A stretch of DNA of 59,214 nucleotides from Scytonema sp. RU_4_4 (GTDB taxonomy: Bacteria; Cyanobacteriota; Cyanobacteriia; Cyanobacteriales; Nostocaceae): NCBI GenBank assembly GCA_012031965.1, contig JAAUSC010000013.1, forward strand, positions 1 through 59,214, given 5' to 3'. Each line of letters starts with the position of its first letter. The first letter of the stretch is position 1. Below, one piece after another: positions 1 to 59,214 of this stretch. The translations under genes were made by a program, and so were the position numbers. The notes beneath the pieces were generated by a model. That model made no database searches. It was given only the letters and a program-made list of their open reading frames with translations, and was not told the origin of the DNA.

Positions 1-190
1 GGAGTCAGGAGCGGAGCCGGAGACGCTCCGCCTCCGGTCAGAAGTCGCAATTCTTTATTTCTTCCTTCTGAATCAAGAATTGCAGAATTGCTGAATTCTT
101 CTTCAAACTGATAACTGATAACTGGTTTAATTTCTTCCTCTGTTATTCTCTGAACCTCTGGGGTTTGTTATACCTGGAGAATGTGTGTAA
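1..190. repeat. Intergenic repeats at window start
   Basis: No gene is seen. The first 40 bases hold a GC-rich imperfect inverted repeat (GCGGAGCCGG against CTCCGCCTCCGG). Around 107-125 there is a short run of ACTGATAACTG units of the kind scattered between genes throughout this window. Both are typical intergenic repeats of filamentous cyanobacteria. Confidence 0.5.
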
Positions 191-379
191 ATGGAAACAA
201 CAGCAGAATACTACTGCGCCTATTGCGGCGAACCCAATATCACCTTCATCGATTTGAGTGCAGGTAGACAGCAATCTTACGTAGAAGATTGTCAAGTTTG
301 CTGTCGCCCTAATACTCTCTACGTGCGGATTGATGACGAGACTCTTGATGTAGAGATAGATACTGAATACGACGAATAA
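191..379 (+). CDS. CPXCG motif-containing cysteine-rich protein
   Basis: A 62-residue acidic protein with two cysteine pairs, CAYCGE near residues 9-14 and CQVCCRP near 34-40, which fits the small CPXCG (Cys_rich_CPXG) family. The four cysteines probably bind one zinc ion as a zinc ribbon; the cellular role of the family is not known. The tail (DDETLDVEIDTEYDE) is strongly acidic, as in family members. The ATG at 191 is the only reasonable start. Length matches the family. The identification rests on the cysteine spacing and acidic C-terminus. Confidence 0.8.
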   Translation: METTAEYYCAYCGEPNITFIDLSAGRQQSYVEDCQVCCRPNTLYVRIDDETLDVEIDTEYDE

Positions 380-536
380 ACCTTGCTACTGATTTTAAAT
401 TGGAAATTTTTTGGTAATAGGTCATAGAGAATGACTCATGGTTAGTTGTCAGTGGTTATTAAGAAATTTAACTAACAACTAGCAACTAGCAATTATTACT
501 TACAAAATCGAAATTACAAAATCAAAATTCGTTGAG

Positions 537-1004
537 ATGCTGCACTTTAAATATTCATCAGTCATTAACGCACCAGTGGAGGTTGTTTGGAAATTCCACG
601 AAAGACCAGATGTTTTGCAACTGCTCACTCCACCTTGGCAACCCGTTCAAGTCGTCCGCCGCGAAGGAGGACTTGGTAAGGGTGCTATCACAGAGTTTCG
701 CCTTTTTTTGGGACCATTGCCTTTGCGTTGGTTAGCAAGTCACACAGAATACGAAGAACATCACCTGTTTACCGACGAACAAATTTCCGGACCTTTTGAT
801 TATTGGGTGCATCGACATTTATTTCAACCAGAAAATGGTCAAACGAGATTGACTGATGAGATTTCCTTTTCTATGCCTGGTGGACAACCTGTGGAATTTG
901 TCAGTGGTTGGCTTGTGCAAGTCCAGTTAGAAGCAATGTTTCGCTACCGCCATTTTGTGACGAAACGTGAATGCGAGTCACCTTCAGTAAATTCTTTACA
1001 ATAG
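537..1004 (+). CDS. SRPBCC family (cyclase/dehydrase-like) protein
   Basis: A 155-residue protein that opens with a beta strand and the VINAPVEVVWKFHERPD signature of START/SRPBCC ligand-binding folds, and continues with the WLASHTEYEEHHLFTDEQISGPFDYWVHRH region typical of this family. These proteins form a hydrophobic pocket for lipids or polyketides; the ligand here is unknown. The last 15 or so residues (ECESPSVNSLQ) look like an unconserved tail. No signal peptide or membrane segment is seen. An overlapping frame starting at 532 is a shadow. It stands alone, with about 160 bases of repeat-rich spacer upstream. Confidence 0.75.
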   Translation: MLHFKYSSVINAPVEVVWKFHERPDVLQLLTPPWQPVQVVRREGGLGKGAITEFRLFLGPLPLRWLASHTEYEEHHLFTDEQISGPFDYWVHRHLFQPENGQTRLTDEISFSMPGGQPVEFVSGWLVQVQLEAMFRYRHFVTKRECESPSVNSLQ

Positions 1005-1402
1005 ATTTCTTGCAAAAATCCGATTTCAGGGTGTGTGGAACGTGTCGAGCACTGACTCCTCTGCCCTCGGCTCCCCTTGCCTTCTACTTAACTATGCACT
1101 TAACAACAGGGTGACGAAAAAAGTTTTCGATATGGCAGTTGTGTATACTTATTAAAGTAAATTAACATTTCTACATAATTCTCGACTCATATTGCCTAGA
1201 GCACAACAATGTAGCAACTGGCAACTGGATGAAATACAGTCAGGGAATTATGGGAAACGTTCGCATCTTGCTACTGCACCTCGTGCTCGTTGAAAAGCAC
1301 TGTCACTACTGATGCAGTGGCTGTGTGAACTGTTAGTGAACTGTTAGTGTGTCTTGTCATGAGCTTATTTTTGTGAATTTCCGCCCAAAACAAAGTACAA
1401 CC
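1005..1402. other. Intergenic spacer upstream of crtW
   Basis: About 400 bases without a convincing gene. It holds a pyrimidine-rich stretch (around 1050-1090) and direct repeats of GAACTGTTAGT close to 1328-1349. It presumably contains the crtW promoter, but no clear -35/-10 pair could be assigned. Confidence 0.4.
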
Positions 1403-2185
1403 GTGATTCAACCATTAGAAAAATCAACAGGTCATCAACGAAAACTTTCCAGTGCATCTACCACAGGAATTGTCATTGCTATTGTGATTATTGCAACTTG
1501 GGTAACCAGCTTGGTTCTATTACTTTCTGTAGATATCTCTCACTTTAATATCTTGACTTTATCACTTGCTGTACTTTGGCAAGCATTTCTCTACACGGGA
1601 TTATTTATTACAACTCATGATGCTATGCATGGAGTAGTTTTTCCTGCAAACAGTAAGATTAATCATTTTATTGGTTCACTCTGTTTAACACTATATGGTT
1701 TTTTACCTTATGAAAAACTTTTAAAAAAACATTGGATGCATCACCATCATCCTGCGAGTGAAAAAGACCCCGATTTCCACAACGGCGAACATAAAAATTT
1801 CTTGGCTTGGTATCTTTATTTCATGAAGAATTACTCAACTTGGGGGCAGATGATCATCATAACGATTATCTATAACTCTTCTCATTTCATACTCCATATA
1901 CCCCGAACAAATCTCACTTTATTTTGGGCAATACCTGCACTTATCAGTTCAATACAGTTATTTTATTTCGGCACATTCTTGCCTCATCGTGAGCCAAAAG
2001 ACGGCTATCGTGAACCTCACCGTGCCAAAACTATCCCATGTCCTGTTTGGTGGTCATTTCTTACCTGCTATCATTTTGGTTATCACGAAGAACATCACGA
2101 ATCTCCTCATGTTCCTTGGTGGCAATTACCAGATGTTCATATGTTGAAGCGGTCAATAATATCAAGTTCGGTTAAACACTTATAA
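1403..2185 (+). CDS. crtW: Beta-carotene ketolase CrtW
   Basis: A membrane di-iron oxygenase of the fatty-acid desaturase superfamily that adds keto groups at C4/C4' of beta-carotene, giving echinenone and canthaxanthin. The histidine clusters expected for CrtW are all present: THDAMHG, HWMHHHHP, and near the end GYHEEHHESPH. Four hydrophobic segments surround them, and FLYTGLFITTHDAMHG is characteristic of CrtW rather than CrtR. The frame is open from a GTG at 1349 (278 residues). I prefer the GTG at 1403 (260 residues) because MIQPLEKS matches the start I recall for Nostoc CrtW. Neither start has a clear ribosome binding site, so the N-terminus is uncertain. Confidence 0.88.
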   Translation: MIQPLEKSTGHQRKLSSASTTGIVIAIVIIATWVTSLVLLLSVDISHFNILTLSLAVLWQAFLYTGLFITTHDAMHGVVFPANSKINHFIGSLCLTLYGFLPYEKLLKKHWMHHHHPASEKDPDFHNGEHKNFLAWYLYFMKNYSTWGQMIIITIIYNSSHFILHIPRTNLTLFWAIPALISSIQLFYFGTFLPHREPKDGYREPHRAKTIPCPVWWSFLTCYHFGYHEEHHESPHVPWWQLPDVHMLKRSIISSSVKHL

Positions 2186-2190
2186 TATCC

Positions 2191-2223
2191 GTAGGTTGGG
2201 TTAAGGAACGAAACCCAACCTAC
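2191..2223. terminator. Perfect 12-bp inverted repeat after crtW
   Basis: GTAGGTTGGGTT and AACCCAACCTAC flank a 9-base loop six bases after the crtW stop. No T-run follows, so it could be a terminator, an mRNA-stabilising hairpin, or one copy of the GTAGGTTGGGTT repeat family common in cyanobacterial intergenic DNA. Confidence 0.5.
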
Positions 2224-2402
2224 ATTAATAGATTTTCTTATAAGTGATCACTTGAACTTGGTATTATATCGAACTCAAAACGTACTGTCTCCAACAACTT
2301 TTACGGTATTGCCAAAATAACGTAAAATCTGGGGAATGAGGCACATACACCGGAATGCTTCACTATGTGTCGGTACTGAGCTTAGAATAGGGAGTCTTGT
2401 AA

Positions 2403-3209
2403 ATGACACAAAATGATCGTTATACATTTGCTACTGGAGAGTTGGGCGCATATCGACTTTCAATCCTCAATATAATCCACAGACCTTACACTGAGTTCCT
2501 ATTTCGACGAGTTGGACTTGAGCAAGGGATGGCGGTAGCTGATATTGGCTGCGGTACTGGAAATATATCTAACTGGGTGGCTCAACAAGTTGGTTCTAGT
2601 GGCTCAGTTGTTGGTGTAGACTTGAGCGCGGAGCAGGTAGAACAAGCGCGACGCAATGCAAAAGCTCTTGGTTTAAGTAATGTAACATTTAGTCTCGGTA
2701 GCGCTTACGATACTGGATTGCCTCAAAACTCCTTTGATTTAGTTTACTGTCGCTTCTTGCTAATGCATCTAACCCGTCCTATCGATGCACTTCTCCAAAT
2801 GCGATCACTTCTTAAGCCTGGTGGACTGCTCGTGTGTGAAGAAGCAGACTTTAGTACTGCTTTTTGTGAACCTTCTAACCCAGCCTACGACCGCTGTTTT
2901 GAGCTTTTCCTAGCTCTCTCACATGCAAGGGGTCAGCACTTTAGTATGGGAATTATGCTCCACCGGATTTTCCAGGATAGTGGGTTAGTAGCTCCAGAAA
3001 TTTCTTTTGCACAAGCTGTCGTAGTGCGTGGGGAGACCAAGCGTCTAGTAGATTTGTCACTGATCGAGACAAATGACGCTCTGATTGAAGCTGGATTGAC
3101 GACACAAGAAGAGATTAACAAGACGATTGCCCAAATTAAGGCGTTAGCTGCTGACGAAACAACAGCGTTTGGCATCCCTCGTACAACACAGGTATGGGCG
3201 CGAAAATGA
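2403..3209 (+). CDS. Class I SAM-dependent methyltransferase
   Basis: A 268-residue soluble protein with a Rossmann-type methyltransferase domain. Motif I is VADIGCGTGNIS (about residues 44-55), followed by the acidic residue of motif II in GVDLSAEQVEQARRNA, then FDLVYCRFLLMHLTRPIDAL and LKPGGLLVCEEADF. This is the UbiE/Methyltransf_25-like layout. The substrate cannot be told from sequence; such stand-alone enzymes act on quinones, small metabolites or natural products. The ATG at 2403 directly follows GGGAGTCTTGTAA, which contains a weak GGGAG ribosome binding site. Gene neighbours give no pathway hint. Confidence 0.82.
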   Translation: MTQNDRYTFATGELGAYRLSILNIIHRPYTEFLFRRVGLEQGMAVADIGCGTGNISNWVAQQVGSSGSVVGVDLSAEQVEQARRNAKALGLSNVTFSLGSAYDTGLPQNSFDLVYCRFLLMHLTRPIDALLQMRSLLKPGGLLVCEEADFSTAFCEPSNPAYDRCFELFLALSHARGQHFSMGIMLHRIFQDSGLVAPEISFAQAVVVRGETKRLVDLSLIETNDALIEAGLTTQEEINKTIAQIKALAADETTAFGIPRTTQVWARK

Positions 3210-3386
3210 TGGAGAAGTTGTAGGGATTAAGCCGAGATAGACCCGAAAAAGTGCCACTTACATTAAATCCCAATTGGTATAAAACCTGCCTTCAGATATA
3301 TCCCTATGCCGTCTGTTGAAGCTTGGAGAACAGCGTAGCGATGTTAGGCAGATTTAGCAATGTAAGAAGTCTTCTCTTCAAAATTC

Positions 3387-4103
3387 TTACGTACTGCCTG
3401 CTTCATCAATTGGACTTGCCTCTACTGAACTTCTATTAGTAAAAGATGCCAGTGTTTGTTGATCAGCATTTTCCGATATCTGTGGACGCAAGCAAAGATA
3501 CACAAGTGGACCGATGAGAGGAACAAGTGCGATCGCCCAAAATACTCGAGGATTATTCCAACACCGCCGCGCCATATCATCTCCCAATAAAGCTGGAAAC
3601 AATAAGCAAAGCAAGCAAAAATCCAAGCTCATCACATGAATAAAGCGGCTTGTTTGCCACTGTTGCACAAAATTTCCCCAATCTCCCTGTCCAACACCAT
3701 AAACGACTAGGATAACTGTGCCGATAGCTAGAGCAATACCTGTAATGCGAGAATCTAGTATCTTTAGAAAAGCATTTTTGCTACCAGGAAACTTTTGATT
3801 TGCTTCCCGTAAGGCTAAGTAAGGAAGTAAAGCAAAAGCTCCAACGGCAAAAGAAGCAGAAGCAAACAGCCAAGCAGGAATTTTTTGCCCTCTACCATCA
3901 ATAAATACCAGGGAGCTATAAATGATAGGCCAGATGCCCATGATGTTGAAGAGTGCTACAACTAAAGGGTTGATTCCTTGCCACTGACCAGTAGAAAGGT
4001 TTTTAATCAACTCGAATGTATCAGGTTGATTGGGAGGGGCAAAGAAGAAAGCATAGACAACAAGTCCTAGCCACAGCGCCCCAAAAGCAATTTTTCTAAC
4101 CAT
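3387..4103 (-). CDS. Conserved cyanobacterial membrane protein
   Basis: A 238-residue integral membrane protein with an N-terminal hydrophobic segment (AFGALWLGLVVYAFFFAPP) and about five more membrane spans. The loop RRCWNNPRVFWAIALVPLIGPLVYLCLRP is typical of a family conserved in cyanobacteria and related to plant plastid proteins of unknown function. The C-terminal 35 residues are polar and probably disordered. The start at 4103 gives an immediate membrane segment and is accepted. It lies downstream of hrcA on the same strand, about 80 bases away, and could be cotranscribed. Function unknown. Confidence 0.7.
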   Translation of the reverse strand: MVRKIAFGALWLGLVVYAFFFAPPNQPDTFELIKNLSTGQWQGINPLVVALFNIMGIWPIIYSSLVFIDGRGQKIPAWLFASASFAVGAFALLPYLALREANQKFPGSKNAFLKILDSRITGIALAIGTVILVVYGVGQGDWGNFVQQWQTSRFIHVMSLDFCLLCLLFPALLGDDMARRCWNNPRVFWAIALVPLIGPLVYLCLRPQISENADQQTLASFTNRSSVEASPIDEAGST

Positions 4104-4182
4104 TACTTAAGCGAGTTTTGACCAATTCACTAATTGTTCTGCCATAAGCTGCACAGTATTATGTGCTGTTTTTTGTAGATTC

Positions 4183-5276
4183 TTACTGGGGATTGAAACA
4201 ACTGAAAGCTGTTGACAGGTAATCAGCAGCAGTAGCCACTACGGCGATCGCCCCTTCATAATCTAGGCGTGTTGGTCCCAGAACTCCTACGCTACCTAAT
4301 GATACAGAACCTCGGCGATAAGTGGAAGAAATTAACGAGCAACTGCGTATGGGTTCTAGAGGATTTTCTGCACCAATACGAACCATGACTCGTGGTTTAC
4401 CGACCTCCTCCGCCTCCGGTTGTTCTTCAAATATTAACCGCCACAGTTGGTCTTGTTCTTCTTCCAACAGGTGGATGAGCATTTGCACTTGCTGTAATTC
4501 CGAAAACTCTGGCTGACGCAAAACTTCAGCTACACCGCGAACCATAATTTGTGTTGCAGATGGTGCGAGAGTGCGACGGGCGAGTTCAGCAAGTGATTTT
4601 TTAAGAATTCGCTATATACTTGGAATTCTTGGTCTAATTGACTCCATTTCAGGTTGGCTAATTCAGCTATGCTTCGCCCCCGTAGGTGGGTATTCAAGAA
4701 ATTAGAAACAATCTGCAACTCTCGGTCGATGAGTTCTGCATCTGGTTGCGTATCTTCCAAAGCTTGCGGTAAATCCATCAATGCTGAATGTGTCTCATAT
4801 GCATCCGTCACCACAATCAGCATCACCCGTCCCGTTTCTACTTGCACCAGTTGTAAATGTCTCAACACCGCCGTTGCAGTTTGCGGCATCGTAATTAAGG
4901 TAATACAACCACTTAAAGTTGCTAAAATATGCGCGGCTCCTTGCAGGAGAGCTTCCAAACTCCAATCCTCCCACTTGAGCTGCTTTTGCAGTGCTAGTTC
5001 TACCTCTCGTGCTAGAGTTTCAGAAGGTGTGATCAGCTGGTCAACATAAATACGGTAACCAGAGTCGGAAGGTACACGTCCCGCAGAGGTATGAGGTTGG
5101 TACAGTAACCCGACTTTTTCCAACACGCCCATCACATTGCGAATTGTTGCTGAGCTAACACCAAGGTTGTACTCTTCAACAAGAGCTTTAGAACCAACAG
5201 GTTCTGCTGTGGCTATATAATGACGTATTGTTGCCCAAAGTATGTGCTGTTGACGATTTGTGAGATGGACTTGCAT
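4183..5276 (-). CDS. hrcA: Heat-inducible transcription repressor HrcA, frameshifted
   Basis: HrcA represses chaperone genes by binding the CIRCE operator. The N-terminal part (5276-4530) has the winged-helix region ([41 protein letters not shown]) and the [16 protein letters not shown] signature. The C-terminal part continues in another frame from about 4600 to 4183 ([36 protein letters not shown]). The break lies at a run of six A on the coding strand (4597-4602). With a seventh A the reading becomes [25 protein letters not shown], restoring about 364 residues, a usual HrcA length. As given, the first frame runs out into unrelated residues (ending [11 protein letters not shown]) and stops. 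Sequencing error, slippage or decay are all possible. No CIRCE element was seen in the window. Confidence 0.85.
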
Positions 5277-5878
5277 AAAGAGTTTTTTTCCGAAGCCGAA
5301 TTTTAAGCAAAGTTTGAAAAAATGTTTAAGTAGGTCGGTACAAATAAAGTTAACTCGTTAAGGCAGTCATTAGGAGCCAGTGCGTTGGGCGGGTTCCCCG
5401 ACTTGTAGCATCTGGCGTTCATTAGTAAGAGTTTTAGGCGTTTTTACATTTCTTAACGTAGCTGGTATTTATTTCCACCTATCTACTTAGAGAGAAATTT
5501 ACATTTAAGGATTCATGGTGTAAAGCAAGATAGCAAATTGTTGACTTCTACAGAAATAAATAAAAAGACGTAAAGAAAATTGAAGATTCAGTACCACTGG
5601 AGTTCAGTGACTGTTGATACAATATAACCGATTCAAAAAAGCTTTTGGATTTAAGTAAATTAGCCCTCTACTTATGCATACTTGCATAAGCTTTTTGAAA
5701 TCGCTGTATTTCAGGTTACTGATTTTGTGATAGCCAAATAAAGTGTGCAGGTGCAGGTAGAGTACAAAGATTTTCCAGTCAGTACTTAAAGCTATCCTAG
5801 CTTGTACAAAGGATAGCAAAAGCAAGTCGGGATAGTCAGTCTTAGCCGACAACATATCCGTGAAATGCAAAACAGAAG
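5277..5878. other. Gene-poor spacer between rhodanese gene and hrcA
   Basis: About 600 bases with no convincing gene; an 88-codon frame at 5604-5870 on the minus strand has no recognisable features. A GC-rich repeat near 5371-5410 (GGAGCCAGTGCGTTG followed by GGCGGGTTCCCCG) recurs in related form at 59139-59180. The hrcA promoter should lie just above 5276, but no motif could be fixed. Confidence 0.4.
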
Positions 5879-6238
5879 CTAGTATTGGGGGATTGAAGGG
5901 TCAACTAACGTTGAGTAAGCATCAATTCCGCCTACAATATTCTTCACATTTGTAAACCCTTGAACAATTAACCACTGACACATTTGGGCAGAACGAATGC
6001 CATGATGACATAGTACAAGGGTTTCAGCATGAGGGTCTAAGCGGGTGTTGACTTCATCTGCCCAGTCAGGAAACTGACTCAAAGGTAAATTGACAAAGCC
6101 ATCAATGTGGGCGATCGCCATTTCTTGTGGTTCACGCACATCCACCAGCTGGAGACTTGAATCTCCTGAAGATAAGCGTTGTGCTAGTTCTTCTACGCTA
6201 ATTTGGGTAATGGATTGTTCAGAAGGTTTGCTTACCAT
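5879..6238 (-). CDS. Rhodanese-like domain protein
   Basis: A 119-residue single-domain rhodanese. The family signatures LQLVDVREPQEMAIAHIDGFVNLPLSQF and the active-site loop LVLCHHGIRSAQM are present, with the catalytic cysteine in CxxGxR form (CHHGIR). Such proteins carry a persulfide sulfur and are used in sulfur transfer or redox handling; the partner is unknown. No signal peptide, so it should be cytoplasmic. It matches the length of stand-alone rhodaneses in cyanobacteria. The start at 6238 (MVSKPSEQSITQ) is the most upstream ATG. Confidence 0.88.
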   Translation of the reverse strand: MVSKPSEQSITQISVEELAQRLSSGDSSLQLVDVREPQEMAIAHIDGFVNLPLSQFPDWADEVNTRLDPHAETLVLCHHGIRSAQMCQWLIVQGFTNVKNIVGGIDAYSTLVDPSIPQY

Positions 6239-6392
6239 GAAGTTTTAATAAAAATTCCATACTATTTATCTTGGCAGAAATTTAGTTATCAGATAAAGAA
6301 AGCTGAATATAGCCGTTGGGAGTCTCCAGTTCCCCACTTCGTGCAAGTGGTGTGTTTCAATTGGGGTTGCGCATAAGCGTTTGAAACCTTGA

Positions 6393-6427
6393 TGTACTGT
6401 GTACTGTGTATTGTGTACTGTGTACTG
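6393..6427. repeat. 7-bp tandem repeat (TACTGTG)n
   Basis: About five copies of a 7-base unit TACTGTG (one copy TATTGTG) lie directly upstream of the DUF3352 gene. Seven-base short tandem repeats are a known feature of heterocystous cyanobacterial genomes. Confidence 0.7.
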
Positions 6428-6487
6428 ATTTAATTATTCAGGTAGTTCATTATTTGTGTTTGCGCCCCTAGGGTGTGTGTAAAAATT

Positions 6488-8170
6488 ATGACGCAACGCT
6501 CATTTTTCAGAGTTTTAACAGCGAGTACTATTCTGCTGCTATTGATTGGTATCACTGGTTGTAGCGGGTTTGCCAAAAGTCCACTGACCCGCATCGCCCC
6601 TACTGGACAGTCAGATGCTGCCATATTTGTGTCCAAACAAGCACCAGTCATGGTGTCCATGCTGGTGAATCCAGAACGTTTGCAGGCGTTAGAGCGTGAT
6701 GGGGAACTGTCAAAATTAAAAACAAGTTTACTAGCTAATACGGGGATAGATTACCAACAGGAGATTAAACCTTGGCTAGGGAACGAAATCACACTAGCTG
6801 TCACAAGCTTAGACATTGATCACGACTCTCAGAACGGACAACAGCTAGGGTATCTGATAGCACTCGCAACCACTCAACCGCAGAAAAGCCGTGAATTTGT
6901 CAAGTTATTGTTTTCCAAACGGGTATTGGCTGGAGCAAACTTAACAACTGAACAGTACAAAGGCGTGAACCTGATTTCTGACAATCAGATTCCTTCAACG
7001 TCTCCACAGCAGCAAGAAGTCAAAAACCAAAATAGTCTTGCGGGTGCTGTTGTAGGTAATAGCTTTGTCTTGTTTGCCAATCATCCAAAAGTGTTGCGAG
7101 AGGCAATTAATAATGTACAGGTATCCGACCTCAATTTGACCAGTTCCGGCAAATACCAAAAAGCGACTAGACAACTACCGAAAGAAGCACAGGCTGTTGC
7201 TTTCCTGAATCTCCCCATAGTGGCAAAATGGCAAGGGCTAGAACCCAACGCTCAAACTTATGACAACCAAATGATTTCCTTAGTCTCAAATTCCAAAGGA
7301 TTGCTAGCTGAAACTGCTTTCCTAGCTACCAAGGAAACTTTACCCCCAGCCGCACAACTTTCAAAACCTGTAGATGCGTTGCAGTATATCCCGGCTTCAG
7401 CAAGTTTGGCAGTTGCAGGAGCGAATTTAAGCGGTTTGGGTGACAGTGACTTAGCACAACTTTGGCAACAACTGACGGGTACCTTATCTGCTTCCACAGA
7501 AGATGTCATTTCTAAATTGCTCCCACTGGCAGATGTTCAAAAACGTTGGGGTATAAACTGGAGAGAGGATATTTTCAACTGGGTGCAAGGAGAATACGCC
7601 ATAGGATTGTTACCCCGTGGAGAGCAAACAACTCCCGATTGGATTTTTGTGGCTCAAAAATCGGAGGGGACACCCGCAGCAATTTCTCGTTTAGATGAAC
7701 TCGCCTCATCAGAAGGAGTTTCGCTGAATTCTTTCGCCCTAGATGAGCAAAAAATCTCTGCTTGGACACAGTTAACAGCTGCTATCAATAAATCTAGTGA
7801 AACAGAAAACCGAGCATCATTCGCAATCCAGGCAAAGGTTCTAGGGGCGCGTGCTGATGTGGGAAATTACGAGATTTTCGCATCCTCTGTTGAAGCAATG
7901 GATAAAGCTTTGACAGCCAAGGATAACTCTTTAACGAAAAATCCTCATTTCAAAGATAGTATCGCGGTCATTCCTCAACCTAACCAAGGCTACGTGTATA
8001 TCGATTGGACAAAGAGTCAAGATATTTTAGAACGTCAACTACCAATTCTGAAGTTTGTGGAAGTTTTGGGCAAGCCGTTTTTCCAAAACTTGCGATCGCT
8101 CACTGTTAGTAGTTATGGTAGCGACACAGAATTGCTCAAAGGCGGCGTATTTTTCCAATTCAATAGCTAA
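6488..8170 (+). CDS. DUF3352 domain lipoprotein
   Basis: A roughly 560-residue protein with a lipoprotein-type signal (VLTASTILLLLIGITGCSG; lipobox cysteine near residue 25), so probably anchored to a membrane facing the periplasm or thylakoid lumen. The rest resembles the cyanobacterial DUF3352 family: a segment with DAAIFVSKQAPVMVSMLVNPERL, a long middle region and SLTVSSYGSDTELLKGGVFFQF at the C-terminus. Function unknown. The frame is open from a GTG at 6473, but the ATG at 6488 gives a clean signal peptide and is preferred. A strong terminator follows at 8234-8272. Confidence 0.8.
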   Translation: MTQRSFFRVLTASTILLLLIGITGCSGFAKSPLTRIAPTGQSDAAIFVSKQAPVMVSMLVNPERLQALERDGELSKLKTSLLANTGIDYQQEIKPWLGNEITLAVTSLDIDHDSQNGQQLGYLIALATTQPQKSREFVKLLFSKRVLAGANLTTEQYKGVNLISDNQIPSTSPQQQEVKNQNSLAGAVVGNSFVLFANHPKVLREAINNVQVSDLNLTSSGKYQKATRQLPKEAQAVAFLNLPIVAKWQGLEPNAQTYDNQMISLVSNSKGLLAETAFLATKETLPPAAQLSKPVDALQYIPASASLAVAGANLSGLGDSDLAQLWQQLTGTLSASTEDVISKLLPLADVQKRWGINWREDIFNWVQGEYAIGLLPRGEQTTPDWIFVAQKSEGTPAAISRLDELASSEGVSLNSFALDEQKISAWTQLTAAINKSSETENRASFAIQAKVLGARADVGNYEIFASSVEAMDKALTAKDNSLTKNPHFKDSIAVIPQPNQGYVYIDWTKSQDILERQLPILKFVEVLGKPFFQNLRSLTVSSYGSDTELLKGGVFFQFNS

Positions 8171-8233
8171 TTTTATCCCGAAATTTCCAGAAACCAAGCT
8201 GTAGTTATTCATGGTTCAGGAAGTACAGAGGGT

Positions 8234-8272
8234 GCAGGAGAAGACTTTTTTCTTTTCTTCTCCTGCTTTTTT
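8234..8272 (+). terminator. Rho-independent terminator after DUF3352 gene
   Basis: GCAGGAGAAGA (8234-8244) pairs with TCTTCTCCTGC (8256-8266) and is followed directly by six T. An 11-bp perfect stem with a T-run is a convincing intrinsic terminator. Confidence 0.85.
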
Positions 8273-8376
8273 ATCATTTTGTACCTTCACCAACCAACAA
8301 CCAACGATTTCATTCATGACACCTAGGACGCTAAGATAGAGTGTGACTTGATTGGCTAAACTAGAGTACTAGAAGC

Positions 8377-9168
8377 GTGCTATCTACACTCATTGCTGAC
8401 TTCCGCATCATCTTTGAACGCGATCCAGCTGCTCGTAACTGGTTGGAAGTATTGTTTTGCTACCCCGGTTTACAAGCCCTATTATTATATCGGCTCGCTC
8501 ATTGGTTGCATCTTATTGGCATTCCCTTTATCCCTCGACTGATTTCCCACATAGCTCGATTTTTTACCGGAGTTGAAATTCACCCAGGTGCGACGATTGG
8601 TCGTGGTGTCTTTATTGACCACGGGATGGGTGTGGTGATTGGGGAAACGGCAATTGTGGGAGATTATACCCTCATTTATCAAGGTGTCACCCTTGGCGGT
8701 ACAGGGAAAGAATGTGGTAAGCGCCATCCAACCGTAGGAGAAAATGTTGTGGTAGGAGCCGGAGCCAAGGTGCTAGGTAACATCCAAATTGGTAACAATG
8801 TCCGCATTGGTGCTGGTTCAGTTGTTTTGCGCGATGTGCCTGCAGATTGTACCGTGGTTGGTGTTCCAGGTCGAATTATCTATCGCTCCGGCGTTCGAGT
8901 CAACCCACTAGAACACGGAAGTTTACCAGATGCTGAAGCCCAAGTGATACGTGCTTTAGTAGACCGCATTGAGCAGCTTGAACAACAAATTCAACATATA
9001 CAACAACCACAACAAAAAGTTTTAGTTCCTTTCGTTAACTCATCATTCCAAACACCTCACATTCGTGATTCCCAGATGTTGAATGATGAGACATCTTCTG
9101 AAACTCGCACTTGTTGCCTTTTGGAAAATAAGGTGATAGAAGAGTTCCTAGACGGCTCTGGGATTTAA
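8377..9168 (+). CDS. cysE: Serine O-acetyltransferase CysE
   Basis: Transfers acetyl from acetyl-CoA to serine, the first step of cysteine synthesis. The N-terminal helical region ([29 protein letters not shown]) and the left-handed beta-helix with hexapeptide repeats ([56 protein letters not shown]) are both typical, including the DHG and GKRHP active-site segments. Start is the GTG at 8377, giving [19 protein letters not shown] as in other cyanobacteria. The last 70 residues after the catalytic core are Gln-rich and variable ([16 protein letters not shown]), which is common in cyanobacterial CysE. Confidence 0.92.
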
Positions 9169-9255
9169 CGAGGAAGCGAGTCAAAACAAGAAACCTCCAA
9201 CTAGTGTGCCACCACTTAGAGGTTCTTAAGTCCTGAGTATCAAAAAGTGGACTTT

Positions 9256-10062
9256 ATGTCACCGGAAACCACCCAAGCACCTCCCAACCCTACAACTGAT
9301 CCCTTGGATTGGCAACCCCCCATGCCACCCACGGATTTAATCTTTGACGACGGAGAACCATTGGAAAGTAACCGCCACCGCATTGCTATGAATTTGTTAA
9401 TTCGTTCGCTCAAACATCAATGGGCAGAACGAACCGACTTTTTTATTGGCGGTAACATGTTTGTTTACTACAGTAGCAAACAAGCTAGAAACAGAGACTT
9501 TAAGGGACCCGATTTTTTTGTTGTATTAGATGTAGAAAATGACCCAACGCGCTTGGGTTGGGTCGTATGGGAAGAAAATGGGCGTTATCCCGATGTTATT
9601 GTCGAGTTACTTTCCGACTCCACAGAAGTCCAAGATTTAGGAACGAAGAAGCAGCTTTACGAACAGGTTTTTAAAACCAAAGATTATTTTGTCTTTCATC
9701 CATTCAAAGTCAATTCATTACAAGGATGGCATTTAGATAGCGATAAAGGCTACCAACCAATGACCGCAAATCCACAGGGGTGGTTATGGTGTCAGACTTT
9801 GGGATTATGGGTGGGGACTTGGAACGGCATGGTGGAAGATGATAATACTACTTGGCTCAGGTTTTACGACGAAGCAGGTAATGTCGTTTTGTTACCAGAG
9901 GAAGCTGAACAACAACGCGCTGATGCTGAACAACAACGAGCCAACCAAGAACGACAAGCAAGATTAAACGCTGTACCTCAGTTGTTGGAAATGGGACTGA
10001 GCGTGGAACAGGTTGCACAGGCACTTAGCTTGACTGTGGTAGAGGTAGAGGCAATGAGATAG
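9256..10062 (+). CDS. Uma2 family (PD-(D/E)XK-like) protein
   Basis: About 268 residues of the Uma2/DUF820 family, which is greatly expanded in cyanobacteria and has a restriction-endonuclease-like fold; most members have no known biological role. Conserved parts include KGPDFFVVLDV, WVVWEENGRYPDVIVELLSDST and YEQVFKTKDYFVFHP. The C-terminus carries the usual charged coil (EEAEQQRADAEQQRANQERQARL) followed by a short helical segment (LLEMGLSVEQVAQALSL). A GTG at 9247 is also in frame, but the ATG at 9256 is preferred. Confidence 0.85.
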   Translation: MSPETTQAPPNPTTDPLDWQPPMPPTDLIFDDGEPLESNRHRIAMNLLIRSLKHQWAERTDFFIGGNMFVYYSSKQARNRDFKGPDFFVVLDVENDPTRLGWVVWEENGRYPDVIVELLSDSTEVQDLGTKKQLYEQVFKTKDYFVFHPFKVNSLQGWHLDSDKGYQPMTANPQGWLWCQTLGLWVGTWNGMVEDDNTTWLRFYDEAGNVVLLPEEAEQQRADAEQQRANQERQARLNAVPQLLEMGLSVEQVAQALSLTVVEVEAMR

Positions 10063-10092
10063 CAATAAAACTTTAAGGAAAGCAGGAATTCT

Positions 10093-10686
10093 TCACGGAT
10101 TAATCGCAGTCGTAGACCATGTGTGAGAATTATCTTTGAGATAACACCAACGATTTTGGGGATCGCCCCGCAACTCTAGGTGATCCACCATGACTGGGTC
10201 GAGTAATAACAAACAAAAGTTACCAGAGGGAGTATCGGGATCGCTTAGAGATGATGAGAACGCTTCTTGATGATCTCTAGGTTGTCCAGGATGGGGCCAA
10301 GCGAATTGTACACGAGCATTATCTGAAAGGTCTTGCCATGCTACCTGACGGGCTTTTTGCAGTTCTGAGTCAGGATGATTGGCATCAATGAGAGTCAATT
10401 CTCCAGCAATACGGAACTGTTCGCGAGTGACGCAAAAGTACCAGCAAACTTCTGCCCAAGGTTGATGGAGTATTTGGTTGAATTTCTGGCTACGTGTGTC
10501 AGTGATGATTTTGAGCAAATTGGTATCGCTTAGAAATCCGCGAAAGACAACAGTACGATTAGCGGGACGTCCGTCAGTTTGGACTGTTGCTAGTTGAAAG
10601 TAGCGCGAGTGTGGCTGGCTACGGTTACGATGAAGGGCACGGGCGAGAGGAGAACGCCAAGGGGCGATAAGCAATTCAAAATTCAA
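10093..10686 (-). CDS. Alr4036-type PPOX class FMN-dependent flavoprotein
   Basis: A 197-residue protein of the pyridoxamine 5'-phosphate oxidase-like split-barrel fold. The N-terminal APWRSPLARALHRNRSQPHSRYFQLATV, the FMN-contacting PANRTVVFRGF and the C-terminal NRWCYL segment point to the subgroup named after Nostoc alr4036. The substrate is unknown; it is unlikely to be the main PdxH. It converges with the Uma2 gene, with 30 bases between the stops. Confidence 0.8.
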   Translation of the reverse strand: MNFELLIAPWRSPLARALHRNRSQPHSRYFQLATVQTDGRPANRTVVFRGFLSDTNLLKIITDTRSQKFNQILHQPWAEVCWYFCVTREQFRIAGELTLIDANHPDSELQKARQVAWQDLSDNARVQFAWPHPGQPRDHQEAFSSSLSDPDTPSGNFCLLLLDPVMVDHLELRGDPQNRWCYLKDNSHTWSTTAINP

Positions 10687-10899
10687 AATTCAAAAAGAAT
10701 CAACAAGCGTGCTGGCAAACATCTTGCCTGTGAACTGTGTGCAAATTAAAGGCGTGACGGCTTAGACATAGGATAATTATACTGCAATGAGTCTAGCCAC
10801 GCACGCAGCGCAAATCTCACAATTTTTCAATCTTTACCCTCTCATTCACTTGGCGTATAGTCATAATCTATGTCGGTGAGCAACAAGGCTTGATTATCT

Positions 10900-11157
10900 A
10901 TGGTTCGTGAGCTAGAAAAAAAACGTCAGAGTGCAAAATTTCCAGAAACTGCCCCAGCTGCCAATCCAGTGTTTTTTAGAACCTATAGCCGTCGTAAAGA
11001 GGCTGGGGTGAGAGAGACTTGGGAGCAGGTGTGCGATCGCACTCTTGAAGGCTTTATCACTATCGGGAAGTTACTTCCACACGAAGCTGAGACCCTACAA
11101 CGGATGCAGCGAAACTTGAAAGCATTACCCAGCGGACGTTGGTTATGGGTTGGCGGG
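10900..11157 (+). CDS. nrdJ: nrdJ exon 1
   Basis: Encodes residues 1-86, from ATG at 10900 to Gly86 (ending ALPSGRWLWVGG). In the unspliced sequence the frame meets a stop two codons into the intron. LPSGRWLWVGG normally continues with T-x-W-L and then NFSGAYNC in this family, which is exactly what exon 2 supplies. Confidence 0.9.
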
Positions 11158-14100
11158 GTGTGATTCGTTGAGTCGAAACTGGCTCCAGGAAAGGCTTTTA
11201 GCTAATCCTTAGCCTTGGGATGACTCTCCTGGTTCTTCAAAATCCGTTACAATATCCAAACGGAATACCGGAGGAATGATGTGCGGATTACCGAACCTTG
11301 ATAACTGTATAACCTTGTAGGTGATGTGGTGAAACACAAAGTCCTACCCTCCAAGCGTGGGAGTGAAAGCATTTCCCCTACCTAGCGACTGGTTCTCAAA
11401 GGGTAAAGCGGGGAAAAACGCTGGTAATACCAAACCATGAGGTAAATCCCAGCAAGCAAGAGCACATGGATAACAAAGTGAAGGTATGTCCGAACGGTCG
11501 TAATCCATAAGCAGCGAAAAGAATGGTTGATACGCTGCGGTCAAAATGACACTAAGACACATAGGAACCCGAAAGTACCTCCATAAAGGTCACGCTTTCC
11601 TGTCTTCGGCTGAGTAGTACCATCCTAAACGCTCAAATCAAAGGTTATACGGAACGAAGTAATCCTGTCTGTGGCTCTCTAAAAGGTCGATTTTAGAGTC
11701 GGTGCCAAACCGCAAGCCCTTGCAGGACGAGATGGAATCAGAAGCAAATGCCTACCTGTAATGGGTAAGGATAAGCTGACAGATTCCCGATGATTTGGAA
11801 GATGGAGTTTTGATTAGCAATTGATTATGACTAAAACACGGGAAAATCCGATGGTGGTATGGACACAAGTGAACTGGCGTAAGCTAGAACGCGCAGTGTA
11901 CAAGTTGCAAAAAAGAATCTATCTAGCCTCTGGTCGGGGAGATGTCAAAGCAGTGCGTAAATTGCAGAAGACTCTTCTGAATTCCTGGTCTGCCAAAATG
12001 CTTGCAGTCCGTAAGGTAACTCAGGATAATCAAGGTAAAAACACTGCGGGGGTAGATGGCAAGAAGGCTTTAACGCCTAAAGAATGCTCAGAACTGGTGA
12101 GAACACTAGAACTAAGCCATAAATCCAAAGCTACCCGTAGAGTATGGATTCCCAAACCTGGGAAAGCAGAAAAAAGACCCTTGGGCATCCCCACAATATC
12201 TGAACGGGCAAAACAAGCACTTGTGAAACTAACCTTGGAACCCGAATGGGAAGCCAAGTTTGAACCTAACAGCTACGGTTTCCGACCTGGTAGAAGCTGT
12301 ATGGATGCCATAGAGGGTATCAAAGTCGCAATCAAGCAAAAGAGCAAATATGTTCTGGATGCCGATATTGCAAAATGCTTTGACAAAATCGACCATGAGA
12401 AGCTGTTGAACAAAATCAACACATTCCCAAAACTTCGCAGACAGATTAAAGCTTGGCTGAAATCTGGTGTTTATGATAACGGAGCATGGTTTCCAACAGA
12501 TGAAGGAACCCCGCAAGGTGGTGTCATCTCACCACTACTGGCAAACATTGCTTTACATGGAATGGAAAAGATTGTCAAGGAATTTGCCCGAACTCTTCCA
12601 GGGAAAAAGGGTAATAACGAAAAGGAAATTACCATTATTAGGTACGCCGATGATTTCGTAATACTACATCCCAAACTGGATGTACTTATGAGAGCAAAGG
12701 CACTAATTGAAGAATTCCTTAAAGATATGGGTCTAGAACTCAGACCGGAAAAAACTCGTATAACTCATACCCTAGAGGAAGTAAGGAATGAAGCTCCAGG
12801 TTTCGATTTTCTTGGCTTTAACATCCGTCAATATCCAGTAGGAAAACACGCAACAGGTAAGAACACACATGGCATACCACTAGGTTATAAAACCTATGTA
12901 AAACCAAGTAAAAAGGCTGTCAAAGCTCATTATCAGCGATTAGCAGATGAAATTGACAAGTTAAAATCCTGTCAATCCCAAGTTGAGCTAATAAAGCGGT
13001 TAAGTCCAATCATCACTGGCTGGAGTCATTACTACTCCAAAGTTAATAGCGCTGAATCCTTTAAGGTACTTGACCACTTATTGACTATGAAGCTAATTGC
13101 ATGGGTTAAGGCTAGACACCTTCACAAGTCTACAAAACGGTGGATTGGGAAATATTTTGGCACAAAAGACAAATCATCCTGGGTATTTCGAGCAATTACG
13201 GAAGATAAGAACTTATATCTTACCTATCACAGTGATTTCCACATCCAGAAATTTGTCAAAGTCAAAGGGGAAGTAAGTCCATATAATGGCGACTTAACCT
13301 ACTGGGCTACCCGCATGGGAAAAAGTGCTGAATTACCTACCAGAGTCTCAAAATTGCTGAAAAAGCAAAATGGAAAATGCACAGAATGCAATGGGTACTT
13401 CAGAGATGGAGACGTAATGGAAGTAGACCATATCCTACCTCGTTCCAAAGGTGGAAAAGATGTCTATGAAAATTATCAACTATTACATCGGCACTGCCAT
13501 GACATCAAAACCAAACGAGACGGTACTCATGACAAGAGCCAAATCATTGAGGAGCCGTGTGATGCGAAAGTATCACGCACGGTTCTGAAGCCGAGTCACG
13601 TTGGCGATAGCGTGGCTTAGGGTAATACAGACTGGCTAAAAGAGCAAAAAAACTTTTCTGGGGCGTACAATTGTACGTCTACCAACCTGCAAGACTGGAG
13701 CGCTTTCGGGTTAATGATGGATTTGGCGATGATGGGCTGCGTGCGATTCGTTGGCTAGAAAGCAAGCCCAGTCAGGGTTTTGGAGGATCAGCCGCAAGGT
13801 AAATCTACCTTAACAAGTAAGAACCTTGACAACTTGATAGTCATGTTGGTGACATCGAAAGAAATCAAATGTCAGTACAGTTGAAATCATAGGAATATCC
13901 AATGGTAAACCTGGAAAGCATCACAATAATCGATGAAGTCCAACCCCCTAAGTGCAAGGGTGAAAGCACTTTCCCCACGGTAGCGACTAGCCATCAATCC
14001 GTGAAGCGGGAATGAACGGTGGTAAGAGGTCAGTCCAGACCTCAATCCCAACTAGCAAGAGAGTATGGTTAGCGAAAGCGAATCTACATCCGAATCATCG

Positions 14101-17100
14101 TGAGCATGTAAAACAGCCTAGTGGACTAACAGGCTGTGCCAAAAGGCAAGGGTAGAGTGACCGGAATCGCATCCGTTTCGGTCTGCACCACTCGTAACCC
14201 CGGTGAACAGTAGAAACCTAAACTCTCAACCAATGACTATCAGGAACGAAGTAACCACATAGTTTCTCTCAGGAAGGTCGATTTCTGAGTAGGTGCTAAC
14301 CGGATGAGCTATGTGGCGAGATTGAGTCAGAAGCTAATGCCTACAGTAATGTGTAGGATATGCTGACAGACTCACGGAAAACAGATATATGTAGGTACAA
14401 GTAGCAATGAAGACGACTAAAACGAGTTTCAAGACTACGGTGGTATGGAACACAATTAACTGGAAGAAAATCCAGCGAATTGTGTTCAAGTTGCAAAAGC
14501 GCATACACAAAGCTGCTCAACGTGGGGATGTCAAAGCGGTGCGACGACTCCAGAAGATTTTGATGAAATCCTGGTACGCCAAGCTTTTAGCAACGCGACA
14601 AGTGACCCAAGACAATCAAGGTAAGAAAACAGCAGGGGTTGATGGAGTGAAATCTCTCGGATACGCCCAACGTCTGGAACTAGCTAACAATTTAGGAACC
14701 AGGGGGAAGGTAAAACCAACCCGGAGAATCTGGATACCTAAGCTAGGAACAGATGAAAAGCGTCCCCTTGGAATTCCCGTAATGGCAGACAGAGCGAATC
14801 AAGCATTAGCTAAGTTCGCCCTAGAACCACAATGGGAAGCAAGATTCGAGCCAAACAGTTACGGGTTCAGACCAGGAAGGGCGACACACGATGCCATCGA
14901 AGCCATATACTTAGCAATACATTGTAAAGCTAAGTACGTGCTAGATGCTGATATATCCAAGTGCTTTGACAACATTGACCATCAAAAGCTACTGAACAAA
15001 CTAAACACATACCCATCCATGAGACGAATGATTCGTAACTGGCTAAAAGCTGGATTTATGGATGGACGCGATATGTTCCCGACTGAAACGGGTACACCAC
15101 AGGGAGGGGTAATTTCCCCACTACTGGCAAATATCGCACTCCACGGTATGGAAGAGGTCATCAAGGAATACGCAAACACCCTACCTACTCGTAGGAACTA
15201 TGGGAAAAAGCAGAACCCTTCGGGTTCACCAGTCGCCTCAACGGGGGGAACCCCCGCACGGCGCTGGATTCACCGCAACGCCCTCAGTTTGATTCGCTAC
15301 GCTGACGATTTCGTGATTATTCATGAAGACATCAATGTTGTGTTAGGGGCAAAAACCGTAATTGAAGGTTTCTTAAAAGACATCGGTTTGGAACTTAAGC
15401 CAAGCAAGACTAGAATTTGTCACACCTTTGAAGAATATGAAAGGGAACAACCTGGATTTGATTTGTTAGGTTTTAACATCCGACAATTTCCAGTCAACGA
15501 TGGGATGAGCGCAAAAGCGCCAAAAACAGGAAAAATTCTTGGATTCCAAACAATCATCCAACCAAGCAAGAAAGCGGTACAACGTCACTACAAGGCGATA
15601 TCTGATATCATTGACTCCCATAAAGCAGCGCCACAAAAAGTGCTGATACAGAGACTCAACCCTATCATCCAAGGATGGGCTAATTACTACTCGGCTGCTT
15701 GCTCAACAGATGCTTTCACCGGATTAAATCACATGATTTATACCAAGCTGACATCATGGGCAAGATACAGACACCCTAATAAAGGTTCTAAATGGGTAGC
15801 ACAGAAATACTGGATAACAGTAGATGGGGATAACTGGGTGTTTGGGTATACCAACCCAGAGACAGATGAAAGATATATCCTGTCAAAGCACACATGGACT
15901 AAGATTGTACGCCATATCAAGGTCAAAGGCGAAACCTCTCCATTTAACGGGGATTTTGTCTACTGGGGTTCAAGAACTGGAAAAAGTAAGGAGATTCCCT
16001 CTCTACTTGCAAAAATCCTTCACAAGCAGAAAGGAAAATGTGGTCACTGCGGTCTAACTTTTACAACAGAAGACCAAATCGAACTCGACCACATTATACC
16101 AATCAGCCTGGGCGGGAAAAGAAAGTTCGATAACATTCAAGCATTGCATAGACATTGCCATGACCAAAAGACAGCCAGAGATGGCAGTTTGAGCAGTTCC
16201 CATGACAAGGGTATGTTTTCTGAGGAGCCGGATGAGGTGAAAGTCTCATGTCCGGTTCTGAAGACGAGTAGCACTCGTGAGGGTGTTGCTTAGTTTAATG
16301 GTACTGGAGCAGTTTTAGAACCACAATATATCAACAAGTTGCCCCCCATTCGTAATCACCTTCATGTACAAGTGCAAGGTGAAATTGGTCTGACTCCTCC
16401 CAGTCAGCGTCGCGAGCACACAGAAGTCAAAATAGAAGGCAATATCGTCACTATTTACGTTGGAGATAGTCGTCAAGGTTGGGTGAAATCATATCAAAGC
16501 TTGTTGGAACTCTCAACTGATGAACGATTTTCACGACATATTCAAGTCATCATTGATATTAGTGACGTACGTCAAGCAGGAGAACCTCTCAACGGCTTTG
16601 GAGGCGTTGCTAATCCTGTAAAATTGCCTGGACTGTATGATCGTTGTGTATCTATCCTGAATAGAGCAGTAGGACGACAGTTAAATTCTGTTGAATGCTG
16701 TTTATTAATTGATGAAGCAGCTGTCACAATCGTTGCCGGAAATATTAGGCGATCAGCTGGTATGCGCCAAGGTTATAGTCAGGATAATTTGTTTGCAGAT
16801 GCTAAAGCAAATCTTTGGCAGCAAGATGAAAATGGTAACTGGCGCATTGATCCAGAACGTGATTCTCTGAGGATGGCAAACCATACAAGAGTTTTTCACC
16901 AAAAGCCAACATTAGAAGAATGTATTGCTGCTGTCCGCAAACAATACTACAGCGGAGAAGGTGCGATTCAGTGGGCTGGTGAAGCTGTCGCTAGAGCTAA
17001 TTGTGACCTCTTGAAAAATCATGAACAAAAAGTAGATTTTCTCAAGGCTTATGCTCTAGGAAAAGCGAAAGATTGGTTGCAAGAGAATTATCCTCAAATT

Positions 17101-18620
17101 GGTGAAAGTGAACGAGAGCATCGTTTGGCTCGTTACGGTTTAAACCCGTGTGGTAGATAATAATTTTGCCTCACGTTAAAAACCGGGAAAATTCAAGGAA
17201 GGCTAAGCAGAAAAGTGAGTTATTAGTTATTAATTGAATTTTGAAAAAAGACAATAGAATAACGACTCAATTAATAACTCATGACTGTATGCTAATCTTG
17301 AGCTAACCTTATCATTTAAAAGTTTAAGGTAGTGCAACGCATAGGGGTTGAACCTTTTCAGTGAATAGTACACAGTGATAACTGGTAATTGATAACTGAA
17401 GAGAATATAATACCCTCACGAGTCCCCGGCTACCAAATGGTAGAAAAGTTATGCTGAACTGAACTGGAATTGACCAGTTGTATCCCGACAATGGGTATGA
17501 GGGAAACCTCCAGAGCTAGAGGATAAAAAGCCTTTAGGATAACAAAATTGGAAATTATTGGCTCGAATTTTCACTGCAATTTAAGCGAGATTCACCTGAA
17601 TCAAATTGACCCAAATAACTACAAAGAACAAGAGGAGGCTTTCACTGCTGGTGCGCTTTCTGTAGCAGCACTTTTGCATCACAAATTTATTGAACACCGC
17701 TACCAATACAGCCGTGAATTAGACCCCATTGTCGGTGTTTCCTTTACTGGGTTGTTTGATTTCTTTGTCAAGGCTTTTGGGGTTGATTGGTTGCGCTGGT
17801 GGGAAAAAGGAAGACCTGCAAACGCGGAAGGATTGGCGTTTAAGCGTCAGGAGCAAGAATACTTAAGTTATTGGAAAGATATTGTGCATCGCGTTGTTTG
17901 GGATTACTGCGATCGCCACGGTATAAAACGTCCAAATCGCTGCACCACAGTTCAACCAAGCGGTACCAAGTCTTTGTTAACAGGTGCTAGCCCTGGATGG
18001 CATCCCCCTAAAGCACAAAGATTTCTACGTCGGATTACCTTCCGCAAAAATGACCCCGTAGCGTTGGCTTGTATTGACTACGGCTACAATGTCATACCCT
18101 CTCAATCAGACAAAGATGAACAGGGTAACTTGTTGAATGACCCGTTTGATGTGCGAGTCAGCGAATGGCTGGTGGAAATTCCCGTCGCTGTACCTTGGGC
18201 TGATTTACCAGGTGCTGATGAAATAGAAATCAGTCAATTTAGTGCGATCGCCCAAATGGATTTCTATATGCAGGTACAGAAATTTTATGTCACACATAAT
18301 ACCTCTGCCACTATTGAACTACGGGAACATGAAGTTGAAGCCTTAGGAACTCGGATATATGAAACTATCCGAGATGATGAAGGTTATATTAGTGCTGCAC
18401 TTCTAGCACGTTTTGACGACCTTCAAACTTTTCCCCGCTTACCTTTGAGCCAATAACAAAACAATGCTATGAACAGTTAATGAAAGAAGTGGAAATGCGT
18501 CGCAAAACCAAAGATTTTCATGCTGTTTTAAGCCGCTACGATTTCGGCGAGTTAATAGAAGCAGGACCAGCAGGTTGCGACTCTGATAAGTGCATGATGC
18601 CTGAACCGACCTTGATGTAA
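10900..18620 (+). CDS. nrdJ: Class II (B12-dependent) ribonucleotide reductase NrdJ, split by three introns
   Basis: Reduces ribonucleotides using adenosylcobalamin. Four exons are read here as 10900-11157, 13627-13740, 16300-17154 and 17551-18620. Joined, they give about 765 residues once one missing base near 18443 is restored. Active-site parts: GAYNC (Cys102), NPCGE (Cys408 thiyl-radical site, Glu410), FHC (Cys418) and the C-terminal CDSDKC redox pair (about 752/757). The last two cysteines lie after the frameshift and would be lost as the sequence stands. Both group II introns fall on codon boundaries; the third intron lies between Gly409 and Glu410. No intein is seen. Trichodesmium is known to carry group II introns and inteins in this gene, so the location is an established intron hotspot. 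Confidence 0.92.
11158..13626 (+). mobile_element. Group II intron 1 in nrdJ
   Basis: A 2469-nt intron starting with the group II consensus GTGYG (GTGTGATTCG) and ending in GGTAAT. Domain V is the 34-nt hairpin at 13552-13585 (GAGCCGTG...CACGGTTC with a GAAA-type tip). Domain VI follows, with a TCACG/CGTGG-type stem. About 670 nt of 5' RNA (domains I-III) precede the reverse-transcriptase ORF in domain IV. Splicing joins GGCGGG to ACAGACTGG and restores the reductase frame exactly. The intron is in sense orientation, as needed for splicing. Confidence 0.92.
11827..13620 (+). CDS. ltrA: Group II intron reverse transcriptase/maturase with HNH endonuclease (intron 1)
   Basis: A 597-residue intron-encoded protein for splicing and retrohoming. 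Order: N-terminal RT-0 region (WRKLERAVYKLQKRIY, TQDNQGKNTAGVDG), RT fingers/palm with YGFRPGRSCMDAIEGI, GTPQGGVISPLLANI and the catalytic YADD at about 273-276, the maturase X domain (RLSPIITGWSHYYS), then an HNH domain with CTEC near 518, DH near 535 and HRHCHD. All catalytic residues are present, so it looks intact. A TTG at 11821 is in frame; ATG 11827 is preferred. The ORF does not stop before domain V: its last 23 or so codons read through domains V and VI and end six bases before the splice site. Confidence 0.93.
   Translation: MTKTRENPMVVWTQVNWRKLERAVYKLQKRIYLASGRGDVKAVRKLQKTLLNSWSAKMLAVRKVTQDNQGKNTAGVDGKKALTPKECSELVRTLELSHKSKATRRVWIPKPGKAEKRPLGIPTISERAKQALVKLTLEPEWEAKFEPNSYGFRPGRSCMDAIEGIKVAIKQKSKYVLDADIAKCFDKIDHEKLLNKINTFPKLRRQIKAWLKSGVYDNGAWFPTDEGTPQGGVISPLLANIALHGMEKIVKEFARTLPGKKGNNEKEITIIRYADDFVILHPKLDVLMRAKALIEEFLKDMGLELRPEKTRITHTLEEVRNEAPGFDFLGFNIRQYPVGKHATGKNTHGIPLGYKTYVKPSKKAVKAHYQRLADEIDKLKSCQSQVELIKRLSPIITGWSHYYSKVNSAESFKVLDHLLTMKLIAWVKARHLHKSTKRWIGKYFGTKDKSSWVFRAITEDKNLYLTYHSDFHIQKFVKVKGEVSPYNGDLTYWATRMGKSAELPTRVSKLLKKQNGKCTECNGYFRDGDVMEVDHILPRSKGGKDVYENYQLLHRHCHDIKTKRDGTHDKSQIIEEPCDAKVSRTVLKPSHVGDSVA
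13627..13740 (+). CDS. nrdJ: nrdJ exon 2 (38 codons between two group II introns)
   Basis: Encodes TDWLKEQKNFSGAYNCTSTN and on to MMGC, residues 87-124, including Cys102, the equivalent of the active-site redox cysteine. It starts and ends on codon boundaries. It has no start of its own and can only be expressed by splicing. Confidence 0.92.
14407..16293 (+). CDS. ltrA: Group II intron reverse transcriptase/maturase with HNH endonuclease (intron 2)
   Basis: A 628-residue relative of the intron 1 protein with the same domain order: RT-0 (INWKKIQRIVFKLQKRIH), YGFRPGRATHDAIEAI, GTPQGGVISPLLANI, YADD near 298-301, X domain (RLNPIIQGWANYYS) and HNH (CGHCGLTF, ELDHIIPISLGGK, HRHCHD). Just before the YADD strand it carries about 22 extra residues (near 268-290, NPSGSPVASTGGTPARR) absent from the sister protein. 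They are encoded by a palindromic intergenic repeat (15211-15275). Whether the enzyme tolerates this is unknown; the frame stays open. Like intron 1, the ORF runs through domains V/VI and stops six bases before the splice site. Confidence 0.92.
   Translation: MKTTKTSFKTTVVWNTINWKKIQRIVFKLQKRIHKAAQRGDVKAVRRLQKILMKSWYAKLLATRQVTQDNQGKKTAGVDGVKSLGYAQRLELANNLGTRGKVKPTRRIWIPKLGTDEKRPLGIPVMADRANQALAKFALEPQWEARFEPNSYGFRPGRATHDAIEAIYLAIHCKAKYVLDADISKCFDNIDHQKLLNKLNTYPSMRRMIRNWLKAGFMDGRDMFPTETGTPQGGVISPLLANIALHGMEEVIKEYANTLPTRRNYGKKQNPSGSPVASTGGTPARRWIHRNALSLIRYADDFVIIHEDINVVLGAKTVIEGFLKDIGLELKPSKTRICHTFEEYEREQPGFDLLGFNIRQFPVNDGMSAKAPKTGKILGFQTIIQPSKKAVQRHYKAISDIIDSHKAAPQKVLIQRLNPIIQGWANYYSAACSTDAFTGLNHMIYTKLTSWARYRHPNKGSKWVAQKYWITVDGDNWVFGYTNPETDERYILSKHTWTKIVRHIKVKGETSPFNGDFVYWGSRTGKSKEIPSLLAKILHKQKGKCGHCGLTFTTEDQIELDHIIPISLGGKRKFDNIQALHRHCHDQKTARDGSLSSSHDKGMFSEEPDEVKVSCPVLKTSSTREGVA
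15211..15275. repeat. Palindromic repeat inserted in frame in maturase 2
   Basis: Contains ACCCTTCGGGTTC, CCAGTCGCC and GGGGGGAACCCCC in order, the same series of blocks as the intergenic repeat at 39489-39582 (ACCCTTACGGGTTCGCCAGTCGC ... GGGGGAAACCCCC). It adds about 22 codons to the reverse transcriptase without breaking the frame. Confidence 0.8.
16300..17154 (+). CDS. nrdJ: nrdJ exon 3
   Basis: Encodes residues 125-409, the large central part of the reductase (GTGAVLEPQYINKLPPIRNH, then GDSRQGW, GNIRRSAGMRQG and finally GLNPCG). In the unspliced sequence the frame runs two codons further and stops at 17158-17160. The last codon is Gly409, after the radical Cys408. Confidence 0.92.
17155..17550 (+). 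ncRNA. Putative group I intron in nrdJ (no ORF)
   Basis: A 396-nt insertion splits NPCG from EIIGSNFHC. It lacks GTGYG and any domain V, so it is not group II. Group I hallmarks: the 5' exon ends in U and the insertion ends in G. Exon CGTGTGGT (17147-17154) can pair with GCCTCACG (17168-17175) with one mismatch and a terminal U-G wobble, as in P1. The 3' exon GAAATT (17551-17556) can pair with AATTTT (17162-17167), directly 5' of that guide, as in P10. A catalytic core (P3-P8) was not traced with confidence. A long AT-rich hairpin (GTTATTAATTGA/TCAATTAATAAC) and a short tandem-repeat block near 17370-17400 probably sit in peripheral loops. Confidence 0.7.
17551..18620 (+). CDS. nrdJ: nrdJ exon 4, frameshifted near the 3' end
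   Basis: Encodes Glu410 to the C-terminus: FHCNLSEIHLNQIDP, TTVQPSGTKSLLTGASPGWHPP (substrate loop) and THNTSATIEL. Near 18443 the frame shifts: as given it ends in LPLSQ at 18456, but in the next frame it continues FEPITKQCYEQLMKEVEMRRK to CDSDKCMMPEPTLM, stopping at 18620. One missing base (probably a C in ACCTTTGAG) explains it. The lost part carries the CX4C pair that re-reduces the active site. Confidence 0.9.
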
Positions 18621-18621
18621 A

Positions 18622-18720
18622 TATAGCGGTTTTCATCCGGATGAAGTACATTTTCATCTGCGTCGAGGGTGCAGTCCCGTTAACTCTTTGATGTATTGCA
18701 CCCAATTGAAAACCGCTAGT
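18622..18720. repeat. MITE-like repeat with 11-bp terminal inverted repeats
   Basis: About 97 bp bounded by TAGCGGTTTTC and GAAAACCGCTA, right after nrdJ. A related copy in inverse orientation is found at 58919-59030 (shared blocks CTGCGTCGAGGGTGC and TTGATGTATTGCACCCAA in reverse complement). This is typical of a short non-autonomous element. Confidence 0.75.
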
Positions 18721-18913
18721 CCTAGTTTGGTGGAGGAGATACCCGTAAGCGTATCGAGAACAAGAGCGGTGGTTATAGTGGAATTTTACATCACCGCTCA
18801 TAACTATAGTCCTCATGCCTTCCCTTACGATAACAATGCTAAGAAGGCATCACCCGACACGTTACGATCGCTTTAATAGTTTTAATTTTTAACTGAGTGA
18901 CAGGAGATTTCTC

Positions 18914-19141
18914 ATGTTCATTGATGAATTAACACCAATATTGAAACAATTCACCGAGCATCCAGTCTCCTTTATGGGTGGCTTCGTCTCTGGTTTGCTG
19001 CGACTCAATCTTGCTGAAGACCCTGTGAAAAGCTGGCTTTCTGAACAACTCGGCTCAAGTACGAACACGAGTTTCACCACTCAATCCACTGAAGCACATA
19101 ATGGCAAAGCTGGTGGTCCTCAGTCAATTAGCATCGAATAG
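18914..19141 (+). CDS. Small conserved cyanobacterial protein
   Basis: A 75-residue protein of unknown function. The first 50 residues (MFIDELTPILKQFTEHPVSF, MGGFVSGLLRLNLAEDPVKSWLSEQ) look conserved and amphipathic; the Ser/Thr-rich tail looks variable. A ribosome binding site-like AGGAGA lies about 7 bases before the ATG (CAGGAGATTTCTCATG). A terminator-like hairpin follows at 19189-19211. Confidence 0.65.
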   Translation: MFIDELTPILKQFTEHPVSFMGGFVSGLLRLNLAEDPVKSWLSEQLGSSTNTSFTTQSTEAHNGKAGGPQSISIE

Positions 19142-19188
19142 AGTCCAGGAATACTAATTTTTCTTTAAATTTCACCCAAAGAAGCAAG

Positions 19189-19214
19189 GATACTAAGGAA
19201 ACCTTAGTATCTTT
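19189..19214 (+). terminator. Hairpin terminator-like
   Basis: GATACTAAGG and CCTTAGTATC form a perfect 10-bp stem with a 3-base loop followed by a short TTT. It lies about 50 bases after the small conserved gene. Confidence 0.6.
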
Positions 19215-19693
19215 AGCAACCTCGAAATTTTATACCCTTTATAGAAGTCAGGAAGAAGACTCCATTAAGGAGCCACAATGCTGATTCATCAAGCAACTGC
19301 CCTCGTCTTTATATAAGGTTATTCTATTTTTATTGTGCAAAAAATTACATCTAATCTCAGTACTTTTTCAATTCTTACTTTTAGTCCCTGTGAAGCGTTA
19401 AAAATTTCAATTTCCACATCTACACAAACTTATAAGTCAAGCTAATTTCAATTGAGAACTGATTGTAAAATCTCATACTTTGAAAATTGACAAAATCAGT
19501 TATGATCTGTAACGTATGCGAAAATTCAGCCCAACCACTGGCCAAGTCCTAAGAAGATTCAACTTCGTTGGTTCATTCTTTCCTGCGCTCTTTGCCATTG
19601 GTGAATCAGGCGAGACAAAAGCAATTTTTGCTATTTGTTGTACCTATTTTTACGCTGAATGATTCGCTCTTCGTTGCGACTTACGTGATTCAC
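19215..19693. other. Long 5' leader or spacer before RRM gene
   Basis: About 480 AT-rich bases without a gene. Cold-regulated RNA-binding protein genes of cyanobacteria often have long leaders, so part of this may be transcribed; nothing specific can be pointed to. Confidence 0.35.
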
Positions 19694-19969
19694 ATGACTA
19701 TTTACGTTGGAAATCTCTCCTACCGCGCCACAGAAGCAGATTTAAAAGTAGTATTTGCAGAATATGGCGAGGTTCAAAGAGTCGTCTTACCTACTGACCG
19801 CGAAACTGGTCGATTGCGCGGCTTTGCCTTTGTAGACATGAGTGAAGATGCCCAAGAGGATGCAGCTATTACAGAATTAGATGGTGCTGAATGGATGGGT
19901 CGCCAACTCAGAGTTAATAAGGCTAAACCACGCGAGGAGGAACGACGAAGTAGTTGGGTGAAAAGATAA
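19694..19969 (+). CDS. RRM-type RNA-binding protein (Rbp)
   Basis: A 91-residue single-RRM protein. RNP2 is IYVGNLSY near residues 3-10 and RNP1 is RGFAFVDM near 44-51, with the aromatic residues that stack on RNA. This is the cyanobacterial Rbp type, in which some members are induced by cold. The C-terminus after the domain is short and basic (KPREEERRSSWVKR) without a Gly-rich tail. The frame is open upstream to 19568, but those residues are not RRM-like, and ATG 19694 gives the classical MTIYVGNLSY start. Confidence 0.9.
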   Translation: MTIYVGNLSYRATEADLKVVFAEYGEVQRVVLPTDRETGRLRGFAFVDMSEDAQEDAAITELDGAEWMGRQLRVNKAKPREEERRSSWVKR

Positions 19970-20546
19970 TAGTCTCAATATCGATGAATAATCATAATAA
20001 CAAATTGTTTCCTAGTTATGCAAGCTATTGATTGCTGAAATATCTAGAAACAATGAATCAAACAATTCGATGAAGTGAAAAGTTATGCCCGACGAATTGT
20101 GACTCCAAAATCATGGTCATAATGAGTCGGTTTTTCAAATGCTTAAGTATACTTAACGACACTTGATCAACTAAGAATGGAGCGTTTACTTTTTTTGTTT
20201 TTCCATTCTTCTCTAAATCTTCCCAGCGAATGATGTCAAATAGCAACTCTTTATAGTATGGAGTGTTTTTTTCTTGTATAAGTGCATTTCTGTACATCTA
20301 CAATATATTTCTCTGGTGAACAACTATTGTATCTAAATCTTCCTGAAGACTGAGTAGACTTACCCAAGTACAGCATCCTAAAGTCGTGACTTAGCCTTGT
20401 ATAGACCCATAGCTAATTCATTTCTTTAGTTTATCTAAAATCACATTCAACTTGTCAAATAACCTTTCTAAGATAGAGGCAGCAACCACAAGTTGCAAAG
20501 CACGGGACGAACCCAACAAACACCTAGTCTCTAGGGAGGTTAGAAC
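19970..20546. other. Spacer between rbp and fbp
   Basis: About 575 bases. A 79-codon minus-strand frame (20058-20297) is not recognised and is not called. The region should hold the fbp promoter; no motif could be assigned safely. Confidence 0.35.
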
Positions 20547-21596
20547 ATGGCTAGAGCGCCGGAATCTTTAGAGTTGGATACGAACGAAGTCATAGACAAG
20601 GCATTAGATCGTGATTGTACAACATTATCGCGTCATGTCCTGCAGCAACTTCAGAGCTTTTCACCCCAAGCACAGGATCTGAGTGCGCTCATGAATCGGA
20701 TCGCCCTAGCTGGCAAACTGATTGCTCGTCGCCTCAGCCGTGCAGGTTTAATGGAAGGGGTTCTCGGATTTACAGGGGAAGTCAATGTGCAGGGAGAATC
20801 CGTCAAAAAGATGGATGTCTATGCCAATGATGTCTTTATCTCAGTTTTCAAGCAAAGCGGTTTAGTCTGTCGCCTAGCTTCCGAGGAAATGGAAAAACCC
20901 TACTACATTCCTGAAAACTGCCCTATAGGTCGCTACACTCTTTTGTATGACCCCATTGATGGCTCATCCAATACCGATACAAATCTCAGTTTGGGTTCCA
21001 TCTTCGCAATTCGGCAACAGGAAGGAAACGATCTCAATAGTGAAGCCAACGATCTGCTAGCTCCTGGACAACGGCAAATTGCAGCAGGGTACATATTATA
21101 TGGTCCCAGCACAATGCTGGTCTATACTATTGGTAAGGGAGTTCATTCATTTACCCTTGACCCTAGTTTAGGAGAGTTTATACTCACAGAAGAAAACATC
21201 CGGATTCCTGAACACGGTCCCGTATACAGCGTCAACGAGGGGAACTTTTGGCAGTGGGATGAACCAATTCGGGAGTATGTTCGCTATGTCCACAGAACAG
21301 AAGGCTACACCGCTCGTTATAGTGGGGCAATGGTAAGTGACATCCACAGAATTTTGCTTCAAGGCGGTGTTTTTCTTTACCCAGGGATACTTCCGAAACC
21401 AGAAGGTAAGCTGCGCTTACTTTATGAATCTGCTCCCCTAGCCTTTGTCATCGAGCAAGCAGGTGGTCGCGCCACTACGGGACACATGGATATCTTAGAC
21501 GTGGTACCGAAAAAACTGCATCAGCGCACACCTTTGATTATTGGAAGCCCAAAAGATGTTGCAAAGGTAGAATCTTTCATTCAGAACGGTCACTAG
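20547..21596 (+). CDS. fbp: Fructose-1,6-bisphosphatase class I
   Basis: Hydrolyses fructose 1,6-bisphosphate to fructose 6-phosphate. At 349 residues it matches cyanobacterial class I enzymes. Metal and substrate motifs seen: [28 protein letters not shown] (about 131-149), [17 protein letters not shown] and [21 protein letters not shown]. It starts the fbp-tal-zwf-opcA cluster, known from heterocystous cyanobacteria where it supports the oxidative pentose phosphate pathway in the dark and in heterocysts. A likely GGGAGG ribosome binding site is seen (CTAGGGAGGTTAGAACATG). Confidence 0.95.
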
Positions 21597-21747
21597 AAGA
21601 GCGTAAAAAGAGCAGTATCGGGTGTAGTAAGCACGTACAGCCATGAGTGAGCGGTTAGTCATGAGCCATTATGGGTCAATAGAACAACTAACAGCTTGAC
21701 AAACGTCACTTAGATACATTAAAAGCAGGAGTCAAAGGAATACAGCT

Positions 21748-22893
21748 ATGGCAACTAATCAACTACTGGAAATTAAAAAGTACGGTCAAAGCATCTGGAT
21801 GGATAATTTGAGCCGTGATATTATTCAATCCGGCGAACTCAAAGACCTGGTTGAAAATAAAGGAATCTGTGGGATTACCTCCAACCCAGCCATCTTTGAA
21901 AAAGCGATCGCCGGAAACGCGATTTATGATGCTGATATAGAAGCAGGAATCCGCCAGGGATTACCAACAGACAAAATTTATGAATCGCTAGCTTTTGCAG
22001 ATATCCGCAACGCCTGTGATATTCTACGCCCCGTTTATGATGCAACCAATGGATTGGATGGTTATGTCAGTATCGAAGTTCCACCAACCATAGCTCATGA
22101 TACAGAGGCAACAATCAAAGAAGCCCGTCGCTATTACCAAGAAATTGGTCGGGAAAATGTCATGATTAAAATTCCTGGTACAGATGCGGGTTTACCTGCA
22201 GCTGAGCAGGTGATAGCCGATGGCATTAATGTCAACGTTACCCTGTTGTTCTCTGTTGAAAGCTACATCAAGACAGCTTGGGCTTACATTAGCGGTTTAG
22301 AAAAACGGGTAGCCGAAGGTAAGGATATTAGCAAAATTGCTTCTGTCGCAAGCTTCTTCCTGAGCCGGATTGACAGCAATATTGATGGTAAGATTGACGC
22401 GAAATTGAAAAAAGGCGTCGATGACATTACCGTAGAAGCTAAGCTAAAAGTTGTCAAAGGGAAAGTGGCGATCGCCAACGCGAAAATTGCTTACCAGGAA
22501 TACAAGAAGATTATTCAGACAGACAGCTGGAAAGCATTAGCAGCCAAGGGAGCAAAAGTACAGCGTCTCCTGTGGGCAAGCACCAGCACCAAAGACCCCA
22601 ACTACAGCGACGTGATGTATGTTGATGAGTTAGTGGGTCCCGACACTGTAAATACCTTGCCACCTTCGACAATAGATGCTTGTGCTGACCACTGTGATGT
22701 CGCCAACCGCATTGAAACAGGGGTAGAAGAAGCTTACCAACTGATAGAAAGCCTCAAAGACCCAGATATCAACATCGATATCAACGCGGTGATGGACGAA
22801 CTGCTTGTTGAAGGTATCGATAAGTTTGTCAAGCCCTTTGAATCGCTGATGAACTCCCTAGAAACTAAGGTTAAACAGTTGTCTCCTGTGTAG
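21748..22893 (+). CDS. tal: Transaldolase
   Basis: Transfers a dihydroxyacetone unit between sugar phosphates in the pentose phosphate pathway. At 381 residues it belongs to the longer cyanobacterial/actinobacterial TalB-type. GICGITSNPAIFEKAI (near 40-55) and VMIKIPGTDAGLPAAEQ with the Schiff-base lysine near 140 are present. It follows fbp by about 150 bases on the same strand. Confidence 0.95.
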   Translation: MATNQLLEIKKYGQSIWMDNLSRDIIQSGELKDLVENKGICGITSNPAIFEKAIAGNAIYDADIEAGIRQGLPTDKIYESLAFADIRNACDILRPVYDATNGLDGYVSIEVPPTIAHDTEATIKEARRYYQEIGRENVMIKIPGTDAGLPAAEQVIADGINVNVTLLFSVESYIKTAWAYISGLEKRVAEGKDISKIASVASFFLSRIDSNIDGKIDAKLKKGVDDITVEAKLKVVKGKVAIANAKIAYQEYKKIIQTDSWKALAAKGAKVQRLLWASTSTKDPNYSDVMYVDELVGPDTVNTLPPSTIDACADHCDVANRIETGVEEAYQLIESLKDPDINIDINAVMDELLVEGIDKFVKPFESLMNSLETKVKQLSPV

Positions 22894-22904
22894 GAACTGG
22901 ATAG

Positions 22905-22980
22905 TTATCAGTTACCAGTGAACAGTTATCAGTTACCAGTGAACAGTTATCAGTTACTGGATAACTGATAACTGGTTGAC
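22905..22980. repeat. Short tandem repeats between tal and zwf
   Basis: More than two copies of a 21-base unit (AACAGTTATCAGTTACCAGTG), followed by the inverted form ACTGGATAACTGATAACTGG, so the block can fold into a hairpin. It is of the same family as blocks at 26100-26200 and 31920-31990. Confidence 0.8.
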
Positions 22981-23083
22981 AACTAACGACTAACAATTCC
23001 TATTGCCCCTAATCCCTTTTGGGGACGCTCGCTGAGTTCCCCAATCTCTAATCGCAATTCTCCATCAGAAATCTAAAATTGTT

Positions 23084-24613
23084 ATGGTCAGTCTGCTAGA
23101 AAATCCCCTGCGGGTTGGTCTGCAACAGCAACGGATGCCGGAACCTCAGATCATAGTTATCTTTGGTGCTTCCGGCGACCTGACTTGGCGCAAACTGGTA
23201 CCAGCACTATACAAACTGCGACAAGAACGGCGCATTCCACCAGAAATCAGCATTGTTGGTGTAGCACGTCGGGACTGGAGCCACGAGTACTTCCGCGAAC
23301 AGATGCGTAAGGGCATGGAAGAAGCTCATGGCGGTGTCGGTGCGGAGGAACTCTGGCAAGACTTCTCCCAAGGTCTGTTCTACTGCTCTGGTGATATCGA
23401 CAAGCCTGAAAGTTACCAGAAACTGAAGAATTTCTTGAGTGAGTTAGACGAGAAAAGGGGAACACGCGGAAACCGGATGTTTTACCTGTCTGTTGCGCCG
23501 AATTTCTTTCCAGAGGCAATTAGGCAACTTGGTTCAGGGGGGATGCTGGAAGATCCGTACAAACATCGTCTAATGATTGAAAAACCCTTTGGTCGAGACT
23601 TGGCTTCTGCCCAAAGTCTTAACCGAGTGGTACAGAAATATTGCAAAGAAGAACAAGTATACCGGATTGACCACTACCTCGGAAAAGAAACAGTTCAGAA
23701 TCTGCTGGTGTTTCGCTTTGCCAATGCAATTTTTGAACCCCTGTGGAATCGTCAATTTGTTGATCACGTTCAGATCACTGTAGCAGAAACCGTAGGAGTT
23801 GAAGACCGAGCCGGATACTATGAAAGCTCCGGCGCTCTGCGAGATATGTTGCAAAACCACCTCATGCAACTTTTCTTATTCACCGCGATCGAGCCTCCCA
23901 ATGCCCTAGATGCCGACAGCATCCGTACGGAAAAAGTGAAGGTACTCCGGGCGACTCGATTAGCTGATGTCCAAAATCTCCACCGTTCTGCAGTCCGCGG
24001 TCAGTATAGCGCTGGCTGGATGAAGGGTAAACCCGTGCCTGGGTATCATGAGGAACCAGGAGTTAATCAGAATTCCACAACACCCACCTATGTGGCGGTG
24101 AAGTTTCTGGTTGACAACTGGCGCTGGCAAGGAGTTCCGTTCTACTTGCGTACTGGTAAGCGGATGCCAAAAAAAGTGAGTGAGATTTCGATCCACTTCC
24201 GCGAAGTTCCTTCTCGGATGTTTCCATCCGCTGCCCAACAAATGGCTGGTAACATTTTGGCAATGCGGATTCAGCCTAATGAAGGAATTTCTCTACGCTT
24301 TGAAGTCAAGATGCCAGGAGCGGAATTCCGTACCCGTTCCGTTGACATGGACTTTACTTATGGTTCTTTTGGTATCCAAGCAACTTCCGATGCCTATGAC
24401 CGCCTGTTTTTAGATTGTATGATGGGCGATCAGACATTATTCACACGGGGAGACGAAGTAGAAGCTGCTTGGCAGGTGGTGACACCAATCCTTTCTGTTT
24501 GGGATGCACCTGCAGATCCGGCATCAGTTCCCCGATATGAAGCTGGTACTTGGGAACCAGCTGAAGCGGAGTTGTTAATTAACCAGGATGGTCGCCGCTG
24601 GCGCAGACTATAG
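23084..24613 (+). CDS. zwf: Glucose-6-phosphate 1-dehydrogenase
   Basis: Oxidises glucose 6-phosphate with NADP+, the entry to the oxidative pentose phosphate pathway. A 509-residue protein with the nucleotide-binding [18 protein letters not shown] (near 29-46), the active-site [13 protein letters not shown] (near 196-208) and the [21 protein letters not shown] segment. Length and motifs are complete. The protein is regulated through OpcA, encoded 98 bases downstream. Confidence 0.96.
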
Positions 24614-24710
24614 AAGAATGAAGGGTAAAGGATAAAAATAGAATTTTTCCAATTCCTTTATCCTTCTGCAAGTCATACTTCATAACTTTATACTTCATAC
24701 TTCAACTGCT

Positions 24711-26102
24711 ATGACTTCCCAAGCTCCTACGATTTTTTCACTTCAGGCTCCCAAAGATGTTTCGCTCTCAGAAATTGAAGCGGAACTGAGTCGCATTTGG
24801 CAAAGTTACGGCATCGCGGGTGAAGACGGTGCGCTTCCTGCAGCCACTCGCGCCACAACATTTAGTTTGGTGGTTTACGAACCTGAAGAAACCCAGTATC
24901 TATTGGCTGCTTTAGGATTTTACAAAGGTCCAATTGACGGCATTCTCGGTCCGCAGATGAAAACAGCACTGCGAGAAGTTCAGAAAACCTATGGTCTGAC
25001 TGAGACTGGCACAGCAACAGATGAAACCCTGGGCATATTGCGCGAAGAACTCACTAAACGTCATGGCAATGGGGCTACGGCGGACAACGGTTCTGGTGGT
25101 GCGTCTGGTAGTGCGTCTTATACTCCAGATGCCAGCAGCCCCCGAATTGCTGATGAAATTGCCAGCCGTAACCCCTGTCGCATTATTGCCTTGTCTCCAA
25201 TAGCTGGCGAAGATGTAGGGGTGAAGGCTCAAGTCTCTGCCTACTGTCCAATCCAAAAGCAGTCCGCAAGTACACTCGTTTGCTGCGAATACATTACTTT
25301 CACAGGAACAGCTGCTGCTTTAGAACGAGTCGGTGGCATGATTCAGGCATTGTTAATTGGTGGTTTGCCCAAGTTTCTCTGGTGGAAAGCAACCCCAGAC
25401 CTCAGCAACCCCTTGTTCAAGCGACTATCGGGAGTTTGCAACAACGTTATTGTGGACTCCTGCAACTTTAACAAGTCAGAAAGCGATTTGCTCAACTTGC
25501 AAGAGTTGGTAGAATCTGGTGTACCACTGGCTGATTTGAACTGGCGTCGTCTTTCAGGATGGCAGGAGTTAACCGCTGAAGCCTACGACCCACCTCAACG
25601 TCGTTCTGCCCTGACAGAAATCGACAAAGTTAACATTGATTACGAAAAAGGTAACTCCGTACAAGCACTGATGTATTTGGGTTGGCTGGCAAGTCGCTTA
25701 CAATGGCATCCGGTTTCTTATCAAAAAGAAAGTGGAGATTACGACATCACGCGAATTCACCTCGTTGCACAGGATCAACGGCAAATAGAAGCAGAGTTAG
25801 CAGGAGTCCCAGTTGGTGATGTGGGTGAAATTCCTGGTGATTTGATTGCCTTGCGCCTAAATTCCACAAATCCACAGGCAAACTGTGGGACTCTTATCTG
25901 TTCAGAAACTGGTGGTTGTATGCGGATGGAAACACAAGGTGGTGCCCAGTCTGCTGGTGTGTTTCAACAGGTCACCTCGCTTTCCGAGCAAAAGGCAGAA
26001 GCTTTACTCAGCCAGCAAGTACAACGCTGGGGTCATGAGGCGCTTTTTGAAGAAAGTCTCGCGCAAACAGCTCATATACTTAAGTTGGGAATAAAACAGT
26101 GA
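24711..26102 (+). CDS. opcA: Glucose-6-phosphate dehydrogenase assembly protein OpcA
   Basis: Allosteric activator and assembly factor of G6PDH in cyanobacteria, under redox control. A 463-residue protein. The N-terminal part holds a peptidoglycan-binding-like domain (LAALGFYKGPIDGILGPQMKTALREVQKTYGL, near 66-97), usual in cyanobacterial OpcA. The C-terminal OpcA domain includes GGLPKFLWWKATPDLSNPLFKRL and LGWLASRLQWHPVS. It is the last gene of the fbp-tal-zwf-opcA cluster. Confidence 0.93.
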   Translation: MTSQAPTIFSLQAPKDVSLSEIEAELSRIWQSYGIAGEDGALPAATRATTFSLVVYEPEETQYLLAALGFYKGPIDGILGPQMKTALREVQKTYGLTETGTATDETLGILREELTKRHGNGATADNGSGGASGSASYTPDASSPRIADEIASRNPCRIIALSPIAGEDVGVKAQVSAYCPIQKQSASTLVCCEYITFTGTAAALERVGGMIQALLIGGLPKFLWWKATPDLSNPLFKRLSGVCNNVIVDSCNFNKSESDLLNLQELVESGVPLADLNWRRLSGWQELTAEAYDPPQRRSALTEIDKVNIDYEKGNSVQALMYLGWLASRLQWHPVSYQKESGDYDITRIHLVAQDQRQIEAELAGVPVGDVGEIPGDLIALRLNSTNPQANCGTLICSETGGCMRMETQGGAQSAGVFQQVTSLSEQKAEALLSQQVQRWGHEALFEESLAQTAHILKLGIKQ

Positions 26103-26252
26103 ACAGTTAACAGTACACAGTTATCAGGCTTTGATAACTGGTAACTGGTAACTGATAACTGGTAACTGGTAACTGATAACTGGTAACTGGTAACTTGTTA
26201 AAAGTTAACCGTTAAGAGTTAAAAGTTAAGAGTTGTAACTCTTAACTTTTAA
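26100..26252. repeat. Tandem repeats and perfect palindrome between opcA and cobB
   Basis: Repeated GATAACTGGTAACTG units (26135-26195), then a near-perfect palindrome at 26219-26252 (TTAAAAGTTAAGAGTT against its reverse complement, no loop to speak of) ending eight bases before the cobB start. The palindrome could act as a transcription terminator for the cluster or as a cobB control element; it has no long T-run. Confidence 0.75.
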
Positions 26253-26259
26253 CTTCTTT

Positions 26260-27666
26260 ATGGCTCTAGTTATTGCAGGAGAACGCAGTGGGGTGGGCAA
26301 AACGACAGTCACGCTTGCCCTTTTGGCATCTTTGTGTCATCGAAGTAGACAAGTACAATCTTTCAAGGTCGGTCCGGATTATATTGACCCGATGTTTCAT
26401 AGGCACGTTACGGGTCGTGCTTGTCGCAATTTAGACCCTGTGCTGACATCAGAATTATATGTCAAGCAATGTTTCATTCATCACGCTCAAGTCAGTGAAT
26501 ATACTCTAGTTGAAGGAGTCATGGGGCTGTTTGATGGAGTCACCCCTCCCCTTTCTAAGGGGAGGGGTTGGGGTGGGGTAAACGATTTTGCGAGTACAGC
26601 TCATATAGCGCGGTTACTAGATTTACCTGTTGTATTGGTGATAGATTGCAGTCGTTTGTCTGGTTCTGTGGCTGCGATCGCACACGGATATTGCTCATTT
26701 GACCAACAAGTAAACATTGCTGGGGTGGTACTTAATCGAGTGGGGAGCGATCGCCACCTATCTCTTCTCAAAGACGCCCTAGAACCTCTCCAATTACCAA
26801 TTGTTGGAGTACTGCGGCGTGAGGAAAATATTACAATTCCAGACCGACACCTGGGTTTAGTACCGACAGCAGAACTCCCTCAATTACACGCTTTAATTGA
26901 CCGACTAACTCATTTGGGAAATACTTGCTTTGACTGGGAACGCTTGTTACCACTTTTGAGAACAAGGGGAGCAGGGGAGCAGGGGAGAGGTTGTATCAGC
27001 ATCTTTCCATCTCGACATTTACCCATAAGAATAGCCGTAGCAGGCGATCGCGCTTTCAATTTCTACTACCAAGACAATCTTGATTTACTACAGCAATTGG
27101 GTGCAGAACTGGTTTTCTGGAGTCCTTTAGAAGACGCTCAATTACCACAAGACATACAAGGAATGTATTTTGGCGGTGGTTTTCCAGAAGTCTTCGCCCA
27201 ACAACTCGCCCAAAACAACAGCGCCCGCCATGCAGTGAAAACAGCAATTCTCTCTGGAATGCCTACCATAGCTGAATGTGGGGGATTAATGTACCTATGC
27301 GAGCAAATCGTCGATTTTGAGGGGAAATCTTGGTCAATGGTGGGAGTATTGCCCACAACAGCCCTTATGGATGGGCGTCTTACCTTAGGGTATCGTCGAG
27401 CAGTTGCTCTAGAGGATAGTCTGTTAGTACGTGCAGGTGTAACCGTCTACGGGCATGAGTTTCATCGTTCCCGCTTAATGCCAAATCCCAATCCACCCTT
27501 GTTTCAAACTTATCGCTACGATTCCGAAGAATCCACAACAGAAGAAGGATGGAATTTACTTCCATCTCTACATGCTTCTTACATTCATCAACATTGGGGA
27601 GATACTCTGGATATTCCCAAGCGATTTCTCAAACAGTGTTGCGTATTTAAATTTACTTCAATTTAG
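26260..27666 (+). CDS. cobB: Cobyrinic acid a,c-diamide synthase (CobB/CbiA)
   Basis: ATP- and glutamine-dependent amidation of cobyrinic acid in cobalamin synthesis, the cofactor of nrdJ. N-terminal P-loop-like domain MALVIAGERSGVGKTTVTLALL with VGPDYIDPMFH; C-terminal class I glutaminase-like domain with GMYFGGGFPEVFAQQLA, AECGGLMYLCEQI (catalytic Cys) and YGHEFHRS. At 468 residues it is complete. Two in-frame insertions from intergenic repeats are visible: 26540-26580 (PPLSKGRGWGG after FDGV) and 26959-26990 (RGAGEQGRG). Neither interrupts a catalytic motif. Start ATG 26260. Confidence 0.92.
   Translation: MALVIAGERSGVGKTTVTLALLASLCHRSRQVQSFKVGPDYIDPMFHRHVTGRACRNLDPVLTSELYVKQCFIHHAQVSEYTLVEGVMGLFDGVTPPLSKGRGWGGVNDFASTAHIARLLDLPVVLVIDCSRLSGSVAAIAHGYCSFDQQVNIAGVVLNRVGSDRHLSLLKDALEPLQLPIVGVLRREENITIPDRHLGLVPTAELPQLHALIDRLTHLGNTCFDWERLLPLLRTRGAGEQGRGCISIFPSRHLPIRIAVAGDRAFNFYYQDNLDLLQQLGAELVFWSPLEDAQLPQDIQGMYFGGGFPEVFAQQLAQNNSARHAVKTAILSGMPTIAECGGLMYLCEQIVDFEGKSWSMVGVLPTTALMDGRLTLGYRRAVALEDSLLVRAGVTVYGHEFHRSRLMPNPNPPLFQTYRYDSEESTTEEGWNLLPSLHASYIHQHWGDTLDIPKRFLKQCCVFKFTSI
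26540..26580. repeat. Palindromic C/G-rich repeat in frame in cobB
   Basis: CCCCTCCCCTTTCTAAGGGGAGGGG followed by TTGGGGTGGGG, a repeat type common between genes in filamentous cyanobacteria. Here it inserts about a dozen codons between FDGV and NDFASTAHIARLL, which are normally close together. Confidence 0.75.
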
Positions 27667-27897
27667 CTGACGCCTTAATTCAGTAAAAATATTGCAAAAA
27701 GCTCGAATCTGCTGAATTTACCAACATTGCAATTGAAGAAGCTCATTACCATATACTGACAGACTTATGTAGCATAGAGATGGCGGTTCATTCGGTGCAT
27801 CTAGCGCATCTATTGATAGCTGAAGCGGCGTTCTAGGGAATACTTTCCACCACCTAGAGCAGACTAATTTGCAAAGTTCCAATAGCTGACATCCCTC

Positions 27898-28902
27898 ATG
27901 GCTAACAAAAGCAATAATCGAGAAACTTTCACCTTGGTGCTCTCTCTGCTCATCACTCTAGGGCTTTTAGGGTTTGGTGTGTGGTTCTTCCGGAATAGCT
28001 TACCTTTTGCGTCCAACCAACAAACTCCACCCTCTGCCAAGTCTTCCGAACAGCAGAGTGCTGAGCAAGCTGCTACATCTCAACCCAGTGTGGGTCAAGC
28101 TTTTGACACATCAAGTTTGGATACCAGTCTGCCCAATCCCAGCGTGCTAATGATTGATGGTAGCGTCACAATAGTGGCTTTGATGAAGCAGCTTCAAATT
28201 GCCTTTAATCCGGTAAACCCTTCCTTACCCACAACCTATGGCTTACCCAATGGCAATCCCAATGGTACCAATAAAGGGATTCAAAACTTGAAAGACGGTA
28301 GAGTGTTGATAGCAGCTAGTTCACGTCCCCTCAACGCTGATGAAGCACAAGCTGGACTCGTGCAAATCCCAATTGCCCGCGATGCTTTAGCTGTGGCGGT
28401 AGGTGTCAATAATCCGTACAAAGGGGAATTGACAATGGAACAGTTGAAGGGAATTTTTCAAGGAAAAATAACTAACTGGTCACAAGTTGGGGGTCCAAAT
28501 CTGCCAATTAAAATCATTAACCGCTCTCCAGATAGCGGTACATATACATTCTTTCAAGAAGTTGTACTGTTGGGGGAGTCCTTTGCACCTGATAGTATGA
28601 ATTTCTCCACAATGAAAAAAGATGAAACGACTTTGCTATTACGTGCCTTAGGTGATAATGGCATCAGTTACAGCACAGTTTCCCAGATAGAAAATCAAAA
28701 AACTGTTCGCATTGTCCCTATAAATGGGATTTCTCCCACTGAAAAAGCTGCTATTAAAAATAGTACTTATCCCATTAGTCGAGTCGTTTATTTAGTCGTA
28801 CCGCGTAAAACCAGTCCAGGGGCAAAACAATTTATTGACTTTGCCATATCTCCTGGTGGACAACAAGTTGTCCAGCGAGTAGGTTTTATTGCATTGAAGT
28901 AG
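27898..28902 (+). CDS. PstS-like substrate-binding protein, membrane-anchored
   Basis: A 334-residue protein with one N-terminal membrane segment (FTLVLSLLITLGLLGFGVWFF), a Ser/Gln-rich linker, and a type II periplasmic-binding fold similar to phosphate-binding PstS: GVNNPYKGELTMEQLKGIFQGKITNWSQVGGPNLPI is typical. NRSPDSGTYTFFQEVVLL matches the phosphate-site segment. No transporter permease or ATPase genes are adjacent. It is paralogous to the gene at 36898-37968. Substrate not proven. Confidence 0.82.
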   Translation: MANKSNNRETFTLVLSLLITLGLLGFGVWFFRNSLPFASNQQTPPSAKSSEQQSAEQAATSQPSVGQAFDTSSLDTSLPNPSVLMIDGSVTIVALMKQLQIAFNPVNPSLPTTYGLPNGNPNGTNKGIQNLKDGRVLIAASSRPLNADEAQAGLVQIPIARDALAVAVGVNNPYKGELTMEQLKGIFQGKITNWSQVGGPNLPIKIINRSPDSGTYTFFQEVVLLGESFAPDSMNFSTMKKDETTLLLRALGDNGISYSTVSQIENQKTVRIVPINGISPTEKAAIKNSTYPISRVVYLVVPRKTSPGAKQFIDFAISPGGQQVVQRVGFIALK

Positions 28903-28925
28903 GTTAAAACAAGGAAACTGCTGAC

Positions 28926-31889
28926 CTACTTCGTCTCCATCCAATTCTCTCCTACACGAACATCCACAACCAACGGGACACTTAACGACACCGCACTTTC
29001 CATCACAGACTTAATGTGGGGTTGTAATTCTCCCCATTCTTCTGGTGGAACTTCAAACACTAATTCATCGTGTACTTGCAACAAAAGACGTGCTTGATAA
29101 CTCTGCAAAATTTCATGCAGCCTTACCATCGCAATCTTAATAATATCAGCGCTGGAACCTTGAATGGGTGCATTAGCCGCAGCACGAAGTAAGCCTGCAT
29201 CGTAAGCACCTAAATTACCAAGTTTTTTCAGATCAATATCTTCTGGTTTATTGCCTTTATACTTGCGTATGCTGTTGCTGGTAAACTCAAAATAACGACG
29301 ACGCCCTAAAATTGTTTCGACATAACCTTGGGCGATCGCCTGCTTTTTCACTCTCTCTAAATATTCAAATACTTGAGGATAGCGACTGTTAAATCGCTTA
29401 ATAAACTCATTTGCATTGGCTTTATCCACACCTGTTGAGCGCGAAAACCGAAGAGAACCCATTCCATAAATAACGCCAAAGTTGATGGTTTTTGCTAACC
29501 GTCGCTCTTCTGATGTGACATTTTCTTTTTCAAAAATGAGCCGCGCTGTTACGGTATGAATGTCCTGATTTTGTTGATAAGCTTCAACTAAGACAGGCTC
29601 TTGACTCAAATGAGCCAAAATCCGTAGCTCGATTTGTGAGTAATCAGCAGCAACCATCAACCAACCAGATTCTGGCATAAATGCTTTGCGAATCTGACGG
29701 CTAAATGCAGTGCGAATGGGGATATTCTGCAAATTCGGATCAGAAGAAGACAATCTACCAGTAGATGTTACCGTTTGATTAAAATTCGTATGTACTCTGT
29801 GAGTATCCGGACGAACCAATTTTGGCAGAGAATCGACATAAGTCGATTTCAATTTCGATAAGGTACGATACTCCATAATGGCATCAATAATGCCAGTTTT
29901 ATCAACCTCTTGTAGTCTTTCCAGTGTCGCAGCATCTGTAGAATAACCCGTTTGAATTTTACGGGAATGCTTTGTGCTTAACTCTAATTTTTCAAACAAT
30001 ATCTGGCTCAATTGTTTGGGGGAACCCAAGTTGAATTTTTCCCCAGCAATGTCATAAACTTCCTGTTCAAACTTGGCTAAATCTGTTTCTAATTGCTGCG
30101 AAAGCTCTTGCAGGTACGCTGTATTTATGGAGATTCCCTGGTATTCCATCTGAGCTAAAACTGGTTCTAGTGGCTGTTCCACATCCACGAGTAGTTTATA
30201 CAAAGCTGGAATTTTCTCAAGTTCCTCTCGCAATTTTGCCACGAGTCGGAATGTGACATGAACATCCATACCGCAGTAATCTGCGACGCTGGGAATATCC
30301 AAATCAGCGATGGTTTTTCCTTTTGGAACCAATTCTGTATAACTTTTTGGCGTAAAACCCAAGTAACGCTGAGCCAAGTCACTCAGATTATGGTTACTAT
30401 CGGGATTTAGGATATAACTTGCGAGCATGGAGTCAAAGACGACTCCCGCCAGCTTAACCCCTTGACACTGTAGAACTAAGCGATCAAACTTAGCGTTTTG
30501 CAAAGCCTTAGGATAATCAGCACTTTCTAAAATTGGGCGTAGTGCTTCTAAAGCAAAGTCTTTATTTAAATTGTCCCCAACTTTGTGACCAAGTGGTATG
30601 TAAGCTATCTCATCTGGTTCTGTTCCCCAGCAACAGCCAATTCCCACCAAGTCAGCATCGCGTGGTTCTAAGTCGCTGGTTTCAGTATCCCAAGCAACGG
30701 GATGCTGAGTGTCGGTGAATTTTTGCAGTAAGCTCACCAATTCAGTGAGTTGCTCTGGGGTGTTAATGATGCGTGGTTTAATTGTAGAAGCAGAGGGTTG
30801 CTGTTGATTTGCTGTATCTGCCGCACTAAAAAACCACAAATCATCATCCTCGTTATCAGCACTTGCTAAAAGTTGAGCGCTGAGTGTTTCCTGTGTTTCT
30901 GTTTCTGGTGTTTCTTCAACTTTGCCACCAAAACGTTGCTGAAGTTCGTTAATTTTGCCTAAAAAAGACTTAAACTCTAGTTTTTCTAGAATAGGTGTCA
31001 GAACACTGGTATCAAACCCTTTCAAAATACAATTTTCTAAATTGACTTCTAAAGGAACATCAAGAACAATCTTCGCTAAATAACGAGATTTTTCAGCATC
31101 CTGTTTTCCAGTTTCCAGTTTTTTCTGAGTCGCGCCTTTGATTTCATCCAATGCAGCATAAATTTTGTCAAGGGAACCGTACATGTTCAGCAACTGTACG
31201 GCTGTTTTTTCGCCAATTCCCTTGACACCAGGGATATTATCTGATTTGTCGCCGCAAAGAGCTTTGAAATCAACGACTTGTGATGGTGTTACACCCAGTT
31301 TTTCTTTAACTTGTTCTGGACCAAATTCGGTCAAACTTGCTCTAGAACCTTTTAAAGCATCTGGACTAAAATAGAGAACGCTGATTTCTTGTTCCGGGTC
31401 GATGAGTTGAAATAAATCGCGATCGCCACTGACAATCTTGACTTGATATCCAGCCGCTGTTGCTTGCTGTGCTAATGTTCCCAACACATCATCTGCTTCA
31501 TAACCAGCAGCAGTGACAATTTTCAGATTGAAAGCATCCAACAACTCGTGTAGATTTTTCAGATCTGGAATAAAATCTTCTGGCGTCCCTGGACGATCTG
31601 CTTTGTATGTATCATCTGCTTCGTGGCGGAAAGTTGGCAAATCCAAATCAAAGGCGATCGCCATTGCTTGTGGCTGTTGAGTCGCCATAACCTCCAACAA
31701 AGATTTGAGAAAACCAAAACACACACTTGTAGGAATTCCCGTTTTTGTCCGTAGTCCACCGTCTCGTCCTTTGGCAAAAGCGAAGTATGAACGAAATGCC
31801 AGAGAGTGCCCATCTACTAGGATAAATGTGGGGTGAGTTGTCGTTAAGGAATCGGAAGCCAACTGATTTGTAGGTATTGTTTGGGACAT
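28926..31889 (-). CDS. polA: DNA polymerase I
   Basis: Repair and Okazaki-fragment polymerase of 987 residues with all three domains. 5' nuclease, about 1-300 (LVDGHSLAFRSYFAFAKGRDG, GYEADDVLGTLAQ, SGDRDLFQLI, GDKSDNIPGVKGIGEKTA). 3'-5' exonuclease with intact acidic residues (AWDTETSDLEPRDADLVGI). Polymerase with VAADYSQIELRILAHLS, RRLAKTINFGVIYGMG and LLLQVHDELVFEV. It is converging with the PstS-like gene; 24 bases separate their stops. Start MSQTIPTNQL at 31889. Confidence 0.96.
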   Translation of the reverse strand: MSQTIPTNQLASDSLTTTHPTFILVDGHSLAFRSYFAFAKGRDGGLRTKTGIPTSVCFGFLKSLLEVMATQQPQAMAIAFDLDLPTFRHEADDTYKADRPGTPEDFIPDLKNLHELLDAFNLKIVTAAGYEADDVLGTLAQQATAAGYQVKIVSGDRDLFQLIDPEQEISVLYFSPDALKGSRASLTEFGPEQVKEKLGVTPSQVVDFKALCGDKSDNIPGVKGIGEKTAVQLLNMYGSLDKIYAALDEIKGATQKKLETGKQDAEKSRYLAKIVLDVPLEVNLENCILKGFDTSVLTPILEKLEFKSFLGKINELQQRFGGKVEETPETETQETLSAQLLASADNEDDDLWFFSAADTANQQQPSASTIKPRIINTPEQLTELVSLLQKFTDTQHPVAWDTETSDLEPRDADLVGIGCCWGTEPDEIAYIPLGHKVGDNLNKDFALEALRPILESADYPKALQNAKFDRLVLQCQGVKLAGVVFDSMLASYILNPDSNHNLSDLAQRYLGFTPKSYTELVPKGKTIADLDIPSVADYCGMDVHVTFRLVAKLREELEKIPALYKLLVDVEQPLEPVLAQMEYQGISINTAYLQELSQQLETDLAKFEQEVYDIAGEKFNLGSPKQLSQILFEKLELSTKHSRKIQTGYSTDAATLERLQEVDKTGIIDAIMEYRTLSKLKSTYVDSLPKLVRPDTHRVHTNFNQTVTSTGRLSSSDPNLQNIPIRTAFSRQIRKAFMPESGWLMVAADYSQIELRILAHLSQEPVLVEAYQQNQDIHTVTARLIFEKENVTSEERRLAKTINFGVIYGMGSLRFSRSTGVDKANANEFIKRFNSRYPQVFEYLERVKKQAIAQGYVETILGRRRYFEFTSNSIRKYKGNKPEDIDLKKLGNLGAYDAGLLRAAANAPIQGSSADIIKIAMVRLHEILQSYQARLLLQVHDELVFEVPPEEWGELQPHIKSVMESAVSLSVPLVVDVRVGENWMETK

Positions 31890-31919
31890 ATAGCTATTTT
31901 AGCCAGCGACTTCTACTAC

Positions 31920-31996
31920 GAATCAGTTATCAGTTATCAGTTTTTTGTTCACTGGTCACTGTTCACTGGTCACTGTTTACTGGTCACTGTTCACTG
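31920..31996. repeat. Short tandem repeats downstream of PEP-CTERM gene
   Basis: CAGTTATCAGTTATCAG followed by three or four GGTCACTGTTCACT units. Same general family as the repeats at 22905 and 26100. Confidence 0.75.
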
Positions 31997-31998
31997 AA

Positions 31999-32847
31999 TT
32001 AAGCTGTTTTCTTGGCTTGTTTTTGCCGACGGCGACTTAGTGTTAACAGACCAACTGCTCCTACACCCACCAGAGCACTCGCACTTGCAGATTCTGGAAC
32101 CGTCGCTATGTTATCCTTACCAAAATCAATCAAGAAAACCACGTCATTGAAGTCGCGATCAGCTGCTATATTGCCATTTCCATCTGCTGTCGAACCTTCT
32201 GGTCCATATAAATCCTCAAAACCCAGCAACAAATAGCCATCCACTTCATAAGCCACTATATGATCCAGTTGATCTGGATTTTGAGTTGCATCTGCACCAT
32301 AAACGTTACCGTTGGGATTATTAAATCCATCTGCTTTTAGGAAGAAATCGAGTTGTGTCCCACCTGATACCGTGCCCAAATCAACATAATCACCGATATC
32401 TAAAACGCCATCATTTTCCCCTAATTGACAGTCCGAATTAGCTCCATTCGATGTATTACAGGAGATGTTATCAAAAATTAATCCTTTTTGGGAATCAGAG
32501 CCTTTAGTCGCTTCATAAGCCAATTGGTCTTGATAGAGAGCACCTTCGTTTAGGAACCAAACACGAACATTGTTGTCATATTTGAGACTAAGCTTTGTGG
32601 GGTCTAGTTTATTTAATTTGTCTTCGGGAATTGTAATTCCTTCGTTTTGCACGTATTGCTGGAACTGGGAAATCAGAGATTGAACCTCTGAATTATCTGT
32701 TGATTTGTCTTTGACTTCGTATGTTGTCAAGTTGTCCCAGGTAAACGTAGCGGCGCTTGCAGGAGAAGGAGCAGACAATACACTTGTGACAGCAGCCGCA
32801 GCAGCAAAGATTCCTATCAATTTTTCCTTTATCATAAAAACCTTCAT
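31999..32847 (-). CDS. PEP-CTERM sorted protein with DUF4114 domain
   Basis: A 282-residue exported protein. The N-terminal signal peptide is MIKEKLIGIFAAAAAVTSVLS with an ASAAT cleavage region. The DUF4114 domain is near 190-250 (VAYEVDGYLLLGFEDLYGPE and DRDFNDVVFLIDFG), a probable calcium-binding beta fold. The C-terminal sorting signal is VPESASASALVGVGAVGLLTLSRRR, a PEP-CTERM-like motif (Pro-Glu, hydrophobic span, Arg cluster) handled by an exosortase. Probably a surface or matrix protein. A second ATG five codons in (32832) is also possible as start. Confidence 0.85.
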   Translation of the reverse strand: MKVFMIKEKLIGIFAAAAAVTSVLSAPSPASAATFTWDNLTTYEVKDKSTDNSEVQSLISQFQQYVQNEGITIPEDKLNKLDPTKLSLKYDNNVRVWFLNEGALYQDQLAYEATKGSDSQKGLIFDNISCNTSNGANSDCQLGENDGVLDIGDYVDLGTVSGGTQLDFFLKADGFNNPNGNVYGADATQNPDQLDHIVAYEVDGYLLLGFEDLYGPEGSTADGNGNIAADRDFNDVVFLIDFGKDNIATVPESASASALVGVGAVGLLTLSRRRQKQAKKTA

Positions 32848-33394
32848 TGTTTTCGTCTTAAACTGTAAAAGTCTCTACCTCATATGCTTCATAACCTATT
32901 ATAAGAATTCCGTGATTTTGCTGATAATTATCATATATTCATATATATCGCGGTATTTACTTAAGTAAGTATATCCAAGAGTAGAATTTGTTAACTTTTT
33001 AAATTTTCAAATCAACTCATCACGGAAAAATCCCACGAGCCTTGCCATGAAAAAGATTTTTTCCCTTCTGAGGAGCGTGAGGAGCGTAAGTTCTATTTTC
33101 AAGACAGAAATTCAAAACTTATAAAAAATTTATCTTTGATAACGCTGTTTTCAAAAAAATTTGTTTTTGATGGTCATTTAGAAACTTACATCATCCAAGA
33201 CCCCAATCACAAGTTATTTTTATATTGAAAATAACAATATAAAAAATATTTATCTAAACGCACTGCCCCCCTCAATACTCGCTAGCCCCTCCAGGGGCGC
33301 GGAGCTAACGCTCTCTACCCTCATCCGCTTCATCTTCCTACAGGCTAATACCCTGTTAATCTCTTACTGGGACTTCAATATTCGCACATCTACC
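32848..33394. other. AT-rich spacer with a GC-rich repeat
   Basis: About 550 bases. Mostly AT-rich without a gene; GAGGAGCGT is repeated twice at 33075-33090, and a GC-rich island at 33262-33320 contains the hairpin GCCCCTCCAGGGGC. It must contain the divergent promoters of the DUF4114 and HAD genes, but none is clear. Confidence 0.4.
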
Positions 33395-34270
33395 ATGCAT
33401 AAAGTGTCTGCTACAGAATCGGCATTACCTGGCGTTGGGGATACATCTACTTTTGACATTAAACTACTGGTTCTAGATATAGATGGTACAATCACAGGAA
33501 AATCTAACACCATCAGCACAGCCGTGAAGCAGGCAATTGTTGCGGCGCGTTCCCGGGGTATTCAAGTGGCGATCGCCACTGGTCGTATGTATCGCTCAGC
33601 TTTACGCTTTCATCAAGAAATTAACTCTAGCCTACCATTGTTAGCGTACCAAGGAGCTTGGATTCAAGACCCAGTTACCCAAAAAATTCATCGCCATTTG
33701 CCTGTTTCCCGAGAATTAGCACACAAGCTTCTCGACTATTTTGAACAACCCGAATTGAAAGCGCTCTTATCAGTTCACTTCTATATCAACGACCAGCTTT
33801 ACGTGCGCGAGATCACCAAGGAAACGGAACTTTACGCAGAACGTAGTGGGATCACCCCTATTGCAGTGGGAGACTTACGCAAAGTCACCAGCAACGAACC
33901 CACAAAAGTTTTGGCTTTGTGCGACGACACAAATATCATTGAACAGTTACTAGGAAATTTACGCCGTCAATACACCCCAGCCGAACTATATCTCACCACA
34001 TCCGTTGCCACATTCTTTGAAGCAACTAACCCTTTTGTCAACAAAGGTACTGGGGTACGTTACCTAGCCGAAGAACTACTGGGACTGCAAAGAACTAATG
34101 TTATGACTATTGGCGATAACTTCAATGACGTAGAAATGCTAGAGTATGCTGGCGTTGGTGTAGCTATGGGTAATGCACCAGCAGCAGTGCAGGCGATCGC
34201 TCAGTGGGTAGCTCCTGACGTGGAGTGTGATGGAGCTGCAGCGGCTATTGAAAGATTTTTACTGTGTTAG
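33395..34270 (+). CDS. Cof-type HAD-IIB family hydrolase
   Basis: A 291-residue HAD phosphatase of subclass IIB. Motif I LLVLDIDGTITGKSN (catalytic Asp near 28), motif II VAIATGRMYRSAL, and motif III/IV VMTIGDNFNDVEMLEYAGVGVAMGNA with its acidic pair. The cap inserts between motifs II and III, as expected for Cof-like sugar phosphatases. The substrate is unknown. Transcription probably ends at the hairpin at 34351-34389. Confidence 0.88.
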   Translation: MHKVSATESALPGVGDTSTFDIKLLVLDIDGTITGKSNTISTAVKQAIVAARSRGIQVAIATGRMYRSALRFHQEINSSLPLLAYQGAWIQDPVTQKIHRHLPVSRELAHKLLDYFEQPELKALLSVHFYINDQLYVREITKETELYAERSGITPIAVGDLRKVTSNEPTKVLALCDDTNIIEQLLGNLRRQYTPAELYLTTSVATFFEATNPFVNKGTGVRYLAEELLGLQRTNVMTIGDNFNDVEMLEYAGVGVAMGNAPAAVQAIAQWVAPDVECDGAAAAIERFLLC

Positions 34271-34350
34271 AAGTCGCTAATAGTGGGTAGTGAATGATAA
34301 GTGGGAAAAAACAACCAATAATCAACAACTGACAAATCATAAAATCAGAA

Positions 34351-34392
34351 AGAGCACCGACGACTGGCCGTGTTTCGTCTCGGTGCTCTTGC
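34351..34392 (+). terminator. Terminator-like hairpin after HAD gene
   Basis: AGAGCACCGA (34351-34360) pairs perfectly with TCGGTGCTCT (34380-34389), with a 19-base loop. Only a short T-run follows. It also lies downstream of the converging ArgS-like gene, so it may serve both. Confidence 0.6.
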
Positions 34393-34501
34393 TGGTTCGC
34401 TCCTCACACAATGGATAATATACACTAGGAAATCTGACGAGTCAATGGTTGTTAAGAAATTTTACTTTTTTCTAGACTTTATTTGGGCAGCCGTGGGAGT
34501 G

Positions 34502-35392
34502 TCAAACTTCACATAGAGCAAAAACACCTAATTTTTCTTCTAACAGAGACTTCAACACAGACTGTGTAGCCAAAGTCAGTCCTATTTTGGCTTGAGCAAG
34601 TTCTGGTGAGGCAGTTTTCACCTCGCCGAAAATCCGGCATTTACACCAAAAAGTTTCAAACACTCGACTTAAATTCAACGCAGCTTTTTCCCAGTTTACT
34701 GAGTTACCAAAATCAGGCTCCTCTAGCTTGTCTACGACTCGTACTAACTCGTTAATGAGGAGATAACAAGCCAAGTGATTGAAGCGCAGTTTTTCATCAC
34801 TGTTGAGCCAAGGAATAGGATTGGGAGTCAGAATACTTGACAAAACGCTTTGCTTGGCGCTCTCACAATCATCAAGATTTGATTCCCTCTGTTTCATCAA
34901 TCCTTCGTGAACAGCTAGCCGTAAGAGCGAACAGCAGCGTGCATGAGTGTATTGAGCAGTGAATAAGGAAGCAGATTTTGGGGAAGAAAAGAAAGATGAG
35001 GAAGAAACTCCTCTGTTCCCCGGCTTTTGAACTCCCCCCACAGCAATCCTCTGCAACCAAGCAGCTAAAAGCGGGTGAGTCACTTCCAAATGAATCCAGC
35101 CAGGGGAAACGACTTGAATTTTGAAATCTTTGTCATAGTTTGCTGAAATATGAGAAACTATCCCATTGGCAATCTCCATAACGGGATATTTTTCAAACTT
35201 TGCCAGCCGCAAAGCTATACCTGAAATATAAACAATTTCCCTTTCTTTTCTACCCTGAGATAGAGGAATATTTTTATCCGTTATGCATTCTAAACACCTA
35301 GATTTAGTATAAGTGCTTAAGGCTTTCTCTAATTTGCTGTATACTAACTGCTTAATTGCTGTCTTCTTACTTACCAGTAACTTTTGCTGCAC
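34502..35392 (-). CDS. Stand-alone ArgS-like protein: N-domain plus DALR domain, no catalytic core
   Basis: A 296-residue protein. Residues about 50-120 resemble the N-terminal tRNA-binding region of arginyl-tRNA synthetase (AKFEKYPVMEIANGIVSHIS, VVSPGWIHLEVTHPLLAAWLQ). Residues about 150-296 resemble the DALR anticodon-binding domain (YTHARCCSLLRLAVHEGLM, ALNLSRVFETFWCKCRIFG). The HIGH/KMSKS synthetase core is absent, so it cannot charge tRNA. Similar DALR proteins are found in cyanobacteria and their job is unknown. Between the halves is a low-complexity stretch (KPGNRGVSSSSFFSSPKSAS) that may come from a purine-rich repeat. Confidence 0.75.
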   Translation of the reverse strand: MQQKLLVSKKTAIKQLVYSKLEKALSTYTKSRCLECITDKNIPLSQGRKEREIVYISGIALRLAKFEKYPVMEIANGIVSHISANYDKDFKIQVVSPGWIHLEVTHPLLAAWLQRIAVGGVQKPGNRGVSSSSFFSSPKSASLFTAQYTHARCCSLLRLAVHEGLMKQRESNLDDCESAKQSVLSSILTPNPIPWLNSDEKLRFNHLACYLLINELVRVVDKLEEPDFGNSVNWEKAALNLSRVFETFWCKCRIFGEVKTASPELAQAKIGLTLATQSVLKSLLEEKLGVFALCEV

Positions 35393-35607
35393 ACAATGAT
35401 TGGGTGAACTCAGTACACGTTAGACGTATTGACTTTCTGTCATCTGTCTTAAGAAAGAGCTTAAATTTAATAAAAGAAAAATTAGAATTGTGCAAAATTT
35501 AATGAATTTAGAGTAAATTTTACTACCATCATTGTACAGTAAGAAGTATAACAAAAGAGTAGGAGCTATGCTTTCTACCTTTTGGATGGCTGGCACAGTT
35601 AGGTTTT

Positions 35608-36411
35608 ATGCCTGAAGTGCCAACATTGAAGACACTCCTTGCACCTTTGTTTATGACGTCTTTGTCTTCAGCCGAACGCTCTTTGTTACCTATGCAATCT
35701 CCATCCTCCTTTTCTGAGGCATCACGTCCTTTTTTGACTTGGCAACGAATTCTTGATTGGGCTCAAGAACACTATCGCTGCCGCACCTTTAGCAAAGATG
35801 AACGCATTCCAGCCCGACCTGGATTGCTGTATTTGGTGCAAAGGGGTGCGATCCGCATGGTGGGAACCGCCCAGGTTAGTGCGACTGCGAGTCAGCTAAC
35901 ATCTCGACGCATCAATAGAACCCCCGAAGAAGCTTTCTTAGGGTTTGTTGGTGCAGGACAACCGTTTGAAATTGTTGCTCAGTCGCCATTCACGCTCCAG
36001 GCTTATGCCCATGTTGACCAAACTGCTGTACTGTGGATGTACTGGCACGATTTGGATAACTGGCCTCACTTCCGCCGCGAAGTTATGGATGCCTTTAGGT
36101 ATCAGCACCAGCGCAAGCTGCTATGGCTGAGTGCCTTAGGGCAACGACGCACAATTGATCGACTCTTAGGATTCCTCACATTGTTAATTGAGGAATATGG
36201 AGAACCGGCAATGAGCGACACCGATCCAGACGTGATTCGCGGTTACTGCCTGCCTTTCCCCCTCACCCATGCTCAAATTGGCAGCGCGATCGGTTCGACT
36301 CGTGTCACTGTCACCCGCTTAATGGGTAAATTGCGTCAACGTGGCTTAATCCTTACTCAAGGCGACAATCTCATTTGCTTGCCAGCAGAGTCAATTAACA
36401 GAGTCAGCTAA
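35608..36411 (+). CDS. Crp/Fnr family transcriptional regulator
   Basis: A 267-residue regulator. The N-terminal 45 residues are variable. A cyclic-nucleotide-binding-like beta roll follows (LLYLVQRGAIRMVGT, EAFLGFVGAGQPFEIVAQ), then the long dimer helix region (FRYQHQRKLLWLSALGQRRTIDRLLGFL) and a C-terminal winged helix (FPLTHAQIGSAIGSTRVTVTRLMGKLRQRGLI). The PLTHAQIGSAIGSTRVTVTRL recognition segment is NtcA-like, but overall it is not NtcA. Effector and targets unknown. ATGs at 35653 and 35692 are alternative starts. Confidence 0.85.
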   Translation: MPEVPTLKTLLAPLFMTSLSSAERSLLPMQSPSSFSEASRPFLTWQRILDWAQEHYRCRTFSKDERIPARPGLLYLVQRGAIRMVGTAQVSATASQLTSRRINRTPEEAFLGFVGAGQPFEIVAQSPFTLQAYAHVDQTAVLWMYWHDLDNWPHFRREVMDAFRYQHQRKLLWLSALGQRRTIDRLLGFLTLLIEEYGEPAMSDTDPDVIRGYCLPFPLTHAQIGSAIGSTRVTVTRLMGKLRQRGLILTQGDNLICLPAESINRVS

Positions 36412-36513
36412 AGCAATACCGGATGCAGTGGAGAGCGAATTTTGACAAACCCGACTTGGGTCATGAATTCGATATCCCTGCTTAGCTAGCAGTTAAGTTG
36501 GCAAAAGGGACAC

Positions 36514-36895
36514 CTACTTACTGCTTGAATTGACAATCTGTTTGACCACCACAAACAGATTGCACAAGTTTAAGTACTTTCCGTATTGGAAAGCCTCAAT
36601 GTTCAGTAAGTTCCGTTTACCATAACATTCAGAAGGGAGGACGAATGATTCTTGGTAAGGATCAAATGATTGCCTTTGTATCTGTCTCAAAGGCAAAATC
36701 ATGTAGAACATTGAGGAACAATCTCTAGGACAGAAGCGTAGTAAATGCTACTAAGACTACCAGCCGCTTTTTGCAGGGCTTGGGTGGTAATGGGGACAAA
36801 CTCCACGTTAAGCAAGGAAAACTTGACCACCCAAAATCTCCTGTGTGAATTGTTTTACCAAAACAGTGCTCTTGCAATGAGTTCGGTAATAGACT
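36514..36895 (-). pseudogene. Decayed PstS-like gene copy
   Basis: Translated in pieces on the minus strand, it matches the C-terminal half of the intact gene next to it. NVEFVPITTQALQKAAGSLS, SIYYASVLEIVPQC and DPYQESFVLPSECYGKRNLLNIEAFQYGKY correspond to NVSYISTTTEALRKVALSPG, GIYYASAPEVVPQC and PPYQEPFIPPSECPSKRNQLNAQAFRSGNY. The reading frame changes and the 5' part is missing, so this is a remnant of a tandem duplication. Confidence 0.82.
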
Positions 36896-36897
36896 TT

Positions 36898-37968
36898 TCA
36901 CTTAATTCTGACAAATCCAGCCTTTTCGATCAGTTCTTGACCTTGAGGTGTCAGTAGCCAATTTGCATAAGCTTCCCCTGCTTGCTGGTCTATTTGACTA
37001 TTTTGTTTCAAGATGAGAAATAAGTTGCGGGTAATTGGGTAGTTTCCACTACGAAATGCCTGAGCATTCAACTGGTTACGCTTACTGGGACATTCAGATG
37101 GAGGTATAAAGGGTTCTTGGTAGGGAGGCACCAATTGCCCGGAAACACGCCCCACTGGCAGGGACTTAATCACACATTGAGGCACAACCTCTGGTGCAGA
37201 AGCATAGTAAATTCCGCCAGGACTCAAAGCCACTTTTCTGAGAGCTTCAGTAGTCGTGCTAATATAACTTACGTTCTTACCAAAATCCTCTTTGTTTAAA
37301 ACATTTTCGACAAAAAACTCCACTGTACCCCCAGCTTCTTTACTGCGAGTGTATGGTATTATAGGCAAGTCTGGACCACTCACCTGTTGCCAGTTGGTTA
37401 TTTTGCCAGTGTAAATATCTTTGATCTGGGAGACTGTTAAACCAGGAATATTAAGGTTTTGGTTGACCGCGATCGCAATGCCATCGATTGCTACTGGAAT
37501 TTCTTTAAGACTAAATCCTTTTTGTTGCGCCTTTTGGTTTTCTTCACCCTTGATTGAGCGAGAAGATTGAGAAAAAGCGAGTTGATTGTCTATCAACATC
37601 TGAATACCAGTCCCAGACCCTGGCTTTTCAACTGCAGGTTGAACGTAGCGTAAAATCAACTGAGGGCAGCTGCTTTGAAGCACAGAGTCTACATCCTTAC
37701 GGATGGGTGCCCATGTTGTACTACCACCATAGTTGAATGTCCCCGCTGGCATGTTTGACACGCTACAACTGGTCACCGTAGAGTTTGGAGTAGCAGATGA
37801 ATTAACTAAGTTATTATTTACCGAAGGGTTAACAACAGGAGTGGAGTTCGTTTGGTTTCTACTTATTTGAGCCCACCGTTCCATAAGAAACCATAAGCCG
37901 CCAAAGGTTAAGCCAAGGGTTGCGAGAATGGCTAAGAAAAGGCTAAGCGTTTCGTTTTTGTGAGACAT
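36898..37968 (-). CDS. PstS-like substrate-binding protein, membrane-anchored
   Basis: About 356 residues. One N-terminal membrane anchor (LSLFLAILATLGLTFGGLWFLMERW), a Ser/Thr/Asn-rich linker, then a phosphate-binding-protein-like domain (NYGGSTTWAPIRKDVDSVLQ, FSQSSRSIKGEENQKAQQKGF, LTVSQIKDIYTGKITNWQQVSGPDLPI). The frame is open to 38055, but the upstream residues are not conserved and ATG 37968 gives the expected anchor. It is directly downstream of a Ser/Thr kinase on the same strand, with 25 bases between them, so the two are probably cotranscribed. Confidence 0.85.
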   Translation of the reverse strand: MSHKNETLSLFLAILATLGLTFGGLWFLMERWAQISRNQTNSTPVVNPSVNNNLVNSSATPNSTVTSCSVSNMPAGTFNYGGSTTWAPIRKDVDSVLQSSCPQLILRYVQPAVEKPGSGTGIQMLIDNQLAFSQSSRSIKGEENQKAQQKGFSLKEIPVAIDGIAIAVNQNLNIPGLTVSQIKDIYTGKITNWQQVSGPDLPIIPYTRSKEAGGTVEFFVENVLNKEDFGKNVSYISTTTEALRKVALSPGGIYYASAPEVVPQCVIKSLPVGRVSGQLVPPYQEPFIPPSECPSKRNQLNAQAFRSGNYPITRNLFLILKQNSQIDQQAGEAYANWLLTPQGQELIEKAGFVRIK

Positions 37969-37993
37969 AAATGGGTACCAGCACAAAACGTGT

Positions 37994-39415
37994 CTATAGC
38001 AACAGAGATAATAATTTGTAAATAAGACGAAACAGAGCCGTGAGTGCAATAGCACCTAACCCAGAGACAATAGATAAGATGATTATTTGCTGAATACTAA
38101 GACCACTGTGCAAAAAGGGTAAAAAATATATACCTGCAAAAGTAATACCTGGAATAATGAATAAATCCCACTTTTCAATCCAGCGCCTAGTTTGGGCAAA
38201 AATCAGCATTCCTAAAATCAGGGCGCAAGCAGCCAGGGTCATTATTGGTGATTGCAGCAAACTAAAAAGACTCACTGCAATCAATCCACCTTCAAACCCA
38301 CTAAACGCTGCTCCACCTAGTATTTCCAGTACAGAAAATGGTTGTATGGGGCGAGTTCGAGCTGGTGGCTGCTTTGGAGGTTGTGGTTGAGGTTGGATTG
38401 GCTGTGGTTGTGATGAAGAGGGTTGGCGGGGATTGATGTGTGTAGAGGGTAGAGGCGGTTCTGGTAAATCAAGAGCATCTAGAACCTCCTGCGCTGACTG
38501 ATAGCGTTGATTAGCAGCGCTTAGGAGCATTTTGTCTAGAATATCAGCAAGGTGTTGGCTAACAGCGACTTGACCCCGCCACTTCCACTGGTTGCTATAG
38601 GCATCAAATAGCTGGGTGATTTCTGTTTTGCCTGTTAGTAACATGAGGATTGTAACAGCCAAAGCATACAAGTCTGTAGATGGAAAGACTTGACCTCCAG
38701 ACATTTGTTCAGGCGGAGCAAATCCTAGAGAATAAATTCCTGTAGAAGCAGTAGCTCCTCCAATAGGAGAATTTGTAACCTGTTTGACCGCGCCAAAATC
38801 TAGCAAGTAAAGTTTGCCATTACGATGGCGCATAATGTTAGAAGGTTTGATGTCTCTGTGGATAATGCCTTTTTCATGGACAAACTTCAGTACCTTGAGA
38901 ATTTCTCGCAGAATTTCCAAGGCTTCTTGTTCTGAATACTTACCCTTTTGGGTTAACTCTTCCTCTAAATTTTGTCCGTCAATATATTCTTGTACTAAAT
39001 AAAAAAACTGCTCTTGCTGTCCTGCTTGCAAACTAGGAACTATCACCTCAAAGAAAGCAAACAAGTCCGGGATTTGCTCGTGTTGATTGCCTATCTGCTC
39101 TAAAACGACTGCTTCTCGCTCAAATAAATCTTGTGCTAGTTGCAGTTGAGTAGGACTTAAATTGCTTGCTGGTTGAAATTGCTTCACCACGCACTGGCGC
39201 ATCCCTGGGGTATAGCGATCGCGTGCCAAAAAAGCTGCTCCAAATCCACCCCTTCCCAGTAGTCTTTTTGGCAGATAGCGTCCTACCAAAATCAGCGGCA
39301 TTCCACAGGTTGTACAGTATTTCTGCTGCGCTGTTCTTAGAGTCGCATTATCATCTAAATCTGGAAAATGGTTTTGGGGACGAGGGCAGTGTGGACGAGT
39401 GCAATAAATTTCCAT
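37994..39415 (-). CDS. Ser/Thr protein kinase with zinc ribbon and C-terminal membrane spans
   Basis: A 473-residue kinase. N-terminal zinc-ribbon-like cysteines (5, 10, 34, 37). Kinase domain from about 45 to 315: glycine loop LLGRGGFGAAFLARD, catalytic IIHRDIKPSNIM, DFGAVK, and FAPPEQMSGGQVFPSTDLYALAVTIL. A Pro/Gln-rich linker follows, then about four membrane spans at the C-terminus. All catalytic residues are present. It is the first gene of a probable two-gene unit with the PstS-like protein. Confidence 0.9.
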   Translation of the reverse strand: MEIYCTRPHCPRPQNHFPDLDDNATLRTAQQKYCTTCGMPLILVGRYLPKRLLGRGGFGAAFLARDRYTPGMRQCVVKQFQPASNLSPTQLQLAQDLFEREAVVLEQIGNQHEQIPDLFAFFEVIVPSLQAGQQEQFFYLVQEYIDGQNLEEELTQKGKYSEQEALEILREILKVLKFVHEKGIIHRDIKPSNIMRHRNGKLYLLDFGAVKQVTNSPIGGATASTGIYSLGFAPPEQMSGGQVFPSTDLYALAVTILMLLTGKTEITQLFDAYSNQWKWRGQVAVSQHLADILDKMLLSAANQRYQSAQEVLDALDLPEPPLPSTHINPRQPSSSQPQPIQPQPQPPKQPPARTRPIQPFSVLEILGGAAFSGFEGGLIAVSLFSLLQSPIMTLAACALILGMLIFAQTRRWIEKWDLFIIPGITFAGIYFLPFLHSGLSIQQIIILSIVSGLGAIALTALFRLIYKLLSLLL

Positions 39416-39424
39416 GATTTGTCA

Positions 39425-39598
39425 AAAATCCATAGTCCATAGTCTATAGTCAATGGTCAATAGTCAATAGCTTTTGACTAATGACTAATGACCCTTACGG
39501 GTTCGCCAGTCGCACCCTACGGGAAGCCGCCCAAAGGGCGTCTACATGGGGGAAACCCCCAAGAGCGCGCTAGCTCACTAGTGACTAATGACTACATC
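39425..39598. repeat. Composite intergenic repeat
   Basis: 7-base-like repeats (ATAGTC/AATAGTC) at 39425-39470, then the palindromic blocks ACCCTTACGGGTTCGCCAGTCGC, CCGCCCAAAGGGCG and GGGGGAAACCCCC. The latter blocks are the same family as the in-frame insertion in the second maturase (15211-15275). Confidence 0.8.
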
Positions 39599-40609
39599 TT
39601 AATCATCGTCAGAATGATGCGCTCCTAGATCCATTGCACTGACCATTATGGGTTTGTGTGACGTTTTTAATACTTCCAGATTCCATCCAGGTGTAGCAAA
39701 CTGGGGTAAAATTTCCCGACTAAACGCTTCTGCTGCCTTAGACCTGTAACGATTAGGATTAAAAACCAACCTCAACATCCGCTTAACGATCACACCTTCG
39801 ATGGGAGCACAGTGCAGCACCCCCATTTGCAGCTCTTTAGCAATTGCTGAGGTCGAGACAAAAGCAGCCCCCAAACCTGATTGCACAGCATTTTTAATGG
39901 CTTCTATGGAGTTTAGTTCCATTTCGATTTTAAAACGCCGTGTATCAATATCACAGCGTGATAGGACTTGGTCAATGACCTTGCGGATAGTAGATTGAGA
40001 GTCGAGAGCTATAAACTGTAATTTATATAGGTCTTCTCTTTGAATCGTTTCAAGTTTGGTGAAAGGATGGACTACAGGTATGATTAGCGCCAATTCATCC
40101 TCAGCGTATGGAACAATTTCCAAAGATTCCACGAGTTCAGCGGGAATTTCGCCACCGATGATTGCTAAATCCACCTGTCCGTTAGCGACACTCCAAGCGG
40201 TTCTGCGAGTGGAATGGACATGCAATTGCACTGCCACATCTGGATATTTTTGTCGGAACATCCCAATCATCCTGGGTAACAGATAGGTGCCGGTGGTTTG
40301 AGAAGCACCAATAATTAAAGTACCGCCTTGGAGATTTTGTAAATCCTCAATAGCGCGGCAGGTTTCCTGACACAGACTAAGGATTTTCTCACCATAACTC
40401 AGAAGTAAATGTCCAGCTTCGGTGAGTTGTGCGCGACGTCCTCCACGGTCAAATAACGGAACATCTAGCTGCCGTTCTAGATTTTGCACTTGCAAGCTAA
40501 CGGCAGGCTGGGAGACATAGAGGCTATCAGCGGCACGCTTGAAGCTCCCTTCTGCGGCGATCGCTTTGAGAATACGTAACTGATCTAAAGTGAAAGGAAG
40601 GTCAGACAT
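39599..40609 (-). CDS. rbcR: LysR-type regulator, RbcR type
   Basis: A 336-residue LysR regulator. N-terminal helix-turn-helix ([43 protein letters not shown]) and a co-inducer domain ([43 protein letters not shown]). These are very close to the cyanobacterial RbcR that controls carbon-fixation genes. Its place near nnrU, ndhF and ndhD fits the arrangement I recall in Nostoc. The symbol is given from recall of the family, without alignment. Confidence 0.85.
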
Positions 40610-41270
40610 AAGGCTAAACCCACAAACTTTGAAAGGAGCGGCATCGCAACAAACCAGCGTAAAAAGCCTTCACACAAAGGCATGATTTATTGCATCTTAA
40701 ACTTGGAGACTTTACTCGAAAAAGACAGTAGCATATATTCTTAACCAAGAAAGAACTCAGAACTTAGGAGTTATAAATCAGAAAAGCCATCCACATGGTG
40801 TCGTTAAGACAACTTTAATCAGTCAAACACTGTTCCTGTAACAAATTTTCCTTTTCTGAAGTTGCAACTAACTTCAGGTTGGCAATAAACCTCTTGCAAA
40901 AATTGTTACTTCGTCTTGGCAAAATGCAGAACACAAAACGCAGAACACAGTTGGGATTATTTTTTTTCAACATTTCTGTTGCAAGAGCGTGTCCGCAGGA
41001 CATGTTCCACCAGTTCTGAGTACTGAGTTCTCTGTTTGCGAGCAATCTTTTTTTGCAAGATGTCTCATGAGAGCTGGCTTACCTTGGTGACGGTAGCTTT
41101 TTCATCAGGTAATTCTATATTTCTGGTGCGGATGTTGGTTATCAACTTGTGTTCATCCAACGCACATACTGTAATGGGAGCAGGTATCCTGCCAGAAGTT
41201 TTTTACATAATTTGTGGTATTCGTTGTACTAATATTAGGCTTTCTTTAAATTACTTCATTTGTGTGTATT
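40610..41270. other. Divergent intergenic region rbcR / nnrU
   Basis: About 660 bases; frames at 40815-41045 and 41036-41344 have no recognisable features. It should contain both divergent promoters. A GAGCGTGTCCGCAGGACATG repeat-like palindrome is near 40985-41005 (GTCCGCAGGAC). No LysR box could be fixed with confidence. Confidence 0.4.
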
Positions 41271-41990
41271 ATGCAGCCGACTTGGTTGACCCTGAGTCAT
41301 TTTGTCATGCTAGGACTACTATCTGGTTTTGCAATTGTCCATAGTGGGGGCGCAGCCCTGCGCCCTTGGGCAGAAAAGCATATTGGATGTAGGCTTTATC
41401 GCATTCTCTTTGCATTGACCAGCCTGCCATTGGCTGTCGTACTGATTGTTTACTTTTTTAACCACCGCTATGACGGCTTGCAACTTTGGAATGTTCAAAG
41501 TTTACCGGGAGTACAGCAATTCGTTTGGGTGATGTCAGCTATTTCGTTTTTGTTTTTGTATCCTGCTACTTTCAATCTACTAGAAATTGCTGCTATCCAA
41601 AAGCCTCAAGTACATCTTTATGAAACAGGAATTATTCGGATCACCCGCCATCCACAGATGGTGGGACAGATTATCTGGTGTATTGCTCATACCCTTTGGC
41701 TGGGTACGAGTTTTACCCTTGTCACTTCAATCGGGTTGGTGTTACACCATTTATTTGGGGTCTGGCATGGCGATCGCCGTTTGATTTCTCGTTATGGAGA
41801 AGCTTTTGTTCAAGTCAAACAGCGCACTTCTATCATGCCTTTCGCTGCTGTTATTGATGGTCGTCAATCCATCTTGTGGCGGGAGTTTTTTCGTTTGGCT
41901 TATCTGGGGGTTACCATTTTTGTGTTCTTGCTTTGGTGGTCACACCCTCTATTGCTGCAAGCAACAGGTAAAATCAGCATATTATTTTAA
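41271..41990 (+). CDS. NnrU family membrane protein
   Basis: About 239 residues with six or so membrane spans. NnrU-type signatures: FVMLGLLSGFAIVHSGGAALRPWAEKHIG, FNLLEIAAIQKPQVHLYETGIIRITRHPQMVGQIIWCIAHTLWLGTS and LVLHHLFGVWHGDRRLISRYG. The family includes plant zeta-carotene isomerase Z-ISO, and conserved histidines possibly bind heme. The exact function in cyanobacteria is not settled. GTG 41262 is in frame, but ATG 41271 is preferred. Confidence 0.85.
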   Translation: MQPTWLTLSHFVMLGLLSGFAIVHSGGAALRPWAEKHIGCRLYRILFALTSLPLAVVLIVYFFNHRYDGLQLWNVQSLPGVQQFVWVMSAISFLFLYPATFNLLEIAAIQKPQVHLYETGIIRITRHPQMVGQIIWCIAHTLWLGTSFTLVTSIGLVLHHLFGVWHGDRRLISRYGEAFVQVKQRTSIMPFAAVIDGRQSILWREFFRLAYLGVTIFVFLLWWSHPLLLQATGKISILF

Positions 41991-42610
41991 CATAATCGCA
42001 TTTATCAACAGATTCTGATAAGATGAAATATTAATTTCATCTTATCAACTGCTACCAAATCAATGTACGATGGACTGAAGTAGCTGTCAGTGGGGGTGCG
42101 CTTAGTCGTTTTGAGATTGTACCTTTGGGAGATTGCTAGTCAACTGCCAAAACACGAAAAAACTTGATAATTCGCCATTTTCTTTTCTAGAATCGGCTTT
42201 AGTTGATTAAAGTTGATTAAAATTGGCGAAAAAATTAAGATAACAAACTGCGACCAAATACTTGAGAAAATCCTCAATACTTGTGCAAGAGCATCTAGCT
42301 GCAGAGCGAAGCCTGTGCCAAAAAGGAAGTGTTCCCCCTTTGCACCAAGCAAAGGAAAGCTTCCTAATGTCTGTCGTAGGTATCTGGAGGTCAAGTGTGT
42401 GCCAAGGCAAGGTCAACAGTAGATTGGTGAAAAACACTGCTTCAATAACGACTATTAAAAGTAAAAAATTTGAGAGAGTTACCGTCTTGAATGTCTTACT
42501 GAATTTTCTTGTCAGCGTTGCCATAAACAATGTTTAGATCATTCTGACAACGCACTCCCTGCGGCTGACAGTCAGTTTTGATATCAAAACCATATAAATC
42601 CAGAGGCGTC
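41991..42610. other. Spacer with a 13-bp palindrome between nnrU and thioredoxin gene
   Basis: About 620 bases. GATAAGATGAAAT (42017-42029) and ATTTCATCTTATC (42034-42046) form a perfect stem just after nnrU, probably its transcript end. Frames between 42140 and 42540 on both strands overlap each other and carry no known features; none is called. Confidence 0.5.
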
Positions 42611-42997
42611 ATGGTGTTGTCGGTTAGTGAGCGGACATTTTCTCAAGAAGTTTTAGAATCTCCAATTCCTGTTTTAGTAAATTTTGGAGCACCTTGGTGT
42701 GGCTTGTGTCGAATTATTCACCCTTTGTTATTACAATTTAAAGCTCAATGCGGCGACCAAATTAAATTAGTGGGAGTAAACGCCGATGACAATTTTAAAC
42801 TGGCTACAAAATATAAGCTTAAGTCACTACCAACTTTAGTGTTGATCGAAAATGGCATAGTCCGCCAGCGTTTAGAAGGTTTTCGTGGACGAGAAGATTT
42901 ACTCTTAGCTTTAGAAGAGATTAAAATCTGTTACACCGAGCGTCCTAAAACTTACCATAGACCAAAAACAGCGGATTTAGGTTGTCGCTCAGCGTGA
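42611..42997 (+). CDS. Thioredoxin family protein
   Basis: A 128-residue thioredoxin fold with the active site WCGLC (variant of WCGPC; about 28-32) in VLVNFGAPWCGLCRIIHPLL, and the cis-proline segment KYKLKSLPTLVLIENG. This variant is common in one cyanobacterial thioredoxin group. The tail after residue 110 (KTYHRPKTADLGCRSA) is variable. A TTG at 42578 is in frame, but ATG 42611, preceded by AGAGG, is chosen. A terminator follows at 43152. Confidence 0.88.
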   Translation: MVLSVSERTFSQEVLESPIPVLVNFGAPWCGLCRIIHPLLLQFKAQCGDQIKLVGVNADDNFKLATKYKLKSLPTLVLIENGIVRQRLEGFRGREDLLLALEEIKICYTERPKTYHRPKTADLGCRSA

Positions 42998-43151
42998 AGA
43001 GTCATGAGTTATTAGTCATGAACTCAGGATCTTTTCGTTTCACAGGTAAAGCTTTTAACCAAGAACTAGAGATTTTGAGTCTTGATGGGTCTGCTCCAGA
43101 CAGCTAACTCCATACTCTTGACTAATGACCAAATCTAAAACCAAGCTTAAT

Positions 43152-43186
43152 TACCCCACCCAACAACTACAGGGTGGGGTATTTTA
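43152..43186 (+). terminator. Rho-independent terminator after thioredoxin gene
   Basis: TACCCCACCC (43152-43161) pairs perfectly with GGGTGGGGTA (43172-43181), with a 10-base loop and TTTTAT next. It separates the thioredoxin gene from ndhF. Confidence 0.82.
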
Positions 43187-43260
43187 TCCTAAAGGGTGTG
43201 TGTCACAATTATTAACAGTTCCGACAAATTAGTCAAGAATTCTAAAAGTAGGCGTCAGTG

Positions 43261-45365
<2,105 letters not shown>

Positions 45366-45589
45366 TGTAGAGACGTAGCTTGCGACATCTGTTCTGTTCG
45401 CCAGGGCAGTGAGCGATGAGCTAAATATGTGGTATTCAAGATGAAGGATGAAGCATGCATTGACTTCCCTTCATCTTTCTTTACTTTTATTAAATAAACC
45501 TAAGAATGAAGACCAAGCCCTGCAAAAACTGCTAGTAAATAGCTAGTAGCTGATAGCCGAACATTATTATTGCTGCCTAACAACTTCCG

Positions 45590-47161
45590 ATGAATACAGC
45601 AAACTTTCCATGGCTGACGACGATTATTCTGTTTCCGATAGCGGCGTCACTGCTAATTCCCTTCATTCCAGATAAAGATGGCAAAACAGTGCGCTGGTAT
45701 GCCCTAACCATAGGGCTGTTAGATTTTGCACTGATTGTAACTGCTTTTTATACTGGGTATGATTTTTCCAATCCGGATTTACAACTGTTTGAGAGTTACA
45801 GTTGGCTTCCACAAATCGGTTTGAATTGGTCAGTAGGGGCAGATGGCTTGTCTATGCCCCTCATTATTTTGACTGGATTCATTACCACGTTGGCGACACT
45901 AGCAGCTTGGCCCGTCACACTCAAGCCCAAGCTGTTTTACTTTTTGATGCTAGCGATGTATGGCGGTCAGATTGCCGTTTTCGCTGTCCAGGATATCCTG
46001 TTGTTTTTCCTGGTATGGGAACTGGAACTAGTACCTGTATACATTCTGCTTTCGATTTGGGGAGGCAAAAGGCGACAGTACGCAGCGACTAAGTTTATTT
46101 TGTACACTGCTGGCGGTTCGCTGTTTATTTTGCTTGCTGGCTTAACGATGGCATTTCATGGCAATACCGTCACGTTTGATATGCAGGCGATCACAGCTAA
46201 AGACTTCAGCCTCAATCTCCAACTTTGGCTGTACGCTGGCTTCTTGATAGCCTACGCTGTTAAACTCCCTATCTTCCCGTTGCATACTTGGCTACCAGAT
46301 GCCCACGGTGAAGCGACAGCTCCCGTGCATATGTTACTGGCAGGTGTTCTGCTGAAAATGGGCGGTTACGCTCTTGTTCGCATGAATGCCCAAATGCTTC
46401 CCGATGCCCACGCTTATTTTGCCCCAGTGTTGGTGATTTTGGGGATTGTTAATATCATCTACGCCGCCCTCACATCATTTGCCCAGCGCAACCTGAAACG
46501 GAAAATTGCTTACTCCTCAATTTCTCACATGGGCTTTGTGGCGATTGGTATTGCTTCCTTCACCGACTTAGGATTGAATGGGGCAATGTTGCAAATGGTT
46601 TCCCACGGTTTGATTGGGGCGAGTTTGTTCTTCCTAGTAGGAGCAACATATGACCGTACTCACACCCTCATGTTGGATGAAATGGGCGGTGTTGGTAAGA
46701 AAATGGGCAAGATGTTTGCTATGTGGACAACTTGTTCCTTAGCATCTTTAGCCTTGCCAGGAATGAGCGGTTTTGTTGCTGAGTTGATGGTATTCGTTGG
46801 TTTTGCGACCAGCGACGCCTATAATCCCATCTTCAAAGTTATTGTGGTGTTCTTGATGGCAATTGGGGTCATTTTAACTCCGATTTATTTGCTATCAATG
46901 CTGCGGGAGATTTTCTATGGTGAAGAAAACAAAGAATTAGTTTCTCACCAGAAACTCATAGATGCCGAACCCCGTGAAATCTTCATCATCGCCTGCTTGT
47001 TAATACCAATCATTGGAATTGGTTTGTATCCTAAGATACTGACTCAGATGTACGATGCAACAACTGTGCAGTTAACAGCGCGGTTGCGAGCTTCAGTACC
47101 CGCTTTGACGGAGCCAATAGCGCCTGAGGTATCGTTGAGTGCGCCGGAGATTGGAAATTAG
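45590..47161 (+). CDS. ndhD: NAD(P)H-quinone oxidoreductase subunit 4 (NdhD)
   Basis: A 523-residue membrane subunit of NDH-1, paired with NdhF as antiporter-like modules. NdhD signatures: [92 protein letters not shown] and [16 protein letters not shown]. Complete and in frame. It follows ndhF by about 225 bases; a terminator is at 47193. Confidence 0.95.
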
Positions 47162-47192
47162 GTTGTTGATTTCAAATCAATATTTTTTTATT

Positions 47193-47219
47193 GAGCGGGT
47201 TTTGTACCTGCTCTTTTTT
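47193..47219 (+). terminator. Rho-independent terminator after ndhD
   Basis: GAGCGGG and CCTGCTC form a 7-bp stem (one G-U) followed by six T. Confidence 0.8.
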
Positions 47220-47269
47220 GTTAAGTTTTTCCAATCTTACACCTAATCCTTTACGTAGGGCTTGCTGAG

Positions 47270-47692
47270 TTACTCATGTTCAACTATTCTCAGAAACTCT
47301 TCTACTGTAATAATTTGTACGCCACGAAACGGATTGAGAACAAGCAAATCTCTATCGCCGGTGATAATGTACTCAGCCTCCCCACTTATGGCTAATCCTA
47401 AAATCTTGTCATCTTTTGGATCACGACATTCCTGCACTTTTTCCACAACTTCAACCAGTACTGCTCTTTCCAGCAACGTCTCTAAAAACTCCTCTCGCTC
47501 CTTAGTAGTCACGTAGCGATTGAATTTCTCGCGTCTAAGCACATCACTCAATTCTTCCAGCAACTCAAGTGACAGCAGAATTTCTCCATTTTTTAGAGCA
47601 TATTGAAACGCTTTTGAAGGATTTCCACCCTCGAATAATAGTGAACTGATAATAACATTCGTGTCAAAAACGCAGTGCATTCTACTGCTCAT
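47270..47692 (-). CDS. PIN domain toxin-like protein (COG1569 type)
   Basis: A 140-residue PIN-domain protein, probably an RNase toxin. It begins MHCVFDTNVIISSLLFEGG after a short leader, with acidic site residues in FDTN, ELLEELSDVLRR, CRDPKDDKILGLAI and YIITGDRDLL. The layout is that of the putative toxin family PIN_3. Its start overlaps the end of the upstream antitoxin-like gene by 11 bases, which is typical of toxin-antitoxin operons. Confidence 0.85.
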   Translation of the reverse strand: MSSRMHCVFDTNVIISSLLFEGGNPSKAFQYALKNGEILLSLELLEELSDVLRREKFNRYVTTKEREEFLETLLERAVLVEVVEKVQECRDPKDDKILGLAISGEAEYIITGDRDLLVLNPFRGVQIITVEEFLRIVEHE

Positions 47693-47909
47693 TCAAAATC
47701 GAGTCCAAAATTTCTGGTGTCAACCCCCGATCTTGTGCATTGTGACTGATTTCACTCATGACCTCTTCAAGTGTTCTCTTGTTTCGAGTCACTTCAGCTA
47801 GCTTTAAACTGAGCAATGCCTCAAATTTGCGCCGTTGCTCTTCTGGAACTGTTTCAAAGATACGGGCAACATCTGCACTGACGCGAATTGTAATTGGTTT
47901 AGTTTCCAT
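47682..47909 (-). CDS. Antitoxin-like protein (partner of PIN protein)
   Basis: A 75-residue protein beginning METKPITIRVSADVARIFETVPEEQRRKFEALLSLKL, a ribbon-helix-helix-like start followed by helices; the C-terminus (MSEISHNAQDRGLTPEILDSILNEQ) is of the type found beside COG1569 PIN toxins. It overlaps the toxin by 11 bases and should control and neutralise it. Confidence 0.8.
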   Translation of the reverse strand: METKPITIRVSADVARIFETVPEEQRRKFEALLSLKLAEVTRNKRTLEEVMSEISHNAQDRGLTPEILDSILNEQ

Positions 47910-47950
47910 ATCTGACTACATCAAGTTAAGTTACATCAGCTATTAGTTGA

Positions 47951-48136
47951 TTAATTACACTTTAGTGTAGCCAAGCGGGGAAAGCGTCGAATTAGAGCCA
48001 GAGCAACAAACTCTGCCAGGACATAACTGTGAGTCAAGCTCCGACTTGCAGAATCAAGAAGTTGAACTGCCTGCTGATGCTGTGGTTCGCTTTGATAGAC
48101 GTAGCAAAGTAAACCTGATGTATCGAGCAATAGCAC
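47951..48136 (-). pseudogene. Truncated PIN domain toxin
   Basis: A 61-residue fragment with the N-terminal half of a PIN (VapC-like) toxin: LLLDTSGLLCYVYQSEPQHQQAVQLL and THSYVLAEFVALALIRR. The usual length is about 130-140 residues. The C-terminal half with the remaining acidic residues is missing and no other frame continues it; the next gene begins soon after. Probably inactive, while the antitoxin upstream is intact. Confidence 0.75.
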
Positions 48137-48415
48137 TTAGGTTATATCTCCGCCATAAGCTCTCATTAAGTCAGCATCTATACTGTCATTATTTGCTCCG
48201 GTTGCATAACCTAAATCAATAGCCCCAGCATGACGGCGGAAACGCTGACGCGCTGCCTCTGTTTCTGCCTCAGTTTGGTGTTTGTTCAGTAATCCACTCT
48301 TTTGTTCAAGAGCGATCGCAATCCACTCAGATACAGGTACACCTGCGCTTTCAGCTTGTTGCCTTAACGCTGTATACACTTCATCACGCAGTTCCAGCAT
48401 TACGACTTGGCTCAC
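48137..48415 (-). CDS. Antitoxin-like protein (partner of truncated PIN gene)
   Basis: A 92-residue protein with an N-terminal ribbon-helix-helix-like segment (VVMLELRDEVYTALRQQAESAGVPVSEWIAIALEQ) and an acidic tail. Its stop is directly followed by the ATG of the truncated toxin, indicating a former operon. Such antitoxins can persist after the toxin is lost. Confidence 0.75.
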   Translation of the reverse strand: MSQVVMLELRDEVYTALRQQAESAGVPVSEWIAIALEQKSGLLNKHQTEAETEAARQRFRRHAGAIDLGYATGANNDSIDADLMRAYGGDIT

Positions 48416-48543
48416 TGCACAGTACCTCCGTTACCATCTACTGTTAGCGTAACATTAGGTCAATGTGGGCGTTTGTTTTCACAATGGTTCGTTATTATTT
48501 CAGTGTTAGCCTGCTGGTAAGTACCGTAACATAAAACCAAATA

Positions 48544-48744
48544 CTAGATCTTGTTGTGAAAACTTGAAGCTGCTTTAAGATCATCCGCCTCAAGATCGGG
48601 CATTTCTTCCAAAATCTGTTCGGCACTCAGTCCAGCCGCAAACAAGTCCAGCACATCTGATACCCGAATTCTCATGCCCCGGATACAGGGACGACCACCA
48701 CACTGTTTTGGGTTAACTGTAATTCTTCCAAAGAAATCCGACAT
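48544..48744 (-). CDS. DUF433 domain protein
   Basis: A 66-residue DUF433 protein (ITVNPKQCGGRPCIRGMRIRVSDVLDLFAAGLSAEQILEEMPDLEADDLKAA), the putative antitoxin partner of PIN-like DUF5615 toxins. It ends soon after the conserved part (SSFHNKI), a little short. No DUF5615 gene lies beside it, so it is an orphan here. Confidence 0.85.
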   Translation of the reverse strand: MSDFFGRITVNPKQCGGRPCIRGMRIRVSDVLDLFAAGLSAEQILEEMPDLEADDLKAASSFHNKI

Positions 48745-48874
48745 ACGATTTCACTCCCTTATTACTTCTTAAGACATTTTCTCTATTGCCTTATAAACAA
48801 CCTCTGAGTTTCGCTTCATCGACAACTTTAACGAAGCAGGCTAGAGACTTATTGGGTTGCGTTTTCGGTTGCTT

Positions 48875-49351
48875 TCAACTGATGCTCGGGTTACATTCAA
48901 ATACTCCCAGGACGCTATATGGATACCAATTTTCGTCATCAATATTAATGCCGATGACTAGGCAGCGATCTGTATTAGTGTCCGAAAATGCTTGCTCTGC
49001 AAGATTCTGCATGGAATCATGACGCTGATCTTGTTGACGTTCTCGAAATGCTAATAATCCAACAGCTTCGCGTCGTTGTGGAAGATTTATGATGATTGAG
49101 TTAATATGACCTGGCTGATGCCAGTTCTTTTTGACATTCCTCATAATTCTCTTAAATCCTCTTTCAGCTTTACGTTGGTCGCTGAGAGAAACGTTTAGCA
49201 ACATGACTGCAACTTCAGACCAGCGATAAGGGCTTCTTTGCTCTATACGAAGTTGAATATCTTTCCACCATTTTATTAATTCTAAACTTGGCTTTTTTCG
49301 AGTGATACCCTGATCTAAGGCTACATAATATTCATCGACTTTTTCAGACAT
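48875..49351 (-). CDS. Unknown protein, coupled to upstream unknown gene
   Basis: About 158 residues if it starts at MSEKVDEYYVALDQG (49351); the frame is open further upstream to 49492 with basic, unconvincing residues. No known domain. Charged N-terminal half with SLELIKWWKDIQLRIEQRSPYRWSEVAVMLLNVS, then a mixed C-terminal region containing CLVIGINIDDENWYPYSVLGVF. Its ATG overlaps the stop of the upstream gene by 8 bases (ATGTCTGA), so translation is probably coupled. A single ancestral gene split by a frameshift is also possible. Confidence 0.55.
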   Translation of the reverse strand: MSEKVDEYYVALDQGITRKKPSLELIKWWKDIQLRIEQRSPYRWSEVAVMLLNVSLSDQRKAERGFKRIMRNVKKNWHQPGHINSIIINLPQRREAVGLLAFRERQQDQRHDSMQNLAEQAFSDTNTDRCLVIGINIDDENWYPYSVLGVFECNPSIS

Positions 49352-49967
49352 CCCAGTATAACCTCTTCGCAATTGAAATGACACGTCTGAAATATCCCCA
49401 GTTACGAACAATGTTGGTGTGCAGTCGTAGCCATTCTTGTACTTGTATAATTGCCTTCTTTTCTTCTGTTTTTGCATTTTGAATTTGTACAAGCCGCTTT
49501 AAATTAAAGGCAGTGTTGAACGAGATTAGTAAATCCCAAATTTCCTGAACTTGGTGTGGTGGTATTGGTTCATAAGACTGCTCTGAAAAAGGTGAACGTA
49601 AAGCTAATGCCTGAACAAGCTCTACATGAGCCTGGTGAATTGTAGAATTTTTCTTTTTAGAAGTTTTACCTGTCTCGGTCATTCCAACAAAAAGACCATA
49701 AACAGCAAGAATACAAATCAGATGTAAGACATCAAAAGAGCTAATCTTTTCTAACAGTTTTTCTAGAGATTCCTTGAATTCTCTTTCATGCGCTCGTCCA
49801 GCTTCAACCATTATTTCAGCCACAATCTCTTGAGGAAGACCAGAAAAGGGATTGTTAAGCTGTGTGAACACCAAACCCGCTGAATTCTTGCGAGATTTTG
49901 TTTGGTTTCTCTTATTACGTTTATTGGATTTGTTTTTTGACATTCTTGCAAGAATCAGGACAGACAA
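49344..49967 (-). CDS. Unknown protein with basic N-terminus
   Basis: A 207-residue protein not assigned to a family. The N-terminus is Lys/Arg/Asn-rich (SKNKSNKRNKRNQTKSRKNS), followed by a helical region (GLPQEIVAEIMVEAGRAHEREFKESLEKLLEKI) and one hydrophobic stretch (DVLHLICILAVYGLFVGM) that may be buried or membrane-associated. Its end overlaps the next gene by 8 bases. It sits next to toxin-antitoxin genes, but nothing shows a shared function. Confidence 0.55.
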   Translation of the reverse strand: MSVLILARMSKNKSNKRNKRNQTKSRKNSAGLVFTQLNNPFSGLPQEIVAEIMVEAGRAHEREFKESLEKLLEKISSFDVLHLICILAVYGLFVGMTETGKTSKKKNSTIHQAHVELVQALALRSPFSEQSYEPIPPHQVQEIWDLLISFNTAFNLKRLVQIQNAKTEEKKAIIQVQEWLRLHTNIVRNWGYFRRVISIAKRLYWDV

Positions 49968-50159
49968 AATAAAAAGCCGATTGATTGCTCAAACAGCATA
50001 CTCTCTAGGATTCAAGACTAAGTTGATACTATCTGAAAACTTAATCTTTGAGTGTTCCACCGACATTCTCGAATAACTGGCTTTGAATGCAATTTTGTTT
50101 TTGTATAGAGCTTAACGCACCCCATCCCATCTCTATACTGTGCGATAAGCCTTTATGCT

Positions 50160-51209
50160 TTAAGCTCCGCTTATCGCCAGCTGATTTTCTTCAATCAGCT
50201 CATACCCATTCGCCAACTGCTCTATTGCCCTATCAATGAAATCAACACCTTGCTGAACATTTTCTATCACGCTCAACTTTCCGCGCAAATCAGCAGCACC
50301 AACGAAGCCTTTTGCATACCAAGTCATATGCTTGCGTGCTTGACGCACTCCCCTGTCGCCTTTGTATTCGTACAGAGCTTGTAAATGTTCTTTAGCACAT
50401 TCCAAACGTTGAATTGGCGTGGGTGGCGGTAATTCTTCCCCGGTTTTCAGGAAGTAATCAATTTCTCCTACCAAAAACGGATAGCCCAGAGTTCCACGGG
50501 AACACATCACCCCGTCAGCACCTGTTTGCTCCAAACACTTCAGTGCTGCTTCAACCGAGAAAATATCCCCATTAGCTATCACTGGTATAGAAAGAACTTC
50601 CTTAACGCGGGCAATCCATTCCCAACGCGCATTGCCATTGTAACCTTGGGCGCGGGTACGTCCGTGTACCGTAATCATTTGCGCCCCTGCATCTTGCATC
50701 CGCTTGGCAAAGTCGAGAATTGTAATTTCCTTGTCACTCCAACCAATACGGGTTTTCACGGTTACAGGTACATCAACCGCCTTCACAACTTCCCTAACAA
50801 TTGCCTCAGCGACTTCCGGCTGACGTAACAGCGAAGAACCACCACCGTTTTTAGTAATTTTATTTACCGGGCAACCCATATTGATGTCCACAGTATCGGC
50901 TCCTTCCTCCACAGCTTTTACTGCTGCTTCTGCGAGGAAATCTGGACGACAGTCAAACAACTGAATACTAATTGGTCGCTCGTTGGGGTCTACCTCCATG
51001 ATTTTCGGTAACTGTTTGACATAGTGCAATCCCGTTGCGTTCACCATCTCCGTGTACATCATCGACTCAGGCGCATAGCGACGCACCAGCCGACGAAAGA
51101 CCATATCCGTGACTCCAGACAAAGGCGACTGGAGAACCCGACTTTTCACCTCAAAAGAACCAATGTTTAGAGGTGTCGAAAGTTTGGCTTTGAGATCAGG
51201 AGATAGCAT
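50160..51209 (-). CDS. dusB: tRNA-dihydrouridine synthase (Dus)
   Basis: Flavoenzyme reducing uridines in tRNA. About 349 residues from ATG 51209 (MLSPDLKAKLSTPLNIGSFEV). TIM-barrel motifs: SPLSGVTDMVFRRLVRRY, DINMGCPVNKITKNGGGSSLL with the catalytic Cys, VKTRIGW, ITVHGRTRAQGY and IANGDIFSVEAALKCLEQTGADGVMCSRGTLG. The frame is open from 51275, but those residues (MLYIILYIILFG) are AT-rich and not conserved. The B-type symbol is by general similarity. Confidence 0.9.
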   Translation of the reverse strand: MLSPDLKAKLSTPLNIGSFEVKSRVLQSPLSGVTDMVFRRLVRRYAPESMMYTEMVNATGLHYVKQLPKIMEVDPNERPISIQLFDCRPDFLAEAAVKAVEEGADTVDINMGCPVNKITKNGGGSSLLRQPEVAEAIVREVVKAVDVPVTVKTRIGWSDKEITILDFAKRMQDAGAQMITVHGRTRAQGYNGNARWEWIARVKEVLSIPVIANGDIFSVEAALKCLEQTGADGVMCSRGTLGYPFLVGEIDYFLKTGEELPPPTPIQRLECAKEHLQALYEYKGDRGVRQARKHMTWYAKGFVGAADLRGKLSVIENVQQGVDFIDRAIEQLANGYELIEENQLAISGA

Positions 51210-51275
51210 AAATAATTCACGCATTCGCTCGTTCAAAATTCCGAAAAGTATTATGTAAAGTATTATGTACAGCAA

Positions 51276-53629
<2,354 letters not shown>

Positions 53630-53667
53630 TTGTTTTTCAGGTGGGTAGTACTCACCTGATAATCAAG

Positions 53668-53706
53668 ATTCTCATCCAGAATAATTTTTGGATGGGAATT
53701 TTTTTG
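53668..53706 (+). terminator. Rho-independent terminator after dnaK
   Basis: ATTCTCATCCA (53668-53678) pairs with TGGATGGGAAT (53689-53699; one T-G) followed by a run of T. A second palindrome (TCAGGTGGGTAGTACTCACCTGA, 53638-53660) lies between it and the stop codon. Confidence 0.82.
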
Positions 53707-53817
53707 CAAAGATGATGTCAAATTAGGCTTGTACTGCAAATAATACCCATTGGAAAAATAATTGCGACAGATGGAGCGCCTAAAAGCTTATCTACTCACT
53801 CTTTCACAATCCAAAAT

Positions 53818-54315
53818 CTAAACTGAAGTTCCCTCGTGCAGATGTAATAGAGAAAAATATATTCTTTTTTGAGTATTGTTTAGCAACCAATTATTAGGTT
53901 GAATTTTTTCAATTAATAAATCAGAGCCAGGTTCAATTTTAAGTTTTGTTGCTAATTTTTTTAACCATATTTTTGTTTTTTTTTGTGTGATTACTTTATC
54001 TTTTTCTAGTATTTCTGTAATATAATTATCGAATAAAAAACGGCAACTTTCTTCTCTATCGTTATAAAAACGTGTCCATACTTCTATAGTTGAATCTGTT
54101 TCAGTAGTTATTAGCATCATAGACAGAAATAAGGGGTTTGTTACTAGTTTCAAAATGCTTTTCTCATTTTGAATATTTGTCCATAGTGTGGAACGACCTA
54201 TAGAAACTAGATAATTCTTAATTTGTGCCTCCTCTAAAGGATGTAAATAAATTGCTTCATTCAGTTTAAGTTTAAGCTGGCAATGGCTTCTATATTCACT
54301 CCCAGGTGATGAATT
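53818..54315 (-). pseudogene. NACHT/STAND ATPase remnant
   Basis: The part from KLKLNEAIYLHPLEEAQIKNYLVSIG to LVTNPLFLSMMLITTE resembles the region just after the NTPase core of cyanobacterial NACHT proteins (Leu-rich PL-x-EEQ-I and NPL-x-L-x-M). The P-loop half is missing. The frame's apparent N-terminal 60 residues (to 54486) are translation of a repeat element, not protein. So this is a fragment of a larger gene cut by a repeat insertion. It also ends early, without the usual C-terminal repeats. Confidence 0.65.
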
Positions 54316-54442
54316 GTCATTGCGAGCGCAACGTAGTGAAGCAATCCCACATCTTGCGATTGCTTCACTACGCTGTCGCTTCGTATGCCCTATGCCTGCG
54401 GCACGCCAAGGGCGAACGGGTACGCTACGCGAACGCAATGAC
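54316..54442. repeat. 127-bp MITE-like element
   Basis: Bounded by GTCATTGCG and CGCAATGAC (9-bp terminal inverted repeats), with an inner perfect 14-bp hairpin GTAGTGAAGCAATC / GATTGCTTCACTAC. It lies at the broken end of the NACHT remnant and supplies false codons to that frame. Confidence 0.8.
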
Positions 54443-54773
54443 AAACATGTTCTTGCAAAATTGGGATGCTCCCTACTAATGTGCATAGCTTTTACAGATG
54501 AGGACGGCTGTATAGAAATAGTATCTCCATAAAACTACAAATGTATAAAATTTGATAAATGTATAAGAGGGTGTTTATAAAGAAAAAGTAAAAGCGTACT
54601 GTAAATCTGTTTTGTCATATCTTGCACTTCTCCGTACAAATCCAGTCAACATAAAAAGATGTGCAATAAAGCTACCTGATTTTTATTGCTTTTTATCGCT
54701 AAATCAAGGGTGTTAATTTAATACTGAGTAATAAAAATACGTCAATTTTTATTGTGCAAGATGTGAGTTTTGA
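54443..54773. other. AT-rich decayed spacer
   Basis: About 330 bases between the repeat element and the ParA remnant. No gene, no clear promoter. Probably debris of the same decay that left the NACHT and ParA fragments. Confidence 0.4.
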
Positions 54774-55189
54774 GATCTGCTACTCAAAAAAGCGATCACC
54801 CCAATATTGGATAAGTATGATTTTGTGCTGATAGATTGTCCCCCCAACGTCGGTGTGTTTGCCATCAACGCACTAATGGCAAGCAATGGGGTGATTATCT
54901 CAGTGGACATGAGCTATTTGGGATTGTTGGGAGTCCAGGGGATTGAACTCGCCTTGACTTTGGTGAGAGAGCAGCTGGATCATCTCATTGCCATAGCAGG
55001 TGTGCTGGCAACTCGGATGACCGCAGGAACAATCTCAGTAAAGAGGTTTTGGATGTCCTCAAGGAGCATTTTGGTTCAAAAATGTTTAAGACGGTGATTC
55101 CTGAGACGGTGAAAATCCGAGAAGCACCTTCTCACAGTCAATCTATCTTTGAGTACGACACTTGCAATGGCAAGAGGACTTCATCATGA
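54774..55189 (+). pseudogene. ParA family ATPase remnant
   Basis: Matches the C-terminal half of a ParA/Soj partition ATPase: AITPILDKYDFVLIDCPPNV (Walker B), NALMASNGVIISVDMSYLGL, then after a frame change at about 55016 NNLSKEVLDVLKEHFGSKMF and VIPETVKIREAPSHSQSIFEY. The Walker A half is absent, and a one-base loss (CGGATGACC for CGGTATGACC) shifts the frame. Not functional as given. Confidence 0.8.
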
Positions 55190-55890
55190 AACCAGTTTTT
55201 TCAGTCTGGGTGAAATGTTAGGACTTGATTATAATGAATTTTGTACGACTGAGTTCTGGTTCTTGACACCTTTATTCTTTTTTGTTTCTTCAAAAGTTTT
55301 TCGTTTATCAGTAACCTCTTATTTTTGTTTAGTTTGTTATATTATCATCTCTACTTTTTTCTAGATAGAAGTTCATGCGATTTCAATGCCTATGGCTTGC
55401 GTCACGGCTATTGCCTAAAGACACGCTATGCGTTCGCTACAGAGATGCCGCAGGCATACACACAACAAAGTATAAGTATGAAAATCCTCATTTCTTATGT
55501 CTTCTGCCTATTTTTCAAGTTAGACCCCCACGGGCGATAAGCCTCTGGCTTGACGCAAAGCGTATCGCGCCCACAACGAGAGCATGAAAATTGTTCTTCC
55601 CATTTCCCTTTAACCTTTCCCCTTTACCCTTATTTTTAAGACAGATGTAAAGATAATACTGATTATGTGCAATAGACGCACTTATTGGGAAAACTACTAG
55701 CGTCAGACATTGCAACAAAGCTAAAAAATCATATTGACAATTGACTAAAATCACTGAGAAATGTAACTACTTGATTACAAGCAGTTAAGAGTGTTTTCAG
55801 AATATTACCACTTAGTTAAAGAGAGTATGAATCAGCTTTGTTACACAAGTGTCGGAAATACAATAGGAATTAAGACCGGGGACAGATTGG
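55190..55890. other. Repeat-rich intergenic region
   Basis: About 700 bases without a recognised gene. Contains GC-rich repeat-like blocks at 55375-55465 (CACGGCTATTGCC, GACACGCTATGCG, GATGCCGCAGGCAT) and at 55530-55580 (CGGGCGATAAGCCTCTGGC). The metalloprotease promoter should lie at its end. Confidence 0.5.
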
Positions 55891-58878
55891 ATGAGAAGAT
55901 TTACTTGTTGTGTCATTGTATTGCATTGTTTGTTTTTAGGTATACCAGCTTCTAGTGCCAAGTCGCAGGCTATCAAAATGACTGAAGCTGGGAATTTTGC
56001 TGAGAATTTTGCTGACAAGGGGATGAGGAGACAAGGGGACAAGGAGACAAGGCGACACGGGGACAAGGGGAGCAGGGGAGCAGAGGAGAATACTACTTTC
56101 TTTGAGAAACGGGGGTTACCACGAGAGCAAGTATGGGTGATTGATGGGAAGCAACAGGTACAGCGCAAATCTTTTATTTGGGTTGTTGAAGATACTAAAA
56201 AAGCTGAACAGCAACCATTTTTGCAAGTACAGAACATTGTGGAAAAGCGGACTTCGCCAGAGGAAAAAACTGATGTCACCCCGAAACCATCAAAAAAGGA
56301 AGAATTAGAGCCGTTTGATAAAGTTGTTAAACAGACTGAAATATTACCAGGGCTGTTTACTCTGTACCGAGATAAGGAAAAGAATAAAGTTTATCTAGAA
56401 ATTAAACCGGAGCAACTTAATAATAATTATTTAGCGACAGCAACGCTAGAATCTGGTATTGGTGAAGCTGGAATCTACAGTGGAATGCCGTTGCAGGATT
56501 TTTTATTTTATTTTCAACGGGTGAATAACAAAGTGCAATTTGTGGTTCGCAATGTTAACTTTCGTACCCGTGAAGGAGATCCACAAGAGCGATCGCTTGC
56601 TCGGTCTTTTAGTGACTCAGTTCTCTACTCAGTATCCATCAAAAGCATTCATCCAGTACGCAAAACAATTCTCATCGATATGGGAGATCTGCTACTGACG
56701 GATTTAGCTGGATTATCTTCTAGTTTGGGAGTTGCGCCAGCAACCGATAAATCATATTTTGGGACTGCTAAAGCCTTTCCTTTAAATATGGAAATCGAGT
56801 CGGTATTGAACTTCACTAACACCCGTGTCAATAGTGGAAAACACCGTTTTGGTGGTACATTACCAGACCTTCGAGGCTTCACTTTGCGCGTTCACTACAG
56901 TCTGTCCCAACTTCCACAAAATAATTACCGCTCGCGTCTAGCCGATGAGCGTGTTGGCTATTTTATCACTGCCTACCAAGATATCTCTAACGATGAACGT
57001 AGAGATTCATTTGTCCGCTACATCAACCGTTGGAATTTAGAAAAACAAGACCCCAGTGCAGCCCTTTCTCCACCTAAAAAACCCATTGTCTTCTGGATTG
57101 ATAACGCAGTACCCCTAGAGTACCGTGATGCTATCAAAGAAGGTGTCCTCATGTGGAATAAAGCCTTTGAAAAGGCAGGATTTAAAGATGCGATTCAAGT
57201 GCAGCAAATGCCCGATGACGCGACATGGGACCCAGCAGATATACGCTACAATACAATTCGCTGGATTAACACAGTAGATGGGTATTTCGCTATGGGACCA
57301 TCCCGCGTTAATCCCTTGAGTGGAGAAATTTTAGCTGCAGATATTCTGGTAGACGGTAGCTTTATCCGGGCGCTCAAGAATGATTATCCTAAAGTTGCAC
57401 AGCTTAACCAAACAAAAAATCAGACGTCCCTGTCGGCGTTGATGCAAAGTAGCCTGCTTTGCACGAATGAATTAGAGACAGAAAGTCGCGACACCTCTGT
57501 TGAGAGTACGGAAATGGAGGGGTTAGCGAGTCGTTTATCAAAACTGGCAGGTCAGTACGACCTTTGCTATGGTATGGAAGCTGCTAACCAATTTGCTTAC
57601 GGTTCACTGGCGATGAAGCTTTTGCGAGATGCGCCGCCAAATAATCAGCAAATGAAAGACTTCGTTCATCAATATTTACGGTTAATTATTGCACATGAAG
57701 TGGGACATACCTTGGGGTTGAGGCATAACTTCCGTGGTAGTACTTTGCTGACTCCAGAAGAAATGAACAACAAAGATGTCACTCGCAACAAGGGTCTCAT
57801 TTCGTCAGTGATGGACTATATTCCACCAAATGTTGCGCCCAGAGGTACTAAGCAGGGAGATTATTTCCCTAAGATGATCGGACCTTATGATGAGTGGGTG
57901 ATTCAATACGGATATACACCAATTCCGGTCGCAACTCCCGCAGCAGAAAAACCATTTTTGGATAAGATTACCGAGCAATCTCACAAACCTGAGTTAAGTT
58001 ATTCGACAGATGAAGATGTGTTTGACCTTGACCCAACTGCTAATGCATGGGATAACAGCAGTAATGTCTTGCTTTATTCCCATTGGCAGTTGGATAATGC
58101 ATTGGTGATGTGGCAACGTCTTAATAATGTTGACCTCTTGTCTGGAGAGAGTTTCAGCGATGTTAAGGAAGAATTTGGTACAGTATTTAGTCACTATTTT
58201 CAAAATATTTACTATATTACAAAATATGTTGGTGGTCAGTCTTTTTACAGGGTTCAACCAGGAAATCCCCAAGGAAGATTACCATTTCAGCCTGTACCTG
58301 TAGAACAACAACGCCAAGCGTTAGAGCTTGTACAAAAGTATGTCTTCGCTGAGGATGCTCTGAGCTTTCCGCCAGAATTGCTGAATAAGTTAGCACCTTC
58401 GCGTTGGCGACATTGGGGGAGTTCTCCCAGAATGGGTCGTTTGGACTTTCCCATTCATGATTGGGTTTTGTATATGCAGAGTTCGGTGTTGTGGGATTTG
58501 CTGTCAGGCGATCGCCTCTCCCGCCTCAAGGATATCGAACTCAAAAATCAAGCCAATCAAAACCTCTCTTTACCAGAGCTTTTTGATACATTGCAAAACG
58601 GTATTTGGACTGAGGTACTGAAACCAAATGGCAAGCCCATCGTCATTTCTAGTTTGCGTAGAGGCTTGCAGAGGAAATATGTTGACAAATTGACTCTGAT
58701 GGTTTTACGGAAAGAACGTGTTCCAGAAGATGCTCGGTCTCTAGCTTGGTATAAACTAAAACAATTGAATGAAAAACTTGATGGACTGAGTTCAAACGAT
58801 GAGTACACCAAAGCACATTTGTTAGAAACACGCGATCGCATTAACAAAACTTTGAACGCTCAGTTGCAGGCGAATTAG
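55891..58878 (+). CDS. Large zinc-dependent metalloprotease (DUF5117/DUF4953 type)
   Basis: A 995-residue secreted protein with a signal peptide (CCVIVLHCLFLGIPASSAKS). An N-terminal repeat-derived stretch follows (near 44-66). Then comes the DUF5117-like domain (YLEIKPEQLNNNYLATATLESGIGEAG, QDFLFYFQRVNNKVQFVVRN) and the catalytic domain with HEVGHTLGLRHNFRGS (zinc His 602, 606, 612; Glu 603) and a Met-turn in SSVMDYIPP. This is the zincin family annotated as zinc-dependent metalloprotease in cyanobacteria and Bacteroidetes. Substrate unknown; it probably acts outside the cytoplasm. Confidence 0.9.
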   Translation: MRRFTCCVIVLHCLFLGIPASSAKSQAIKMTEAGNFAENFADKGMRRQGDKETRRHGDKGSRGAEENTTFFEKRGLPREQVWVIDGKQQVQRKSFIWVVEDTKKAEQQPFLQVQNIVEKRTSPEEKTDVTPKPSKKEELEPFDKVVKQTEILPGLFTLYRDKEKNKVYLEIKPEQLNNNYLATATLESGIGEAGIYSGMPLQDFLFYFQRVNNKVQFVVRNVNFRTREGDPQERSLARSFSDSVLYSVSIKSIHPVRKTILIDMGDLLLTDLAGLSSSLGVAPATDKSYFGTAKAFPLNMEIESVLNFTNTRVNSGKHRFGGTLPDLRGFTLRVHYSLSQLPQNNYRSRLADERVGYFITAYQDISNDERRDSFVRYINRWNLEKQDPSAALSPPKKPIVFWIDNAVPLEYRDAIKEGVLMWNKAFEKAGFKDAIQVQQMPDDATWDPADIRYNTIRWINTVDGYFAMGPSRVNPLSGEILAADILVDGSFIRALKNDYPKVAQLNQTKNQTSLSALMQSSLLCTNELETESRDTSVESTEMEGLASRLSKLAGQYDLCYGMEAANQFAYGSLAMKLLRDAPPNNQQMKDFVHQYLRLIIAHEVGHTLGLRHNFRGSTLLTPEEMNNKDVTRNKGLISSVMDYIPPNVAPRGTKQGDYFPKMIGPYDEWVIQYGYTPIPVATPAAEKPFLDKITEQSHKPELSYSTDEDVFDLDPTANAWDNSSNVLLYSHWQLDNALVMWQRLNNVDLLSGESFSDVKEEFGTVFSHYFQNIYYITKYVGGQSFYRVQPGNPQGRLPFQPVPVEQQRQALELVQKYVFAEDALSFPPELLNKLAPSRWRHWGSSPRMGRLDFPIHDWVLYMQSSVLWDLLSGDRLSRLKDIELKNQANQNLSLPELFDTLQNGIWTEVLKPNGKPIVISSLRRGLQRKYVDKLTLMVLRKERVPEDARSLAWYKLKQLNEKLDGLSSNDEYTKAHLLETRDRINKTLNAQLQAN
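56020..56095. repeat. Purine-rich tandem repeat in frame in metalloprotease gene
   Basis: Units of the type GACAAGGGGA / GAGGAGACAAGG / AGCAGGGGAGCAGAGGAG are translated as KGMRRQGDKETRRHGDKGSR between the signal peptide and the first domain. The same purine-rich family appears inside cobB (26959-26990). Confidence 0.75.
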
Positions 58879-58918
58879 GAAAATTTTTGCTCATACAGCA
58901 ACAATTCCTGATTCAGAA

Positions 58919-59030
58919 ATATAGCAGTTTTCTGTTGGGTGCAATATATCAAAGAATTAAGGAACCGCACCCTCGACGCAGATTAAATGCAGATTAACTT
59001 GTATTTGATCCAAATGAGAACTGCTATAAA
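58919..59030. repeat. Second copy of the nrdJ-side MITE-like repeat
   Basis: ATAGCAGTTTTC to GAGAACTGCTAT with internal GGGTGCAATATATCAAAGA and GCACCCTCGACGCAG. These match the reverse complement of the element at 18622-18720 in order, with point changes and a small insertion. Confidence 0.75.
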
Positions 59031-59214
59031 ATCCTTTCCCCCCTGCACCGGGTGCAGTCTTAATGATAAGTCTTTAACCGGACATGATAAGCTGTTCCAC
59101 ATTTAATTTGCATTTGAAACCGCAGAGGGCGCAGAGGAGCCAGTGCGTTGCGGTGAACCAGCCCTGCAGGCGGGTTTCCCGCCGTAGGGGACTGTGTTAG
59201 CGCAGCGTGACCGG
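59031..59214. other. Repeat-rich window end
   Basis: No gene. GAGCCAGTGCGTTGCGG and GGCGGGTTTCCCGCC belong to the same repeat family as 5371-5410; the sequence is GC-rich unlike its AT-rich surroundings. Confidence 0.5.

What the first reader, a model, noticed from the sequence alone, without database searches (positions are those of the whole stretch)
10900..18620. nrdJ split by two kinds of self-splicing intron
One reductase gene carries two group II introns (GTGYG start, domain V hairpin, HNH-maturase each) and a third, ORF-less insertion with group I signs. All boundaries were set by restoring the protein frame. A 38-codon exon is trapped between the group II introns. Group II introns and inteins in Trichodesmium RNR genes are known, but a group II plus group I mix in one cyanobacterial nrdJ looks uncommon.
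Basis: partly seen in the sequence, partly recalled or inferred. Interest (0 to 1): 0.9.

Follow-up and report, generated by a model that had tools for sequence, protein, structure and literature searches.

The report
Reductase gene with three self-splicing introns
A cyanobacterial gene for the enzyme that makes DNA building blocks is cut into four pieces by two group II introns and one group I intron; the reading is right, but the same introns sit at the same places in many relatives, so this is a new example of a known kind.

Summary
Window 10900-18620 carries one class II ribonucleotide reductase gene, nrdJ, in four exons. Two group II introns (GTGYG start, domains V/VI, RT-maturase-HNH frame) follow codons 86 and 124. 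An ORF-less 396-nt intron follows codon 409, in the NPCG|E motif. Rfam barely sees this third one (E = 0.029); comparison shows that it is group I: 45 pairs of P1 and P3-P9 are formed in 99.6% of cells over 36 introns, 21 of them with double changes, plus the splice-site U.G pair and a 9-bp P10.

The rarity claim is weaker than thought. Of 217 genomes searched in the family, at least 96 carry this group I intron, at least 15 a group II intron at one of the same two sites, and at least 10 (window included) both kinds in one nrdJ. One other genome has both group II introns with the same 38-codon exon between them.

It may be an assembly error. Splicing itself was not shown. Verdict: new member of a known kind.

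The parts
10900..11157 (+). nrdJ exon 1, codons 1-86 (ends ...WLWVGG)
   Evidence: ORF list, joined frame, congeners match from the same first residue
11158..13626 (+). Group II intron 1 (2469 nt), GTGTG...AT
   Evidence: Boundaries by frame; domain V/VI Rfam hits at 13549-13687; the same intron at the same site in relatives
11821..13620 (+). Intron-encoded protein 1: RT, maturase, HNH; YADD at residue 275 (ORF as listed from a TTG; an ATG lies two codons further on)
13549..13589 (+). Domain V of intron 1 (domain VI follows, to about 13626)
   Evidence: RF04357 54.4 bits; RF00029 49.5 bits from 13550
13627..13740 (+). nrdJ exon 2, codons 87-124 (38 codons, TDWLKE...MMGC)
13741..16299 (+). Group II intron 2 (2559 nt), GTGCG...AT
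   Evidence: Boundaries by frame; Rfam; the same intron at the same site in relatives
14407..16293 (+). Intron-encoded protein 2: RT, maturase, HNH; YADD at residue 298; 54% identical to IEP 1
16222..16262 (+). Domain V of intron 2 (domain VI follows, to 16299)
   Evidence: RF04357 65.9 bits; RF00029 59.4 bits
16300..17154 (+). nrdJ exon 3, codons 125-409 (GTGAVLE...NPCG)
17155..17550 (+). Group I intron (396 nt), ORF-less; exon U | intron ... G | exon
   Evidence: P1, P3-P9 covariation, P1 U.G and P10, RF00028 hits in some relatives
17551..18456 (+). nrdJ exon 4, codons 410 onward, ending in an early in-frame stop
18447..18619 (+). C-terminal end of NrdJ (EPITKQ...CDSDKCMMPEPTLM), conserved but in a different frame from exon 4

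Best explanation
The gene encodes the cell's B12-dependent class II ribonucleotide reductase. The transcript should be processed by three self-splicing events. The two group II introns (IEP class not tested) would leave by the branching pathway (bulged A of domain VI attacks the 5' site, lariat released), probably helped by their own RT-maturases, which with their HNH domains would also carry each intron into empty copies of its site. The group I intron would leave by the guanosine pathway: the 5' exon is held in P1 with its last U paired to G, guanosine binds in P7, and the 3' exon is positioned by P10. Each group II intron belongs to a lineage that recurs at exactly its own site in relatives, and the group I intron recurs at NPCG|E, so this gene holds three independent residents of conserved spots. 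Shown: sequence parts, structures, homologous sites. Inferred from established knowledge of the families: splicing in the cell, maturase dependence, homing.
For: Joined frame and TIGR02505 704.5 bits. Group II: domain V/VI hits, RVT_N, RVT_1, GIIM and HNH. In six fetched relatives with a site-86 intron the IEP is 78-90% identical to IEP 1 and 51-55% to IEP 2; in seven fetched relatives with a site-124 intron it is 79-86% to IEP 2 and 54-56% to IEP 1 (L173 counts in both sets; L171's IEP matches in two pieces). Group I: 36 introns, 45 pairs, 99.6% of cells paired, 21 pairs with double changes, covariation 0.406 against 0.143 shuffled and at most 0.090 slid. P1 with U.G in 40 of 40, P10 9 of 9 bp in the window. 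RF00028 at E 4e-5 to 9e-4 in 6 of 15 relatives' loci given. Alleles uninterrupted over codons 1-707 exist. No NrdB or NrdD family match in the own genome.
Against: No RNA data. The window's group I intron itself scores only 18.6 bits (gathering 50), the three congeners given to Rfam gave no hit at E <= 0.01, and the window has one A.C non-pair in P3 (columns printed). P10 has 5 or fewer of 9 pairs in 7 of 40 introns. For intron 1 the candidate EBS1-IBS1 pairing is unbroken over its five core pairs in 6 of 6 relatives but has a central C.U mismatch in the window. Other EBS/IBS runs are no longer than shuffles give (115 and 168 of 200). As assembled, even the spliced mRNA would lack the C-terminal cysteines in frame.
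Confidence: 0.93

Rival explanations
1. The locus is a decaying nrdJ: introns are present but one or more no longer splice well, and the C-terminal frame shift is a real, disabling mutation.
For: One-base shift near 18444, seen in none of 6 congeners; EBS1-IBS1 mismatch in intron 1; one broken P3 pair.
Against: The only nrdJ found in the genome, and no NrdB or NrdD family match there (PF02867 gave no match either but also misses this nrdJ). Codons past the shift still look constrained: 11 differences in 173 nt from a congener, 8 of them at third positions. Both IEP frames are free of stops. Hence a recent event or, as likely, an assembly error.
Confidence: 0.12
2. The third insertion is not a ribozyme but a remnant (an intein scar, a repeat insertion or a mobile-element relic) that breaks the gene.
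For: Rfam gives the window's copy only E = 0.029; it has an AT-rich inverted repeat.
Against: Catalytic core with compensatory changes in P3, P4, P5, P7 and P8 among others; exact removal restores NPCG|E; the intron is in at least 96 of 217 family genomes.
Confidence: 0.02
3. The two related group II introns also splice as one unit (5' site of intron 1 to 3' site of intron 2), skipping the 38-codon exon in frame and giving a second, inactive protein that tunes reductase level.
For: Exon 2 is 114 nt, a multiple of three; the introns are relatives (IEPs 54% identical); the same double arrangement occurs in G098.
Against: No RNA data; 13 of the 15 genomes found with a group II intron here have only one of the two. 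Whether the two introns could share exon-binding sequences was not tested.
Confidence: 0.05

Closest known systems
Group I intron in the ribonucleotide reductase (RIR) gene of Nostoc punctiforme PCC 73102 (Meng et al. 2007, J Bacteriol 189:2150; known here only through passages of the review PMC12702839)
   Same: Group I intron in a cyanobacterial reductase gene of a related organism; probably the same intron family, since at least 96 of 217 genomes of the window's family have it at NPCG|E.
   Different: By its title that intron holds an IS element; the window's copy has no ORF. Its site could not be compared: the paper is not held.
[quoted passage not shown] 2003, J Biol Chem 278:46826; seen only as a citation in PMC4649490)
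   Same: Several self-splicing elements in one bacterial reductase gene, group II introns among them.
   Different: There inteins plus group II introns; here group II plus group I and no intein. In relatives of the window probable inteins sit near codons 275 and 408-417.
nrdJ of G098 (L173), same family
   Same: Both group II introns at the same two sites with the same 38-codon exon between them.
   Different: No group I intron: probable inteins near the NPCG site and near codon 275 instead.
nrdJ of G004 (L112), same genus
   Same: Group II intron 1 (IEP 90% identical) and the same group I intron, 529 nt long there.
   Different: No intron at codon 124; an insertion of about 1.2 kb at codon ~275, probably an intein; C-terminal frame intact.

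Membership tests
Group II intron (both) | GTGYG 5' end and AY 3' end | tested here: met
   GTGTG...AAT and GTGCG...AAT
Group II intron (both) | Domain V hairpin and domain VI | tested here: met
   RF00029 49.5 and 59.4 bits, gathering 40
Group II intron (both) | Retroelement IEP: RT + maturase (+ endonuclease) | tested here: met
   RVT_N, RVT_1, GIIM, HNH above cut-offs; TIGR04416 330 and 312 bits, cut-off 300
Group II intron (both) | EBS-IBS pairings with the 5' exon | tested here: inconclusive
   Candidate EBS1 of intron 1 pairs and varies with the exon in 6 of 6 relatives but has a mismatch in the window; run lengths alone no better than shuffles
Group II intron (both) | IEP subclass (CL types are the common ones in cyanobacteria, PMC4424553 and PMC8919778) | not tested
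   No IEP tree with reference classes was made
Group I intron (396 nt) | Conserved core P3, P4, P5, P6, P7, P8 | tested here: met
   36 sequences, 99.6% of cells paired, 21 of 45 pairs with double changes
Group I intron (396 nt) | P1 with U.G at the 5' splice site; intron ends in G | tested here: met
   40 of 40 introns
Group I intron (396 nt) | P10 with the 3' exon | tested here: met
   9 of 9 bp in the window; all 9 in 17 of 40 introns, at least 7 in 33 of 40, 5 or fewer in 7 of 40
Group I intron (396 nt) | Match above Rfam's RF00028 gathering score | tested here: not met
   18.6 bits in the window; 29-34 bits in 6 of 15 relatives' loci given, none listed in the other 9 at E <= 0.01; gathering 50. 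This is a score cut-off of a generic model, not a structural feature
Group I intron (396 nt) | Guanosine-dependent self-splicing | not testable with these tools
   needs RNA
Group I, subgroup IA (recalled: extra P7.1/P7.2) | Extra stems between P7 and P3' | tested here: inconclusive
   Complementary arms seen by eye between P7 and P3' in the alignment (e.g. GAGAG/CUCUC); not counted formally
Class II monomeric RNR (NrdJ) | Family match above cut-off | tested here: met
   TIGR02505 704.5 bits, cut-off 340; solved relative 1L1L, E 8.3e-30
Class II monomeric RNR (NrdJ) | C-terminal cysteine pair in frame | tested here: not met
   CDSDKC lies out of frame after a one-base shift near 18444; in frame in 6 of 6 congeners

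The most novel reading that the evidence does not exclude
In both group II introns the maturase reading frame runs on through catalytic domains V and VI and stops 6 nt before the 3' splice site; 12 of 15 intron copies in this locus and 12 relatives were read, and 12 of those 12 stop at the same point. A ribosome finishing the maturase must unfold the ribozyme core, so translating the maturase and splicing that same RNA would exclude each other. That would be a built-in switch between 'make maturase' and 'make reductase' for the gene that sets DNA precursor supply.
Probability: 0.08. Interest if true: 0.5.

Novelty: new member of a known kind. Interest (0 to 1): 0.3.

Why it matters
nrdJ in this cyanobacterial family is a meeting place for group I introns, group II introns and probable inteins, each tied to a fixed codon. 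Because relatives keep empty, singly filled and multiply filled versions, the family is a natural test of whether such elements only tolerate, or actively use, the most conserved codons of an essential enzyme. The window is one of two cases found among 217 genomes searched with both group II sites filled, and the only one of these two that also has the group I intron.

Tried and rejected
Rfam at its gathering threshold: no group I hit; the permissive search gave only E = 0.029, so comparison was used instead. EBS/IBS by run length: rejected as evidence, because shuffles reach the same length in 115 and 168 of 200 trials. PF02867 as a search for other reductases in the genome: uninformative, since it misses this nrdJ too. 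The primary papers (Meng 2007; the Arthrospira genome paper) are not held; they are cited from passages or reference lists only. An intein at the third site was rejected: stops right after the junction and ribozyme covariation. A covariance model was not built: the alignment (631 columns) exceeds the tool's stated limit. No structure prediction was run: it would not bear on splicing. The ~275 insertions of relatives were read as probable inteins from their open frames and not tested further.
Full report
What is there. The window carries one nrdJ gene in four exons: 10900-11157, 13627-13740, 16300-17154 and 17551 onward. Joined, they read as one open frame whose product (707 residues given) scores 704.5 bits against TIGR02505, the adenosylcobalamin-dependent ribonucleoside-triphosphate reductase (cut-off 340). 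Its only relative at E <= 0.001 among solved structures is 1L1L. The breaks lie after codons 86, 124 and 409. The last is inside NPCG|E; in 1L1L numbering the cysteine of that motif is C408 (alignment), the radical cysteine by recall.

Group II introns. Insertions 1 (11158-13626, 2469 nt) and 2 (13741-16299, 2559 nt) begin GTGTG and GTGCG and end AAT. Both have domain V/VI matches above Rfam's gathering score and encode proteins with RVT_N, RVT_1, GIIM and HNH domains, YADD included. The two proteins are 54% identical. RF00029 was found above its gathering score in all 12 nrdJ loci of relatives that I gave (L112, L165-L175). At codon 86 the relatives' introns resemble IEP 1 (78-90% in the six fetched; L171's protein matches in two pieces, so it may be broken); at codon 124 they resemble IEP 2 (79-86% in the seven fetched; L173 counts in both sets). 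Two more distant cases, found in loci cut short: G176 (L143) matches IEP 1 best (49% over most of it), G216 (L144) matches IEP 2 best (72%). So each site has its own lineage. The own genome has 8 RF00029 matches, these two included, 7 over the cut-off.

Group I intron. Insertion 3 (17155-17550, 396 nt) holds no ORF of 60 aa or more. Rfam's model gives only E = 0.029. I fetched 46 loci of relatives (6 congeners; 40 others). In 39 an intron at the same codon could be cut out (253-896 nt, all ending in G); in 3 a probable intein sits there instead, and in 4 the second exon was not found in the stretch taken. With the window that is 40 introns. P1 pairs the 5' exon CGUGUGGU with GCCUCACG (one internal mismatch) and puts a U.G at the splice site in 40 of 40; P10 is 9 of 9 bp in the window and in 16 others, at least 7 in 33 of 40, 5 or fewer in 7 of 40. 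For the alignment 36 of the 40 were used; L111, L112, L163 and L181 were dropped for length. A structure of P1, P3, P4, P5, P6, P7, P8, P9 and one more 3' stem (45 pairs) is formed in 99.6% of 1620 cells. 21 pairs change on both sides (shuffled mean 16.2, 0 of 500 as high), and the covariation score is 0.406 against 0.143 shuffled and at most 0.090 for slid partners. In P7, one pair is C-G in 19 and A-U in 17 sequences, and the next C-G in 16, G-C in 13 and A-U in 7. I wrote the structure with two of the aligned sequences in view (L168 and the window), which favours the percentage paired more than the double changes. RF00028 was found at E 4e-5 to 9e-4 in 6 of 15 loci given; the other 9, three congeners among them, gave no hit at E <= 0.01, and none reached the gathering score. 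The window's P3 has one A.C non-pair.

How common. I searched 217 genomes of the family, taken as Nostocaceae because named records such as Calothrix sp. NIES-4101 and Nostoc sp. RI_552 coincide with handles by position. 213 have an nrdJ match. An 18-base pattern at the start of the group I intron is in 85 of 217; in two of these (G042, G206) it lies on another contig than the nrdJ match, leaving 83, whose hits lie at the exon end near codon 409-413 given. Eleven further fetched introns carry a variant that the pattern misses, and a wider pattern adds G039 and G100 (beside the exon ends), so at least 96 of 217. In the order, that wider pattern is in 76 of 388 genomes drawn, over many families; I looked at 4 of these, all of one other family, and all 4 are at NPCG| of nrdJ. 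Group II introns at codon 86: G000, G004, G030, G098, G135, G165, G176, G187 (8). At codon 124: G000, G009, G032, G078, G098, G103, G112, G115, G216 (9). That is 15 genomes; both sites are filled only in G000 and G098. Group II and group I together: G000, G004, G009, G032, G103, G112, G115, G135, G165, G187 (10). These are lower bounds: G147, G183 and G191 have pieces that end early or lie on separate contigs, and genomes with two matches, whose list was cut, were not all read piece by piece.

The missed frame shift. Exon 4 as assembled stops at 18456 (LPLSQ*). The conserved end of NrdJ, with its CDSDKC cysteines, lies in another frame up to about 18619. The six congeners fetched read through. 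Past the shift the window differs from G004 at 11 of 173 nt, 8 at third codon positions, as expected if the end was under selection until recently. No other reductase was found: one nrdJ, no NrdB, no NrdD; PF02867 is uninformative here because it misses nrdJ itself. The assembly is a draft of 400 contigs, 96.6% complete. An assembly error and a very recent mutation are both open.

Weak points in intron 1. A candidate EBS1 at about +420 (ACCNCC) pairs with the last bases of exon 1; its five core pairs are unbroken in 6 of 6 relatives and follow the varying third codon base, but the window has C against U at that base. The sixth pair is formed in only 2 of the 6 relatives and not in the window. 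Candidate EBS2 runs of 10 and 8 bp are not longer than shuffles give.

Maturase frames through domain V. Of 15 group II copies in the 13 loci held, a script could follow the frame in 12; in 12 of 12 the maturase frame crosses domains V and VI and ends at a stop 69 nt past the start of domain V, which is 6 nt before the 3' splice site in the window. L166, L168 and L171 could not be followed, also on a second try. This may simply follow from the conserved RNA being stop-free in that frame. I found no statement of it in two search listings and in passages of two papers, which is not proof that it is unreported.

Literature. [quoted passage not shown] 2007 (not held). Another (PMC3984707, passages) names some cyanobacterial nrdE genes among protein genes with group I introns. 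[quoted passage not shown] Passages of PMC4853749, PMC1995217, PMC2814812 and PMC4227781 added nothing on nrdJ. Searches listed no paper whose title or abstract start speaks of both kinds of intron in one nrdJ, but the library holds open-licence papers only.

Verdict. Real, correctly read apart from its end, well supported by comparison, and a new member of a known kind.

Noticed in passing
window 18430-18619: One-base frame shift near 18444 in nrdJ exon 4: the conserved C-terminal ~57 codons with CDSDKC are out of frame; intact in 6 of 6 congeners. Assembly error, recent mutation or recoding.
   Followed up: partly
window 13549-13620 and 16222-16293: Both maturase reading frames run through domains V and VI and stop 6 nt before the 3' splice site; the same end point in 12 of 12 copies that could be followed, of 15.
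   Followed up: partly
window 11151-11157 with 11577-11582: Candidate IBS1-EBS1 of intron 1 is unbroken over five core pairs and varies with the exon in 6 of 6 relatives but has a C.U mismatch in the window.
   Followed up: partly
window 17219-17285: AT-rich inverted repeat in the P5 region of the group I intron; relatives' introns range from 253 to 896 nt, so the peripheral loops take up insertions.
   Followed up: partly
relatives, e.g. L112, L173, L174, L175: Other nrdJ alleles carry probable inteins near codons 275 and 408-417, the latter at the same motif as the group I intron: one site used by two unrelated kinds of element.
   Followed up: partly
L025, L026, L030 (7953-8018) and pieces in G010, G067, G195, G197 and others: Orphan copies of the first ~22-78 codons of nrdJ lie upstream of the gene or on other contigs in several genomes.
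   Followed up: no
G122:C49:174405-174545: An orphan piece of nrdJ codons 79-125 with a stop inside, on another contig than the gene: possibly exon 2 with the end of a group II intron.
   Followed up: no
L002, L005 (contig 363 of the own genome): Two further group II domain V matches about 3 kb apart on one contig; one lies by an IEP related to those in nrdJ (57-72% by piece), the other by a distant one (33-35%).
   Followed up: no
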